A stretch of 64,000 bases of DNA from Rahnella inusitata (GTDB taxonomy: Bacteria; Pseudomonadota; Gammaproteobacteria; Enterobacterales; Enterobacteriaceae). Below, one piece after another: positions 1-64,000 of the stretch (positions are counted from its first letter, which is position 1; every line of letters starts with the position of its first letter). The stretch covers positions 1-64,000 of the forward strand of contig NZ_JYDE01000009.1 in the NCBI RefSeq assembly GCF_003263515.1, written 5' to 3'. The position numbers and the translations under genes were made by a program. Under the pieces are notes generated by a model. The model did not search any database and was not told the DNA's origin. It saw only the letters and a list, made by a program, of their open reading frames with translations.

Positions 1-888
1 TTTAGGGAATTCTGACGCGAATTTTTTCTCTACTTCCGCATCACGTGGACGATAATAGTTTTCTGCCGCGATGGTCTGGCCTTCCGGTGAATACAGGTAT
101 TTCAGGTAAGCATCCGCCACGGTGCGTGTATCACGCTTATCTACCACTTTATCCACCACAGAAACCGTTGGCTCAGCCAGAATTGACTCGCTTGGTGTCA
201 CAATTTCAAACTTGTCTTTACCCACTTCTTTGGTGGCCAGCAGGGCTTCGTTTTCCCACGCAATCAGCACATCGCCGATACCACGCTCAACGAAGGTGTT
301 AGTCGCGCCACGCGCACCGGAATCCAGCACTTCGACGTTTTTGTATAACGCTTTCACAAAGTCCTGCGCTTTGGCTTTGTCATTATTGTTGTGATGCAGT
401 GCGTAACCCCAAGCAGCCAGATAGTTCCAGCGCGCGCCGCCTGATGTTTTAGGGTTCGGCGTAATCACGGATACCCCAGGTTTGATCAAATCATTCCAGT
501 CATGAATTTGTTTCGGGTTGCCTTTACGTACCAGGAACACGATGGTCGAGGTGTATGGCGCAGAGTTGTCCGGCAGACGGGTGATCCAGTTTTTATCGAT
601 ACGGCCACGTTCTGCAATAGCATCTACGTCATAAGCCAGCGCCAGCGTCACCACGTCGGCTTCAATACCATTGATAACAGACGTTGCCTGCTTGCCTGAA
701 CCGCCGTGCGACTGACGTACAGTCACAGTATCGCCGGTTTTGCCTTGCCAGTATTTGCTGAAGGCTTTGTTGTATTGTTCATAGAATTCGCGGGTTGGAT
801 CGTACGACACGTTCAGAATCTGAATGTCTTTGGCAATCGCCCCTGTTGCTACCAGCAGTAATGCCAGGCCTGCACCCCATTTACGCAT
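1..888 (-). CDS. sbp: Sulfate-binding periplasmic protein Sbp (3' end outside window)
   Basis: Periplasmic solute-binding protein that delivers sulfate to the CysTWA ABC transporter. The frame was read on the reverse strand from an ATG at 888, preceded by a good GGGAGAG ribosome site. It opens with a signal peptide ([20 protein letters not shown]) followed by the mature start [16 protein letters not shown], typical of Sbp. Family motifs [11 protein letters not shown] and [19 protein letters not shown] are present. About 296 codons are inside the window; the E. coli protein is 329 residues, so roughly 30 C-terminal residues are missing. It lies downstream of pfkA as in E. coli, separated by a terminator, so it probably has its own promoter in 889-1024. 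No CysB site was identified. Confidence 0.95.
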
Positions 889-1024
889 CGCACTCTCTCC
901 CGAAGATAGTTTCTATGGATTTCATTTGTTTGATCTGATGAAGAGAGCGTGCCAGAGAAAAAGAAAACGAATAAAGAATAAAAGGTTTTCTACTATTACT
1001 TTATGGAATAACCAAAAAAAAGAC

Positions 1025-1050
1025 TAAAAAAAACCTCCGGTTAAGGAGGC
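1025..1050 (-). terminator. Intrinsic terminator after pfkA
   Basis: On the minus strand a GCCTCC/GGAGG stem with a short loop is followed by a run of eight T. It sits just past the pfkA stop and separates pfkA from sbp. Confidence 0.8.
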
Positions 1051-1075
1051 TCTTTGACTCGGGCAATTTGCTGTT

Positions 1076-2062
1076 TTAGAACAGTTTTTTAGCAGTATTG
1101 TACCAGTCTTCTTTAAATTTGCTTTTCTTGTTCTCTGGCGCGATACACACGGAGATTAATTCATGCACCATTTTTTCGTTTTCAACACCGACGCAGAAAC
1201 CGCCCTGAGAATAATCACGACCTTCCTCAAGGAGCAGGTCGACCGCATAAGCACCCATGCGGGAAGCTAAGATACGGTCGTAAGCGACTGGCGCCCCGCC
1301 ACGCTGGATGTGACCCAATACGGTACCACGGGTTTCACGACAGGTTTCTTTCTCGATGTATTTAGCCAACTCATCAATATCATCTAACTTTTCAGTGATG
1401 GCGACGATAGCGTGCTTTTTACCTTTCGCGATACCGGCTTTGATTTCAGCAACCAGATCATCACGTTTAAATTCGACTTCAGGGATAGCGATAAATTCGC
1501 AACCACCGGCGATGGCAGCAGCCAGAGTCAGGTCACCGCAATAACGGCCCATGACTTCAACGATAGAGATGCGCTGGTGTGATGAAGAAGTGTCACGCAG
1601 ACGGTCAATGGCTTCAACCACGGTGCCCAGTGCAGTGAAGAAACCGATGGTGTAGTCGGTACCGGCCACGTCGTTATCAATAGTGCCCGGCAGGCCGATA
1701 CAGCGAATGCCGCCTTCTTTGGTCAGCAGGTCCGCGCCGGCGTAGGAGCCGTCACCACCAATCACCACCAGACCATCAATGCCGCGATCTTTCATATTCT
1801 GCAAAGCAATTTTACGCATGCCCGGATCGCGGAATTCAGGGAAACGTGCTGAACCCAGGAAAGTACCGCCGCGGTTGATCATGTCTGACACGCTGTAGCG
1901 GTCCAGTTTTCTCATGCGGTTTTCATACATGCCGAGGTAGCCATCTTCGATACCGTAAACTTCCAAATCTGCTGATAAAGCCGCACGCACAACGCCACGG
2001 ATCGCAGCATTCATGCCTGGGGCATCGCCACCGCTTGTCAGTACACCAATTTTTTTGATCAT
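1076..2062 (-). CDS. pfkA: ATP-dependent 6-phosphofructokinase I
   Basis: Phosphorylates fructose 6-phosphate to fructose 1,6-bisphosphate, the committed step of glycolysis; cytoplasmic tetramer. The 328-residue product is slightly longer than E. coli PfkA (320), the extra residues being at the C terminus. Visible motifs are GGDAPGMNA near residue 11 (ATP site), GGDGS near 103, the catalytic TIDND near 126, and the substrate-binding [11 protein letters not shown] segment. It is monocistronic, between sbp and cpxP. The upstream region has a TATACT -10 box and a Cra-like palindrome over the -35 position, consistent with Cra repression as in E. coli. Confidence 0.98.
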
Positions 2063-2165
2063 GACTACCTCTGAACTTGTAGATGCAATTTCTTAAGAAT
2101 CTTGAGCCTGCCTGTTGGGCGGAATTACTTGTGCTGCCAAAGGGCTTATTAGCGTTTGAGCCTAT

Positions 2166-2198
2166 AGTATAACAAAACAGCGGAGCTGAATTGATTCA
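2166..2198 (-). promoter_or_regulatory. pfkA promoter with Cra-like operator
   Basis: On the minus strand TATACT (2166-2171) lies 17 bp from a weak -35 hexamer (2189-2194). The palindrome TGAATTGATTCA at 2187-2198 differs by one base from the Cra consensus TGAAWCGNTTCA and overlaps the -35 position. That is a repressing position, matching known Cra control of pfkA in E. coli. Confidence 0.6.
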
Positions 2199-2339
2199 AG
2201 TCAGCAAGAACACGCATACAACGCTCTGTACTTCGCAATTTACTGATTCATACGGCTTTTACAAGATATTTCCGGTTAGTTACCGGCAGATTTCTATCTT
2301 GTTAATTGCCTGTTTTATGAAAGTTGGCAAATCGAGGGC

Positions 2340-2366
2340 AAAAAAAACCCCACCTTTCGGCGGGGG
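2340..2366 (-). terminator. cpxP/cpxQ intrinsic terminator
   Basis: The minus-strand stem CCCCGCC-GAAA-GGTGGGG is followed by eight T. It ends both the cpxP mRNA and the processed CpxQ RNA. Confidence 0.9.
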
Positions 2367-2397
2367 AAGACAGGGATGGTGTCTATGGCAAGGAAAA
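2340..2397 (-). ncRNA. cpxQ: CpxQ small RNA, from the cpxP 3' UTR
   Basis: Reading the minus strand, the 58 nt before the cpxP terminator begin TTTTCCTTGCCATAGACACC, continue through ATCCCTGTCTTCCCCC, and end in a GC-rich hairpin with eight T. This is the conserved body of CpxQ, the Hfq-dependent RNA that RNase E releases from cpxP mRNA in E. coli and Salmonella to repress envelope-protein mRNAs. The seed-carrying part looks unchanged, while the terminator loop differs (CGAAAGG). The 5' end is placed by analogy with the enteric processing site. It lies 10 nt past the cpxP stop codon. Confidence 0.88.
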
Positions 2398-2406
2398 ACA
2401 GGGATC

Positions 2407-2919
2407 TTACTCGGTCTTGCTGGTACTACTCGTCTTCTGGGCAGAAGGGGTTTGTAAGCCAGATAACTGCTGTTGCATCTGTTCAATGCGCTGCTCGTGT
2501 TTCTGGTTCAGTACGTTCTTTTGCTCAGGCGTCAGCAGATTAAACATCTGGTTGCGGATGCGGGCCATTTCGACCTGGCGATCCACCTGTTCCTGAGCCA
2601 TTAATTCGGCTTGTGCACGCACAGCTTTCTGGTCAAATTTTTCAGCAGTAACCAGTCGGTGCATCGTTTCTAACTGTTCTACATTTATATCAGGCAAATC
2701 TTTTCGCGCCTGATGCATAAGGTCACGCATTTGCTGACGTTGTTGCTCCGTCAGATTTACACCATCAAACATGGTGTTGCGTTCCTGAGGCTTATCCAAC
2801 ATCGTGCTATTATGTTCTGCTGGCATCGCCGACATCGGTTTTGCACCCTCTGCTAAAGCGACACCTGAACTCAGTGTCAGTAGCGTGGCCAAACCTAGTG
2901 AAGCTGCCTTAAACATCAC
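2407..2919 (-). CDS. cpxP: Periplasmic adaptor/chaperone CpxP
   Basis: Inhibits the sensor kinase CpxA and presents misfolded periplasmic proteins for degradation. The 170-residue product has a signal peptide (cleavage after GVALA, about residue 23) and the two repeated LTxxQ signatures of the CpxP/Spy family, LTEQQRQQM and LTPEQKNVL, in a helical, Gln/Met-rich body. The C-terminal tail is Ser/Thr/Lys-rich. It is divergent from cpxRA across a shared intergenic region with a CpxR box. The doubled Met start leaves one residue of uncertainty. In E. coli fieF follows; here pfkA comes next. Confidence 0.95.
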
Positions 2920-3001
2920 ACACTCCTAAAAGTCTTTATCGCTCATCGCGAATCATTGAAAAGCAGTCTAAACCTGCTGCTGCAAACAAGCGTCAGTGCT
3001 T

Positions 3002-3016
3002 GTAAAAGTACGTAAA
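3002..3016. promoter_or_regulatory. CpxR box between cpxP and cpxR
   Basis: Exact tandem GTAAA-AGTAC-GTAAA, the CpxR-P consensus (GTAAA-N5-GTAAA). It lies in the divergent region, 83 bp before the cpxP start and 53 bp before the cpxR start, so it can activate both the feedback inhibitor and the two-component operon. Confidence 0.88.
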
Positions 3017-3068
3017 GTCATGGAATAGCGGCAATTGATGACGTATTTTGCGTCTAGAGGTAAATACA

Positions 3069-3770
3069 ATGAATAAAATTTTGTTAGTTGATGATGACCG
3101 TGAACTGACTTCACTTTTGAAAGAATTGCTCGAAATGGAAGGCTTTAATGTTGTGGTTGCTTACGACGGTGAGCAGGCATTAGAGAAAGTTGATAACACT
3201 ATCGATCTGCTGTTGCTTGACGTCATGATGCCGAAGAAAAACGGCATTGAAACCCTTAAAGAATTACGCCAGCGTCATCAGACGCCAGTGATTATGTTAA
3301 CCGCGCGCGGCAGTGAGCTGGACCGCGTATTGGGGCTGGAACTTGGCGCCGATGATTACCTGCCAAAGCCGTTTAATGACCGTGAACTGGTCGCACGAAT
3401 TCGTGCAATGCTGCGCCGTTCCAACTGGAGCGAACAACAGCAGACCACTGAAAATAATGGTTCCCCAACGCTGGAAGTCGACGGTTTGCAGCTGAACCCG
3501 GGGCGTCAGGAAGCCAGCTTTGACGGTGAAGCGCTGGATTTAACCGGTACTGAGTTTACCCTGTTGTATTTACTGGCAAAACATCTCGGCCAGGTTGTTT
3601 CCCGTGAACATCTGAGTCAGGAAGTACTGGGGAAACGTCTGACACCGTTTGACCGCGCCATTGATATGCATATTTCGAATTTACGCCGTAAATTGCCCGA
3701 TCGTCAGGACGGACATCCGTGGTTTAAAACCCTTCGCGGACGCGGTTATCTGATGGTTTCTGCTTCATGA
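3069..3770 (+). CDS. cpxR: Envelope-stress response regulator CpxR
   Basis: OmpR-type response regulator of the Cpx system. The start was set at MNKILLVDDD, because the frame extends seven codons further upstream without homology. The 233 residues comprise an N-terminal receiver domain (acidic pocket at residues 8-9, phospho-Asp in LLLLDVMMP near 51, Lys in LPKPFNDREL) and a C-terminal winged helix from about 130 (LTGTEFTLLYLL; RGRGYL). Its stop overlaps the cpxA start (ATGA), so the two are translationally coupled. It is probably autoregulated through the CpxR box at 3002. Confidence 0.97.
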   Translation: MNKILLVDDDRELTSLLKELLEMEGFNVVVAYDGEQALEKVDNTIDLLLLDVMMPKKNGIETLKELRQRHQTPVIMLTARGSELDRVLGLELGADDYLPKPFNDRELVARIRAMLRRSNWSEQQQTTENNGSPTLEVDGLQLNPGRQEASFDGEALDLTGTEFTLLYLLAKHLGQVVSREHLSQEVLGKRLTPFDRAIDMHISNLRRKLPDRQDGHPWFKTLRGRGYLMVSAS

Positions 3771-5137
3771 TAAACAGCCTTACGGCACGTATTTTTGCCA
3801 TTTTCTGGTTCACATTAGCACTGGTGCTAATGTTGGTATTGATGGTGCCGAAACTCGATTCACGCCAGATAACGCCGTTGCTCGATAATGAACAACGGCA
3901 AGGCCTGATGATTGAACAACACGTCGAAGCTGAGCTGGTGAACGATCCGGCAAATGATTTGATGTGGTGGCGCAGGCTGTTCCGCGCGATCGACAAATGG
4001 GCGCCGCCGGGCCAGCGCTTGCTACTGGTCACCAGCGAAGGCCGGGTGATTGGCGCGCAACGCAATGAAATGCAAATTGTGCGTAACTTTATCGGGCAGT
4101 CTGATAATTCAGACCGTCCGAAAAAGAAAAAATATGGCCGCGTTGAAATGGTTGGCCCGTTCTCGGTGCGTGACGGCGAAGATAACTATCAGCTCTATCT
4201 GATGCGTCCGGCCAGCAGCTCCCAGTCCGACTTCATTAACCTGATGTTTGACCGACCGTTGTTGCTGCTGATTGTCACGATGCTGATCAGCGCCCCGCTG
4301 CTGCTCTGGCTGGCGTGGAGCCTGGCGAAACCGGCGCGTAAGTTAAAAAATGCGGCGGACGACGTGGCCAGGGGAAACCTCAAACAGCATCCGGAGCTTG
4401 AAGCCGGACCGCAGGAATTTCTCGCCACAGGTGCCAGCTTCAATCAGATGGTGAGCGCTCTCGAACGCATGGTGACTGCACAGCAAAGGCTGATTTCGGA
4501 CATCTCGCATGAGCTGCGCACGCCACTGACGCGCCTGCAACTGGCAACTGCGCTGATGCGTCGTCGTCACGGTGAAGGCAAAGAGCTGCAACGTATCGAA
4601 AACGAAGCGCAACGTCTTGATAGCATGATCAATGACTTACTGGTGTTATCACGCAGTCAGCATAAGAATGAGTTGTCGCGGGAAACACTGAAGGCCAATG
4701 AGTTATGGGCCGGTGTTATTGACGACGCGCAGTTTGAAGCCGAGCAAATGGGCAAAACGCTGGAAGTGACCTCACCTCCGGGTCCGTGGAAACTCATCGG
4801 TAATGCCGCCGCGCTCGACAGTGCGCTGGAGAACATCGTGCGTAACGCCCTGCGTTATTCGCATCACCACATTGCACTGAACTTCGCTCACGACAGCGAC
4901 GGGATCACCATCACCGTGGACGACGACGGTCCTGGCGTCAGTGAAACCGATCGCGAACAGATTTTCCGCCCGTTCTATCGCACCGATGAAGCACGCGATC
5001 GTGAATCTGGCGGTACCGGCCTTGGGCTGGCTATCGTCGATACGGCGGTTCAGCAGCATCGCGGTAAGGTCAGAGCCGAAGATAGCCCGCTGGGCGGCCT
5101 CAGGCTGATTATCTGGCTGCCACTGCACCAGCGTTAA
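3767..5137 (+). CDS. cpxA: Envelope-stress sensor histidine kinase CpxA
   Basis: Inner-membrane sensor that phosphorylates CpxR in response to misfolded envelope proteins. The 456 residues are arranged as TM1 (about 8-29), a periplasmic sensor loop, TM2 (about 163-184), a HAMP linker, the dimerisation/phosphoacceptor segment [14 protein letters not shown] (His near 248), and the ATPase domain with NALRYS (N box), DDDGPGV (G1) and GGTGLGLAI (G2). It overlaps cpxR by 4 bp. Downstream is trmL rather than the E. coli neighbour, marking a rearrangement boundary relative to that genome. Confidence 0.97.
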
Positions 5138-5174
5138 GTTTCTGCTATTCTGCGTCCCTCTATCAGGGGGACGC

Positions 5175-5648
5175 ATGCTTAACATCGTTTTATTTGAACC
5201 AGAAATCCCGCCAAATACCGGCAACATCATCCGCCTGTGTGCCAACACCGGATGTCAGCTTCACCTTATCGAACCTTTAGGTTTCGGCTGGGACGATAAA
5301 CGCCTGCGCCGCGCCGGGCTGGATTACCACGAATTCGCCAGCATCAAACATCATGCGAATTATGACGCCTTTCTCACCAGCGAAAATCCGCAGCGCCTGT
5401 TCGCGCTAACCACCAAAGGTACACCTGCGCACAGCGCGGTGAGCTATCAGGACAATGATTTTCTGGTGTTTGGTCCCGAGACGCGCGGTCTTCCGGCATA
5501 CATCTTAGATAATCTGCCTGCCAGTCATAAAATCCGTATTCCGATGCTCGCGGAAAGTCGCAGCATGAATCTGTCGAATGCCGTGTCTGTGGTGGTGTAT
5601 GAAGCGTGGCGCCAGCTGGGATATCCGGGGGCGTTGCTGAAGGAATGA
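5175..5648 (+). CDS. trmL: tRNA (cytidine/uridine-34 2'-O)-methyltransferase TrmL
   Basis: SPOUT-class methyltransferase that 2'-O-methylates the wobble base of tRNA-Leu isoacceptors. The 157-residue length is normal. Motifs are [15 protein letters not shown] at the N terminus, FGPETRGLP in the middle, and the C-terminal trefoil-knot motif [19 protein letters not shown] strong GGGGG ribosome site precedes the ATG. It is convergent with cysE, with a terminator between them. Confidence 0.96.
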
Positions 5649-5673
5649 ATCTGAAGGGGATAAAATAAAACGA

Positions 5674-5699
5674 TGGCATGCACAGGCATGCCATTTTTG
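5674..5699 (+). terminator. Terminator between convergent trmL and cysE
   Basis: Perfect 8-bp stem ATGGCATG/CATGCCAT followed by TTTTT on the plus strand. The other side is A-rich, so it may act in both directions. Confidence 0.8.
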
Positions 5700-5701
5700 T
5701 G

Positions 5702-6523
5702 TCAGATACCGTCGCCGAATTCAAAACCCTGCACGATACCGTTGAAGTGTTGATCCATATCCATCGAAGGACGCTCGCTCTCCGGTCTGCCGACAATACG
5801 CGCGGGCACACCTGCAGCCGTGGTATGGGCGGGCACTGACTGCAAGACCACAGACCCTGCTCCAATCTTAGCCCCCACGCCAACCTCAATATTCCCGAGA
5901 ATCTTCGCGCCCGCACCAATCATGACACCTTCACGAATTTTCGGATGTCGGTCACCACATGTTTTACCGGTACCACCGAGCGTAACGGATTGCAGAATAG
6001 AGACGTCGTTTTCCACTACAGCCGTTTCGCCGATAACAATACCTGTGGCGTGGTCGAGCATAATGCCGCAACCAATACGCGCCGCAGGGTGGATATCCAC
6101 GCCGAAGGAAACGGAAATCTGATTCTGGAAATAAATCGCCAGCGCTTTGCGGTCCTGCTTCCACAGCCAGTTGCCAATGCGATACGCCTGTAGCGCATGG
6201 AATCCTTTCAGATAAAGCAGCGGCGTGGAGTATTTATCGACGGCAGCATCGCGCTGATGCACCGCCAGAATATCGCGCGCGGCGGAGAGGATCATTTGTT
6301 CGTCGTTGCGATAGGCTTCTTCGACGACTTCACGGATCGCCATCGCAGGCATGATCGGGTTGCCCAGTTTGTTGGCCAGAATATAGCTCAACGCACTGCC
6401 CAGCGTTTCATGCTTAAGCAACGTCGCGTGGAAGAAGCTCGCCAGCATAGGTTCACACTCAGCCAGTGCTCGCGCCTCTGATTTAATGTTATTCCAGACC
6501 AGTTCTAATTCTTCTAACGACAT
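5702..6523 (-). CDS. cysE: Serine O-acetyltransferase CysE
   Basis: Acetylates L-serine from acetyl-CoA, the entry step of cysteine synthesis. The 273-residue product has an N-terminal helical domain and a left-handed beta-helix (hexapeptide repeats from about 140) with the active-site segment LDHATGIVIGETAVV and the C-terminal tail ending GDGI that binds cysteine synthase. The start is the ATG at 6523, because AAGGAA sits 5 nt upstream; a GTG one codon earlier is too close to it. The gene follows gpsA, but a hairpin terminator lies between them. Confidence 0.97.
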   Translation of the reverse strand: MSLEELELVWNNIKSEARALAECEPMLASFFHATLLKHETLGSALSYILANKLGNPIMPAMAIREVVEEAYRNDEQMILSAARDILAVHQRDAAVDKYSTPLLYLKGFHALQAYRIGNWLWKQDRKALAIYFQNQISVSFGVDIHPAARIGCGIMLDHATGIVIGETAVVENDVSILQSVTLGGTGKTCGDRHPKIREGVMIGAGAKILGNIEVGVGAKIGAGSVVLQSVPAHTTAAGVPARIVGRPESERPSMDMDQHFNGIVQGFEFGDGI

Positions 6524-6552
6524 CACTGTTCCTTACGACTTTGCAGGTTCGG

Positions 6553-6594
6553 ATAATAAAAAGCCGCCCTGTGGGGATCTCCGACAAGGTGGCT
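6553..6594 (-). terminator. Hairpin terminator between gpsA and cysE
   Basis: On the minus strand an 11-position stem AGCCACCTTGT/ACAGGGCGGCT with one mismatch and one G-T pair is followed by TTTTTATTAT. It lies inside the gpsA-cysE gap and would reduce read-through into cysE. Confidence 0.72.
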
Positions 6595-6611
6595 ATGCTA
6601 CTTATCGCCGG

Positions 6612-7631
6612 TCAGTGGCTGTGTTTTTCGTCCTTGCTCGCACGGGCAAGTAAATTCGTGGCGGCTTCACGGGCATCTTTACCGCAGTATAGGACCTGGT
6701 AAATCTGTTCCGTAATAGGCATTTCAACGTTATGACGCTGCGCCAGTACCCGTACTTCTTTGGTGTTGCGATAGCCTTCAACAACCTGACCGATGGTGTT
6801 CTGCGCGGTCTGAACATCCATCCCCTGCCCCAGCATAATACCGAAGCGGCGGTTACGTGACTGGTTGTCTGTGCAGGTTAACACCAAATCACCCAGACCT
6901 GCCATGCCCATAAAGGTGGCAGGATCGGCACCCAGCGCGGTGCCGAGGCGGCTCATTTCTGCCAGACCACGGGTGATCAATGCCGTTCTGGCATTTGCAC
7001 CAAAACCAATGCCGTCAGACATACCGGCACCGATGGCAATCACGTTTTTAATCGCACCGCCCAGCTGCACGCCGATGAAATCGGGGTTGCTGTAAACGCG
7101 GAAGCTTTTGCCACAGTGCAGCAGTTGCTGTAAATCGTCAGCAAAACTGGCATCCGTGGCCGCCAGAGAAATCGCCGTCGGCATTCCCGCCGCCAGCTCT
7201 TTGGCAAACGTCGGGCCAGAAACCACGGCTAACGGGATCGTATCGCCGAGTTCTTCACGCGCGACATCCTGCAACAGACGTCCGGTTTCTGCTTCCAGAC
7301 CTTTGGTCGCCCATACCACACGCGCATCAGCACGCAGATGGGGTTTCAACTGACGCAACACGTCACCAAACACATGGCTCGGCACGACAACCAGCACATT
7401 GCGGCTGGCCGCTAACGCGACGGACAGGTCAGTTTCGAGCAACAGATTGTCGGGGAATGGCACATCAGGAAGGAATTCCTGATTACAACGGGCGCGTTGC
7501 AAGGCGTTGATGTGGTCGGGATTGTGTCCCCACAGCACAACGGGATGGCCATTTCTGGCAAGGGTAATTGCTAAAGCGGTGCCGTACGAGCCGGCACCGA
7601 TTACAGTCATTGACGCATTGACGGTTTTCAT
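6612..7631 (-). CDS. gpsA: Glycerol-3-phosphate dehydrogenase [NAD(P)+]
   Basis: Reduces dihydroxyacetone phosphate to sn-glycerol 3-phosphate for phospholipid synthesis. The 339-residue product shows the NAD(P) loop [10 protein letters not shown] near residue 12, the catalytic Lys region [14 protein letters not shown], and the substrate motif NQSRNRRFG. Its ATG overlaps the secB stop by one base (TGATG), indicating translational coupling in a secB-gpsA transcription unit. Confidence 0.98.
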
Positions 7632-8101
7632 CAGGCATCCTGATGTGGTTCAGCACCTTCGGTTTCAGCTTGCTGTTGCAGATAGTTCATGAACAGCGCG
7701 TCGAAGTTGACAGGTGCCAGATTCAGTTGCGGGAAGGTACCGCGGGAAACCAGGCTGGTGATGCACTCACGGGCATACGGGAACAGAATGTTCGGGCAGT
7801 ATGCACCCAGGCAATGCGCCATCTGGTTGCCATCAATACCGGAGATGCTGAAGATACCACCTTGCTGAACTTCGCACAGGAACGCAGTTTCGTCGCCCAG
7901 TGAAGACGTTACCGTTACACGCAATACGACTTCGTACACGCCTTCAGCCAGCTGGCTGGATGCGGTATCAAGATCCAGTTTCACTTCTGGCTGCCATTCT
8001 TTCTGGAAAACCTGAGGTGCGTTTGGCGCTTCAAAAGAGATGTCTTTGGTGTAAATACGCTGGATCTCGAAAGACATCTCGGTGTTATTTTGTTCTGACA
8101 T
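7631..8101 (-). CDS. secB: Protein-export chaperone SecB
   Basis: Tetrameric cytosolic chaperone that keeps preproteins unfolded and hands them to SecA. The 156 residues match family size, and recognisable segments are [19 protein letters not shown], the central [14 protein letters not shown], and [12 protein letters not shown]. It heads a minus-strand group with grxC and yibN upstream and gpsA overlapping downstream, the same order as in E. coli. Confidence 0.98.
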
Positions 8102-8164
8102 GTGAGTAGTACCCTTGAGTTAAAAGTCCTTTAAACACTTAATGAAAATACGCAGCCGCCCCGA

Positions 8165-8416
8165 TTACCCCAGTAACGGGTCGAGACCACCGCGTGCATC
8201 AAGTGCATGTAAATCATCGCAACCGCCAACGTGCTGTCCATCGATAAAAATCTGAGGAACGGTTGAGCGACCGCTACGGGCGATCATCTTTTCACGTTTA
8301 TCCGCATCGCCATCAATCGCGATTTCATCGAATGTAGCGCCTTTGCTGTTAAGCAGGGCTTTCGCACGATGGCAATAAGGACAGGTTGCCTTGGTGTAGA
8401 TTTCAATTTTAGCCAT
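8165..8416 (-). CDS. grxC: Glutaredoxin 3
   Basis: Small glutathione-dependent dithiol oxidoreductase. The 83-residue start at MAKIEIYTK was chosen because an AGGTGG ribosome site is correctly spaced before it, and upstream codons lack homology. The active-site motif CPYC is at residues 12-15; the cis-Pro STVPQIFID and GGCDD glutathione-binding segments are present. It lies between yibN and secB on the same strand. Confidence 0.97.
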   Translation of the reverse strand: MAKIEIYTKATCPYCHRAKALLNSKGATFDEIAIDGDADKREKMIARSGRSTVPQIFIDGQHVGGCDDLHALDARGGLDPLLG

Positions 8417-8469
8417 GGGTTCCACCTCTAAGTCGTAGATTTTAATGCCGTTGCGATTGGGCTGAGATC

Positions 8470-8901
8470 TTATTTACCGCGCGCCAATGGCAGATTTTCA
8501 CTGCTCCAGCCGCTGATGCCTTCTTTCAACGTGAAAACACGTTCAAAACCGGCTGCGATCAGGCCTTCTGCCGCTGTACGGGAAGTCTGGCCTGTTGCAC
8601 ATACCACAATAACCGGCTGCGCTTTATGTTTTGTCAGCTCACCCAGATTATTGCTTTTGATGTCTGTGGTCAGCACATTCAGGGACGTGGCGATGTGGCC
8701 TTTGCGGAACTCTTCACGCGTACGCACATCGACAACGACGGCATCTTCTTTGTTGATCAGGCGGGTTGCTTCACCACGGGTGATCTCTTTTACTTTAGAA
8801 AAACGTGTTTTAAAGGTGGTCACAATTACTGCAATCAGTAACGCAACCCACGCCAGGCTGAGAACCGGATGCGCACTGATGAATGGCATAATATCTTGCA
8901 T
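8470..8901 (-). CDS. yibN: Membrane-anchored rhodanese-domain protein YibN
   Basis: Single N-terminal transmembrane helix (about residues 14-30) followed by a cytoplasmic rhodanese domain. The active-site loop reads [12 protein letters not shown], giving a Cys in the catalytic position. The 143-residue version from ATG 8901 matches E. coli YibN; a TTG four codons upstream is in frame but has no convincing advantage. The precise substrate is unknown. It leads the yibN-grxC-secB-gpsA run. Confidence 0.9.
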
Positions 8902-9205
8902 GGGGTGTAGCAACTCCCGTCAGTTAGGGGAAAATTCAAGGCTTCAGAGTATACCTGCGCGTCGGAGCAAATACAGCCAGTAAGCACGGGCTAATGCCAC
9001 AATCTGCGGCACATCCCGAAAAATTAACACGCCTTTATGATGAAAGTTAACCCTCACCTCACCCCATCTTTGATCTCTCACGGCTATTCGCCTCGCGCAC
9101 TGGGGTAAAATCAGCCCGCCTGAATGCACATAGCCGCGCCTGTTTACGCCTGTTCAGCCGGCGAGGCTATTGAGCATTTCATCTTTCAAACTGAGGTCAA
9201 TTGAC
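8902..9205. other. Divergent yibN/gpmI intergenic region (304 bp)
   Basis: No gene is supported here. On the minus strand a TATACT (8948-8953) could be the yibN -10 box; on the plus strand TAAAAT (9106-9111) could serve gpmI. Neither has a strong -35 partner. No repeat or other binding site was recognised. Confidence 0.5.
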
Positions 9206-10750
9206 ATGTCGAGCAACAAAAAACCGATGGTTCTGGTGATTCTTGATGGTTACGGTCATCGTGAAGAACAACAAGACAACGCGATTCTGAATGCCAAAAC
9301 ACCGGTCATGGATAATCTTTGGGCGACCCAACCCCATACGCTGATCGCCGCATCCGGTCTGGACGTCGGCCTGCCTGACGGCCAGATGGGCAACTCCGAA
9401 GTCGGCCATGTCAATTTAGGTGCGGGTCGCATTGTGTATCAGGATTTGACCCGCCTCGATAAAGAGATCAAAGAAGGCGATTTCTTTAATAATAGCGTAC
9501 TGACCGCCGCTGTTGATCGCGCCGTCAGTGCAGGCAAAGCAGTTCACATTATGGGGCTTCTCTCTGCGGGCGGCGTTCATAGCCACGAAGACCACATTAT
9601 GGCCATGGTAGAACTGGCCCATCGTCGCGGCGCAAAAGCGATTTACCTGCATGCTTTCCTTGATGGCCGCGATACGCCACCGCGCAGCGCAGAATCTGCC
9701 TTAAAACGTTTCACTGAGAAATTCGCTGAGATCGGCACAGGCCGGATTGCATCAATCGTTGGCCGTTACTACGCCATGGACCGCGATAATCGTTGGGATC
9801 GCGTACAACTTTCCTATGACCTGATGGCTGAGGCAAAAGGCGCGTTCACGGCCGATAACGCACTGGCAGGTCTGCAAGCTGCGTATGCCCGTGATGAAAA
9901 TGATGAATTTGTGAAACCAACCGTATTGCAGGCTGCCGGGGAAGAAACCGCTGCGATCAACGATGGCGACGCGATGATCTTTATGAACTTCCGCGCCGAC
10001 CGCGCACGCGAAATCACCCGCGCGTTCATCAGCCCGGACTTCGACGGCTTTACGCGTGAAAAAGTGATTAACTTCGGCGATTTCGTCATGCTGACCGAAT
10101 ATGCTGCCGACATCGACGCAGCCTGCGCGTATCCTCCTGCATCCCTGAAAAATACCTTGGGTGAATGGCTGATGGCACACGACAAAACGCAGTTGCGCAT
10201 CTCCGAAACTGAAAAATACGCACACGTGACCTTCTTCTTTAACGGCGGTATGGAAGATGCGTTTACCGGTGAAGACCGTATCCTGGTGAAATCGCCGAAC
10301 GTGGCAACTTATGATCTGCAACCGGAAATGAGCTCCGCAGAGCTCACTGACAAACTGCTGGGCGCCATTGCCAGCGGCAAATACGACGCCATTATTTGTA
10401 ACTATCCGAATGGCGACATGGTCGGCCACACGGGTGTGTATGAAGCAGCCGTCAATGCGGTGGAAACGCTGGATAACTGTGTTGCACAAGTGGTCGACGC
10501 CGTGAAAGCCGTTGGCGGCCAGTTGCTGATCACCGCTGACCACGGTAACGCAGAGCAGATGCGTGATCCGGCCACCGGTCAGGCACACACCGCCCACACC
10601 AGCCTGCCAGTCCCGCTGATTTATGTCGGTGGCAACGCCGAGGCCGTGGAAGGCGGTAAACTGTCGGATATCGCACCTACTATGCTCTCGCTGATGGGAA
10701 TGGAAATTCCGCCAGAAATGAGTGGCAAACCGCTGTTTATCGCACGCTAA
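9206..10750 (+). CDS. gpmI: 2,3-bisphosphoglycerate-independent phosphoglycerate mutase
   Basis: Manganese-dependent interconversion of 3- and 2-phosphoglycerate in glycolysis. The 514-residue length from the ATG at 9206 (GAGGT upstream) equals E. coli GpmM/GpmI. Motifs are [11 protein letters not shown] (first metal-binding Asp), [15 protein letters not shown] with the phospho-Ser, FLDGRDTPP, and the C-terminal metal-binding [10 protein letters not shown] and [10 protein letters not shown]. The frame opens 12 codons earlier, but those codons carry no homology. A terminator separates it from envC. Confidence 0.98.
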
Positions 10751-10773
10751 TTTCCTTAAACCCCCTGAAATAC

Positions 10774-10806
10774 AGGCGTATCTGCTCGGGCAGGTACGCC
10801 TTTTTT
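10774..10806 (+). terminator. Terminator after gpmI
   Basis: Stem AGGCGTA.CTGC/GCAG.TACGCCT with a TCGG loop and six T. It lies 24 bp past the gpmI stop. Confidence 0.85.
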
Positions 10807-10895
10807 GTTTGTGCATCAGCCGGTTGATTAGTGTTACGATACGGCCAGGGACAGCCATATTGTCTATCATCCACGGTCGACAAGCGGAAAAAAGT

Positions 10896-12188
10896 TTGAG
10901 CAAATTCATTCATTTCAGCCTGATGAGAAACCGCCTTTCCGCTTCGGACAAGGTCGTATCCGCCTTCCCATCTTCAGCCTTATTGCTTTGCGCCTCTTTA
11001 CTGACGCTCTCTCTTACTGCCCATGCTGATGACAATAAAGATCAGCTCAAAACCATTCAGCAAAACATCGCAGAAAAAGAGAAAAGCGTTAAACAGCAGA
11101 AACAACAACGCGGCACGCTGTTGCAACAATTGCAGGCGCAGGAAAAAACCATTGCTTCGGCCAGTTCCCAGCTTCGCAGCACACAATCGACGCTGAGTAC
11201 CCTTGGGAAAGATATCTCCGGGCTGACGCTGTCTATCGACAAATTGCAGAAACAGCAAAAAACGCAGGAAACCATTCTCGCCAAACAGCTCGATTCCGCA
11301 TTCCGCATCGGTCAGCACAAAGGCCTGCAACTCCTTCTCAGTAGTGAAGAGAGCGAGCGCAGCGAGCGGATCCTGGCCTATTTCGGTTATCTGAATGAAG
11401 CCCGCCAGAAGACCATCGAAGAACTCAAACAAACGCGCACCACGCTCGGCGAACAGCGGGTTTCGTTAGAGTCCAAACAAACCCAGCAGAAAAGCCTGCT
11501 AGGCGAGCAGCAGACTCAGCAGCAAAAGCTTGAGCAAGCTCGCGCAGCGCGCAAACAAACGCTGACAGCGCTCGAGTCTTCTTTGCAAAAAGATGAGCAA
11601 AGCCTGACCGAACTGCGTGCCAACGAATCGAGCCTGCAAAACAAAATTGCGGCCGCTGAGCGTGCCGCAAAAGCCCGTGCTGAGAAAGAAGCGCGCGAAG
11701 CCGCCGCCGTGCGGGCGAAAGAGCAGCAAGCGAAGAAAAAAGGCTCCACCTACAAACCGACGCAAAGCGAGCAATCGCTGATGGCGCGCACCGGCGGGCT
11801 GGGAAGGCCATCCGGACAGAATATGTGGCCGGTTACCGGTTCGTTGATACACCGTTTCGGCGAACAGTTGCAGGGTGAACTACGCTGGAAAGGAATTGTA
11901 ATTTCGGCACGTGAAGGCAGTGATGTGCGTGCAATTGCAGAAGGCCGCGTCATTCTGGCGGACTGGTTACAAGGCTACGGGCTGGTTGTGGTGATCGACC
12001 ACGGCAGGGGTGACATGAGCCTTTACGGATATAACCAGGATGCGCTGGTCAGCGTGGGCGATCAGGTGAAAACCGGTCAGGCCATTGCCAAAGTAGGGAA
12101 CAGCGGCGGACAAGGCCAGCCATCGCTGTATTTTGAAATTCGTCGTCAGGGCCAGGCCGTTAACCCACAGCCGTGGTTGGGAAGATAG
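10896..12188 (+). CDS. envC: Murein hydrolase activator EnvC
   Basis: Periplasmic divisome protein that activates amidases AmiA and AmiB for septal peptidoglycan splitting. It has a signal peptide ending LTAHA-DD, a long Gln/Lys-rich coiled coil (about 40-280), and a C-terminal LytM fold from about 310. That fold is catalytically degenerate: SLYGYNQ stands where active LytM enzymes have an HxH motif, as is normal for EnvC. The TTG at 10896 is chosen because GGAAAA lies upstream; the first plausible ATG (10923) has no ribosome site but would give 421 residues, close to E. coli (419). The 3' end abuts yibQ. Confidence 0.93.
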   Translation: MSKFIHFSLMRNRLSASDKVVSAFPSSALLLCASLLTLSLTAHADDNKDQLKTIQQNIAEKEKSVKQQKQQRGTLLQQLQAQEKTIASASSQLRSTQSTLSTLGKDISGLTLSIDKLQKQQKTQETILAKQLDSAFRIGQHKGLQLLLSSEESERSERILAYFGYLNEARQKTIEELKQTRTTLGEQRVSLESKQTQQKSLLGEQQTQQQKLEQARAARKQTLTALESSLQKDEQSLTELRANESSLQNKIAAAERAAKARAEKEAREAAAVRAKEQQAKKKGSTYKPTQSEQSLMARTGGLGRPSGQNMWPVTGSLIHRFGEQLQGELRWKGIVISAREGSDVRAIAEGRVILADWLQGYGLVVVIDHGRGDMSLYGYNQDALVSVGDQVKTGQAIAKVGNSGGQGQPSLYFEIRRQGQAVNPQPWLGR

Positions 12189-12190
12189 CA

Positions 12191-13183
12191 TTGCAATATA
12201 AAAAGTCCGTTTTAGCTGCCCTTTGTGGTACTGCGTTATTCGTTTGTCAGGTTCAGGCAGCGAAATTATCCATTCTGATTGATGACTTTGGTTATCGCCA
12301 GCATGAGGAAAACCAGGTACTTCAGATGCCAAAAGCGGTATCCGTGGCGATTTTCCCCAATGCACCCGATTCGCAGATGATGATGAACAAGGCCCACCAG
12401 CAGGGGCGTGAAATTCTGATCCATCTGCCGATGGCGCCGTTGAGCAAACAACCGCTGGAGAAAAATACGCTGACTCCAGGCATGAGCGCCGGGGAAGTGA
12501 AACGGATAGTCGATCAGGCGATCGCCAACATTCCCTACGCGATTGGCATCAACAACCACATGGGCAGCGCCATGACCTCTAGCCTGACCGGTATGGAAAA
12601 CGTCATGCAGGCCATGAACGCTCACAATCTGTTCTTCCTCGACAGCATGACTATCGGCAATACCAAGTCGGTCCAGGCCGCTGAGGGAACCCGTGTGAAA
12701 GTCATTAAGCGCAACGTCTTTTTAGATGATGTACAAAATGAGGCTGAAATTCGTCGTCAGTTTGAGCGCGCCATTCAACTGGCACGCAAAAACGGCTATG
12801 CGATCGCCATAGGCCATCCGCATCCCACGACGGTGAAAGTACTGCAACAAATGCTGCCGAATTTGCCTTCCGATATCGTGCTGGTGCGGCCAAGCGATCT
12901 GCTCAATGAACCAATACGCAGTTCAGCCTCTGCGGGTAAACCGCCGAAGATCACACCGGCCAAATCAGCTGCTAAAGGCATCAGCGTTTGTCGCGTGAAA
13001 CATCCTGTTGCTCAGATTTATGCGGATAGCATGTTTAAAGTCATCGGTGAAAGTCTGGCGACGACGCCGGCCGTCCTGTTCATCGAGCGCCAGTATCATG
13101 CGTTGACAACGTTCCCACACATGCAGGGAGCCGCGCCGGTTGAACCGGCAACAGAGATAAACCCTGGCCCAAAAAATAAATGA
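12191..13183 (+). CDS. yibQ: Divergent polysaccharide deacetylase family protein YibQ
   Basis: Secreted protein of the divergent polysaccharide deacetylase family. It has a signal peptide (cleavage near QVQA-AK) and the domain opening LSILIDDFGYR, with EILIHLPMAP, GINNHMGSAMT and FFLDSMTIGNTK later. The molecular role is not established. The TTG at 12191 with GGGAAG upstream gives 330 residues; a GTG at 12173 inside envC lacks a ribosome site. Co-transcription with envC is likely (2-bp gap), as in E. coli. The C-terminal 70 residues are Pro/Ala-rich and poorly conserved. Confidence 0.88.
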   Translation: MQYKKSVLAALCGTALFVCQVQAAKLSILIDDFGYRQHEENQVLQMPKAVSVAIFPNAPDSQMMMNKAHQQGREILIHLPMAPLSKQPLEKNTLTPGMSAGEVKRIVDQAIANIPYAIGINNHMGSAMTSSLTGMENVMQAMNAHNLFFLDSMTIGNTKSVQAAEGTRVKVIKRNVFLDDVQNEAEIRRQFERAIQLARKNGYAIAIGHPHPTTVKVLQQMLPNLPSDIVLVRPSDLLNEPIRSSASAGKPPKITPAKSAAKGISVCRVKHPVAQIYADSMFKVIGESLATTPAVLFIERQYHALTTFPHMQGAAPVEPATEINPGPKNK

Positions 13184-13307
13184 GAATTCAACCTATTGAT
13201 AAACATGATTTTAGCACCCAAAACCAAATAGGTAGAGCTTAAAGAATTTGCCCCCTATAATGGGCGCTGCATGTTTTTGGATTCAGACTGCGCAGGGGCG
13301 CTCACAA

Positions 13308-14531
13308 ATGGGACAAGATCGATCTAAAATTCTGCTGCTCGACAGCGGCAAAGAATGGGGAGGTGGCACTAACAGTATGTTAGAGCTGCTGAAAAGAATC
13401 GATCGGGAAAAATTTGAAATTAGCTGCTGCTTTTACAATGATTATTCGCGGGATAACGGGGAAACCATCAGCCAGATATTGAACTCGCTGAACATTCCCG
13501 TCTTCTTTATCCCGCAGGTTAAACAACCTGCCTGGGCAAAAATCACTAAAGAAGTGCTGCGTACCCTGTTTTTCTTCAGTAGTCATCTGCGTCAGAAAGC
13601 CATTTACTCCGTTGATAAAGTCTGGCGAATCAACCCCAACATTCGCAAGATCCACTCCCTGCTTGAGCTCGGCCAGTTCGACATTCTGTATATGAATAAT
13701 CAGCCCAGCTCTAACGTTGAAGGGTATTATTCCACCGCAGGTTTACCGACGGCTATTGTGCAGCATTGTCGCATTGAGCCGGTGCTGAACCGCGATGTCG
13801 TGCGCATTGTGAATAAGTTCTGCCACAGCATTATTTCTGTTTCTCAGGGCGTGCAGGAACAGTTGCTAAAGCGCGGAGTGCGCAGTGAATTATGTTTTAC
13901 CGTTTTCAACGGTATTGATATCAATCAACCCTTGCCCGATGGCGCCAATATCCGTAAGGAATTGGGCGCGACCGATGAGACTTTCATCTTTGGCAGCATC
14001 GGCTCGCTGATCAACCGTAAAGCACATCATTTCACCTTGCTGGCACTGGATAAATTTAACCGGGCTTTCCCGGAAGCAAAATGGATGATGGTATTTGTCG
14101 GCGAAGGGCCAAATTTACGTCGCCTTATCCAGCAGGCTGCAAGCCTTAACATGATGGATAAAGTGGTCTTTACCGGTTTTCAAAGCAACGCGCTGGAGTA
14201 TCTGTCCGCGTTCGATGCCTTTATTTTAGGGTCGAAAAGCGAAGGACTGCCGCGTGTTGTTTTAGAATCGATGCTGCTGGAAACGCCGGTCATTGGCTCC
14301 AACGTAACCGGTACCGCTGAACTGGTAAAGAACGCTGAAACAGGCATGTTATTTGAGTACGGCGACGTTGAAATGCTCTTTAACCATATGAAAACACTGT
14401 ATCTCAACGAGCATCTTCGTAACGAGATAGCACAGCAGGCGAACGCCAATGTTCGCGATAAATTTGCCATTGAGAAATATGTCTCTGGCGTTGAAACCGT
14501 TTTAAGCAGTGTCAAAAAGAAACAAGGCTGA
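13308..14531 (+). CDS. Glycosyltransferase, GT4 family
   Basis: A retaining GT-B glycosyltransferase by sequence. The N-terminal part has a GKEWGGGTNSML loop; the C-terminal nucleotide-sugar domain has FGSIGSLINRKAHH, FVGEGPNLRRLI, VVFTGFQSN and the EX7E-type segment GSKSEGLPRVVLESM. About 407 residues from ATG 13308 (AGGGG upstream). The acceptor is unknown. It sits where E. coli carries the unrelated GT2 gene yibD, and its stop is 2 bp before the next gene, so the pair is probably one operon. LPS or another surface glycan is the likely target (inference from location near tdh-kbl-hldD). Confidence 0.85.
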   Translation: MGQDRSKILLLDSGKEWGGGTNSMLELLKRIDREKFEISCCFYNDYSRDNGETISQILNSLNIPVFFIPQVKQPAWAKITKEVLRTLFFFSSHLRQKAIYSVDKVWRINPNIRKIHSLLELGQFDILYMNNQPSSNVEGYYSTAGLPTAIVQHCRIEPVLNRDVVRIVNKFCHSIISVSQGVQEQLLKRGVRSELCFTVFNGIDINQPLPDGANIRKELGATDETFIFGSIGSLINRKAHHFTLLALDKFNRAFPEAKWMMVFVGEGPNLRRLIQQAASLNMMDKVVFTGFQSNALEYLSAFDAFILGSKSEGLPRVVLESMLLETPVIGSNVTGTAELVKNAETGMLFEYGDVEMLFNHMKTLYLNEHLRNEIAQQANANVRDKFAIEKYVSGVETVLSSVKKKQG

Positions 14532-14533
14532 AC

Positions 14534-15463
14534 ATGTTCAAATTCCTGAATTCAAAATATCGTCACATTCTTTCGCGCCACAATCTGCCTTATTCGCAGA
14601 CAGTGACAGCAGGCTTGCCTGAGAACAGCGTGACGTCCGTGGTAATCCCTTCCGCGGGCGCTGACTATATTGAAGAAGCCTGTTTGTGCGCAGAATTTGC
14701 TGACAAATTTGCCACCCAGCTGCAGGAAATTGTTATCGTGACCGATCAGGACGCCAGCCAGTTCAGGTCGCTGCCGGAAAAAGTCCGCATTGTGACGCTG
14801 AACCCGGAGACAAAGTCTGGCGATTATCGCTATAAGCAAATTTATCTCAGCCGTTTGATCAAACTAATGGCTCCTTTGCAGGCCAGAACCGACGGTATTT
14901 TGATGATCGATTCTGATTTGAACTTGCTGAAGATGCCTGAAATTCAGCTGCATGAAAATCACATTTACTCGAGCTTCCGTCAGGGAAAAATGATCGCAAA
15001 ACTCGACGGATGCGATCCGGCGATCATTCCGGCTTATTACAAAGACAGCGTGCGGCCTTACATCGTTGATCACGTCAACGGCGCATTCTTAGCCGCAACG
15101 CGTAAAACCTGGGAACGTTTGTGTCCGCTGTGGATTATGTTCTTCCGCGACACCTGGAATATTCTGCCTGACAATCAGCCGCCAACGGATCAATTACCGC
15201 TTGCCGCGATGCTCGATACGCTGGACATTAAAAGCGTCAATTTAGGCGACTGGATGAACTGGCCGGTGTCGAAGAAAATTGGTGGCACGCCGTCAATTAT
15301 CCCCAAAGAAGTGATTGGCGCACACGGTGGTTTCCCGCTGACTGAATGGCAAAAGTATCTGGCCTCGCCGGATAACGAGTTATTGTTCAAGGGGCAGGAT
15401 TACACGCGCAAAGTCCGTTATCTGACGGATGCTGAAAAGCAAACGGCGGATCCGGCAGTTTAA
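14534..15463 (+). CDS. Unclassified glycosyltransferase-like protein (GT-A fold suspected)
   Basis: A 309-residue soluble protein that I cannot assign to a named family. An early SVVIPSAGADYIEEACL segment, an acidic DxD-type motif in GILMIDSDLNLL near residue 123, and a later VDHVNGAFLAATRKTW region resemble GT-A enzymes that bind metal and nucleotide sugar through DxD. No signal peptide or membrane helix is seen. It follows the GT4 gene by 2 bp and precedes a bidirectional terminator, so both probably act on the same glycan. It could also be a sugar-modifying enzyme of another kind. Confidence 0.6.
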   Translation: MFKFLNSKYRHILSRHNLPYSQTVTAGLPENSVTSVVIPSAGADYIEEACLCAEFADKFATQLQEIVIVTDQDASQFRSLPEKVRIVTLNPETKSGDYRYKQIYLSRLIKLMAPLQARTDGILMIDSDLNLLKMPEIQLHENHIYSSFRQGKMIAKLDGCDPAIIPAYYKDSVRPYIVDHVNGAFLAATRKTWERLCPLWIMFFRDTWNILPDNQPPTDQLPLAAMLDTLDIKSVNLGDWMNWPVSKKIGGTPSIIPKEVIGAHGGFPLTEWQKYLASPDNELLFKGQDYTRKVRYLTDAEKQTADPAV

Positions 15464-15485
15464 ATTTTTTGGCAACCATGAACAG

Positions 15486-15511
15486 AAGGCCCGCTGATTT
15501 AGCGGGCCTTT
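15486..15511. terminator. Bidirectional terminator between the GT pair and tdh
   Basis: Perfect 10-bp stem AAGGCCCGCT/AGCGGGCCTT with a 5-nt loop. It lies between converging genes. Confidence 0.82.
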
Positions 15512-15527
15512 GTCATTTCAGAGAATG

Positions 15528-16550
15528 TTACCAGTCCAGGATCACTTTTCCGGAATGGCCAGAACGCATGGCGTCGAAGCCTTTCTGGAAGTCATCAATC
15601 GGGAAATGATGAGTAATCAGTGGCGTGAGGTCTAATCCCGACTGGATCAGCGCCGCCATTTTGTACCAGGTTTCAAACATTTCACGGCCATAAATCCCTT
15701 TGATAAACAGCCCTTTGAAGATCACCTGATTCCAGTCGATCGCCATTTCAGCCGAAGGAATACCCAGCATCGCAATACGGCCACCGTGGTTCATCGCACT
15801 GAGCATGCTGCGAAAGGCGGCGGGAGCGCCTGACATTTCCAGGCCGACATCAAACCCTTCGGTCATGCCCAGCTCTTCCATCACCTCAGGCAGGCTCTGC
15901 TGGCTCACATTGACCGCCCGCGTAACGCCCATTTTGCGCGCCAGTTCCAGCCGGTATTCGTTCATGTCAGTAATGACCACGTGACGCGCGCCGACGTGTT
16001 TGCAAATGGCCGCGGCCATGATGCCGATCGGCCCGGCGCCGCTGATCAACACATCCTCGCCAACCAGATCAAACGACAGCGCGGTGTGCACCGCATTGCC
16101 GAGCGGGTCGAAAATCGCGGCCAGATCATCTGAAATGTTGTCAGGTATTTTAAAAGCATTGAACGCCGGCAAAACGAGATATTCCGCAAATGCGCCCGGA
16201 CGGTTAACGCCCACACCCTGCGCATTACGGCAAAGATGCGTGCGACCCCCGCGACAGTTACGGCAATGCCCGCAGGTGATGTGCCCCTCGCCGGAAACAC
16301 GGTCACCCAGACTGAAGCCTTTAACTTCCTGCCCGATTCCGACCACTTCGCCGACATACTCATGCCCGACCACCATCGGCACCGGAATAGTTTTTTGTGA
16401 CCATGCGTCCCAATTATAAATATGCACATCAGTGCCGCAGATCGCCGTTTTGCGGATTTTGATCAGCAAATCGTTGTGCCCTAACTCCGGCACCGGCGCA
16501 TCGGTCATCCAGATACCTTCTTCACGTTTTAGTTTTGCTAACGCTTTCAT
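15528..16550 (-). CDS. tdh: L-threonine 3-dehydrogenase
   Basis: Zinc- and NAD-dependent oxidation of threonine to 2-amino-3-ketobutyrate, first step of the Tdh-Kbl threonine degradation route. The 340-residue product has catalytic-zinc motifs ([21 protein letters not shown]), the four-cysteine structural zinc loop [15 protein letters not shown], and the Rossmann loop GAGPIG. The ATG at 16550 is preceded by GAGGAG at proper spacing; the GTG two codons earlier is too close to it. It lies 9 bp after kbl in one operon. Confidence 0.98.
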
Positions 16551-16559
16551 GGACACTCC

Positions 16560-17756
16560 TCAGGCGATCACGCCAAGTTTTTTGCCGATACGGGTGAAGG
16601 CGTCAACGGCTTGTTCGATCTGTTCCGTGGTATGCGCCGCGGACATTTGGGTACGAATCCGCGCCTGTCCCTGTGGCACCACCGGATAAAAGAAACCGGT
16701 AACGTAAATGCCTTCCTGTTGCAACTGAGCGGCGAAATCCTGCGCCAGACGCGCTTCGCCGAGCATGACCGGGATAATGGCGTGATCGGCACCGGCCAGC
16801 GTAAAGCCAGCAGTGGTCATTTTTTCGCGAAACAGTTTGGAATTGGAGAGAAGCTTCTCACGCAATTCGCTGCCTTTTTCGAGCATCGACAAAACTTCAA
16901 GAGACGCAGCAACAATCGACGGCGCCAGAGAGTTCGAGAAGAGATAGGGACGCGAGCGCTGACGCAGCCAGTCGATCACTTCCTGACGCGCCGCCGTGTA
17001 TCCGCCAGATGCGCCACCCAGCGCTTTGCCGAGCGTGCCGGTGATAATGTCCACGCGGCCCATGACGTCACAATATTCGTGTGTTCCCCGACCCTCGGCG
17101 CCGACAAAGCCGACGGCATGGGAATCATCGACCATCACCAGCGCATCGAAACGCTCGGCCAGATCGCATACGCCCTTGAGGTTGGCAATTACGCCGTCCA
17201 TGGAAAAGACACCGTCGGTCGCAACCAGAATGTGCCGCGCACCCTCATCTTTCGCCTGCTGTAAACGCGCTTCCAGCTCCGCCATATTGTTGTTGGCATA
17301 CCGATAGCGTTTGGCTTTGCACAGACGCACACCGTCAATTATCGACGCATGATTAAGCGCATCGGAGATAATCGCATCTTCTTCACCTAACAGCGTTTCA
17401 AATAAACCGCCGTTAGCGTCGAAACAGGAGGAATACAGAATGGCATCGTCCATACCGAGAAAATCCGCCAGACGATGTTCGAGTTGTTTATGCGTATCTT
17501 GTGTGCCGCAGATAAAACGCACCGAGGCCATGCCAAAACCGTGGCTGTCGAGCCCGGCTTTCGCAGCCTGGATTAATGCGGGATGGTTCGCAAGCCCGAG
17601 ATAGTTATTCGCGCAAAAATTAATGACCGGCTTACCACCGGCAACCGAAACCTCTGGCTGCTGCGGCGTGGTGAGAATGCGTTCTTCCTTAAACAATCCA
17701 TCAACCCGCGCCTGATCGAGCTGGTCTTCCAATTGGCGATAAAACGAAACAGACAT
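16560..17756 (-). CDS. kbl: 2-amino-3-ketobutyrate CoA ligase
   Basis: PLP enzyme that cleaves 2-amino-3-ketobutyrate with CoA into glycine and acetyl-CoA. The 398 residues equal the E. coli length. Motifs are [26 protein letters not shown], and the PLP-lysine segment [10 protein letters not shown]. It is the first gene of the kbl-tdh operon, divergent from hldD across a 241-bp region; in E. coli this operon is leucine/Lrp-controlled, but no Lrp site was assigned here. Confidence 0.98.
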
Positions 17757-17997
17757 ACAGTATTCTCCTGAAATGACTCATTCACGGAATACATTACTAA
17801 TCTGTATATGAAATAACGATGAAAACGCTCACAATATCTTCATTTTGCAGCATAGTTCACGCCTTACGCCCTGAAACATAAGAATGCGTGTTATCGGACA
17901 CCTTCCCAATGTGAGCTTCATAATGAAGTGTTATGATATTGCCAACTGTATAAATCACGCATGGTGCGTGATTTTAAAATGATTAAAGGTGAGTCCC

Positions 17998-18930
17998 ATG
18001 ATAATCGTCACTGGCGGCGCTGGTTTTATCGGCAGCAATATTATTAAATCGCTCAATGATATGGGATATCGCGATATTTTAGTGGTCGATAACCTGAAAG
18101 ACGGCACCAAATTCGTCAATCTGGTCGATCTGGATATTGCGGATTACTGCGATAAAGAAGACTTCATCGCCAGCATCGTTGCCGGCGATGATCTGGGTGA
18201 TATCGACGCAATCTTCCATGAAGGCGCGTGCTCGTCCACTACGGAGTGGGACGGCAAATACATGATGGATAACAACTATCAGTATTCGAAAGATATCCTG
18301 CATTTCTGTCTCGATCGTAGCATTCCTTTCCTGTACGCCTCTTCCGCTGCGACCTACGGCAGCCAGAGCACCAGCTTTGTTGAAGAACGTCAGTACGAGC
18401 AACCGCTGAACGTGTACGGTTACTCTAAGTTCCTGTTTGACCAGTATGTTCGTGAAATTTTGCCGCACGCTGAATCTCAGATCTGCGGTTTCCGCTACTT
18501 CAACGTTTATGGCCCACGTGAAGGTCATAAAGGCAGCATGGCCAGCGTTGCATTCCATCTGAATAACCAAATCAACGCCGGTGAGAATCCTAAATTGTTC
18601 TCTGGCAGCGAAGGGTTTAAACGTGATTTCATCTATGTAGGTGATGTGGCGGCGGTAAACCTGTGGTTCTGGCAGAACGGCGTTTCCGGTATTTTCAACT
18701 GCGGCACCGGCCGTTCAGAATCTTTCCAGGCTGTAGCGGATGCCGTCGTGGCCTATCACAAATCGGGCGATATCGAATACATTCCCTTCCCGGAAAAACT
18801 GAAAGGTCGTTACCAGTCTTTCACGCAGGCTGATATGACGGCTCTGCGTAAAGCGGGTTATGACAAGCCGTTCAAAACGGTTGCCGAAGGTGTGACGGAA
18901 TACATGAGCTGGCTCAACCGCACAGTCTAA
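17998..18930 (+). CDS. hldD: ADP-L-glycero-D-manno-heptose 6-epimerase
   Basis: Epimerises ADP-D,D-heptose to ADP-L,D-heptose, the donor for the LPS inner core (also called rfaD/gmhD). The 310-residue SDR-type protein begins [14 protein letters not shown] (NADP loop) and has the catalytic [11 protein letters not shown] motif and [14 protein letters not shown]. The start at 17998 matches E. coli; the three preceding codons are ignored. It opens the plus-strand LPS core cluster hldD-waaF-waaC and onwards. Confidence 0.98.
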
Positions 18931-18960
18931 GAACCGCACATTGAGGAATGGATTAACGGT

Positions 18961-20010
18961 ATGAAAATACTGGTAATTGGGCCGTCATGGGTCGGTGACA
19001 TGATGATGTCACAAAGTCTTTACCGCACCCTGAAAGTGGCGCACCCGGACGCACAAATTGACGTGATGGCACCCGCATGGTGCCGTCCGCTGCTCGACAG
19101 AATGCCTGAAGTGAATCAGGCGCTGGCGATGCCGCTGGGTCATGGCGCACTGGAATTGGGTGAGCGCCGCCGTCTGGGCATTTCTCTGCGCAACGAACGT
19201 TATCAGCGCGCCTACGTGTTGCCCAACTCGTTCAAATCCGCGCTGGTGCCCTTCTTTGCGCGCATTCCTGTGCGCACCGGTTGGCGCGGCGAAATGCGCT
19301 ACGGCCTGCTTAACGATATACGCGTGTTGGATAAGGCCGCTTTCCCCCTGATGGTTCAGCGCTACGCCGCGCTGGGATACGATGCTGCGCAAATCCGCAC
19401 AGCCGCAGATCTGCCGCAGCCAATTCTGTGGCCGAAATTGCAGGTCTCTGAAGCAGAAGTCATTGCCGTTAAAAGGGCATTTTCTGTCAATAATGACCGG
19501 CCTTTAATTGGTTTTTGCCCCGGCGCAGAATTTGGCCCGGCAAAGCGTTGGCCGCATTTTCATTACGCAGCGTTAGCAGAAAAACTGATTGCCGAAGGCC
19601 AACAGGTGGTTTTGTTTGGCTCCGCCAAAGACCATGCCGCAGGCGAGCAAATTCGCCTTGCGCTGACTGAAAACGCACAGCCTTTCTGTCTTAATCTGGC
19701 CGGAAAAACCTCGCTGGATCAGGCGGTAGTGATGATTGCTGCCTGCAACGCCGTTGTCAGTAATGACTCAGGCCTGATGCACGTCGCAGCTGCGCTGGAT
19801 AAGCCCCTTGTTGCGCTCTACGGCCCAAGCAGTCCTGATTTCACACCACCGCTCAGCCATCAGGCAAAAGTTATCCGCCTGATCACCGGCTATCATAAAG
19901 TCCGCAAAGGTGATGCTGAAGAAGGTTATCATCAAAGCTTGATCGATATTCAGCCAGAGCAGGTGTATCAGGAACTAAACCTGTTACTGAGCACAAGGAA
20001 GGAGCAGTAA
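18961..20010 (+). CDS. waaF: ADP-heptose:LPS heptosyltransferase II
   Basis: GT9 enzyme that adds the second L,D-heptose to the inner core on the cytoplasmic face. The 349 residues show the N-terminal GPSWVGDMMMSQSLYR and the C-terminal donor motifs FCPGAEFGPAKRWP and SNDSGLMHVAAAL. The gene lies 30 bp after hldD, and its stop overlaps the waaC start by one base (TAATG), so these three form a tightly coupled operon as in E. coli. Confidence 0.98.
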   Translation: MKILVIGPSWVGDMMMSQSLYRTLKVAHPDAQIDVMAPAWCRPLLDRMPEVNQALAMPLGHGALELGERRRLGISLRNERYQRAYVLPNSFKSALVPFFARIPVRTGWRGEMRYGLLNDIRVLDKAAFPLMVQRYAALGYDAAQIRTAADLPQPILWPKLQVSEAEVIAVKRAFSVNNDRPLIGFCPGAEFGPAKRWPHFHYAALAEKLIAEGQQVVLFGSAKDHAAGEQIRLALTENAQPFCLNLAGKTSLDQAVVMIAACNAVVSNDSGLMHVAAALDKPLVALYGPSSPDFTPPLSHQAKVIRLITGYHKVRKGDAEEGYHQSLIDIQPEQVYQELNLLLSTRKEQ

Positions 20011-20993
20011 TGCGGGTTCTCATCGTCAAAACATCGTCAATGGGTGACGTATTGCACACGCTTCCTGCACTGACAGATGCGTTACAGGCTATTCCGGGGA
20101 TCCGCTTTGACTGGGTCGTCGAAGAAGGTTTTACACAGATCCCGGGCTGGCATCCGGCGGTCGATCGCGTGATTCCGGTCGCCATACGACGCTGGCGAAA
20201 AAACTGGTTCGGGTCTGAAACCCGTCAGCAACGCTGTGACTTCAAACGTGAAGTTCAGTCTCAGACTTATGATGCCGTCATCGACGCACAGGGTTTGATC
20301 AAAAGCGCAGCACTGATCACCCGCGTCGCTAAAGGTGAAAAACACGGGCAGGACTGCAAAAGTGCCCGCGAGCCCTTTGCCAGCTGGTTCTACAATCATC
20401 GTCATGAAATTGATAAGAAACAGCATGCGGTTGAGCGCACCAGAGAACTGTTTGCCAAAAGTCTGGGCTATGAGAAACCCTCCGCTCAGGGTGATTACGC
20501 TATCGCGGCACGCTTCCTGTCACACCTTCCCGCTGATGCAGGTCATTATCTGGTATTTCTCCACGCGACGACGCGTGCAGATAAACACTGGCCGGAAGCA
20601 CACTGGCGGGAGTTAATCGGCATGCTCAGTGCGCAACAACTTCGCATTAAACTTCCCTGGGGCGCGGAGCACGAGTATCAGCGAGCGCTGCGTCTGGCGG
20701 AAGGCTTTCCGCACGTGGACGTTCTGCCAAAGTTAAGCCTGGAAAAAGTCGCCGAAGTACTGGCTGGCGCGAAAGCTGTCATCTCCGTCGATACCGGCTT
20801 AAGCCATCTGACTGCGGCACTGGATCGTCCTAATATCACGCTCTACGGACCCACAGATCCGGGATTAATTGGTGGTTACGGACAAAATCAGTTCATCCTG
20901 AAAGCTGAGAAAAACTCGCTGGAAAATCTGCCGGCTGAACGCGTATTTGAGCAGTTGAATACCGTGATGTCCGTCGAAAAGGAAACGAACTGA
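20010..20993 (+). CDS. waaC: ADP-heptose:LPS heptosyltransferase I
   Basis: GT9 enzyme that attaches the first heptose to Kdo2-lipid A. The 327-residue product starts MRVLIVKTSSMGDVLHTLPA; FLHATTRADKHWPEAHW and SVDTGLSHLTAALDRP are the donor-binding segments. It overlaps waaF by one base and is followed 2 bp later by another GT9-type gene, so the operon continues into the outer core genes. Confidence 0.98.
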   Translation: MRVLIVKTSSMGDVLHTLPALTDALQAIPGIRFDWVVEEGFTQIPGWHPAVDRVIPVAIRRWRKNWFGSETRQQRCDFKREVQSQTYDAVIDAQGLIKSAALITRVAKGEKHGQDCKSAREPFASWFYNHRHEIDKKQHAVERTRELFAKSLGYEKPSAQGDYAIAARFLSHLPADAGHYLVFLHATTRADKHWPEAHWRELIGMLSAQQLRIKLPWGAEHEYQRALRLAEGFPHVDVLPKLSLEKVAEVLAGAKAVISVDTGLSHLTAALDRPNITLYGPTDPGLIGGYGQNQFILKAEKNSLENLPAERVFEQLNTVMSVEKETN

Positions 20994-20995
20994 CC

Positions 20996-22093
20996 ATGAG
21001 CTACGTGATAATTTTTATCTTGCTGTGGCCGTTCAAAATGCTGATGAAACCTTTTCATCGACGTACCGGGCGCAATCTGGTGATCCAAACCGCTAAGATT
21101 GGGGATTTCGTTAATATTACGCCGCTCCTGAAGCATTTAAAGAAATCTGACGTACTGATCAGTAAAACGGTTTTGCCGCTGGCAGAACACGATGCAACGA
21201 TTGATTCCATTTATCTGATTGAAGATTACAAAAAATCCTTACTCAGTAAGATTCGTCTCGCATTCCATTTACTCAATCGCTACGACAACGTGTATCTGCT
21301 TCAACCAAACAGCGTGAATGCTTTCTATGCCGCATTCTGTAATGCGGCGGGAAAAGCTTTTCTGATCGCATATACCCGCAAGTGGTACCACAGCATTTTT
21401 TATCAGACCGCAGATATTGTTCGCCTGCACAGAAAAACAGATTTCACTCTGGAAAGTTACCTGAAACTGGCCGACCCCGCGTTTACCGCCGATAGCTACA
21501 AAAAGCATGCTACCTGGCCATTGTGGGTTCCGGAACAAACGCTGCCAGCACTGGCAAAGAATCAGCAGATAAAAATCGGCATCAGTATTTCTGCAGGGAA
21601 CAAAGCAAAAACCATTCCGACTGATGTATGGATAAAAATTCTCAATTGTCTGCACGGTTTACCTTGTCAGTTTTACGTTTTTGGCCCTGAGAATGAACAA
21701 CCCTATCTCGACCAGCTCCTCGCAAAACTGACTGACAGTGAACACATTATCAGTCTGATTGGTCAGTTAAAATTACATGAAGTGCCTCATGCCATCTCGC
21801 AGATGGATGTGTATATCGCTTCTGACTCGGGTAATATTTATATCGCCGATGCCGTAGAAACGCCGGTGGTTTGCCTCGCAGGCCCTTGTGATTTGGCTGA
21901 ACAACATCCGACGTTTGCGCCGTTAATTTTAACCCCGGAAGATCCAAAGCTCGCGCCGGAATCCTTTATTTTCTCAGCGCCTTATACGTTCAGACACAGC
22001 GCGGAAGAACTCTTTTCGCTCAGTGATGTACAGTTGAATCAGATACGTTCTTTTGTCATCAGCAAAACAGGTCAGGAACAGAACCATGCCTAA
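20996..22093 (+). CDS. GT9-family (heptosyltransferase-like) glycosyltransferase
   Basis: A 365-residue protein with a short hydrophobic N terminus (IIFILLWPFKML) then NLVIQTAKIGDFVNITPLL, the GT9 opening in which KIGD replaces the usual RxGD. The C-terminal domain has IGISISAGNKAKTIP and ASDSGNIYIADAVETPVV, matching the DSG-type donor motif with altered flanks. It is clearly diverged from waaC, waaF and the waaQ-like gene in the same cluster. Its sugar is unknown; an additional core heptose or hexose is likely. It overlaps the next gene by 8 bp. Confidence 0.82.
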   Translation: MSYVIIFILLWPFKMLMKPFHRRTGRNLVIQTAKIGDFVNITPLLKHLKKSDVLISKTVLPLAEHDATIDSIYLIEDYKKSLLSKIRLAFHLLNRYDNVYLLQPNSVNAFYAAFCNAAGKAFLIAYTRKWYHSIFYQTADIVRLHRKTDFTLESYLKLADPAFTADSYKKHATWPLWVPEQTLPALAKNQQIKIGISISAGNKAKTIPTDVWIKILNCLHGLPCQFYVFGPENEQPYLDQLLAKLTDSEHIISLIGQLKLHEVPHAISQMDVYIASDSGNIYIADAVETPVVCLAGPCDLAEQHPTFAPLILTPEDPKLAPESFIFSAPYTFRHSAEELFSLSDVQLNQIRSFVISKTGQEQNHA

Positions 22094-23090
22094 TCAGGAA
22101 TACCTGAGTTATCTTGAGCACAAAGAAGAGCTCGTTAACAATTTAGGGGTTTCAGAATTGCCGGTTGTCCATATCGCCTTCGGCATCAATAACGCGTATG
22201 CGCGCGGTATGGGCATCACTGTGTTTTCGATTCTGGAAAATAATCCTGACTTAGCTTTCCATATTCACGTGTTTGGCAGTCCGTTGGATGAAAAATCAAA
22301 ATCCCGGCTTCTCGAACTGGCCATAGGTCATTCTTTAGCCATCACCTGTTATGTATTCAAAGAGTCTGCATTTGCTGATTTACCGTTAATAGGCCGCTAT
22401 CCTCAGGCGATTTATTACCGCCTTTTTACACCTTATATTCTTGCTGATGTCACATCAAAATTCTTTTACCTGGATGCTGACACATTATGTTTGGGCAGTT
22501 ATAAAGAACTTCACGAAAAGGATATCAGCCGTTACACACTGGCTGCGGTAAATGACACCGAGCGGGCGCGTAACAAACTGTGCCCCCACTTAGGCCTGAC
22601 CAGCGGCAACTATTTTAACTCTGGTTTTTTGTATATCAATATTCCGGTATGGATTAATAAAAAAACGACAGAGAGAATTATTCAGACGTTGGCGATTCAT
22701 GGAACAGAACTCAAGTTCCCGGATCAGGATGCGCTTAACATTGCTCTTGAGCATGAAGTTTTATTGCTACCTAAAAAATACAACCTTGTCTGCGACATTA
22801 TCCTCAATAAAGTGGGGAAGAAAACACCCGTTCCGGAGGATACAATCCTGATTCATTACACAGGTAAATGTAAGCCGTGGCATCGTTGGGGAATGGGTGA
22901 ATTAGCCAGTCTTTATGATCAGTACTATGAGAAATCACCATGGCGTAACGTTCCTCATGACATGCCGGTTTCTTACAAAGAGATGAAACGTTATGCGCAA
23001 GCACTCTGGCACGAACGTCAATATATGAACAGCTTACGCTGGATGGTTAAGTATATGAACAGTAAGGTTTTTAGGAATCACTCTTTATGA
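22086..23090 (+). CDS. LPS core glycosyltransferase, GT8 family
   Basis: A retaining GT-A enzyme resembling the UDP-glucose/galactose:LPS transferases (WaaO/WaaI/WaaJ group). The 334 residues contain HIAFGINNAYARGMGITVFS, the metal-binding DxD in FFYLDADTLCLG near residue 136, YFNSGFLYINIPVW, PDQDALNIAL, and the family's C-terminal HYTGKCKPWHRW. The ATG at 22086 has AGGA 8 nt upstream and lies inside the end of the previous gene; the frame's earlier codons are not needed. The exact sugar and position are undetermined. Confidence 0.88.
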   Translation: MPNQEYLSYLEHKEELVNNLGVSELPVVHIAFGINNAYARGMGITVFSILENNPDLAFHIHVFGSPLDEKSKSRLLELAIGHSLAITCYVFKESAFADLPLIGRYPQAIYYRLFTPYILADVTSKFFYLDADTLCLGSYKELHEKDISRYTLAAVNDTERARNKLCPHLGLTSGNYFNSGFLYINIPVWINKKTTERIIQTLAIHGTELKFPDQDALNIALEHEVLLLPKKYNLVCDIILNKVGKKTPVPEDTILIHYTGKCKPWHRWGMGELASLYDQYYEKSPWRNVPHDMPVSYKEMKRYAQALWHERQYMNSLRWMVKYMNSKVFRNHSL

Positions 23091-24373
23091 TCAGGAACTC
23101 GCTGTCAGCAATTAATAAGATATCCATGGACGATAAACTGGCTGCAATTTTCTTCCTGTTTATATCGATATCCATTTCATTTTTTATGTACTCAGGTGAG
23201 GTTACACGTAACTTTTTCTACATCATCACCTATATCGCCATTATCTATTTCATCTTCATTACCTTAAAAAAAGAAAAGAAAATCCATTTTTACCTTTTCT
23301 CATGGATTGTTTTTGCATTGGGCCTCAGTAAATTACTTTGGGTAATGTTAACTACAAATGAACAGTATCCGTTAATTGCTTACCATTATCAGATCAGCGG
23401 TAAAAGGCTGATCCTGGCAGCCTTTGTCCTTTATGCGATAGAACATAATTTACACAAATGGAAATTATCCATTCTAACATTGCGTATTGGTGTCACAATC
23501 ATGACGTTGCTTTTTATCGTTATTTCGGTTTCGCATATTATTTTTTATTTAAAAACCGGCGAAAGAATAAAAATCAACTCTGATGCCCCCACATCTGGGG
23601 CGTATACCTTCACTATTTTCTCACTTCTGCTGATGTATAGCCTGAAGTACTATGTGCTGAAACACTACAGACTCGCCTGTCTGATTGTCATGACAATGAC
23701 TTTTGCTGTACTGGCGGCAACAGAAACCCGCTCAGCCATTATGCTGTTTGTACTATTTAGTGCTGGCAGCGTTATTCTCGATTTTGCCAAAAGCTCTCAT
23801 ACCTCGAAAATAATTTACGGCTTCGCTATTGGTGGTTTAATTCTGGCCGGAGCTATCTCTGGACACCCTTATTACAACAGGGTGTTAGACCGTATTGATA
23901 ATCTCCAAACCGAAATTACCTCCTATAATCAGGGCGACCGCAATACATCTGTTGGTGCTCGTTTTTCAATGTGGCGTGCCGGAATAGACGTATTTAAACA
24001 ACATCCGCTGGGTCAGTCAGCGGATAGCCGTAACGCTCTGGCAAGCACCTTCATCAATCAGCATGAAGGCGGTAATCCGGAAGCAATCCGTAACCTGCAA
24101 TTCCATCTGCACAATGACATTATCGATACGCTCTCCTTGCAGGGGATTTTTGGCGGCATCATTATGCTGTTGTTCTTCGCGGTTTTATTGCTGTATCCCT
24201 TCAAACTGGTACCCAAAGGATACGAGTTCTTACTACTCTCGGTGCCGGTAATTTATTTCAGTCAAGGTGATACTCAGTTCTATAATCGTGAATCACCGTA
24301 TTTTGTTGTGCTGGTGTTTGGTTACTTGCTGATGCTGAGAATGTGTCACCGCATTTCGTCAGAGAAAAAGTGA
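23087..24373 (+). CDS. waaL: O-antigen ligase WaaL
   Basis: Inner-membrane ligase that joins O-antigen to lipid A-core in the periplasm. The 428-residue protein has about a dozen hydrophobic segments and a large loop around 260-345 typical of WaaL. The family-essential Arg is plausible in AATETRSAIM, and FHLHNDIIDTLSLQG contains the conserved His/Asp motif. Coding sequence is visibly A+T-richer than its neighbours, common for O-antigen ligases and suggestive of exchange. It overlaps the GT8 gene by 4 bp (ATGA). Confidence 0.9.
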   Translation: MIRNSLSAINKISMDDKLAAIFFLFISISISFFMYSGEVTRNFFYIITYIAIIYFIFITLKKEKKIHFYLFSWIVFALGLSKLLWVMLTTNEQYPLIAYHYQISGKRLILAAFVLYAIEHNLHKWKLSILTLRIGVTIMTLLFIVISVSHIIFYLKTGERIKINSDAPTSGAYTFTIFSLLLMYSLKYYVLKHYRLACLIVMTMTFAVLAATETRSAIMLFVLFSAGSVILDFAKSSHTSKIIYGFAIGGLILAGAISGHPYYNRVLDRIDNLQTEITSYNQGDRNTSVGARFSMWRAGIDVFKQHPLGQSADSRNALASTFINQHEGGNPEAIRNLQFHLHNDIIDTLSLQGIFGGIIMLLFFAVLLLYPFKLVPKGYEFLLLSVPVIYFSQGDTQFYNRESPYFVVLVFGYLLMLRMCHRISSEKK

Positions 24374-24441
24374 TTTTTACGGGGAGTACGCCAAGCTGAC
24401 TCCCCGTTTGCTTGTCATCCTTATCAGTGGAAATTGTGGAT

Positions 24442-25449
24442 ATGACCCCGACAACGATGCCTGAAGACATCAGGCTTAGCGCGATCATCCCCTTATACAA
24501 CGCAGGGGAGATGTTCAGAAACTTTATGGATTCGTTGGTCGCGCAGACGCTGAGCAGCCTTGAAATCATCATTGTGAATGATGGTTCAACCGATAATTCC
24601 GAGCAGGTTGCACGAGAATATGCCGAAAAACATCAGCATATTACGGTCATCAGTCAGCCTAACGGTGGCGTTTCCCGTGCGCGCAATGCCGGTTTAAATA
24701 TCGCCAAAGGGCGTTATGTCACCTTCCCCGATGCCGATGACATACTCAATCCGCAGATGTACCAGACGTTAATTGATCTGTGTGAACAGGATGATTTAGA
24801 TGTCGCACAGTGCAACGGTGAGCGTTACTTCGTCGGATCGGAAAAAGTAAAACCGATTATTCCAGTTGACCGTTTAACATCCACGGCAGTGATGGATGGT
24901 CCCATCTGGCTTAAAACGGCTCTGGCAACCAACCGCTATCTGCACGTTGTCTGGCTCGGTGTTTATCGTCTTGCGCTTATTAAGAAGCACCAGCTCTATT
25001 TTGAACCCGGTTTACATCATCAGGATATTCCCTGGACGACCGAGGTCATGTTCAACGCTCAGCGCGTAAGATATACCCAAAAAATACTTTATCGTTATTA
25101 CATCCATGGGCAGTCAATCAGTAACCAGAAACGTACAGGGATGAAAAATGTTGAGTATCAGAGGCACTACCTAAAGATTGCCAAAATGCTCGATGAGCTC
25201 AATCAGCGTTACAAAAGCAAAATCAAAATCTATTCTGAGTTTCCAAGACAGGTGACCCGCGAAGCATTGACCGTGTGTCACTCCGTCCGCCGGGAACCCG
25301 ATCCTGCCGCGCAAAAGGCCATGATTGACGATATCTACTCCAGCGGCACACGCCAGATAATGATGCGTAATGCGCGTGGCCCTAAGCAGTGGTGGCAATT
25401 GTTGCTGTGGCTAAAACGCCTTCACACGCTGCGCAACAAACTCGCTTAA
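24442..25449 (+). CDS. Glycosyltransferase, GT2 family (LPS core)
   Basis: Inverting GT-A enzyme: SAIIPLYNAGEMFRN, IIIVNDGSTDNS, QPNGGVSRARNAGL and the metal-binding FPDADDIL near residue 98 form the classic GT2 N-terminal domain. A mixed Arg/Lys-rich C-terminal part (about 230-335) likely binds the acceptor. The 335-residue start at ATG 24442 is a best guess; the frame is open 10 codons further upstream. The sugar is unknown. It resembles the WaaV/WaaE-type core transferases only in general layout. Confidence 0.8.
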   Translation: MTPTTMPEDIRLSAIIPLYNAGEMFRNFMDSLVAQTLSSLEIIIVNDGSTDNSEQVAREYAEKHQHITVISQPNGGVSRARNAGLNIAKGRYVTFPDADDILNPQMYQTLIDLCEQDDLDVAQCNGERYFVGSEKVKPIIPVDRLTSTAVMDGPIWLKTALATNRYLHVVWLGVYRLALIKKHQLYFEPGLHHQDIPWTTEVMFNAQRVRYTQKILYRYYIHGQSISNQKRTGMKNVEYQRHYLKIAKMLDELNQRYKSKIKIYSEFPRQVTREALTVCHSVRREPDPAAQKAMIDDIYSSGTRQIMMRNARGPKQWWQLLLWLKRLHTLRNKLA

Positions 25450-25510
25450 GATGTTTCAGAAAGAGATGATTCTTTTACGTCTGTAACTGCGTTATAACTC
25501 ATTCACAAAC

Positions 25511-25551
25511 GAAGTTATTTATCTTTCTATATCAGCCAGATAAATAACTTC
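25511..25551. repeat. Perfect 14-bp inverted repeat
   Basis: GAAGTTATTTATCT (25511-25524) and AGATAAATAACTTC (25538-25551) are exact reverse complements around a 13-nt loop. The stem is A+T-rich and has no T-run after it, so it is not a standard terminator. It lies in the 159-bp gap between the GT2 gene and the frameshifted GT9 gene. Confidence 0.85.
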
Positions 25552-25608
25552 ACAGCATTCGATTCTTCACCTAGAATCAACTCACTATCTTCTAAATCAG
25601 ATAATAGA

Positions 25609-26690
25609 ATGCCTAACTCCGAAGCCAAATATGCAGCGTTCACCCCCAGAAGAATTCTGCTGGTCAAACTCCGTCATCACGGAGATATGGTGCTGACGAC
25701 GCCGGTGATAAACAGGCTCCACCAACATTATCCTGATGCTGAAATTGACGTGCTTTTATATAAAGAAACACGACCAATTCTGAGCGAACATCCTGCCCTC
25801 TCCGTTATTCATGTCATTGACAGGACATGGAAAAAACAAGGCATTCGCTATCAGCTGAAGCAGGAGTTGCTGTTACTTAAAGCCGTGCGTGCGCGGCATT
25901 ATGACCTGGTCATCAACCTCGCCGATCAGTGGCGCAGTTCCCTGCTTTCGATGCTCACGGGCGCGAAGGTACGGCTGGGCTTTGACTACAAAAAACGCCG
26001 ATCTTTGCTCTGGCGCGCGGGTCATACTCATCTGGTGACCACTGAAAACCACAGCAAATTGCATACTGTTGAGCAGAACATGTCGATTCTGTCCGCGCTC
26101 GGTCTTTCTGTCGAAGATGCCCAAACGTCTATGCATTATTCAGAAAGCGATAAGGCATTCTGCCAGCAGTTGCTGAAGAAGAATAAGGTCGACGGCGGAT
26201 ATATTGTCATTCAGCCTACCTCACGCTGGATTTTTAAATGCTGGGACGACGAAAAATTTGCCAGTGTCATCGACGGTTTAGGCGATACAGGAATGACTGT
26301 CGTCATGACGCCGGCCCCGATAAAAAAGAGCTGGAGATGGTGCGTAAGATTCAGGATCTCACACATAATCCTCAGGTAATTTCTGTCGCTGGTCAGTTAT
26401 CACTGACGCAACTGGCTGCCATGATTGACGGCGCAAAACTGTTTATTGGGGTAGATTCTGCGCCAATGCACATGGCTGCGGCGTTGAATACGCCTTGCGT
26501 CGCGTTATTCGGACCAACGAAAATGCAGCACTGGCGTCCGTGGGGCAACAATAACACCACAATTTGGGCCGGTGATTACGCGCCGCTGCCAACGCCCGAT
26601 TCCATCGATACGAAAACAAAGCAACGTTATCTGCACGCCATTCCGGTCAGCGATGTGCTGGATGCTGCCAGGAGTTATTTGCATGGCTGA
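25609..26690 (+). pseudogene. waaQ: waaQ-like heptosyltransferase III, single frameshift
   Basis: Two adjoining frames together make one GT9 protein of normal length (about 360 residues). The first frame (25609-26379) supplies ILLVKLRHHGDMVLTTPVIN and QPTSRWIFKCWDDEKF; the second supplies AGPDKKELEMVRKI, VAGQLSLTQLAAMIDGA and GVDSAPMHMAAALNTP. The reading frame shifts by one lost base between about 26305 and 26325, where the sequence reads GACGCCGGCCCC; one extra G or C would restore MTxGPDKKEL. Neighbouring wabG and the single lesion suggest a recent mutation, or a sequencing error. If intact it would add the branching third heptose. Confidence 0.82.
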
Positions 26691-27822
26691 TGCTATGAAG
26701 ACTATCAGGCTGGCGATCGTCAGGCAGAAATACCGCCCGGATGGCGGAGCCGAGCGCTTCATCTCCCGCGCGCTTGAGGCTCTGGACGATCAGAATATCG
26801 AGCTCAATATCATTACCCGTCAATGGGAAGGCAAACCCAATCCAAAGTGGAAAATTCACCTGTGTAATCCTGCAAAACAGGGTCGGGTCTCACGGGAGAA
26901 AGGCTTCGCGGTAGCAGCGCAGAAATGCTGGCAAGCCGCACAGTTCGATATCGTCCAAAGCCATGAACGTATACCGGGCTGTGATATTTTCCGCGCCGGC
27001 GATGGCGCACACCGCGTCTGGCTGGAACAGCGCGCACGGGTTATCTCCCCGGCTCAGCGCTTTCTTACGCGTCTCAGCCCGTATCATCGCTACGTGTTAC
27101 GTGCCGAAGAAGAGATGTTTCACTCTGCGCAATTGAAAAAAATCATCTGTAACTCGGAGATGGTAAAGCGCGACATCATGCGGTGCTATGGTGTAGATGC
27201 TTCCCGCTTCGAGGTTATCTATAACGCCATCGATGCTGAGAAATTTACGCCTGCAACGCAAGAGCAACGCCGCACAGCGCGGGCAGAAATGTCTATCCCG
27301 GAACAGGCTGTCACACTGATTTATGTGGGATCAGGTTTTGAGCGTAAAGGGCTAAAACCTGCGATTCAGGCCATAGCGTCCAGTGACCGCTATCTCATCG
27401 TCGTCGGCCAGGATAAATCGCAGAAGAAATATGAAACTCTGGCACGCCAGCTTGGGTGTTTTGATCGCATCCGCTTTATGGGCGTGCAAAATAACGTGCT
27501 GCCTTATTATCACGCCGCTGACGGCATGATCCTGCCGACGCTGTATGACCCGTTCCCCAATGTGATCCTCGAAGCGATGGCCTGTGGTTTGCCGGTCATC
27601 ACCAGCCAGACCTGTGGTGGTGCAGAGTTCATCACTGAAGGGCATGAGGGCTATGTTTGCGATGCCCTGGACGTAGCCAGACTCAATGAATATGTGAAGA
27701 AAATCCCTTCCCTTGTGGAAAATGCCGCAATGGGCCGCGCCGCCAGAGAACGCATATTGCCTTATTCACCTAAAAACCTTTCACAACAGCTGGTGGCGCT
27801 GTATCACTCGCTGCTTATCTGA
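26683..27822 (+). CDS. wabG: GT4 LPS core glycosyltransferase, WabG/WaaG type
   Basis: Predicted to add the first outer-core sugar to heptose II. The 379-residue product starts MADAMKTIRLAIVRQKYRPDG; RPDGGAERFISRALEAL and SHERIPGCDIFRAGDGAHR resemble the WabG galacturonosyltransferase of Klebsiella/Serratia more than E. coli WaaG. The C-terminal donor motifs are YVGSGFERKGLKPAI and DPFPNVILEAMACGLPVI. The ATG at 26683 has GGAG 8 nt upstream and overlaps the end of the waaQ-like gene by 8 bp. The donor sugar (GalA or Glc) cannot be told from sequence alone. Confidence 0.75.
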   Translation: MADAMKTIRLAIVRQKYRPDGGAERFISRALEALDDQNIELNIITRQWEGKPNPKWKIHLCNPAKQGRVSREKGFAVAAQKCWQAAQFDIVQSHERIPGCDIFRAGDGAHRVWLEQRARVISPAQRFLTRLSPYHRYVLRAEEEMFHSAQLKKIICNSEMVKRDIMRCYGVDASRFEVIYNAIDAEKFTPATQEQRRTARAEMSIPEQAVTLIYVGSGFERKGLKPAIQAIASSDRYLIVVGQDKSQKKYETLARQLGCFDRIRFMGVQNNVLPYYHAADGMILPTLYDPFPNVILEAMACGLPVITSQTCGGAEFITEGHEGYVCDALDVARLNEYVKKIPSLVENAAMGRAARERILPYSPKNLSQQLVALYHSLLI

Positions 27823-27942
27823 TGACGTTTACGCAGGCATGATGAGTCGATAGCACTTATCTGATACCATGTGCCTATCTAACCGCCGGGATTATTTTCA
27901 CTCTATGAAATTGACTTTCCCTAACGCAATGCCTCATAAAAA

Positions 27943-29217
27943 ATGAATATTTTTTACAATATAATCATATATTTAATTCAGCCATTAATTTGGATCCGTT
28001 TACTTTTACGCAGCCGTAAATCACCGGCCTACCGTAAACGTTGGGCTGAACGTTATGGCTTTTGCAAAGGTAAAGTCGTGCCTGGCGGCATCATGCTGCA
28101 TTCTGTCTCCGTTGGCGAAACACTGGCGGCAATCCCTTTGGTGCGTGCATTGCGCCATCGCTATCCGTCGTTACCCATTACTGTCACAACGATGACACCG
28201 ACAGGCTCCGAACGCGTTCAGTCTGCATTTGGCAAAGGCGTACATCACGTTTATCTACCCTATGATCTGGCAGGTTCGGTCAATCGCTTCCTTGATGAAG
28301 TGAACCCCAAGCTGGTTATCATCATGGAAACCGAGCTGTGGCCAAACCTCATCAGCGCCCTGCATCGCCGTAAAATCCCTCTGGTCATTGCCAATGCACG
28401 TCTTTCCGCCCGCTCCGCCAGGGGTTACCAAAAACTCGGCAAATTCATTCGTACTATTTTGCAACGCATCACTCTTATTGCCGCGCAAAATCAGGAAGAT
28501 GGCGAGCGTTTCCTGTCTTTAGGCCTGAAGCGCAATCAGCTCGCCGTTACCGGCAGCCTGAAATTTGATATTTCCGTCACCCCGGAGCTGGCGGCTAAAG
28601 CCATCGCACTGCGCAGCCAGTGGGCATCGCGCCGTCAGGTGTGGATTGCGACCAGTACGCACGAGGGTGAAGAAACCCTGCTGCTGGAAGCGCATAAAGA
28701 GTTACTGAAAAACCATCCCACGTTGCTGCTTATTCTGGTGCCGAGACATCCGGAGCGTTTCCCGGTGGCTTGTGAACTCACCCGTAAAGCCGGTCTGACG
28801 TTCACACAGCGCAGCACCGGTGAAGTTCCCTCCTCAGGGACACAGGTCGTTATCGGCGACACCATGGGTGAATTAATGTTGCTGTACGGAATCGCTGATT
28901 TGGCCTTCGTCGGCGGCAGTCTGGTAGAACGCGGTGGACATAACCCGCTGGAAGCTGCGGCGCATGCTATCCCGGTGCTGATGGGGCCGCACACCATCAA
29001 CTTCAAAGATATTTGTGCCAAACTGGCTCAGGACGATGGTCTGATCACCGTCACTGATACCGCATCACTGGTGAAAGAGATTTCCACGCTGCTGACAGAC
29101 GAAGACTATCGTCTGTACTACGGGCGTCACGCCGTTGAAGTGCTGCACCAGAACCAGGGTGCACTGCAACGACTATTGCATTTACTGGAGCCTTACCTGC
29201 CTGTCCGGGGTCATTGA
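27943..29217 (+). CDS. waaA: 3-deoxy-D-manno-octulosonic acid (Kdo) transferase
   Basis: Membrane-associated transferase that adds Kdo residues to lipid IVA from CMP-Kdo. The 424 residues begin with a membrane-anchoring [18 protein letters not shown], followed by [10 protein letters not shown], the base-like Glu region [18 protein letters not shown], the acceptor-side METELWPN, and the donor-domain [19 protein letters not shown]. It follows wabG after 120 bp and overlaps waaE by one base. Confidence 0.97.
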
Positions 29218-29984
29218 TGGCTGACAAAAAACGCTTATCGGTCGTACTGATTGCACGCAACGAAGCCGGTTTATTAGCCGAATGTCTGGAATCAGTCTCC
29301 TGGGCGGACGAAATCATCCTGCTGGATTCCGGCAGTGAAGACGGGACGCTGGACGTTGCGCGCGGGTTTGGCGCAAAAGTCTTTGCGAATACGGACTGGC
29401 CAGGCTTTGGCAAACAGCGCCAGCTGGCGCAAAGCCATGCTACTGGCGACTACATTTTGATGATCGATGCTGATGAACGGGTATCACCTGAACTTCGCCA
29501 GTCGGTTGAAAACGTCCTTCATAATCCGCCGGAAAATACCGTGTATAGCCTTGGCCGCAGTAACTTGTTTCTCGGAAAGTTTATGCGTCACAGCGGCTGG
29601 TATCCGGATCGCGTGAACCGCCTTTATCCTGCCAATTTTCGTTATAACGATGATCTCGTTCATGAATCCCTTATGACGAAAGACGCGAATGTCGTTCCAT
29701 TGCAGGGTGATTTGCTGCACCTGACCTGCCGTGATTTCTTCGCTTTTCAGCGCAAACAGCTTAGCTATGCCGAAGCCTGGGCCATACAACGTCATCAACA
29801 GGGGCGTCGTTGCAGTTTCTTCTCGGTGATTTCTCATACGCTGGGCGCGTTTGTGAAAACCTGGATCCTGCGCGCCGGTTTTCTGGACGGCAAACAGGGG
29901 CTGATTCTGGCGGGCGTCAATGCACAGTATACTTTCAATAAATATGCTGCCCTGTGGGCACTCAGCCACCAACTGCAAAAGTGA
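29217..29984 (+). CDS. waaE: LPS core beta-1,4-glucosyltransferase WaaE
   Basis: GT2 enzyme that adds glucose to heptose I in Klebsiella, Serratia and Yersinia-type cores. The 255 residues contain [34 protein letters not shown], the metal-binding LMIDADERV near residue 85, and [13 protein letters not shown] 29217 overlaps the waaA stop (TGATG). Its position between waaA and coaD is diagnostic of non-E. coli-type core clusters. A TTG one codon upstream is not needed. Confidence 0.93.
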
Positions 29985-30473
<489 letters not shown>

Positions 30474-30481
30474 GTTCATGC

Positions 30482-31291
30482 CTAACGCTGGCAGCGAGGG
30501 CAGAAAAAGGTGGTGCGCTGGGCATGTTTTTTGCTCTCGATCAGCGTGCCACAGACCCGGCAGGGTTCTCCTGCGCGGCCATACACCTGCAATTCCTGTG
30601 CAAAATATCCCGGTTTTCCATCCGACTGTAAAAAGTCTTTCAGCGTGGTTCCACCCTGCTCAATCGAGCGTAACAACACAGCTTTGATGGTGCTGACCAG
30701 CAACGCGGTTTCATCACGTTTTAGTGAATGCGCGGGCCTGTCAGGGGAAATTCCGGCGACAAACAGGGATTCGCTGGCGTAGATATTCCCGACGCCGACC
30801 ACCAGTTTGTTATCCATCAGCCATGGCTTAATCGGTGATTTTCTGGTGCGTGATTTTTCAAACAGATAATCCGCCGTGAAATCCTCACTTAACGGCTCAG
30901 GGCCAAGGTGGGACAGAACGTTGCTGCCTGCCAGATCGGTAGACCAAAGCCATGCGCCGAAACGACGCGGGTCGGTATAGCGCAGCACATGGCCGGTGTC
31001 CATCACCAAATCGACGTGATCGTGTTTGCCCGGCTCGGTCTCTTCCGGCAATACTCGCAGACTGCCCGACATTCCCAGATGAATGATGATCCAGCCCGTG
31101 TTGAGCTCTACCAGCAGGTATTTTGCACGGCGCTGAACGCTGAGAACGGGCTGATCGCTTAACGCCAAAATTTCCGCAGAGACCGGCCAGCGCAAACGCG
31201 AATTACGCACGACGGCGTGCATAATCGTGTGGCCTTTAAGATAGGGCTCAATCCCTCTGCGGCTGGTTTCAACTTCAGGTAATTCAGGCAT
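30482..31291 (-). CDS. mutM: Formamidopyrimidine-DNA glycosylase
   Basis: Bifunctional glycosylase/AP lyase removing 8-oxoguanine and formamidopyrimidines. The N-terminal catalytic PELPEVET (Pro-1 after Met removal) fixes the start at 31291. The 269 residues end in a zinc finger with CRVC and CPRC pairs, and the H2TH segment [14 protein letters not shown] is present. It lies downstream of rpmB-rpmG as in E. coli, with a terminator in between that would lower its expression. Confidence 0.98.
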
Positions 31292-31390
31292 ATCCTCTCC
31301 CGTAACAGAATCGTAATCAGAGTGTGTCGCAGACGTCGGTATCAGGCAAACAAAAGTCATTCCGGGCCGGTATCCCGGATTTCAGGCAAT

Positions 31391-31416
31391 AAAAAACCCG
31401 GCCGGAGCCGGGTTTT
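31391..31416 (-). terminator. Terminator between rpmG and mutM
   Basis: On the minus strand AAAACCCGGCTCCGGCCGGGTTTTTT: a CCCGGC/GCCGGG stem with T-run, 15 nt after the rpmG stop. Confidence 0.82.
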
Positions 31417-31431
31417 ATTAATCCGCTAAAA

Positions 31432-31602
<171 letters not shown>

Positions 31603-31610
31603 TCAGTTCC

Positions 31611-32035
<425 letters not shown>

Positions 32036-32040
32036 GGCGT

Positions 32041-32069
32041 AGTATACGCTCTGTAGCGTAAGTGCTCAA
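32041..32069 (-). promoter_or_regulatory. rpmB promoter
   Basis: On the minus strand TTGAGC (32064-32069), 17-bp spacer, TATACT (32041-32046). The discriminator is GC-containing, ACGCCACC, with transcription expected to start near 32035. Such GC-rich discriminators are typical of stringently controlled ribosomal promoters. Confidence 0.72.
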
Positions 32070-32113
32070 GTCCCGAACAGCTAAAGATCCCAAAGGATCT
32101 TCAAAAAACGACG

Positions 32114-32794
32114 CTAAATCCAACCGCGTTCGGCAAAAGACACCGTTTCTCCGTGACCTACAACCAAATGGTCGAGAACACGAATTTCCAGCAGTTGGCA
32201 CGCACGAATAATTTGTTCAGTCACTTTTCTGTCCATCAGGCTGGGTTCAGCCCGACCGGACGGATGATTATGCGCCAGAATTAACGCTGCCGCATTAACC
32301 TTCATCGCTCCACGAACAATTTCGCGGGGATACACTTCTACGTGCCCAATAGTACCAGCAAACATCTCCTCATGGCGAATAACCCGATGCTGGTTGTCGA
32401 GAAAAAGTACCAGAAAAACCTCCCTTTCACGAAAAACCAGCAAATTCTGCAGATATTCCCTGATAACCTCCGGGCTGAGCATGGCATTTTCAGCGCTAAG
32501 GTGTCGCAGATAGGCACGACGGGATAACTCAGAGACCGCAACAAGTTGGGCAAATTTCGCTACCCCCATGCCTTTAATACGCGACATGGCGTCAAAATCG
32601 GCCATAAGCAATTTATGTAGCGAACCGAACTCGTCGAGCAGATTCTTTGCCAGCTCCATCACATGCTGTCCTCGCGAACCAATGCGTAAATAAATCGCCA
32701 GCAGTTCCTGATCGGTCAATCCCTTCGCCCCCTGCTCTAATAATTTTTCGCGGGGTTTCAACGAATCTTGCCAGCCGCTTTGTGATTTCGTCAT
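32114..32794 (-). CDS. radC: RadC/YicR family JAMM-domain protein
   Basis: 226-residue protein with an N-terminal helix-hairpin-helix-like region ([18 protein letters not shown]) and a C-terminal JAB1/MPN-type metal-binding domain carrying [15 protein letters not shown]. Function is unsettled; the original DNA-repair assignment was withdrawn. The start at 32794 is chosen because AAGGAG lies 5 nt upstream, although the frame runs 26 codons further. It is divergent from coaBC as in E. coli. Confidence 0.93.
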
Positions 32795-32976
32795 CTTGAC
32801 TCCTTTTCGCGGCGATTGTGCCACAGCGCCAGACCTCCTGCTTTTTGGCACCATCAGCCTGCGAGACATCACGCAGAAATTTTATTCCTCCTGTTCCGCC
32901 GCATCGCCAATAGCTGTCATCATTGCGCGTTATGCTAAAATGTCGCTTCTTCAGGCTTTCAATTAATCGGACAATG

Positions 32977-34194
32977 ATGATGACGGGACTTTCCGGCAAA
33001 CATATTGTGCTCGGTATCAGCGGTGGTATCGCTGCCTATAAAGCACCAGAACTGGTACGTCGCTTACGTGAGCGGGGCGCAGAAGTGCGCGTGGTCATGA
33101 CGGATGCGGCGAAATCTTTTGTGACGCCGCTGAGCCTGCAGGCCGTTTCCGGCTATCCGGTGTCTGATGACCTGCTTGATCCCGCGGCTGAAGCGGCGAT
33201 GGGGCATATTGAGTTAGGCAAATGGGCGGACTTAGTGCTGATCGCTCCCGCCACGGCGGATTTACTCGCCCGCATGGCTGCCGGCATGGCCAATGACCTG
33301 CTGACCACGGTGTGTCTGGCCACCGCAGCGCCTATTGCGGTGCTACCGGCAATGAACCAGCAAATGTATCGCGCGGCCGTCACACAGGAAAATCTGCAAA
33401 GACTTGCCGCCAGAGGCACCTTATTATGGGGCCCGGACAGTGGCAGTCAGGCCTGCGGGGATATCGGCCCGGGACGAATGCTTGATCCACTGGTGATTGT
33501 TGATATGGCGAACAGCCATTTCTCCTCGCGTAAAGATTTAGCGCATCTGAACATCATGGTGACCGCCGGTCCGACGCGCGAAGCGCTGGATCCGGTACGC
33601 TTCATCAGTAATCACAGTTCAGGCAAGATGGGTTTTGCCATTGCCAAAGCCGCTGCCGACCGCGGTGCGCATGTCACGCTTATCGCCGGGCCAGTAACGC
33701 AACTTACGCCTGCCAATGTTCGCCGTATTGATGTGGAAAGCGCGCTGGAAATGCAAAAGGCCGTCCATGATTCTGTGGGCTCGCAGCATATTTTCATCTC
33801 CTGCGCCGCGGTTGCGGACTACCGTGCAGAGCTCATTGCCGATGAGAAGATCAAAAAGCAAGGTGATGAAATCACTGTGAAAATGATCAAGAACCCGGAC
33901 ATTGTAGCTGGCGTTGCCGCACTGAAAGAGCAGCGCCCCTACGTCGTTGGGTTTGCCGCCGAAACCCAGAATGTGGAAGAATACGCGCGGCAAAAAAGGA
34001 TCCGCAAGAATCTGGATCTGATCTGCGCCAACGACGTTTCACTTGCCGGGCAAGGTTTCAATACCGATACCAATGCTCTGCATCTTTTTTGGCAGGACGG
34101 GGATAAAATCTTACCGCTCAGCGATAAGTCCCTGCTTGGTCAACGTTTATTAGAAGAGATTGTCAGCCGTTATGATGAAAAAAATCGACATTAA
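32977..34194 (+). CDS. coaBC: Bifunctional phosphopantothenoylcysteine decarboxylase/synthetase
   Basis: Makes 4'-phosphopantetheine in two steps of CoA synthesis. The N-terminal CoaC flavoprotein domain shows [31 protein letters not shown] (catalytic His), PAMNQQM and CGDIGPGRM (catalytic Cys). The C-terminal CoaB domain has [24 protein letters not shown] and the Lys motif [10 protein letters not shown]. Three consecutive ATG codons (32974, 32977, 32980) make the start uncertain by one residue either way. It overlaps dut by 23 bp. Confidence 0.96.
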
Positions 34195-34630
34195 AATTCT
34201 CGACCCGCGCATCGGTTCGACTTTCCCTTTACCTGCCTACGCCACGCCAGGGTCCGCAGGTCTGGATTTACGCGCCTGTCTGGATGCTTCTGTTGAACTC
34301 AAACCCGGCGAAACCACACTTTTGCCAACCGGTCTGGCTATCCACATTGGTGATGCGAATCTGGCGGCGGTGATCCTGCCACGTTCCGGTCTGGGTCATA
34401 AACACGGCGTAGTTCTTGGCAATCTGGTGGGGCTTATCGACTCCGATTATCAGGGTCAGCTGATGGTTTCCGTTTGGAACCGCGGGCAGACAACGTTTGT
34501 AATCGAGCCAGGCGAGCGTATTGCTCAAATGGTCTTTGTGCCTGTCGTTCAGGCTGAATTCAATCTGGTGGAAGATTTTGACGCCAGTGAACGCGGTGAA
34601 GGTGGTTTTGGCCACTCAGGCCGTCAATAA
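34172..34630 (+). CDS. dut: Deoxyuridine 5'-triphosphate nucleotidohydrolase
   Basis: Trimeric dUTPase that supplies dUMP and keeps uracil out of DNA. All five motifs are visible: [39 protein letters not shown], and the C-terminal [10 protein letters not shown] arm. The start is one of two adjacent ATG codons (34172 or 34175), inside the end of coaBC, giving 152 or 151 residues; translational coupling is likely. Confidence 0.97.
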
Positions 34631-34800
34631 GAACCTGTTCAGCACCGCAGATTTTGATGCGATATTAAACAGATCCTTATCACTATCAGACCGTAACAAC
34701 CCAAGGGAACGAAATAAGCCGCAGGATCACAGCGATTCATGCGGCAGTTGTGCGGTTTCTCCATGATTTTAGCCGTTTTTTAGCAAGGGTCTATTCAGAC

Positions 34801-35397
34801 ATGGCAGAGAAAGAAACGACAAAAAGGAACCGGCGCGAAGAGATTTTGCAGGCGTTAGCGCAAATGCTTCAGTCCAGCGATGGCAGCCAGCGGATCACTA
34901 CCGCGAAACTTGCCGCCAGCGTGGGTGTTTCGGAAGCAGCTCTTTATCGTCATTTTCCCAGTAAAACGCGGATGTTCGACAGCTTAATCGAGTTTATCGA
35001 AGACAGTCTGATCAGCCGTATCAATCTCATCCTGCAAGATGAAAAGGATACGTTAAACCGGATCCGTCTGATTTTGCTGTTGGTATTGGGGTTTGCAGAA
35101 CGCAATCCTGGCCTGACACGCATTATGACCGGTCACGCATTGATGTTCGAACAAGACCGCCTGCAGGGTCGTATTAATCAGCTTTTCGAGCGGATTGAAG
35201 CGCAACTGCGTCAGGTTTTACGGGAGAAGAAAATGCGCGAAGGCAGCGGATTTACGTACGATGAAACTCTTCTTGCCAGCCAGTTACTGGCTTACTGCGA
35301 AGGTATGTTGTCACGGTTTGTGCGTTCAGAGTTCAAGTATCGTCCCACGCAGGACTTTGATACCCGCTGGCCGCTTATCTCAGCGCAGCTGCAATAG
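34801..35397 (+). CDS. slmA: Nucleoid occlusion factor SlmA
   Basis: TetR-fold DNA-binding protein that blocks FtsZ assembly over the nucleoid. The 198-residue product starts [16 protein letters not shown] and has the helix-turn-helix [20 protein letters not shown]; the rest is almost identical to E. coli SlmA, including [19 protein letters not shown]. The frame opens 17 codons earlier without homology. It follows dut after 170 bp and is convergent with pyrE. Confidence 0.97.
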
Positions 35398-35415
35398 CGT
35401 TAAGCATCAGATGTT

Positions 35416-35440
35416 AAAAAAGGGCCTGAAGGCCCTTTTT
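35416..35440. terminator. Bidirectional terminator between slmA and pyrE
   Basis: AAAAAGGGCC-TGAA-GGCCCTTTTT, a perfect 10-bp palindromic stem with A and T tails. It lies between convergent genes. Confidence 0.88.
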
Positions 35441-35455
35441 CATTTCTGCAAAATC

Positions 35456-36097
35456 TTATATGCCATAGGTTTGCTGATACGCCCGCACAGCGGCCAGATG
35501 ATCAGCCATTTCCGTTTTCTCTTCCAGATAGTCGATCAGATCTGCCAGCGTGATAATTGAAATCACTTTGCAGTGATAATCACGTTCTACTTCCTGAATA
35601 GCAGAGATATCCGCACGTCCGCGCTCCTGGCGATCGAGAGAAATCAATACGCCCGCCAGCGTGGCTTTATTCGCATTGATGATTTCCATAGACTCGCGGA
35701 TGGCCGTCCCGGCGGTGATGACATCGTCGACCAGCATGACACGCCCCTGTAACGGACTGCCGACCAGCAAGCCACCTTCGCCGTGATCCTTGGCTTCTTT
35801 ACGGTTAAAGCAATACGGCACATCGCGTTCGTGATGCTCAGCGAGCGCAACCACCGTGGTCGTCGCGATCGGGATACCTTTGTAGGCCGGGCCAAACACT
35901 AAATCGAAATCTATTTTTGAATCCATCAATGCTTCAGCATAAAAACGGCCCAGTAACGCCAGATCGCGGCCGGTATTAAACAGACCGGCATTGAAGAAGT
36001 AAGGACTGATGCGCCCGGACTTCAGGGTGAACTCGCCGAATTTCAAAACCTGCTTGTTCAGTGCGAACTCAATAAATTGGCGCTGATAGGCTTTCAT
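35456..36097 (-). CDS. pyrE: Orotate phosphoribosyltransferase
   Basis: Converts orotate and PRPP to orotidine 5'-phosphate in pyrimidine synthesis. The 213-residue length equals E. coli. Motifs are [25 protein letters not shown], and the PRPP loop [17 protein letters not shown]. It lies downstream of rph with the pyrE attenuator between them, so expression should rise when UTP is low and transcription and translation of rph stay coupled. Confidence 0.98.
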
Positions 36098-36150
36098 TGA
36101 TGGTCTCCTTGATAAGATCGTGTTTCTGACATTGTCAGCCCGCAGGCCAT

Positions 36151-36180
36151 AAAAAAGGCGACTTCTCAGTCGCCTTAAAA
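36151..36180 (-). promoter_or_regulatory. pyrE attenuator
   Basis: On the minus strand AAGGCGACTGAGAAGTCGCC closes with TT and a T-run. It starts a few bases after the rph stop codon (36183). This is the arrangement of the E. coli pyrE attenuator, where ribosomes close behind polymerase at the end of rph prevent the hairpin from forming. Confidence 0.88.
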
Positions 36181-36182
36181 AA

Positions 36183-36899
36183 TTATACCGCCAGCGCCGC
36201 TTTCTGCGCCTGGAAGATAGTGTCGATTCCCTCTCGCGCGAGGGCCAGTAAATTGAGTAACTCTTCATGACTGAACGGTTCGCCTTCGGCGGTGCCCTGC
36301 ACTTCAATCATGCGGCCGTCTTCCATCATCACCACGTTCATGTCGGTTTCAGCGGCGGAGTCTTCGACATACTCAAGATCGCACAGCGCTTCACCTTTTA
36401 CGATGCCCACAGATACCGCAGCCACCATCCCTTTCATCGGATTGGCTTTCAGTTTACCCGCAGCAACCAGTGCATTCAGCGCATCCGCCAGCGCGACACA
36501 AGCGCCGGAGATGGACGCGGTGCGCGTGCCGCCGTCGGCCTGCAACACATCGCAGTCGAGAGTGATGGTGAATTCACCCAGTTTTTTCAGATCTACCGCT
36601 GCACGAAGCGAACGGGCAATCAGACGCTGAATTTCCAGAGTACGTCCGCCCTGCTTACCTTTGGCGGCTTCACGCGGATTACGGGTGTGGGTAGAACGCG
36701 GCAACATGCCGTATTCTGCGGTGATCCAGCCCTGACCCTGGCCTTTTAGAAAACGCGGAACACCTTCTTCCACCGTCGCGGTACACAGCACTTTGGTCTC
36801 ACCAAACTCCACCAGCACGGAACCTTCAGCGTGTTTAGTGTAATGGCGGGTCAGTGTTACGGGGCGCACTTGTTGTGCAGTTCGGCCTGCTGGACGCAT
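36183..36899 (-). CDS. rph: Ribonuclease PH (intact)
   Basis: Phosphorolytic 3'-5' exoribonuclease acting in tRNA 3' maturation and rRNA turnover. The full-length 238 residues start [20 protein letters not shown] and keep the phosphate-binding region RSLRAAVD and the C-terminal helix. E. coli K-12 carries a frameshift here that impairs pyrE; this gene has none. The nine upstream codons of the frame are not used. Confidence 0.98.
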
Positions 36900-36940
36900 G
36901 GATAATACTCCGGGTCGCGAAATCATGTTTGGCTGCGCAT

Positions 36941-37009
36941 TATACCCAAAATCATTCGAGTTGCATCAAGGCGGCTAACGCAGAGGCAGCTTTCAGGATG
37001 ACGGGGATA
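36941..37009. repeat. Possible remnant of an enterobacterial intergenic repeat
   Basis: The segment starts TATACCCAAAATCATTCGAG and ends near GGATGACGGGGATA, with imperfectly complementary outer ends. From memory, similar boxes flank ERIC-type intergenic repeats in Serratia, Rahnella and Yersinia. Here the central part seems missing. It lies in the divergent rph/yicC gap. The family assignment is uncertain. Confidence 0.4.
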
Positions 37010-37055
37010 TGCGGACTTCATGAGGTAATGCCTATCATGACCCGCCCACCGAAGC

Positions 37056-37061
37056 TATAAT
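37056..37061 (+). promoter_or_regulatory. Probable yicC -10 box
   Basis: A perfect TATAAT, 33 bp before the yicC start codon. No convincing -35 hexamer is seen at 16-18 bp. Confidence 0.45.
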
Positions 37062-37093
37062 CGCTCAATCTTTACATCAACAGGTACGCATAC

Positions 37094-37957
37094 ATGATTC
37101 GTAGTATGACCGCTTATGCCCGACGCGAAATTAAGGGTGACTGGGGCAGCGCAGCGTGGGAACTCCGCTCTGTAAACCAACGTTATCTTGAAACTTATAT
37201 CCGTCTTCCGGAGCAATTCCGCAGCCTGGAGCCGGTCGTGCGCGAGCGCATTCGTGCCCGTCTGACCCGTGGTAAAGTCGAATGTAACCTGCGCTTTGAT
37301 CTCGACCCTGGCGCGCAAAGCTCATTGCAGCTCAATGAAAAACTGGCTAAGCAACTGGTTGAAGCGGCGCAGTGGGTGAAAATGCAGAGCGACGAAGGCG
37401 AAATCAATCCGCTGGAAGTTCTGCGCTGGCCGGGTGTGATGCTGGCAGAAGAACAGGATCTGGACGCCATCAGCACCGAGCTGCTGCTGGCACTGGAAAC
37501 CGCACTGGATGATTTTATCAGCGCCCGCGAAAGCGAGGGTGCCGCACTGAAAGTGATGATCGAGCAACGTCTCGACGGCGTCAGTGCCGAAGTGCTGAAA
37601 GTTCGCGCCCATATGCCGAACATTCTGCAATGGCAGCGTGAGCGTCTGGTCAGCAAACTGGAAGACGCACAGGTTCAGCTGGAAAACACCCGTCTGGAAC
37701 AAGAATTAGTGCTGATGGCACAACGCGTTGATGTCGCCGAAGAGCTGGACCGGCTGGAAGCACACGTCAAAGAAACGCATAAAATCATGAAGAAAGAGGA
37801 AGCTGTTGGCCGACGTCTTGATTTCATGATGCAGGAATTCAACCGCGAGTCGAACACGCTGGCATCTAAATCAATCAATGCCGATGTCACTACATCAGCA
37901 ATCGAGCTGAAAGTGCTGATCGAACAAATGCGCGAGCAGATTCAGAATATCGAGTAA
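37094..37957 (+). CDS. yicC: YicC family endoribonuclease
   Basis: 287-residue member of the YicC family, reported to be RNA-cleaving. It has the N-terminal MIRSMTAYARRE domain, a central coiled region, and the C-terminal conserved domain with KKEEAVGRRLDFMMQEFNRE and a terminal helix. Divergent from rph as in E. coli. A strong terminator follows. In E. coli dinD comes next; here an accessory fabF/tetR pair does. Confidence 0.95.
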   Translation: MIRSMTAYARREIKGDWGSAAWELRSVNQRYLETYIRLPEQFRSLEPVVRERIRARLTRGKVECNLRFDLDPGAQSSLQLNEKLAKQLVEAAQWVKMQSDEGEINPLEVLRWPGVMLAEEQDLDAISTELLLALETALDDFISARESEGAALKVMIEQRLDGVSAEVLKVRAHMPNILQWQRERLVSKLEDAQVQLENTRLEQELVLMAQRVDVAEELDRLEAHVKETHKIMKKEEAVGRRLDFMMQEFNRESNTLASKSINADVTTSAIELKVLIEQMREQIQNIE

Positions 37958-37975
37958 ATCCTCAGCGCCTCCATA

Positions 37976-38018
37976 ATAAAAAACGCCTCTGGTCATCACA
38001 ACCCGAGGCGTTTTTTTT
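37976..38018. terminator. Terminator between yicC and the fabF paralog
   Basis: Stem AACGCCTC/GAGGCGTT with a 15-nt loop, a T-run of eight on the plus strand and an A-run on the other side. It can serve both convergent genes. Confidence 0.85.
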
Positions 38019-38039
38019 ATACTTTAACGGAGAGAAAAA

Positions 38040-39314
38040 TTAATTTTCCCAGCGCTTGAGCAATACACAGGCATTCACGCCGCCGAAACCGAAACCGTTC
38101 GACAAAGCATAGGTAATACCGTGCTTTTGGGCAGTATTACCGATGATGTTCAGGCCGGCAGCGGCTTCATCTTTGTTTTCCAGATTCAGCGTGGGTGGAA
38201 CAATTTGATCACGGATGGCCAGAATGGTGAAGATGGTTTCCAGACCACCAGCCGCACCCAGCAGATGGCCGGTCGCGGATTTGGTAGAGGTCACTGCCAG
38301 TTTGCCATCGGTACCGAACAGGGTTTTGATCGCATTGATTTCGCCGAGATCGCCTACCGGGGTAGAGGTCGCGTGTGCATTCAAATGCTGTACGTCTGAA
38401 GGCTGAATACCGGCCTGCCGCAATGCGATTTTCATCGCACGACCTGCGCCATTACCGTCTTCCGCACCAGATGTCATGTGATAAGCATCGCCGCTTGTCC
38501 CGTAACCCACGATCTCAGCAAGAATGGTGGCACCACGCGCTTTCGCATGTTCCAGCTCTTCGATGACCAGCATACCGGCGCCTTCGCCCATGATGAAACC
38601 ATCACGGCCGCTGTCGAATGGACGGGATGCTTTCTCCGGATGATCGGTGTGACCTGCGGACATTGCTTTAGCTGCCGCGAAACCACCAAGGCTGACAGTA
38701 TCGATCGCCGCTTCGGCGCCGCCACACAGAGCAACGTCGGCCTCATCGTTACGAATCAAACGCACGGCATCGCCGATAGCCTGAACACCTGCCGCACAAG
38801 CGGTAACCGGTGCGCCAATTGGACCTTTGAACTGATGCTTAATAGAGACCTGACCGGCAGCCAGATTCACCAGGAATGAAGGAATGGTGAAAGGCGATAA
38901 GCGTTTGGCACCACGGCTGTCATTCGTACGCACCGCATGTGCAATGGCTGGGAAACCACCGATACCGGAACCGATTACGGTCGCCGTACGTTCCTGCTGC
39001 TCAGCAGTTTCCGCTTTCCAGCCCGCATTGGTAATGGCCATCTCTGCTGCTGCCATCGCGAACAGAATGAAACGGTCCATTTTTTTCTGGTCTTTCAGCA
39101 CCACGAACTGATCTGGATCGAAACCAGACTCGGGATCTTGTTCTTTGGTTTGCACCTGACCACCAATTTTGACGCTCAGCGATTCTACAATCTCTTTCGG
39201 CAAAACACGGATACCAGACTGACCGGCCAGCAGGCGCTTCCAGATAGTTTCGATATCACAGCCCAGAGGACTCACAGCCCCCATGCCGGTAATAACCACT
39301 CGACGATGAGACAT
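38040..39314 (-). CDS. Accessory beta-ketoacyl-ACP synthase, FabF (KAS II) type
   Basis: Condensing enzyme of the thiolase fold. The 424 residues contain the catalytic Cys in GAPVTACAAGVQ (near 170), the two His in LNAHATSTPVGD and KSATGHLLGAAGG, and the GFGFGGVNA C-terminal loop, so the Cys-His-His triad is intact. It is not the housekeeping fabF, which lies with fabD/fabG/acpP in Enterobacterales; internal motifs differ from E. coli FabF (for example KDQKKMDRFILFA). No acyl carrier protein or other fab gene is nearby. AGAGGAA precedes the ATG. Probably controlled by the adjacent TetR. The substrate is unknown. Confidence 0.88.
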   Translation of the reverse strand: MSHRRVVITGMGAVSPLGCDIETIWKRLLAGQSGIRVLPKEIVESLSVKIGGQVQTKEQDPESGFDPDQFVVLKDQKKMDRFILFAMAAAEMAITNAGWKAETAEQQERTATVIGSGIGGFPAIAHAVRTNDSRGAKRLSPFTIPSFLVNLAAGQVSIKHQFKGPIGAPVTACAAGVQAIGDAVRLIRNDEADVALCGGAEAAIDTVSLGGFAAAKAMSAGHTDHPEKASRPFDSGRDGFIMGEGAGMLVIEELEHAKARGATILAEIVGYGTSGDAYHMTSGAEDGNGAGRAMKIALRQAGIQPSDVQHLNAHATSTPVGDLGEINAIKTLFGTDGKLAVTSTKSATGHLLGAAGGLETIFTILAIRDQIVPPTLNLENKDEAAAGLNIIGNTAQKHGITYALSNGFGFGGVNACVLLKRWEN

Positions 39315-39413
39315 AAAATGTTCCTCTCTGTCCGTTAATGCATACGTTTTTGCTGGGACTTTAAGAAGTCCGGCAGAAACAGGTTTCTGTAAAGGCTGAC
39401 AGTATGTGACGAA

Positions 39414-39427
39414 TTACGATTTTGTAA
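39414..39427. promoter_or_regulatory. Candidate TetR half-site upstream of fabF paralog
   Basis: TTACGATTTTGTAA shares TTACGATT with each arm of the palindrome on the tetR promoter. It lies about 100 bp before the fabF start. Confidence 0.4.
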
Positions 39428-39454
39428 ACCCGTAACCCGACAATTTTGTTGCCA

Positions 39455-40075
39455 TTATTTCGCCAGGCTTCGTAGAACCAGACTGGTGATTGCGGTTACA
39501 CGCTCTTCAAGTTGCTCAGGCGTTTTTTGCTCCAGCAACAGCGGATGTGAGAATGGCGTCGTCACGGTAGTGATCGCCATACACACCTCGTCAAGCGGGG
39601 TTTTACGCTCAAACTCACCAGATTCACGGCCGTCAGTGACGACTTTCTCGATAATGCTGTAAATCATAGCCCGATGATTTAGCGTCGATTTCCACTGCTG
39701 AGCCGAGGCTGTCGCCGCGAGGTCGTGCAGCTTTCTGTCCTGAAAGAAGAGATCAAGACTACGCGTAAGCAGCGTTTTAAAAATGGATCGCAGGCGCAGA
39801 GTGGCACTTTGATCACTTTCTGCGATCAGCAACAAGGCCTGATCTATTTGTCCGACGCGCTGAGAACAAATCGCTTCGCCAATCGACTGTTTTGATTCAA
39901 AAAACTTATAAATATAAGCACTCGAGACACCGATGGACTTTGCCAGATCGGCCACGGAGGTTTTGGCATACCCATAAAGTCGGAAATGTTCGAATGCTGC
40001 ATTAATGATTTGCTCACGCCGTTCATGTTCGGGAGGTCCACGCTGAGTTAACGCAACCGGAATAACGGGTTTCAT
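39455..40075 (-). CDS. TetR/AcrR family transcriptional regulator
   Basis: 206 residues. The N-terminal DNA-binding domain (about 18-65) has TSVADLAKSIGVSSAYIYKF followed by FESKQSIGEAI, the standard TetR helix-turn-helix. The C-terminal ligand domain is not assignable. It is followed on the same strand by the fabF paralog after 140 bp. A 22-bp palindrome overlaps its own promoter. Local regulation of tetR and fabF is the simplest reading; the ligand could be a fatty acyl compound, but that is inference. Confidence 0.9.
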   Translation of the reverse strand: MKPVIPVALTQRGPPEHERREQIINAAFEHFRLYGYAKTSVADLAKSIGVSSAYIYKFFESKQSIGEAICSQRVGQIDQALLLIAESDQSATLRLRSIFKTLLTRSLDLFFQDRKLHDLAATASAQQWKSTLNHRAMIYSIIEKVVTDGRESGEFERKTPLDEVCMAITTVTTPFSHPLLLEQKTPEQLEERVTAITSLVLRSLAK

Positions 40076-40120
40076 AAACTCCTCCGGATAGGTAAATCAA
40101 TTAATCGGTGTGCGAGTTAG

Positions 40121-40142
40121 TAACGATTATACATAATCGTAA
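40121..40142. promoter_or_regulatory. Palindromic operator on the tetR promoter
   Basis: TAACGATTAT-AC-ATAATCGTAA: 10-bp arms with one mismatch. On the minus strand it contains TATAAT (40126-40131), a likely tetR -10 box, about 50 bp before the start codon. The position fits autorepression. Confidence 0.65.
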
Positions 40143-40422
40143 CCAATAAGCAGTAGATTTTGACCGGGGCCGGGGATCGGACATTTCCTTTGAACACCGA
40201 TCAAGGACAGTAAACAGCCAAGTATTTACGATTTTTCTAATCTAAAATACGTCATTACTATCTCAATTCCTTTTGCAATGCATGATTGAGCGTCATTTCA
40301 CATTAGTTTTATTAATTTTAAATCCGATGCAAAAGAAAAAATCAGTCGAGTGGAATTGAAAACCTCATTACTCTACGCGGCTACTGTTTTCTCATTTTTC
40401 CTGACACGTCCGGCGCACACAC
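40143..40422. other. A+T-rich region between tetR and yicG
   Basis: No gene is supported. The yicG promoter should be here; no strong -35/-10 pair was identified. Short A/T runs dominate 40230-40350. Confidence 0.4.
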
Positions 40423-41040
40423 ATGTTACTCACTGTTCTTTATATTATTGGGATCACCGCAGAAGCCATGACCGGTGCTCTGGCTGCCGGACGGCGCAAG
40501 ATGGACTCCTTTGGCGTCATCATTATCGCCTCGGCCACGGCGATTGGCGGGGGTTCTGTGCGGGATATGTTGCTGGGTCACTACCCGCTCGGATGGGTCA
40601 AACACCCGGAATACATTGTCATTGTTGCCGTTGCTGCGATTATGACCACATGGCTTGCCCCGCTGATGCAACATCTGCGCAGGCTCTTTTTGGTGCTTGA
40701 TGCACTGGGTCTGGTCGTGTTCTCAATTATCGGGACACAGGTCGCGCTCGATATGGGCCACGGCGCCATTATCGCTTCCGTCAGTGCCGTGATCACCGGC
40801 GTATTCGGTGGCGTACTGCGGGATATGATGTGCAATCAGATCCCGCTGGTATTCCAGAAGGAAATCTACGCAGGCATTTCCTTCGCCTCGGCCTGGGTAT
40901 ACATCGGCCTGCAATATTTCTCCCTGCCACATAATCTGGTGATCATTATTACCCTGCTGGTTGGCTTTATTGCCCGCCTGATCGCCCTGCGGTTCCGCCT
41001 TGGGTTACCGGTCTTTAATTACCCGCATTCAGATCACTAA
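40423..41040 (+). CDS. yicG: TRIC/UPF0126 family membrane protein YicG
   Basis: 205-residue inner-membrane protein of the prokaryotic TRIC-like family, proposed as cation channels. Seven hydrophobic segments in two homologous halves each carry a glycine-rich motif, [11 protein letters not shown] and GGVLRDMM. The ATG lacks a clear ribosome site, but the N terminus [20 protein letters not shown] aligns with E. coli YicG. It is convergent with ligB, with a short hairpin (41053-41077) across the gap. Confidence 0.93.
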
Positions 41041-41059
41041 ATATTTATCCGTTTACCCG

Positions 41060-42811
<1,752 letters not shown>

Positions 42812-43032
42812 TCATGATTGCGCGATGCCTTCCCGGTTATTTCATTTGTTGCAGCAACGGCAAGAAATTTTGGAATACGGCGCGGAAATCTTTAAAGAAG
42901 GGCTATTTTCTGTCGCGAAGTTGCGATGAAATACGACTGGACGCTGCACCGGATGCGGCGAGCGTGTATACTGTGCGAGAGATCACTCTTCGCATACTTC
43001 CTATCAACCCATTCAGTTGAAACGTCATCATC

Positions 43033-43656
43033 ATGGTTCAAGGCACGCTGTATATCATCTCCGCTCCCAGTGGAGCAGGTAAATCAAGTCTGATTCAGGC
43101 TTTACTTAAAACGCAACCGCTCTACGACACGCAGGTTTCTATTTCACACACGACCCGTTCAGAACGTCCGGGCGAGAAACATGGCGAGCACTATTTCTTT
43201 GTCTCAAAAGATGAATTTATTGAGATGATCGAAAAAGATGATTTCTTAGAGCATGCCGAAGTGTTCGGTAATTACTACGGAACTTCACGTGTCACCATTG
43301 AGCAGGTTTTAGCATCTGGCGTGGATGTTTTTCTGGATATTGACTGGCAGGGTGCGCAGCAAATCCGCACAAAAATGCCGCAGGCGCGCAGTATTTTCGT
43401 GCTGCCGCCATCGAAAGATGAACTGGATCGTCGCCTGCGTGGCCGTGGTCAGGACAGCGAAGAAGTGATCGCAAAACGTATGGCACAAGCTGTGGCAGAA
43501 ATGACGCACTATGCCGAATACGATTATTTAATCGTGAATGACGATTTTGATCTGGCTCTGTCGGATTTAAAAACCATTATTCGCGCCGAACGTCTTCGTC
43601 TGAGCCGTCAAAAACTCCGTCATGACGGATTAATCACCAAACTATTGGCAGACTGA
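43033..43656 (+). CDS. gmk: Guanylate kinase
   Basis: Phosphorylates GMP to GDP. The 207 residues have the P-loop [13 protein letters not shown], the GMP-binding [17 protein letters not shown], and [11 protein letters not shown]. It opens the gmk-rpoZ-spoT-trmH-recG run. A TATACT at 42967-42972 with CTGCAC 17 bp upstream is a plausible promoter. It is divergent from ligB. Confidence 0.98.
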
Positions 43657-43710
43657 AGTCACTTTCAGTATTATGCCCAGTCTTTCGTCACCCTGTGGAG
43701 TAGCACATAT

Positions 43711-43986
43711 ATGGCACGCGTAACTGTTCAAGACGCTGTAGAAAAAATTGGTAACCGTTTTGACCTGGTGTTGGTGGCTGCTCGTCGCGCACGCCAGCTG
43801 CAATCTGGTGGTAAAGATCCACTGGTCGCTGAAGAAAACGACAAGGTCACCGTTATCGCTCTGCGCGAAATCGAAGAAGGCCTGATCACGAACAAAATCC
43901 TTGATGTTCGCGATCGTCAGGAACAGCAAGAGCAGGAAGCCGCAGAGATTCAGGCAGTTACTGCCATCGCTGAAGGTCGTCGTTAA
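43711..43986 (+). CDS. rpoZ: RNA polymerase omega subunit
   Basis: 91-residue subunit that helps assemble beta-prime and forms part of a ppGpp site. It starts [20 protein letters not shown] and ends in an acidic Gln/Glu-rich tail, like E. coli. It follows gmk by 54 bp and precedes spoT by 19 bp, linking ppGpp metabolism and its target in one transcript. Confidence 0.98.
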
Positions 43987-44005
43987 TTAACGAAACGGAT
44001 CTCAC

Positions 44006-46114
44006 TTGTATATCTTTGAAAGCCTGAATCAACTGATTCAAAAATACCTGCCGGAGGAGCAAATTAAGCGCCTCGTGCAGGCTTACCTTGTTGCGCGGGA
44101 CGCGCATGAGGGGCAGACACGTTCCAGCGGTGAGCCTTATATTACTCACCCGGTCGCCGTGGCATGTATTTTGGCTGAAATGAGGCTCGATCATGAGACT
44201 CTGATGGCGGCGTTATTACACGACGTTATCGAAGACACGCCTGCAACCTACCAGGATATGGAACAACTGTTTGGCAAAAGCGTTGCTGAACTGGTTGAAG
44301 GCGTTTCAAAGTTAGACAAGCTGAAATTCCGCGATAAGAAAGAAGCACAGGCGGAAAACTTTCGCAAAATGGTCATGGCGATGGTGCAAGACATCCGCGT
44401 CATTTTGATCAAACTCGCTGACCGTACCCACAATATGCGCACACTGGGCTCTTTACGCCCGGATAAACGTCGCCGCATTGCCCGCGAAACGCTGGAAATT
44501 TACAGCCCGCTGGCTCACCGTTTGGGTATTCATCATCTGAAAACCGAGCTCGAAGAGCTTGGCTTCGAAGCCCTTTATCCGAACCGTTATCGCGTCATTA
44601 AAGAAGTGGTGAAAGCCGCGCGTGGTAACCGTAAAGAGATGATTCAGAAGATCCTCTCCGAGATAGAAGGCCGTTTAACAGAAGCTGGTATTCAGTGCCG
44701 CGTCAGCGGTCGCGAAAAGCACCTGTACTCTATCTATTGCAAAATGCACCTGAAAGAACAGCGTTTCCATTCGATTATGGATATCTACGCGTTCCGGGTG
44801 ATCGTAAAAGAACTCGATACCTGTTATCGCGTATTAGGACAGGCGCACAGCCTGTACAAACCGCGTCCAGGTCGGGTAAAAGATTACATCGCGATCCCCA
44901 AGGCCAACGGCTATCAATCTCTCCACACTTCTCTGATCGGGCCTCACGGCATACCGGTTGAAGTGCAGATCCGTACTGAAGATATGGATCAGATGGCAGA
45001 GATGGGGGTTGCCGCTCACTGGGCTTATAAAGAGAACAGTGAAACCAGCACGACGGCGCAGATTCGCGCCCAGCGTTGGTTACAGAGTTTGCTCGAACTG
45101 CAACAAAGTGCGGGTAACTCATTTGAATTTATCGAGAGCGTGAAATCAGATCTGTTCCCGGATGAGATCTACGTCTTTACGCCGGAAGGCCGAATCGTCG
45201 AACTGCCTGCCGGTGCGACGCCGGTCGACTTCGCTTACGCTGTGCATACCGATATTGGTCATGCCTGCGTAGGTGCGCGCGTTGACCGCCAGCCGTATCC
45301 GCTTTCGCAGCCGCTGACCAGCGGCCAGACTATCGAAATCATTACCGCTCCAGGTGCACGCCCGAATGCCGCATGGCTGAACTTTGTGGTGAGTTCGCGC
45401 GCACGCGCCAAAATTCGCCAGATGCTCAAGAACCTCAAGCGTGATGACTCGGTTTCTCTGGGCCGTCGCCTGCTCAATCATGCGCTGGGAGCCGGTAAGA
45501 AACTGTCAGACATTCCACCAGAGAACATCAAAAATGAGCTGGACCGTATGAAGCTCACGGCGATGGATGATTTACTGGCTGAAATTGGCCTCGGTAACGC
45601 GATGAGCGTTGTTGTGGCTAAAAATCTGATGGGCGACCAGTCTTCCATGGCGACCTCTGGCACACGCAATCTGCCGATTAAAGGCGCGGATGGCGTACTG
45701 ATTACCTTCGCCAAATGCTGTCGTCCAATTCCAGGTGACCCGATCATTGCCCACATCAGTCCAGGCAAAGGTCTGGTGATCCACCATGAATCCTGCCGTA
45801 ATATCCGCGGCTATCAGAAAGAACCTGAGAAATTCATGGCCGTTGACTGGGATGACCATCAGGAAACCGATCAGGAATTTATCGCTGAAATTAAAGTCGA
45901 TATGTTCAATCATCAGGGTGCTCTGGCCAACCTGACAGCAGCAATCAATGCCGCGCAGTCGAATATCCAGAGCCTGAGCACGGAAGAAAAAGACGGCCGC
46001 GTCTACAGCGCCTTTATCCGCCTGACGACCCGCGATCGTGTTCATCTGGCAAATATTATGCGTAAAATTCGTATCATGCCGGACGTTATCAAAGTAACCC
46101 GCAACCGAAACTGA
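44006..46114 (+). CDS. spoT: Bifunctional (p)ppGpp synthase/hydrolase SpoT
   Basis: Sets ppGpp levels in response to carbon, iron, phosphate and fatty-acid stress. The 702 residues equal E. coli: N-terminal HD hydrolase (LLHDVIEDTP), weak synthetase domain (YRVLGQAHSLYKPRPGRVKD), TGS domain (about 385-450), helical and zinc-finger region (FAKCCRPIPGD), and C-terminal ACT domain. Translation starts at TTG (44006), where YIFESLNQLIQ aligns with the E. coli N terminus; the weak start codon may keep levels low. Confidence 0.98.
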   Translation: MYIFESLNQLIQKYLPEEQIKRLVQAYLVARDAHEGQTRSSGEPYITHPVAVACILAEMRLDHETLMAALLHDVIEDTPATYQDMEQLFGKSVAELVEGVSKLDKLKFRDKKEAQAENFRKMVMAMVQDIRVILIKLADRTHNMRTLGSLRPDKRRRIARETLEIYSPLAHRLGIHHLKTELEELGFEALYPNRYRVIKEVVKAARGNRKEMIQKILSEIEGRLTEAGIQCRVSGREKHLYSIYCKMHLKEQRFHSIMDIYAFRVIVKELDTCYRVLGQAHSLYKPRPGRVKDYIAIPKANGYQSLHTSLIGPHGIPVEVQIRTEDMDQMAEMGVAAHWAYKENSETSTTAQIRAQRWLQSLLELQQSAGNSFEFIESVKSDLFPDEIYVFTPEGRIVELPAGATPVDFAYAVHTDIGHACVGARVDRQPYPLSQPLTSGQTIEIITAPGARPNAAWLNFVVSSRARAKIRQMLKNLKRDDSVSLGRRLLNHALGAGKKLSDIPPENIKNELDRMKLTAMDDLLAEIGLGNAMSVVVAKNLMGDQSSMATSGTRNLPIKGADGVLITFAKCCRPIPGDPIIAHISPGKGLVIHHESCRNIRGYQKEPEKFMAVDWDDHQETDQEFIAEIKVDMFNHQGALANLTAAINAAQSNIQSLSTEEKDGRVYSAFIRLTTRDRVHLANIMRKIRIMPDVIKVTRNRN

Positions 46115-46119
46115 TTGTT

Positions 46120-46818
46120 ATGACCCCAGAACGTTATGCACGTATTCGTGAAATGCTGACGGCCCGCCAGCCAGACCTCACAGTCTGTATGGAACAGGTG
46201 CATAAACCGCATAACGTTTCTGCTGTCATTCGCACCGCCGATGCAGTGGGTGTGCATGAAATACATGCGGTCTGGCCGACGACAAGAATGAAAACGCTGG
46301 TCTCTTCTGCCGCAGGCAGCAACAGTTGGGTTCAGGTCAAAACACACAAAACCATTCAAGATGCCGTCGCCAAAATGAAGGCGCAGGGTATGCAAATCTT
46401 AGCCACAAACCTCTCTGAAAAAGCCGTCGACTTTCGCGCAATTGATTACACCCGTCCGACCTGTATTTTACTGGGTCAGGAAAAAACCGGCATTACGCCT
46501 GAAGCACTCGCACTGGCAGACAGCGACATCATCATTCCAATGATTGGCATGGTGCAGTCGTTAAATGTTTCCGTGGCCTCCGCGCTGATTCTTTATGAAG
46601 CCCAGCGCCAGCGCGAAAATGCCGGGATGTATCGTCGCGAAAGCACCGTGTTGAGCGAGAAAGAACAACAGCGTTTACTGTTTGAAGGCGGCTATCCGGT
46701 TCTGTCTAACGTGGCTAAAAGAAAGAAGTTACCGCGCCCGTTCATCGATGAAACAGGTCAGATTATTGCTGATGACGAATGGTGGACAGCGATGCAAATG
46801 ACGGTCAAAAAAAGATGA
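46120..46818 (+). CDS. trmH: tRNA (guanosine-18 2'-O)-methyltransferase TrmH
   Basis: SPOUT methyltransferase of G18 in tRNA D-loops. The 232 residues contain MEQVHKPHNVSAVIRTADAV, LLGQEKTGIT, the knot motif MIGMVQSLNVSVASALILYE, and a C-terminal extension. It lies 5 bp after spoT and overlaps recG by 4 bp (ATGA). Confidence 0.97.
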   Translation: MTPERYARIREMLTARQPDLTVCMEQVHKPHNVSAVIRTADAVGVHEIHAVWPTTRMKTLVSSAAGSNSWVQVKTHKTIQDAVAKMKAQGMQILATNLSEKAVDFRAIDYTRPTCILLGQEKTGITPEALALADSDIIIPMIGMVQSLNVSVASALILYEAQRQRENAGMYRRESTVLSEKEQQRLLFEGGYPVLSNVAKRKKLPRPFIDETGQIIADDEWWTAMQMTVKKR

Positions 46819-48896
46819 AAGGCCGCCTGCTCGACGCCATCCCACTCACGTCACTTTCTGGCGTCGGAGCCAGTCAGGCAGACAAACTCGCTAAGCTCGG
46901 CCTTGAAACTATTCAGGATTTACTGCTTCACCTGCCCCTGCGCTATGAAGACCGCACCCGTCTGTACGCCATAAACGATTTACAACCCGGACTGTTTGCC
47001 ACCATTGAAGGCGAAGTACTGCGCAGTGATATCAGCTTTGGTCGTCGCAGAATGCTGACCTGTCAGATCAGTGACGGCACCGGGCTGGTCACACTGCGCT
47101 TCTTCAACTTCAACGCCGCGATGAAAAACAGTCTGGCCGCAGGCCGACGTGTGACCGCATATGGCGAAATCAAACGCGGCACGATTGGCGCGGAAATAAT
47201 TCATCCCGAATACCGCATTCAGGGCGAAAACAGCGAAGTCGTTTTGCAGGAGTCGCTGACGCCTGTTTATCCAACCACCGAAGGCATTCGTCAGGCGACG
47301 CTGCGCAAACTGACCGATCAGGCGCTTGAACTCCTTGATACTGTTCCTATCGTCGAGCTATTGCCGGAAGAGCTAAGCCGCTCGTTGATTTCATTGCCTG
47401 AGGCACTGCATCTTCTGCATCGCCCACCTCCGGACATTCAGCTTGCCGACCTCGAGAAAGGTCATCATCCGGCACAGCGCCGTCTGATAATGGAAGAGTT
47501 ACTGGCGCACAATCTCAGCATGCTGGCCGTGCGCGCCGGTACGCAAAGTTATAAAGCGTTGCCGTTACATCACGACGATCGTCTGAAAAAACAGTTCCTC
47601 GCTTCTCTCCCGTTCAGCCCTACCGGTGCACAAGATCGCGTTGTTGCCGAAATTGAGCAGGATCTGGCAAAAAGTTATCCGATGATGCGTCTGGTGCAGG
47701 GCGATGTCGGCTCAGGTAAAACGCTGGTCGCTGCTCTCGCCGCACTTTGCGCCATCGCGCAGGGGCAGCAGGTCGGCCTGATGGCACCGACGGAATTACT
47801 CGCCGAACAGCACGCCAATAACTTCCGCCAGTGGTTCGAACCGCTGGGAATTCAGGTTGGCTGGCTGGCGGGTAAGCAAAAAGGTAAAGCCCGGCAGGCG
47901 CAGCAGGAAGCGATTGCCAGCGGCCAGGTATCTATGGTGGTCGGCACTCATGCCATCTTCCAGGAACAGGTACTTTTCTCCTCGTTATCTCTGGTGATCA
48001 TTGATGAACAACACCGTTTTGGTGTTCATCAGCGCCTGGCACTGTGGGAGAAAGGGTTGCAGCAAGGCTTTCACCCGCATCAGTTAATTATGACCGCCAC
48101 TCCCATTCCACGAACGCTGGCGATGACCGCTTACGCCGATCTGGATACCTCGGTGATTGATGAGTTACCGCCGGGACGCACGCCGGTGACCACCGTTGCC
48201 ATCCCGGATACGCGCCGCAGCGACATAATCAGCCGCGTAAAAAGTGCCTGTGAGCTGGAAAATCGTCAGGCCTATTGGGTCTGTACGCTGATCGAAGAAT
48301 CTGAAATGCTTGAAGCACAGGCGGCAGAAGCCACATGGGAAGGCCTGAAAGAAGCGCTACCTGCGCTGAATATCGGGTTGGTTCATGGCCGTATGAAGGC
48401 GCAGGAAAAACAGGCCGTCATGCAGGCGTTCAAAAAAGGCGAAGTGCAGCTGCTGGTGGCAACGACCGTGATTGAAGTGGGAGTCGACGTGCCGAATGCC
48501 AGCCTGATGATCATCGAAAACCCCGAGCGGCTGGGTTTAGCGCAGTTGCATCAGTTACGCGGCCGCGTTGGCCGTGGTGCGGTGGCTTCTCACTGTGTAC
48601 TGTTATACAAAACGCCGCTCAGCAAGACCGCACAGAAACGTTTGCAGGTTTTGCGCGACAGTAACGATGGCTTTGTCATTGCTCAGCAGGATTTAGAAAT
48701 TCGTGGTCCGGGTGAATTGCTGGGTACGCGTCAGACCGGCAGCGCCGAGTTCAAAGTGGCCGATCTGCTTCGCGATCAGGCGATGATCCCGGATGTGCAG
48801 CGCATCGCCCGCTATCTTCAGCAACAATTCCCCGAACATGCCAAAGCGTTGATAGAACGCTGGCTGCCGGAAAGAGTACGTTACACCAACGCCTGA
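46815..48896 (+). CDS. recG: ATP-dependent DNA helicase RecG
   Basis: Monomeric fork-reversal and branch-migration helicase. The 693 residues match E. coli: N-terminal wedge/OB domain, Walker A QGDVGSGKTLVAAL, DEQH box VIIDEQHRFG, motif III MTATPIPRTLAM, and C-terminal motifs including QLRGRVGRGA. ATG 46815 was chosen over an upstream in-frame codon because it overlaps the trmH stop, as in E. coli. It ends the gmk operon. Confidence 0.98.
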   Translation: MKGRLLDAIPLTSLSGVGASQADKLAKLGLETIQDLLLHLPLRYEDRTRLYAINDLQPGLFATIEGEVLRSDISFGRRRMLTCQISDGTGLVTLRFFNFNAAMKNSLAAGRRVTAYGEIKRGTIGAEIIHPEYRIQGENSEVVLQESLTPVYPTTEGIRQATLRKLTDQALELLDTVPIVELLPEELSRSLISLPEALHLLHRPPPDIQLADLEKGHHPAQRRLIMEELLAHNLSMLAVRAGTQSYKALPLHHDDRLKKQFLASLPFSPTGAQDRVVAEIEQDLAKSYPMMRLVQGDVGSGKTLVAALAALCAIAQGQQVGLMAPTELLAEQHANNFRQWFEPLGIQVGWLAGKQKGKARQAQQEAIASGQVSMVVGTHAIFQEQVLFSSLSLVIIDEQHRFGVHQRLALWEKGLQQGFHPHQLIMTATPIPRTLAMTAYADLDTSVIDELPPGRTPVTTVAIPDTRRSDIISRVKSACELENRQAYWVCTLIEESEMLEAQAAEATWEGLKEALPALNIGLVHGRMKAQEKQAVMQAFKKGEVQLLVATTVIEVGVDVPNASLMIIENPERLGLAQLHQLRGRVGRGAVASHCVLLYKTPLSKTAQKRLQVLRDSNDGFVIAQQDLEIRGPGELLGTRQTGSAEFKVADLLRDQAMIPDVQRIARYLQQQFPEHAKALIERWLPERVRYTNA

Positions 48897-48915
48897 TCCC
48901 TCCTTTTTTTGGCCA

Positions 48916-48938
48916 AAACATCATTAAAAATGATGTTT
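48916..48938. repeat. 10-bp inverted repeat after recG
   Basis: AAACATCATT-AAA-AATGATGTTT, perfect arms. There is only a short broken T-run after it, so it would be a weak terminator at best. Confidence 0.6.
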
Positions 48939-49002
48939 CCTTAATAACTATTCCTCAGACTTTTGTTCAAAAATCGTCCTCAACCTCTTTCTTCCCTGGT
49001 TA

Positions 49003-49018
49003 TTTGATGACCTTCACA
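49003..49018. promoter_or_regulatory. Candidate CRP site upstream of the EIIC gene
   Basis: TTTGA-TGACCT-TCACA matches all of one and most of the other half of TGTGA-N6-TCACA, 100 bp before the start codon. Plausible for a sugar transporter but weak. Confidence 0.3.
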
Positions 49019-49118
49019 GACTGGCACAAAGTCTGTAACCGGTTTCACACTCCGCATCTACACTGATGATAATTAAGGCAACCCTGCGTGATTTCTTCAC
49101 CATAAGGCCAATATCATT

Positions 49119-50444
49119 ATGAGCATCAGCCAGTCTCTGTTTCAGTTTATCGAACAAAAAATTAGTCCGTTCGCAGCCCGCTTGTCCTCTCAACGTCATG
49201 TTATGGCGGTGCGCGACGGCTTTATTTCAGCAATGCCGTTTATGATTGTCGGCTCGTTTCTGCTGGTTTTCGTACATCCGCCTTTTTCGCCGGAATCCTC
49301 CTGGGAGTTTGCCCGCAGCTGGTTGGCGTTATCGGCGAAATATGAGCTCCAGATACTGACGCCGTTCAATATGACGATGGGCATCATGTCGATCTACATC
49401 GCGGCTTCCATTGCCTACAACCTGGCGAGAAGCTACAAACTTGACCCATTTATGACGGCTATGCTGTCGCTGATGTCTTTCCTGTTAGTCGCTGCGCCGC
49501 AGGTTGATAAAAAGATGTCGACGGAGGCGCTGGGCGGTGTGGGTATTTTCACCGCGATATTGGTCGCGATTTATGTCACCGAACTGACGCGGCTGCTGAA
49601 GAAATACAATATCGGCATTCGCCTTCCCGAGCAGGTACCTTCAAACATCAAACATTCGTTTGATCTGCTGATCCCGATTATTGCCGTGGTGATTACACTG
49701 TTCCCGATCAGTTTGCTGGTGCAGTCAGGCTTTGACATGCTGCTACCACAGGCCATTATGGCACTGTTTGAACCGCTGATTTCCGCCGCAGACTCGCTTC
49801 CGGCTATTCTGGTGGCGGTACTGATTTGTCATCTGCTCTGGTTTGCCGGGATCCACGGTTCGGCGATTGTCTCGGGGATGTTGCAGGCGTTCTGGCTGAC
49901 CAATCTCGGGCTGAATCAGACCGCGCTGGCCGCCGGATTGCCGATGACGCACATCATGACTGAGGCGTTCTGGAATTTCCTGATCGTCATTGGCGGTTCT
50001 GGCGCCACAATCGGGCTGGTGCTGCTGTTCTGCCGCAGTAAGTCGGCACATCTGCGTACCATGGGGAAACTCAGTCTGGTGCCAAGCTGTTTTAACATCA
50101 ACGAGCCGGTCATCTTTGGTACCCCAATCGTAATGAATCCGGTATTTTTCATCCCCTTCCTGCTGGCTCCGATGGTCAATGCCGTGATCGCTTATCTGGC
50201 CGTTTCCACCGATCTTCTCCCGCACATGATCTCACTGGTTCCGTGGACGTCCCCGGCGCCGATTGGCGCAGCCTGGGCGATGGGCTGGGATTTCAAAGTG
50301 TCGATTTTGGTCATCATGCTGATGGCCCTGTCTATGATGATTTACTACCCGTTCTTCAAAGTCTACGAGAAGCAGTTACTGACTCAGGAGAAAGCAGCGG
50401 AAGCCGATGAAGTGTTTACTGAGCAAGCTGACGCAGCGAATTAA
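49119..50444 (+). CDS. PTS sugar transporter EIIC, lactose/cellobiose family (orphan)
   Basis: Membrane permease domain of a phosphotransferase system. The 441 residues have about ten hydrophobic segments and family motifs MAVRDGFISAMPFMIVGS, WFAGIHGSAIVSG and CFNINEPVIFGTPIVMNP; the Glu of NEP lies in the sugar site. No EIIA, EIIB, hydrolase or regulator gene is adjacent, so it must borrow partners from elsewhere or be a stand-alone transporter. E. coli has nothing between recG and gltS, so this is an accessory insertion. The substrate (a beta-glucoside or N,N'-diacetylchitobiose) is not readable. Confidence 0.9.
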   Translation: MSISQSLFQFIEQKISPFAARLSSQRHVMAVRDGFISAMPFMIVGSFLLVFVHPPFSPESSWEFARSWLALSAKYELQILTPFNMTMGIMSIYIAASIAYNLARSYKLDPFMTAMLSLMSFLLVAAPQVDKKMSTEALGGVGIFTAILVAIYVTELTRLLKKYNIGIRLPEQVPSNIKHSFDLLIPIIAVVITLFPISLLVQSGFDMLLPQAIMALFEPLISAADSLPAILVAVLICHLLWFAGIHGSAIVSGMLQAFWLTNLGLNQTALAAGLPMTHIMTEAFWNFLIVIGGSGATIGLVLLFCRSKSAHLRTMGKLSLVPSCFNINEPVIFGTPIVMNPVFFIPFLLAPMVNAVIAYLAVSTDLLPHMISLVPWTSPAPIGAAWAMGWDFKVSILVIMLMALSMMIYYPFFKVYEKQLLTQEKAAEADEVFTEQADAAN

Positions 50445-50465
50445 GCAAATTTGAAGTGATGAATC

Positions 50466-50500
50466 GGGCACAAAATATTGGTTTTTGTGCCCTTTTTTTT
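50466..50500. terminator. Terminator between EIIC and gltS
   Basis: Stem GGGCACAAAA/TTTTGTGCCC (perfect, 10 bp) followed by eight T. It lies between convergent genes. Confidence 0.9.
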
Positions 50501-50510
50501 GGTAAGGCCG

Positions 50511-51722
50511 TCAAGCAATCGCCGGGAAGACCGGCAGCATCAGGAACAATTTAATGACGATGGCATTGGCGATATCAAGGAAGAACGCGCCGACCATAGG
50601 AACAACTAAAAATGCCAGATGCGAAGGGCCAAACTGGTTAGTGATCGCCTGCATATTAGCAATCGCCGTTGGCGTTGCGCCCAGACCAAAACCGCAGTGG
50701 CCTGCCGCCAGCACCGCTGCATCGTAATTTTTTCCCATCACGCGATAGGTAACGAAAATCGCATACAGTGCCATCGCGATAGTCTGCACGAGCAGGATGG
50801 CCATCATCGGCAACGCGAGCGACGCCATTTCCCAGAGTTTGAGGCTCATGAGCGCCATCGCCAGAAACAGCGACAGGCTGACGTTACCGAGCACCGAGAC
50901 CGCACGGTCAAATACGCGGTAGAAACCCAGCCATGCCAGAAGATTACTCAGGATCACGCCAACAAACAGAACACAGACAAAGGTCGGAATTTCGAAAGCG
51001 GAGCCATGCAGTAATTCGGAAATACGGGTGCCTGCACTCAGACAAATGGCGATCAGCGCAATCGTCTCCACCAGCACCAGCGGGGTTATCATGCGGCCAA
51101 TCGCAGGTTTTTCGAATGCGCTTGGATCGGCTGAATCATCAAGCGAGCCGCCAGGCATTGAAGAGTGGCTCACCAGATAACGCGCCACCGGCCCGCCAAT
51201 AATACCGCCGAGCACCAGCCCGAATGTCGCACAAGCCATCGCCACTTCAGTGGCATTCTCAAAGCCATAGCGTTCGACGAACACCTTGCTCCACGCCGCG
51301 CCAGTGCCGTGACCGCCGGACAGCGTAACGGAACCGGCCAGCAACCCCATCAGCGGATCCATCCCCAGCATTTTAGCCATGCCTATGCCGATAACGTTTT
51401 GCAGCAACAACAATCCGACGACGACAAACACCAGCAGCATCAGGCTTTTGCCACCGGAGCGCAGGCTGGCAAGATTCGCGTTAAGACCGATGGTGGCGAA
51501 GAATGCCAGCATCAGAGGTTCTTTTAACGAGACATCAAACCCAATTTCCCAGCCAAATATCCGGTTGGCGATCAACAGCATAACGGCAACCAGCAAACCA
51601 CCCGCGACAGGTTCAGGAATAGTGTATTTTTTAAGGAAGTTGATCGACTGAACGCATTTGCGTCCTAAAAGGAGAACCAGCGTGGCGGCCACCAACGTGC
51701 CGTAGGTATCGAGCTGAATCAT
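50511..51722 (-). CDS. gltS: Sodium/glutamate symporter
   Basis: Na+-dependent glutamate uptake carrier of the ESS family. The 403 residues form two inverted halves with re-entrant Gly-rich loops: SVTLSGGHGTGAAW in the first and AGHCGFGLGATPTAIANM in the second. The N terminus MIQLDTYGTLVAATLVLLLG matches. It is divergent from xanP as in E. coli. Confidence 0.97.
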   Translation of the reverse strand: MIQLDTYGTLVAATLVLLLGRKCVQSINFLKKYTIPEPVAGGLLVAVMLLIANRIFGWEIGFDVSLKEPLMLAFFATIGLNANLASLRSGGKSLMLLVFVVVGLLLLQNVIGIGMAKMLGMDPLMGLLAGSVTLSGGHGTGAAWSKVFVERYGFENATEVAMACATFGLVLGGIIGGPVARYLVSHSSMPGGSLDDSADPSAFEKPAIGRMITPLVLVETIALIAICLSAGTRISELLHGSAFEIPTFVCVLFVGVILSNLLAWLGFYRVFDRAVSVLGNVSLSLFLAMALMSLKLWEMASLALPMMAILLVQTIAMALYAIFVTYRVMGKNYDAAVLAAGHCGFGLGATPTAIANMQAITNQFGPSHLAFLVVPMVGAFFLDIANAIVIKLFLMLPVFPAIA

Positions 51723-51855
51723 TCACGAACTCCATTTTGTAATAAATCCAATAAAATTATTGAGTTATAGCTTTATCAATTGCCTATTTTTTCCCAGAGG
51801 ATGAATTAGAAGTCAATAGTGCTGAATTACGCAAGAAAAACGGATCTTAACAAAC

Positions 51856-51875
51856 CCATTAACTCAAATTAATGG
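51856..51875. repeat. Short perfect inverted repeat in the gltS/xanP gap
   Basis: CCATTAA-CTCAAA-TTAATGG. Could be an operator; no regulator is recognised. Confidence 0.45.
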
Positions 51876-51889
51876 CGACAAATCCGTGT

Positions 51890-51905
51890 AAGCAAACGAT
51901 TGCTT
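51890..51905 (+). promoter_or_regulatory. PurR box upstream of xanP
   Basis: AAGCAAACGATTGCTT fits every fixed position of the PurR consensus ANGCAANCGNTTNCNT, 55 bp before the xanP start. It implies repression of purine uptake when hypoxanthine or guanine is plentiful. Confidence 0.75.
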
Positions 51906-51960
51906 TTATTGTCGATTTCAATAAAAATGCCCGCTTTGCCGCTTATTGGAATGCCACAAC

Positions 51961-53355
51961 ATGAGTACGCAAACCGCAGAACAAGAAACACAGCAACCCG
52001 ACCTTTCCCGCCAGACTAAAAGTGAACTGATTTACAGGCTCGAAGATCGTCCTCCCATTCCTCAGACGTTATTTGCCGCCTGCCAGCATTTGCTGGCGAT
52101 GTTTGTTGCCGTGATCACCCCGGCATTACTGATTTGTCAGGCATTGGGGCTCCCCGCGCAGGACACCCAGCACATCATCAGCATGTCGCTGTTTGCCTCT
52201 GGTCTGGCTTCCATTTTACAAATTAAAACCTGGGGTCCGGTGGGCTCAGGACTGCTTTCCATTCAGGGCACCAGCTTTAACTTTGTGTCTCCGTTGATAA
52301 TGGGCGGGCTGGCGCTGAAAAATGGTGGTGCCGATGTCCCGACGATGATGGCCGCGCTATTCGGTACACTGATGCTGGCCTCCTGTACTGAAATCATTCT
52401 TTCCCGCTTCCTGCATCTTGCCCGCCGCGTGATCACTCCGTTGGTGTCCGGGATTGTCGTGATGATTATCGGCCTGTCGCTGATTCAGGTCGGTCTGACA
52501 TCCATCGGTGGCGGATATGCCGCGATGAGCGATCACACCTTTGGCGCCCCGAAAAACCTGATGCTGGCCGCTGTGGTTCTGGTGGTGATTATTTTGCTCA
52601 ACCGTCAGCGTAACCCGTACCTGCGTGTGGCTTCCCTGGTTATTGCGATGGCGGTGGGCTATCTGGCCGCATGGATGATGGGGATGTTGCCGACCGTAAC
52701 GGCCCCGACCCAAACCAGCTGGATCACCTTCCCGACGCCGCTTTACTATGGTCTGGGAATTGACTGGAATCTTCTGGTTCCGCTGATGCTTATCTTTATG
52801 GTTACCTCGCTGGAAACCATCGGTGATATCACCGCGACCTCCGACGTTTCCGAACAACCGGTCAGCGGCCCGCTGTACATGAAGCGCATCAAGGGCGGCG
52901 TACTGGCCAACGGCCTGAACTCCATGCTCTCTGCAGTATTCAATACCTTCCCGAATTCCTGCTTCGGCCAAAATAACGGCGTGATCCAACTGACCGGCGT
53001 CGCCAGCCGTTATGTAGGGTTTGTCGTGGCACTGATGCTGATCGTCCTGGGGCTTTTCCCTGCGGTTGCCGGATTCGTTCAGCACATCCCTGAACCGGTT
53101 CTTGGCGGCGCGACCATCGTGATGTTCGGTACCATCGCGGCTTCCGGTGTACGTATTGTTTCCCGTGAACGTCTGAACCGCCGCGCGATTATGATCATGG
53201 CGCTGTCTCTGGCAGTCGGCATGGGGGTGTCCCAGCAACCATTGATCCTGCAATTCGCGCCAGATTGGATTAAAACCCTGCTCTCCTCCGGCATTGCAGC
53301 AGGCGGGATTACAGCGATTGTTCTGAATCTGGTTTTTCCTCACGAAAAGTCATAA
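51961..53355 (+). CDS. xanP: Xanthine:H+ symporter XanP
   Basis: NCS2-family permease with high affinity for xanthine. The 464 residues contain the conserved [12 protein letters not shown] (functional His in TM1), [28 protein letters not shown] (substrate-site Glu/Asp) and the signature [17 protein letters not shown]. About 12-14 membrane segments. ATG 51961 was chosen over an ORF start five codons earlier. It lies next to gltS and yicH as in E. coli, with a PurR box upstream. Confidence 0.95.
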
Positions 53356-53377
53356 CCGACTGTAATACGCATGCAAC

Positions 53378-53413
53378 AGCGGCAGGTGGTCTGGAACCCC
53401 TGCCGCTTTTTAT
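53378..53413 (+). terminator. Terminator after xanP
   Basis: AGCGGCAGG/CCTGCCGCT stem with a 12-nt loop, then TTTTATTG. Confidence 0.82.
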
Positions 53414-53505
53414 TGTCTCCAGTCTGCTAAGCTGTTGAGAAAATTCGCTGTTTGCGGCATAAACAGAGAACCTTTATCCCTAATTCACGCTACAGGCCCC
53501 AGACG

Positions 53506-55197
53506 ATGAGATTTATCGGTAAAATTTTGCTGACGTTCGTCCTGCTTCTGGTACTGGCGATTGTGCTGGTGTACGTCCTATTACAGACCCGCTGGGCGGC
53601 GGGCAAACTCAGTACCTGGGTCACGGATAACAGTGATTACCGGCTCGCCGTCGAAAAAGTGGACCATGACTGGTCAACGCCTGGGCGGGTGACGCTCACC
53701 AATGTCATCTTCGGGCAGAAAAATCAGCCAGAAACTCTCAGCGCCAGTGAAGTCGATCTCGATTTAAGCTGGCGTCAGATTACTGAACCCCGCTTTTTCG
53801 ACCGCGTCGTGCTGGTCAACGGGCGACTGAACGTCAGCCCTTCCGCCATGAACCTGCCTTTGCAGGCCAATACGCTGCAACTGAGCAAAATGGCGCTGAC
53901 CGGCAATGCGGCAGGAATGGAGATCCAAGGTCAGCAGATCAATGCCGGGATTTCGCCATGGCAACCCAAACCCCACCAACTGCTGGGCGATAAAGCAGAT
54001 TTTCAGTTGAGCGCGGCGAATCTGACCGTCAACGGACTTCCCACTGAAAACGTCCTGATTCAGGGTAACCTGAATAATAAAATTCTCACTCTGGGCAATT
54101 TTGGCGGCGATCTGGCGCGCGGTCAGCTCACCGGCAAAGCCACTCAGGCAGCGGACGGCAGCTGGAACATTGAAAATCTGCGTCTGAGCAATGTACGCCT
54201 GCAAACGTCCAAATCGCTTTCTGAGTTTTTCGATGATTTCCAGACGTTGCCAAAAGTTACCCTCAAACGGCTTGATCTGATCGATGCCCGTTTGCAGGGA
54301 ACCGACTGGGCATTCAGCGATGTTGATCTTTCCGTACAGGATGTGACGCTGGAAAAAGGCGACTGGCAAAGCGATGACGGCGAAATCTCGCTAAACGCGA
54401 CTGATATGATTAACGGCAATTTGCATATTCAGGATCCGATCATCAATCTCGACCTGACTGCGCAAGGCATTTCAATCAAGCAGGCTACGGCACGCTGGGA
54501 GCGCAGTTTGTTGCGTACCACCGGCAACTGGCTCCGCGCTAATAAACGCCTGCAACTTGATGAGCTTTCTGTCGCCGGGCTGGAATACACGCTGCCGCAA
54601 AACTGGAGACAGCTCTGGTTACAGCCACTGCCGGATTCACTGGCTGAAATCTCGATTGGCCGGTTGATTGCCAATAGAAACCTGATTATTGACATCGATC
54701 CACAGTTCCCCTTCCAGCTGACAGCGCTGGACGGGCTGGGTAATAATCTGCTGCTGGCGCGTAACCATCAGTGGGGGATCTGGAATGGTAAGCTGAATCT
54801 GAACGCCAGCGAAGCGACATTCAACCGCAACGACGTGCGTCGCCCTTCCATTACTCTGGAGGCCAGTGACCGCCAGGTGAATATTTCAGAGCTGAGTGCG
54901 TTCACGAAAGAGGGATTGCTGGAAGCCACCGGGATGGTGGATCAGCAACCACAGCGCCAGTTTTCGGTGAAAATGACCGGGCGCGCCGTGCCCGCTAATC
55001 AGCTGGAAAACTGGGGATGGCCGCATCTGCAACTTGACGGTAACGCCAATATGCAGCTCAATCTGCAAGGGCAGATGCCGGCTAACGTGGATTACAAGCC
55101 AACGCTGAATGGCACACTTCAGGTGAACGGCGCCAACGGTCAGATTATCAACCAGAGAATGCTGAACGGACTGGTTTCCGGCGCGGCAGCGCCATAA
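53506..55197 (+). CDS. yicH: AsmA family protein YicH
   Basis: 563-residue AsmA-like protein, one of the family now linked to lipid movement between inner and outer membranes. An N-terminal membrane anchor (ILLTFVLLLVLAIVLVYVLL) is followed by a large periplasmic beta-rich region; DNSDYRLAVEKVDHDWS and the repeated L.L..N...Q pattern are typical. ATG 53506 is the start; 18 upstream codons are ignored. The product is similar in length to E. coli YicH. The next gene is fabY, not yicI, so a rearrangement boundary lies just downstream. Confidence 0.92.
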   Translation: MRFIGKILLTFVLLLVLAIVLVYVLLQTRWAAGKLSTWVTDNSDYRLAVEKVDHDWSTPGRVTLTNVIFGQKNQPETLSASEVDLDLSWRQITEPRFFDRVVLVNGRLNVSPSAMNLPLQANTLQLSKMALTGNAAGMEIQGQQINAGISPWQPKPHQLLGDKADFQLSAANLTVNGLPTENVLIQGNLNNKILTLGNFGGDLARGQLTGKATQAADGSWNIENLRLSNVRLQTSKSLSEFFDDFQTLPKVTLKRLDLIDARLQGTDWAFSDVDLSVQDVTLEKGDWQSDDGEISLNATDMINGNLHIQDPIINLDLTAQGISIKQATARWERSLLRTTGNWLRANKRLQLDELSVAGLEYTLPQNWRQLWLQPLPDSLAEISIGRLIANRNLIIDIDPQFPFQLTALDGLGNNLLLARNHQWGIWNGKLNLNASEATFNRNDVRRPSITLEASDRQVNISELSAFTKEGLLEATGMVDQQPQRQFSVKMTGRAVPANQLENWGWPHLQLDGNANMQLNLQGQMPANVDYKPTLNGTLQVNGANGQIINQRMLNGLVSGAAAP

Positions 55198-55221
55198 CTG
55201 CCAGCGCTGTATTCTCAAACG

Positions 55222-55250
55222 AAAAAGCACCGCCATCGCGGTGCTTTTTT
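55222..55250. terminator. Bidirectional terminator between yicH and fabY
   Basis: AAAAAGCACCGC/GCGGTGCTTTTTT, a 12-bp stem with a 4-nt loop and runs on both sides. Confidence 0.9.
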
Positions 55251-55273
55251 ATGAGCTTATAGTGGGCTGAAAA

Positions 55274-56206
55274 TTAGTTAATTGCAGGTTCCAGCGGCGC
55301 ACCGGGTGCAGCAGGCAGAACAAGATACGTGCCTTCAAACACTGCGCCTTCGGCCTCATCGCCGTACAAATTCACTTCAAGCTGCACGCGAGCTTTACGC
55401 CCGCGCGCCAGACGGTCCAGATCGCCACTGATTGAACCGAGATCGGCCACCGCACGCGGCCTGCCGGTCACCGGCGAACTGTACCGAATATGCGCATCGG
55501 CCAGAACAATAGTCCCGCCAAGGTGACGCTCACGTAGCAGTAACCAAATCAGCCCCCAGCCGGTCAGCGTCGCGAGTGAAAATAAGCTGCCCGCAAACAG
55601 CGTGTGGTGAGGATTCTGATTGCCGTTCTCCGGCATCGTGGTAACAAACCGCTGGCCGGTATACTGGCTGATCCGCACGCCCATTTTTTCGCTGAGAGGA
55701 ATATGATCGTACCAGGCCTGTTGCAGCTGACCGCACCAGTCGGGGCGATGGAGTATGTCATCCAGCGTTTCAACCGGTTTAATCATCAGGAAGTGGCGCA
55801 CCGGCGTGGTTTGCGGCGTGGTAATTTCCCCCTGGTTGATGAAACCCAGTTTGGCAAAAAACTCTACAGCGTCTTCACGGGCACTACACACCACGCGCTT
55901 AACGCCTTCCTGACGCGCCACAGACTCCAGGGTCATCGCCACCAGAGTTCCCAGCCCTTTATCCTGCACATCGGGGTCAACCGCCAGGAAGCGGATAGAG
56001 GCCTCATTGTCGGCATTAATATATAAACGGCCTACAGCGACCGGACAGCCCTGCTCATCCACCACCATCTGATGATGCGCAATGGAATCGTAAGCATCAC
56101 GCTCTGAACCTTCGGGCTGACGCAACGGCTTGCGCAACATTTCCCAGCGAAATCGGTAATAGTCGGCCAGTTCTTTTTCGGTCGTCGGTACTCTCAGGTG
56201 ATACAT
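55274..56206 (-). CDS. fabY: FabY (YiiD) acetyltransferase/thioesterase-fold fusion
   Basis: Two-domain protein: an N-terminal GNAT domain (about 1-150) with [20 protein letters not shown] as acetyl-CoA loop, and a C-terminal YiiD/hot-dog thioesterase-like domain (about 160-300) with [20 protein letters not shown]. FabY-type proteins can support initiation of fatty-acid synthesis in place of FabH by making acetoacetyl-ACP. 310 residues, slightly shorter than E. coli (329). It is in a run with dtd, yihY and yihX. Confidence 0.92.
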
Positions 56207-56240
56207 AATTGTGTTCTCTCCGGCGTTTATGCCTCTTCGA

Positions 56241-56678
56241 TCAGACTTGTAGCCAGAAGGTCACCGGCCCGTCGTTCACCAGCGCCACTTTCATATCCGC
56301 AGCAAAGCGGCCGGTTTCGGTAGCGATACCTTTTTCACGGCACTGCCCGCAGAAATACTGATACAAACGGTCGGCTTCCTGCGGCTCTGCGCCGCGTGAA
56401 AAACCGGGGCGCATGCCTTTTTGCGTGTCCGCCGCCAGCGTAAACTGCGATACGACCAGCAGGCTTCCTCCCGCCTGCTGGACGTTTAGATTCATTTTGT
56501 CGTTTTCGTCACCGAATATCCGGTACCCGATGACCCGTTCAGACAGGCGTTTGGCTTTTTGCTCATCATCCCCCTGCTCGACACCCAGTAACACCAGCAA
56601 TCCCGGCCCGATCTCACCGCAGATTTCGCCATCAATGGTGACGCTGGCATTTAACACCCGCTGAATTAACGCAATCAT
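56241..56678 (-). CDS. dtd: D-aminoacyl-tRNA deacylase
   Basis: Removes D-amino acids (and glycine mischarged on tRNA-Ala) from tRNA. The 145 residues start [17 protein letters not shown] and contain [17 protein letters not shown] and the cross-subunit Gly-cisPro motif [11 protein letters not shown] at the C terminus. It follows yihY by 18 bp and precedes fabY by 34 bp. Confidence 0.98.
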
Positions 56679-56696
56679 AAAAACCCTTCTGACTGA

Positions 56697-57569
56697 TTAT
56701 TCTGCTGCCACATCTTGAGCAGACTGCAATTTTCTCAGAGACCGAAACTCGCCGAGCGTCACGGTGATTTCTGCCCCCAAAAGCACGATACACCAGCTGA
56801 CATAGACCCAAAGAAATAAAATGGGGATCACCGCCAGAACGCCATAAATCAGCTGATATGACGGGAAAAGCTGGATATATAAAGCAAAGATTTTCTTACT
56901 TAATTCAAATAATGCACCAGAGAAGAGCGCACCAATCAGCGCATCTTTCGCCGGTACTCTGACCGTCGGTACGACCTGATACAACAGCCAGAAAGATATC
57001 CATGAAATCAGCAATGGCAGAATGCGCAGAGCATGGTCGATCAGCGAATGTACGCCGCTGATATTCAGCCAGTTCAGCGATAGCAAATAGGAGCTGATGG
57101 CCACGCTGGCGACCAGCAGGATTGGCCCGAGAGTCAGCACCATCCAGTACACGGCGAAGGAGAATACGATCGGGCGTTTCGTTTTGCTGTCCCAGATTTT
57201 GTTCAGCACGCTGTCTACCGAGGCTATCAAAAGCAGCGCGGTGACGATTAAGCCGCAGGTGCCCACGGCGGTCATTTTGCTGGAGTTCGCCACAAATTGT
57301 TCGAGATAACGCTGAATGGTATTGCCGGTCGCAGGCATGAAGTTAGAGAAAATAAAGGTTTTGAGCTGCGCGCTGATATCCGAAAAAACCGGAAATAAGG
57401 CGAACAACGAAAAGACCACTGCGATAAGCGGCACGAGAGAAAGCAAGGAGACATAGGCTAAATGGCCCGCCAGAAGCGTCAGGCCATCCTTATCTGAACG
57501 CCGCAGAAGCAGGCGCGTAAATTTCCAGCATGATTTCGGGTAGTGGCTCAGTGCCCGTTTCTGCATCAC
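56697..57569 (-). CDS. yihY: YihY/BrkB family inner-membrane protein
   Basis: 290-residue membrane protein with about six hydrophobic helices; previously mis-assigned as RNase BN. Characteristic segments are [20 protein letters not shown] and [20 protein letters not shown], with [20 protein letters not shown] near the end. Function is unknown. It lies 8 bp after yihX. Confidence 0.95.
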
Positions 57570-57577
57570 AACATCCT

Positions 57578-58165
57578 TCAGGAAAAGTACTTCGGTACTG
57601 TCTGATTATCTTCCACCCACACAGATTCAATCCCCACGGCACGCGCCGCTTCGATATTCTCGGTCACATCATCAAAGAATACGGCTTCACCGGCACTGAC
57701 GCCTTCATGGGCCAGCACATGCTGGAAAATGCCCGGCTCAGGTTTTCTCATGCCGATGTTTTGTGAAAGATAAATGGCGTCGGTGTTGGCTTCAATTTCA
57801 GGATAATTTTGCGGCCAGAAATCCAGATGCAGGCGGTTGGTATTCGATAAGACCACCACGCGATGCCCCTGCTGGCGCAGCGTCTTGAAGATCTCAATCA
57901 CTTCAGGGCGCAAGCCGACAAACACCGACTGCCAGCCAAGGCTGAACTGTTCGAAGCTCAGCGCGATGCCCAATTCATGGCAGAGTTCGGCGGCAAACTC
58001 TTCGTCGCTGATTTCACCCCGTTCGTGCTTCTGGAAGACTTCGCCCATTGAGAATCGCTCAGTCAGCGTCGCAAGCGGGGTTCCGCTGAAATTGCTCCAC
58101 ACGCCAAGAACACGTTTGAAATCAATATCAATAATGACGTTTCCCATATCAAAAATGTACAGCAT
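57578..58165 (-). CDS. yihX: HAD phosphatase (glucose-1-phosphatase) YihX
   Basis: Hydrolyses alpha-D-glucose 1-phosphate and other sugar phosphates. The 195 residues show HAD motif I as [11 protein letters not shown] (nucleophile FDxGN), motif [12 protein letters not shown], motif III Lys in [10 protein letters not shown], and motif [11 protein letters not shown]. It starts the yihX-yihY-dtd-fabY run and lies next to typA; E. coli has the yihL-yihW block between the two. Confidence 0.96.
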
Positions 58166-58269
58166 TGCACGCTCCTGATTTCAAAGATGACTGTTAACTT
58201 TAGCGGTAAAACGTACAGCTGAACAGTGACAGAATTGCGGGATGGCACGCAGGGGCAGAAAAAAAACAT

Positions 58270-58301
58270 AAAAAAAACAGGGTACCAAAGGCACCCTGTT
58301 T
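58270..58301 (-). terminator. typA terminator
   Basis: Minus-strand stem AAACAGGGT/ACCCTGTTT followed by a T-run, 27 bp after the typA stop. Confidence 0.85.
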
Positions 58302-58328
58302 CTGTGTAACGGCTTACGTTAAAGAAGA

Positions 58329-60152
58329 TTACGCTTCTTTAGGACCACGCATTGCACGTTTACGATCGTTCTCGGTCAGGTGACGTTTACGGATACGCAC
58401 AGACAGAGGAGTCACTTCGACCAGTTCGTCATCATCGATGAATTCCAGAGCTTGCTCCAGAGACATTTTGATAGCAGGAACCAGAGTCGTTGCTTCGTCA
58501 GTACCAGACGCACGCATGTTGGTCAGTTTCTTACCGGTCAGACAGTTCACAGTCAGGTCGTTAGAACGTGAGTGAATACCGATGATCTGGCCTTCATACA
58601 CTTCTGCGCCGTGGCCCAGGAACAATTTACCGCGGTCTTGCAGGCTGTACAGTGCGAACGCAACTGCTTTACCCTGACCGTTAGAAATCAGCACGCCGTT
58701 CTGACGCTGGCCGATTTCACCCTGACGAACATCATCGTAGTGACTGAATGTGGAGTACAGCAGACCGGTACCTGAAGTCATGGTCATGAATTCAGTACGG
58801 AAGCCGATCAGGCCACGTGCTGGGATCAGATAATCAAGACGGATACGACCTTTGCCGTCTGGGATCATGTCTTTGACATCGCCTTTACGCTCACCCATGG
58901 CCTGCATAACAGAACCCTGGTGTTGCTCTTCGATATCCAGTGTCACGTTCTCGAATGGCTCTTGCATGCGGCCATCGATTTTACGGTTGATTACTTTAGG
59001 ACGGGAAACCGCCAGCTCGAAACCTTCGCGACGCATGTTTTCGATCAAAACCGACAGGTGAAGTTCACCACGGCCTGAAACGCGGAAGGCATCAGCATCT
59101 TCAGTTTCGTCAACGCGCAATGCCACGTTGTGCACCAGCTCTTTGTTCAGACGATCAAGGATCTGACGTGAAGTCACATACTTGCCTTCTTTACCACAGA
59201 ACGGAGAGGTGTTGACGTTGAAGTACATGGTAACGGTTGGTTCATCAACGCTCAGCGCTGGCAGTGCTTCTACATTTGCCGGGTCACAGATAGTGTCGGA
59301 AATGTTCAGCTCACCCAGACCGGTGATTGCGATGATATCGCCCGCTTCAGCAACGGTCGCTTCGATACGCTCAAGGCCCATGTGGGTCAGAACTTTACCG
59401 ACTTTACCGTTACGGGTTTTGCCTTCGCTGTCGATCACAGTGACCTGTTGGTTAGGCTTAACCGTACCACGTTTGATACGGCCGATGCCGATAACGCCAA
59501 CGTAGTTGTTGTAATCCAGCTGAGAGATTTGCATCTGGAAAGGTGCTTCCATCTCAACTTGTGGCGGAGATACGTGGTCAACAATCGCCTGATACAGCGG
59601 GGTCATGTCTTCGGCCATATCGTTATGGTCAGTACCCGCGATACCCAACAATGCAGATGCATAGATGATTGGGAAATCGAGTTGTTCGTCGGTTGCGTCC
59701 AGGTTTACGAACAGGTCGAAGACCTGATCAACAACCCAGTCAGGACGCGCGCCAGGGCGGTCAACCTTGTTGATTACCACGATCGGCTTCAGACCATTAG
59801 CGAAGGCTTTTTTAGTCACGAAGCGGGTTTGCGGCATTGGGCCATCCATTGCATCCACAACCAGCAGCACCGAGTCGACCATTGACATCACACGCTCAAC
59901 CTCACCGCCGAAGTCGGCGTGTCCTGGGGTATCCACGATGTTGATGCGGTAGTCTTTCCAATTAATGGCGGTGTTTTTTGCGAGGATGGTAATCCCACGC
60001 TCTTTCTCCAAATCGTTGGAGTCCATTACGCGTTCGGTAGCTTCTGCACGTTCTCCGAAAGTACCGGATTGTTGCAGCAGCTTGTCGACCAGGGTGGTTT
60101 TACCATGGTCAACGTGGGCAATAATGGCGATGTTACGCAAATTTTCGATCAC
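58329..60152 (-). CDS. typA: Ribosome-binding translational GTPase TypA/BipA
   Basis: EF-G-like GTPase needed for 50S assembly and growth at low temperature or under stress. The 607 residues start [22 protein letters not shown] (G1), then [13 protein letters not shown] (G3) and [11 protein letters not shown] (G4), domain II, and C-terminal domains including the BipA-specific end ([20 protein letters not shown]). It is divergent from glnA across 439 bp, as in E. coli. Confidence 0.98.
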
Positions 60153-60303
60153 AGCTTTGCCTCAGGCATTAGAAATAGCGCGCTATTGTACACGTATTAA
60201 GCGAGGTTCTAAACAAGATCACAAGGATCTTGTTGAAACAACTTAAGGATGGTTACTTTGTGATCCCTTTCACGGTGCAAAAAGAACACTGAACCAATAT
60301 GAC

Positions 60304-60350
60304 GCACCACTTTGGTGCTTTGCATCTCACGATTAGCACCATTGTAGTGC
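60304..60350 (+). promoter_or_regulatory. NtrC enhancer sites 1 and 2 of glnA
   Basis: GCACC-ACTTT-GGTGC (60304-60318) and GCACC-ATTGT-AGTGC (60336-60350) fit the NtrC palindrome. Their centres lie about 141 and 109 bp before the expected glnAp2 start, the same spacing as the strong E. coli sites. A GGTGCA half-site follows at 60365. Confidence 0.88.
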
Positions 60351-60424
60351 ATAACTTCCGTTATGGTGCATACTTATTGAGAGCAAGAGCCCTGTAAAAT
60401 GGCGTTGTTAGCATTTTCTCAAAG

Positions 60425-60441
60425 TTGGCACAGTTTTCGCT
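60425..60441 (+). promoter_or_regulatory. Sigma-54 promoter glnAp2
   Basis: TTGGCACAGTTTTCGCT: GG at -24 and GC at -12 with the correct spacing, and nearly the same as E. coli glnAp2. Transcription should start near 60451, giving a leader of about 140 nt. Confidence 0.9.
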
Positions 60442-60591
60442 ATACCTTTTACAGGGTGAAAAGAGTCTTATCAGACAATAATAGTGCTGTTTAGGCCACA
60501 CGCCAGTTCCAGTAAGGCTGTTATTTCCAACTAAAGACCAAAAAATGGTTATTCGTTCCACGACGATAATGAGAAATTCGGGAGAACTAGT

Positions 60592-62001
60592 ATGTCCGCT
60601 GAACACGTTTTGACGATGCTGAATGAGCATGAAGTGAAATTTGTAGATTTACGTTTCACTGATACCAAAGGCAAAGAACAGCACGTCACCATTCCTGCAC
60701 ACCAGGTTAGCGCCGACTTCTTCGAAGAAGGTAAAATGTTTGATGGCTCTTCAATCGGTGGCTGGAAAGGCATTAACGAATCTGACATGGTTCTGATGCC
60801 AGATGCCAGCACTGCTGTTCTGGACCCATTCTTTGAAGAAACCACGCTGATCATTCGTTGCGATATCCTTGAGCCAACAACGCTGCAAGGTTATGACCGT
60901 GACCCACGTTCAACGTCTAAGCGTGCAGAAGATTTCCTGCGTGCTTCCGGCATCGCGGACACCGTTCTGTTCGGGCCAGAGCCAGAATTCTTCCTGTTTG
61001 ATGATGTGCGTTTCGGCAGCAGCATCTCCGGTTCTCACGTCGCTATCGATGATATCGAAGGCGCATGGAACTCTGCGACCAAATACGAAGGCGGCAACAA
61101 AGGCCACCGTCCTGCAGTAAAAGGCGGCTACTTCCCGGTACCTCCGGTCGACTCCTCTCAGGATCTGCGTTCTACCATGTGTCTGACCATGGAAGAAATG
61201 GGCCTGGTTGTTGAAGCTCACCACCACGAAGTAGCAACTGCTGGTCAGAACGAAGTGGCAACCCGCTTCAACACCATGACCAAGAAAGCTGACGAAATCC
61301 AAATCTACAAATACGTGGTTCACAACGTGGCTCACGCATTTGGCAAAACCGCGACCTTCATGCCAAAACCAATGTTTGGCGATAACGGTTCCGGTATGCA
61401 CTGCCATATGTCTTTGTTCAAGAACGGTAACAACCTGTTCTCTGGCGACAAATACGGCGGCCTGTCTGAAATGGCACTGTTCTACATCGGGGGTATCATC
61501 AAGCATGCTAAAGCGATCAACGCCTACGCTAACCCGACCACCAACTCCTACAAGCGTTTGGTCCCGGGCTACGAAGCACCAGTAATGCTGGCGTATTCTG
61601 CGCGTAACCGTTCTGCATCCATCCGTATTCCACACGTATCAAGCCCTAAAGCGATGCGTATCGAAGCACGTTTCCCTGATCCAGCGGCTAACCCATACCT
61701 GGCGTTCGCTGCGCTGATGATGGCTGGCGTCGACGGTATCATCAACAAAATCCATCCTGGTGATGCGATGGATAAAAACCTGTATGACCTGCCACCGGAA
61801 GAAGAAGCAGAAATTCCAAAAGTTGCAGGTTCACTGGAAGAAGCGATGAACTGCCTGAGCGAAGACCGCGAGTTCCTGACCCGTGGCGGCGTGTTCACCG
61901 ATGACGCGATCGATGCTTACATCGCTCTGCGTAAAGAAGAGATGGATCGCGTTCGTATGACTCCGCACCCGGTTGAGTTCGAACTGTACTACAGCGTTTA
62001 A
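60592..62001 (+). CDS. glnA: Glutamine synthetase (type I)
   Basis: ATP-dependent ammonia assimilation into glutamine; dodecamer. The 469-residue product has the metal-site [32 protein letters not shown] loops and the adenylylation site Tyr in [10 protein letters not shown] near residue 398. GGAGA precedes the ATG. It is first in glnA-glnL-glnG, driven by the sigma-54 promoter with NtrC enhancers, and ends in a terminator that limits read-through into glnLG. Confidence 0.99.
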
Positions 62002-62179
62002 TAAATCAGCGTCTGCTCTTTCGATCAGAGCTGAACTCAGCGCCCGTCTTCGTACAGGCGCTGAGCGGAATACCCGACTGAAGGTCAGGTAGTGAGAAAA
62101 CCTTCAGCGTCAAAATCAAGTAAGACGATTTAATTTGTTGCCGTGGAAACTTTCAGCCCATCTCCGGATGGGCTTTTTT
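62002..62179 (+). ncRNA. glnZ: Probable GlnZ small RNA in the glnA 3' UTR
   Basis: The roughly 180 nt between the glnA stop and its terminator do not code. Enteric bacteria process a nitrogen-responsive, Hfq-bound RNA (GlnZ) from precisely this UTR. The segment contains a strong CTCAGCGCC/GGCGCTGAG hairpin and ends with an intrinsic terminator. I cannot compare the seed, so the call rests on position, length and terminator. Confidence 0.5.
62155..62179 (+). terminator. Terminator between glnA and glnL
   Basis: AGCCCATC-TCCG-GATGGGCT followed by TTTTT. Confidence 0.9.
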
Positions 62180-62235
62180 CTCCACACTCTTTCCTGCTCA
62201 ACCCCTCTGACCCGTGAATCTGCCGGGTAACGAGA

Positions 62236-62256
62236 TAAAATGCACCCATCCGGTGC
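62236..62256 (+). promoter_or_regulatory. glnL promoter with NtrC site
   Basis: TAAAAT (62236-62241), a likely -10 box, abuts GCACC-CATCC-GGTGC (62242-62256), a perfect NtrC palindrome on the expected start point. This fits the known repression of glnLp by NtrC. Confidence 0.75.
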
Positions 62257-62269
62257 GGGAGACTGCGGT

Positions 62270-63319
62270 ATGGCAACTGGCAAACTGCCCGATGCTGGGC
62301 AGATCCTGAATTCCTTAATCAACAGCGTTCTGTTGTTGGACGACGATTTGGCGGTGCATTACGCCAATCCGGCGGCTCAGCAGCTGCTGGCGCAAAGTTC
62401 CCGCAAACTTTTTGGCACACCTTTGCCAGAGCTGGTGGGATATTTTTCGCTGAATATCGAGTTGATGCGTGAAAGTCTGACGGCCGGACAGGGCTTTACA
62501 GACAGCGAAGTCACTCTGGTGGTGGATGGCCGCGCGCATGTGCTGTCACTGACCGCCCAGATGCTGCCAGAAGGTTTCATTCTGGTGGAACTGGCCCCAA
62601 TGGATAATCAGCGCAAGCTGAGCCAGGAACAATTGCAACATGCTCAACAAGTTGCCGCGCGTGATTTGATCCGCGGTCTGGCGCATGAAATTAAAAATCC
62701 GCTCGGTGGATTGCGTGGCGCAGCTCAGTTGTTATCCAGAGCGCTCCCTGATCCGGCGCTCCTGGAATACACCAAAGTCATTATTGAGCAGGCCGACCGC
62801 CTGCGTAATCTGGTAGATCGTTTACTGGGGCCACAGCGCCCAAGCCAGCACGTGACGCAAAGCATTCATCAGGTTGCAGAACGTGTTTGTCAGCTGGTGT
62901 CGATGGAGAAGCCGGACAATGTTCAGTTGGTGAGGGACTACGACCCGAGCCTGCCAGAACTGGCGCACGATCCCGATCAGATTGAACAGATTTTGTTGAA
63001 CATCACCCGCAATGCTCTGCAGGCACTCGGGGAGGAAGGCGGCACAATTACACTGCGTACGCGCACTGCTTTCCAGATCACGTTACATGGCGTGCGTTAT
63101 CGTCTGGCGGCCCGTATCGATATTGAAGATGACGGCCCCGGCGTACCGGCCCATTTGCAGGACACCCTTTTTTACCCCATGGTCAGTGGCCGCGAGGGAG
63201 GCACAGGTTTGGGCCTGTCCATCGCGCGCAGTTTGATTGATCAGCATTCGGGTAAAGTTGAATTTAACAGTTGGCCAGGACACACCGAATTCTCGGTTTT
63301 CCTGCCTATTCGCCAGTGA
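62270..63319 (+). CDS. glnL: Nitrogen regulation sensor kinase NtrB
   Basis: Cytosolic histidine kinase/phosphatase for NtrC, controlled by PII. The 349 residues have an N-terminal PAS domain ([19 protein letters not shown]), the phosphoacceptor [14 protein letters not shown] (His near 139), N box [11 protein letters not shown]1 DDGPGVP and G2 [13 protein letters not shown] 62270 with GGGAG upstream; the frame's ten earlier codons include the NtrC site and are unlikely to be translated. Confidence 0.98.
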
Positions 63320-63326
63320 GGTTCTT

Positions 63327-64000
63327 ATGCAACGAGGGATAGTCTGGATCGTCGATGACGATAGCTCCATCCGCTGGGTACTTGAACGTGCGCTCACTGG
63401 GGCAGGTTTACACTGCACTACGTTTGAAAGCGGTAATGACGTGCTGGAAGCCATTGCGACTCAAACCCCTGACGTATTGTTATCAGATATTCGCATGCCC
63501 GGCATGGACGGTTTAGCGCTGCTGAAACAGATTAAACAGCGCCATCCGATGCTTCCGGTCATCATAATGACCGCGCATTCCGATCTCGATGCTGCCGTCA
63601 GTGCATATCAGCAAGGCGCGTTTGATTATCTGCCAAAACCCTTCGACATTGATGAAGCCGTAGCGCTGGTAGAACGCGCCATCAGTCATTATCAGGAACA
63701 ACAACAACCGGCCCGCACGCAGCCCGCCAGCGGTCCGACGGCTGACATTATTGGCGAAGCGCCAGCCATGCAGGATGTTTTCCGCATCATTGGCCGTCTG
63801 TCCCGCTCGTCGATCAGTGTGCTGATCAACGGAGAATCAGGCACCGGTAAAGAACTGGTGGCGCATGCTCTTCACCGCCACAGCCCGCGCGCTAAAGCCC
63901 CTTTTATCGCGTTGAATATGGCGGCAATCCCGAAAGACCTGATCGAGTCGGAACTGTTCGGCCACGAGAAAGGCGCATTTACTGGCGCGAATACTGTTCG
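63327..64000 (+). CDS. glnG: Nitrogen regulator NtrC (3' end outside window)
   Basis: Sigma-54 enhancer-binding response regulator. The visible 224 codons cover the receiver domain (VDDDSSIRWVLERAL, phospho-Asp in LLSDIRMPGMDG near 54, Lys in YLPKPFDIDE), the linker, and the start of the AAA+ domain with Walker A GESGTGKELVAHA and the first part of the GAFTGA sigma-54 contact loop at the window edge. It lies 7 bp after glnL and is co-transcribed with it. Confidence 0.98.
   Translation, partial: MQRGIVWIVDDDSSIRWVLERALTGAGLHCTTFESGNDVLEAIATQTPDVLLSDIRMPGMDGLALLKQIKQRHPMLPVIIMTAHSDLDAAVSAYQQGAFDYLPKPFDIDEAVALVERAISHYQEQQQPARTQPASGPTADIIGEAPAMQDVFRIIGRLSRSSISVLINGESGTGKELVAHALHRHSPRAKAPFIALNMAAIPKDLIESELFGHEKGAFTGANTV

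Follow-up and report, generated by a model that had tools for sequence, protein, structure and literature searches.

Genes that carry one net indel in a single genome, while their homologues are intact, have been catalogued as singleton fs-genes, each of which is a hypothetical pseudogene or a sequencing error (PMC3711429). The waaQ-like gene of a Rahnella draft genome described here is of the same kind, in that it shows one net indel, has intact homologues, and is validated by Pfam and by homologues; it differs from the fs-genes only by an in-frame slippery heptamer located just past the break. With respect to the heptosyltransferase III family WaaQ (TIGR02201), the gene has consecutive model matches and lies in a core LPS cluster, but it is distributed over two frames. 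The loss of an inner-core step through a frameshift in one strain also has a counterpart in gmhD of Shigella sonnei 4351 (PMC9600226), although a different gene is concerned there, and the phenotype was measured, whereas the loss of WaaQ is predicted from the sequence.

Other described systems are relevant to the heptamer. In dnaX-type -1 frameshifting, an A-rich heptamer is combined with a Shine-Dalgarno (SD) element and a hairpin; the waaQ site shares the heptamer in the right phase, but has no SD-like word and no unusual downstream hairpin, and is found in no relative examined. In the M.HaeIII drift experiment (PMC3812077) and in tssM of C. rodentium (PMC4256274), as in waaQ, the break lies beside a homonucleotide run and in a protein loop. 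However, in waaQ the run and the break are at separate places and bypass is putative, and the tssM run consists of 11 A's. The waaQ break is a case with an ordinary explanation and one overlooked detail, the slippery heptamer. In open PMC papers on waaQ and LPS frameshifts, slippage, indel bypass, LPS phase variation, waaH and the Rahnella core, no description of this waaQ case was found.

A waaQ-like gene split over two frames

The genome is a draft of 4,893,183 bases in 60 contigs, and the window (the whole stretch of 64,000 nucleotides that was analysed) is located on contig 60; all the features given below are on the forward strand. Positions 25609-26690 of the window contain a single heptosyltransferase III gene (WaaQ-like, TIGR02201, GT9) that is split over two frames. 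The first fragment (25609-26379) encodes 256 amino acids, i.e. 234 WaaQ residues followed by 22 out-of-frame residues and the stop codon TAA at 26377-26379. The C-terminal part (26328-26690), which includes the GVDSAPMH motif and corresponds to residues 241-360 of the orthologues, is encoded in another frame, for which mechanical ORF listing gives 26238-26690, with the same end at 26690. If the split went unrecognized, two partial genes would be annotated here.

That the two frames belong to one waaQ-like GT9 enzyme, as proposed in the initial annotation, was confirmed by profile searches, in which the two pieces matched consecutive positions of TIGR02201 (1-226 and 220-343, of 344) and of PF01075 (4-145 and 145-236, of 247). 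The TIGR02201 scores were 298.4 for the first piece and 179.7 for the second, both above the curated cut-off of 170.2, and 492.7 for the intact orthologue of R. rivi. Likewise, the intact R. rivi protein, used as a tblastn query against the window, matched with residues 1-240 in one frame and with residues 235-360 in the other. The Rahnella gene thus has two frames where a WaaQ/TIGR02201 member is expected to have one open frame. The cut-off of the E. coli RfaQ equivalog model PRK10422 (467) was not reached, and even the intact R. rivi orthologue scored 393.8; the term 'waaQ-like' is therefore appropriate, while 'RfaQ equivalog' would be too strong.

The missing base had been predicted near 26305-26325. 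A DNA alignment with eight of the 12 genus loci (four reversed loci were omitted), eight named Rahnella loci and one locus from another genus, in which the genus loci and the named loci represent partly identical genomes, narrowed this range. The window is one base shorter than its relatives between about 26306 and about 26320, and the net difference from the aligned intact Rahnella orthologues was assigned to 26306-26320. The stretch at the break is GC-rich and contains a short palindrome. Nearby homopolymers reach at most four C and six A, and in the alignment the break does not fall within the A run.

The nearest relative among the genomes compared is R. rivi, with 87% identity over waaQ. 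An orthologue is present in 12 of the 13 other genomes of the genus (79-87% identity), and the comparison of close relatives that had been recommended at the outset showed that all 12 are single open frames of 360 aa. The thirteenth genome (G010) has no close waaQ orthologue and gave distant partial matches only. A broader sample was provided by named loci, namely the best 80 of 165 with similarity to the first fragment, eight from Rahnella and the others from different Enterobacterales; all 80 match in one frame, with matches that begin before residue 40 and end beyond residue 320. A division into two genes or into separate domains was rejected, considering that the break interrupts the second domain and is absent from every relative examined.

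The possibility of a second intact waaQ elsewhere was also rejected. The search of the genome DNA gave one match only, and the five GT9 matches found genome-wide are WaaF, WaaC, a distant third GT9 protein and the two waaQ pieces. The third GT9 protein (20996-22093) scored 48.8 with TIGR02201 (cut-off 170.2) and fell far short of all the heptosyltransferase cut-offs shown. The waaQ neighbourhood is a core LPS cluster, to which no close E. coli matches were found.

A recent indel or a sequencing error

Among the 65 ORFs compared with R. rivi over the window, waaQ is the only one that is split. For a 200-kb stretch of another contig, 143 R. rivi ORFs were compared; 34 had no match of at least 70% and were dropped, leaving 109 matched ORFs, and for none of these did another frame contain a second piece. 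Full length without a stop was found for 104 of them, and five were flagged. Three of the flagged ORFs contain stops, in two of them at residues 10 and 15, which probably reflect over-long starts, and in the third, a 102-aa ORF that is probably spurious, at about residue 36. The other two lack N-terminal residues, and a second out-of-frame piece is absent. Over the whole genome, no internal stops were found in 150 scored ABC_tran matches (216 candidates) or in 88 HTH_1 matches; one ABC_tran match is partial but lies in an open frame of 951 aa, and a single HTH_1 frame, located at the edge of a contig, is short. A generally poor assembly was therefore rejected for the parts sampled, i.e. the 65 and 109 ORFs and the ABC_tran and HTH_1 matches.

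Eleven outgroup orthologues were used to polarise the changes in each lineage. In the part preceding the break, the lineage of the window has 18 synonymous and 4 nonsynonymous changes of its own, and in the part that follows, 6 and 1. The corresponding figures in the R. rivi lineage are 9 and 8 before the break position, and 6 and 3 after. In the pairwise comparison with R. rivi, dN/dS is 0.073 before the break and 0.028 after. These values show that the part behind the break was selected as WaaQ through most of the lineage, as would be expected if the break is recent, if it is an error, or if the gene is still in use. The initial view that the remaining sequence shows no decay, and that the break is either a recent event or an error, is supported by these counts. 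Taken together, the lone split ORF and the purifying selection behind the break point to a lone recent indel or to a lone error.

If the break were a sequencing or assembly error, waaQ would be intact in the strain and heptose III would be made. A lone frameshift without other decay, seen in the one genome of its species that was compared, is what such an error would leave; the undecayed sequence behind the break is equally expected from it, and the GC-rich stretch with its short palindrome also speaks in its favour. In addition, the authors of GeneTack expected that frameshifts validated by BLASTp and found in single genomes stem from sequencing errors and not from true indels (PMC3711429). 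On the other hand, no similar break was found in the window or in the sampled ORFs of the 200-kb stretch, the two domain families gave no sign of one, and the site lies outside any long homopolymer. Because the sampled ORFs have no other breaks and the break is located outside a long homopolymer, a real indel is favoured, and an error is considered less likely.

A real indel, with or without effective compensation, is in our judgement quite likely. We incline towards the form without such compensation, in which a recent one-base indel, confined to one Rahnella lineage, has abolished all or nearly all of the function of a waaQ gene that was otherwise normal. Phase variation was rejected, since the break has neither a tandem repeat nor a long homopolymer.

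The slippery heptamer behind the break

Roughly twelve bases downstream of the break, the shifted reading meets the heptamer A_AAA_AAG (26322-26328) in the slippery phase X_XXY_YYZ (phase 2). The shifted first frame reads ATA AAA AAG at this point, and a -1 slip restores WaaQ reading from codon 26328-26330 onwards. In the 80 intact named loci, AAAAAAG was found 35 times, 33 times in phase 0 and twice in phase 1, and never in the slippery phase, which means that it is the lesion that puts the tract into the slippery phase.

The weight of this coincidence was estimated from null models. In-frame A_AAA_AAG is rare, with one case in the 52 other genes of the window (54,039 nt). When one-base deletions were simulated in these 52 genes, 174 of 50,763 (0.34%) reached A_AAA_AAG before a stop, 38 of the 174 within 15 nt, while 2,707 of 50,763 (5.3%) reached any X_XXY_YYZ with Y = A or T. 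In the waaQ orthologues themselves, 17 of 1,020 simulated deletions reached the heptamer in each of seven of the 12, and none did so in the remaining five. These rates put the chance of such a coincidence at about 0.003 to 0.05, for a feature that was noticed post hoc.

The elements that usually stimulate frameshifting were not found around the heptamer. No SD-like word occurs in the 20 nt upstream, and two stretches downstream fold like shuffled sequences (z -0.02 and 0.01); the 121 nt around the heptamer fold somewhat better than shuffles (z -1.55, with 17 of 200 shuffles as good). Neither the frame break nor the slippery site is conserved, as all 12 genus orthologues have one frame and all 80 named loci match at full length. 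Despite the presence of the heptamer, programmed -1 frameshifting at waaQ was rejected, because the stimulators are absent and the site is not conserved. In the dnaX gene of the same genome (L153), a slippery A-run is preceded by the word AGGGGAG and followed by a fold of -22.9 kcal/mol, and the -1 frame stops two codons on, which is the classical dnaX layout.

Given stimulators, A_AAA_AAG is among the most efficient heptamers in E. coli, but without a stimulator, E. coli heptamers gave at most a 10-fold ratio over no-motif controls, which averaged 0.055% (PMC4066793). A leak of about 1 per cent or less would be a fair expectation; a small leak of full-length protein is possible. Known cases exist of indels bypassed at runs of this type (PMC3812077; PMC4256274; PMC5009743), and in the drift experiment the bypassed indels tended towards loops between conserved motifs (PMC3812077).

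The break of waaQ is in a comparable position. When the intact R. rivi orthologue was modelled with AlphaFold2 (27 sequences, mean pLDDT 90.7), the break mapped to a loop of the second domain, between the strand 230-233 and the helix 239-251. Near the break, the product of a slip would differ from the family only at loop columns 235, 236 and 238: proline 235 and isoleucine 238 occur in none of the 80 family members, while alanine 236, found in 47 of 80, is the commonest residue at its position. E241 and M244, each present in 80 of 80, would be retained.

It is conceivable that -1 slippage of the ribosome (or of RNA polymerase) at 26322-26328 yields enough full-length WaaQ, with a few loop residues changed, for some or all of the LPS to carry heptose III. 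The position of the heptamer so soon after the break, the correct direction of the slip, the rarity of the in-frame motif and its efficiency with stimulators would agree with such compensation, as would the confinement of the changes to a loop of the type seen in the drift experiment, the common alanine 236, the retained E241 and M244, and the somewhat better fold of the 121-nt stretch. However, the heptamer was noticed after the fact, 5.3% of simulated deletions reach some slippery motif, and in five of the 12 orthologues none reach A_AAA_AAG. Moreover, the lack of an SD-like word and the shuffle-like downstream folds contrast with the genome's own dnaX, the stimulator-free constructs in E. 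coli remained within 10 times their controls, two of the three altered residues are foreign to the family, and six A's are short for transcriptional slippage, compared with the 11 of C. rodentium tssM (PMC4256274). Compensation on this scale therefore appears very doubtful.

A weaker form, in which the lesion creates its own partial suppressor, is improbable as well. In this case a real indel would be tolerated because traces of WaaQ are still made, and the LPS would be mixed, with sub-stoichiometric heptose III. If this were true, the amount of a surface sugar would be held at a low, heritable level by a means other than phase variation. The heptamer makes waaQ a cheap and clear test case for indel bypass in a natural enzyme gene.

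Predicted consequences for the LPS core and the neighbouring genes

In the favoured reading, a recent inactivating indel, residues 241-360 are missing from the 256-aa product, and with them D283 and H288, two positions that do not vary among the 80 sequences. Without these two residues and most of the C-terminal nucleotide-sugar domain behind the break, the product should be inactive and would not transfer heptose III.

Upstream of waaQ lies a gene for a WaaH-like GT2 glycosyltransferase (24457-25449), which scored 510 bits against the NCBIfam model PRK10073 (cut-off 423). Its nucleotide matches in E. coli are partial; the five best of 3,546 records cover 26% at 72-74% identity and are annotated as waaH, UDP-glucuronate:LPS(HepIII) glycosyltransferase. 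The WaaH of E. coli adds glucuronic acid, which is found on heptose III (PMC6358824). Since the acceptor of E. coli WaaH is heptose III, a dead WaaQ should leave the WaaH-like enzyme without an acceptor, and the inner core would then lack both heptose III and the uronic acid added by that enzyme. If the break is real, this is the core predicted for the strain.

In E. coli, heptose III requires the earlier phosphorylation of heptose I by WaaP (PMC6358824). A search for the WaaP-type kinase family (PF06293) found none in the genome of the window, while the identical search was positive in E. coli; the core charge must therefore be set differently from E. coli. Considering the absence of a WaaP-type kinase, a change in core charge could matter more here than it would in E. 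coli, provided that the break is real. An altered phage sensitivity following the loss of waaQ is plausible by analogy with a phage-resistant Shigella mutant in which an insertion in waaH was seen (PMC12671091).

The next gene downstream encodes a GT4 glycosyltransferase (26683-27822), whose ATG is located 8 bases before the end of waaQ, so that polarity is possible. The window shares this overlap with all eight named Rahnella loci examined; an AGGAG word precedes the GT4 ATG in the window and in seven of the eight, and R. rivi has a variant. Translation that ends about 300 bases short of the GT4 start may lower GT4 expression.

The waaQ leader contains a conserved inverted repeat (25511-25551) with 13-bp arms in the window. 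The repeat is present in all nine aligned Rahnella sequences, with two pairs broken in one of them (L037), and the aligned leader has a mean column identity of 90%. Two-sided change was seen in only one of 33 predicted leader pairs, and an RNA structure is therefore unproven; no Rfam family reached its gathering score anywhere in the window, the leader repeat included. Promoter- and terminator-like sites between 25300 and 28000 showed no excess over shuffled sequences.

The LPS core genes (18961-27822 and 29214-29984) have 84-91% protein identity to R. rivi. Closer to R. rivi are hldD (99.7%), waaA (99.8%) and most neighbours (at least 94%), indicating that the LPS core genes diverge fast. Elsewhere in the window, an NAD-dependent DNA ligase-like protein (41060-42808) has 75% identity to R. 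rivi, with neighbours at about 95-99%.
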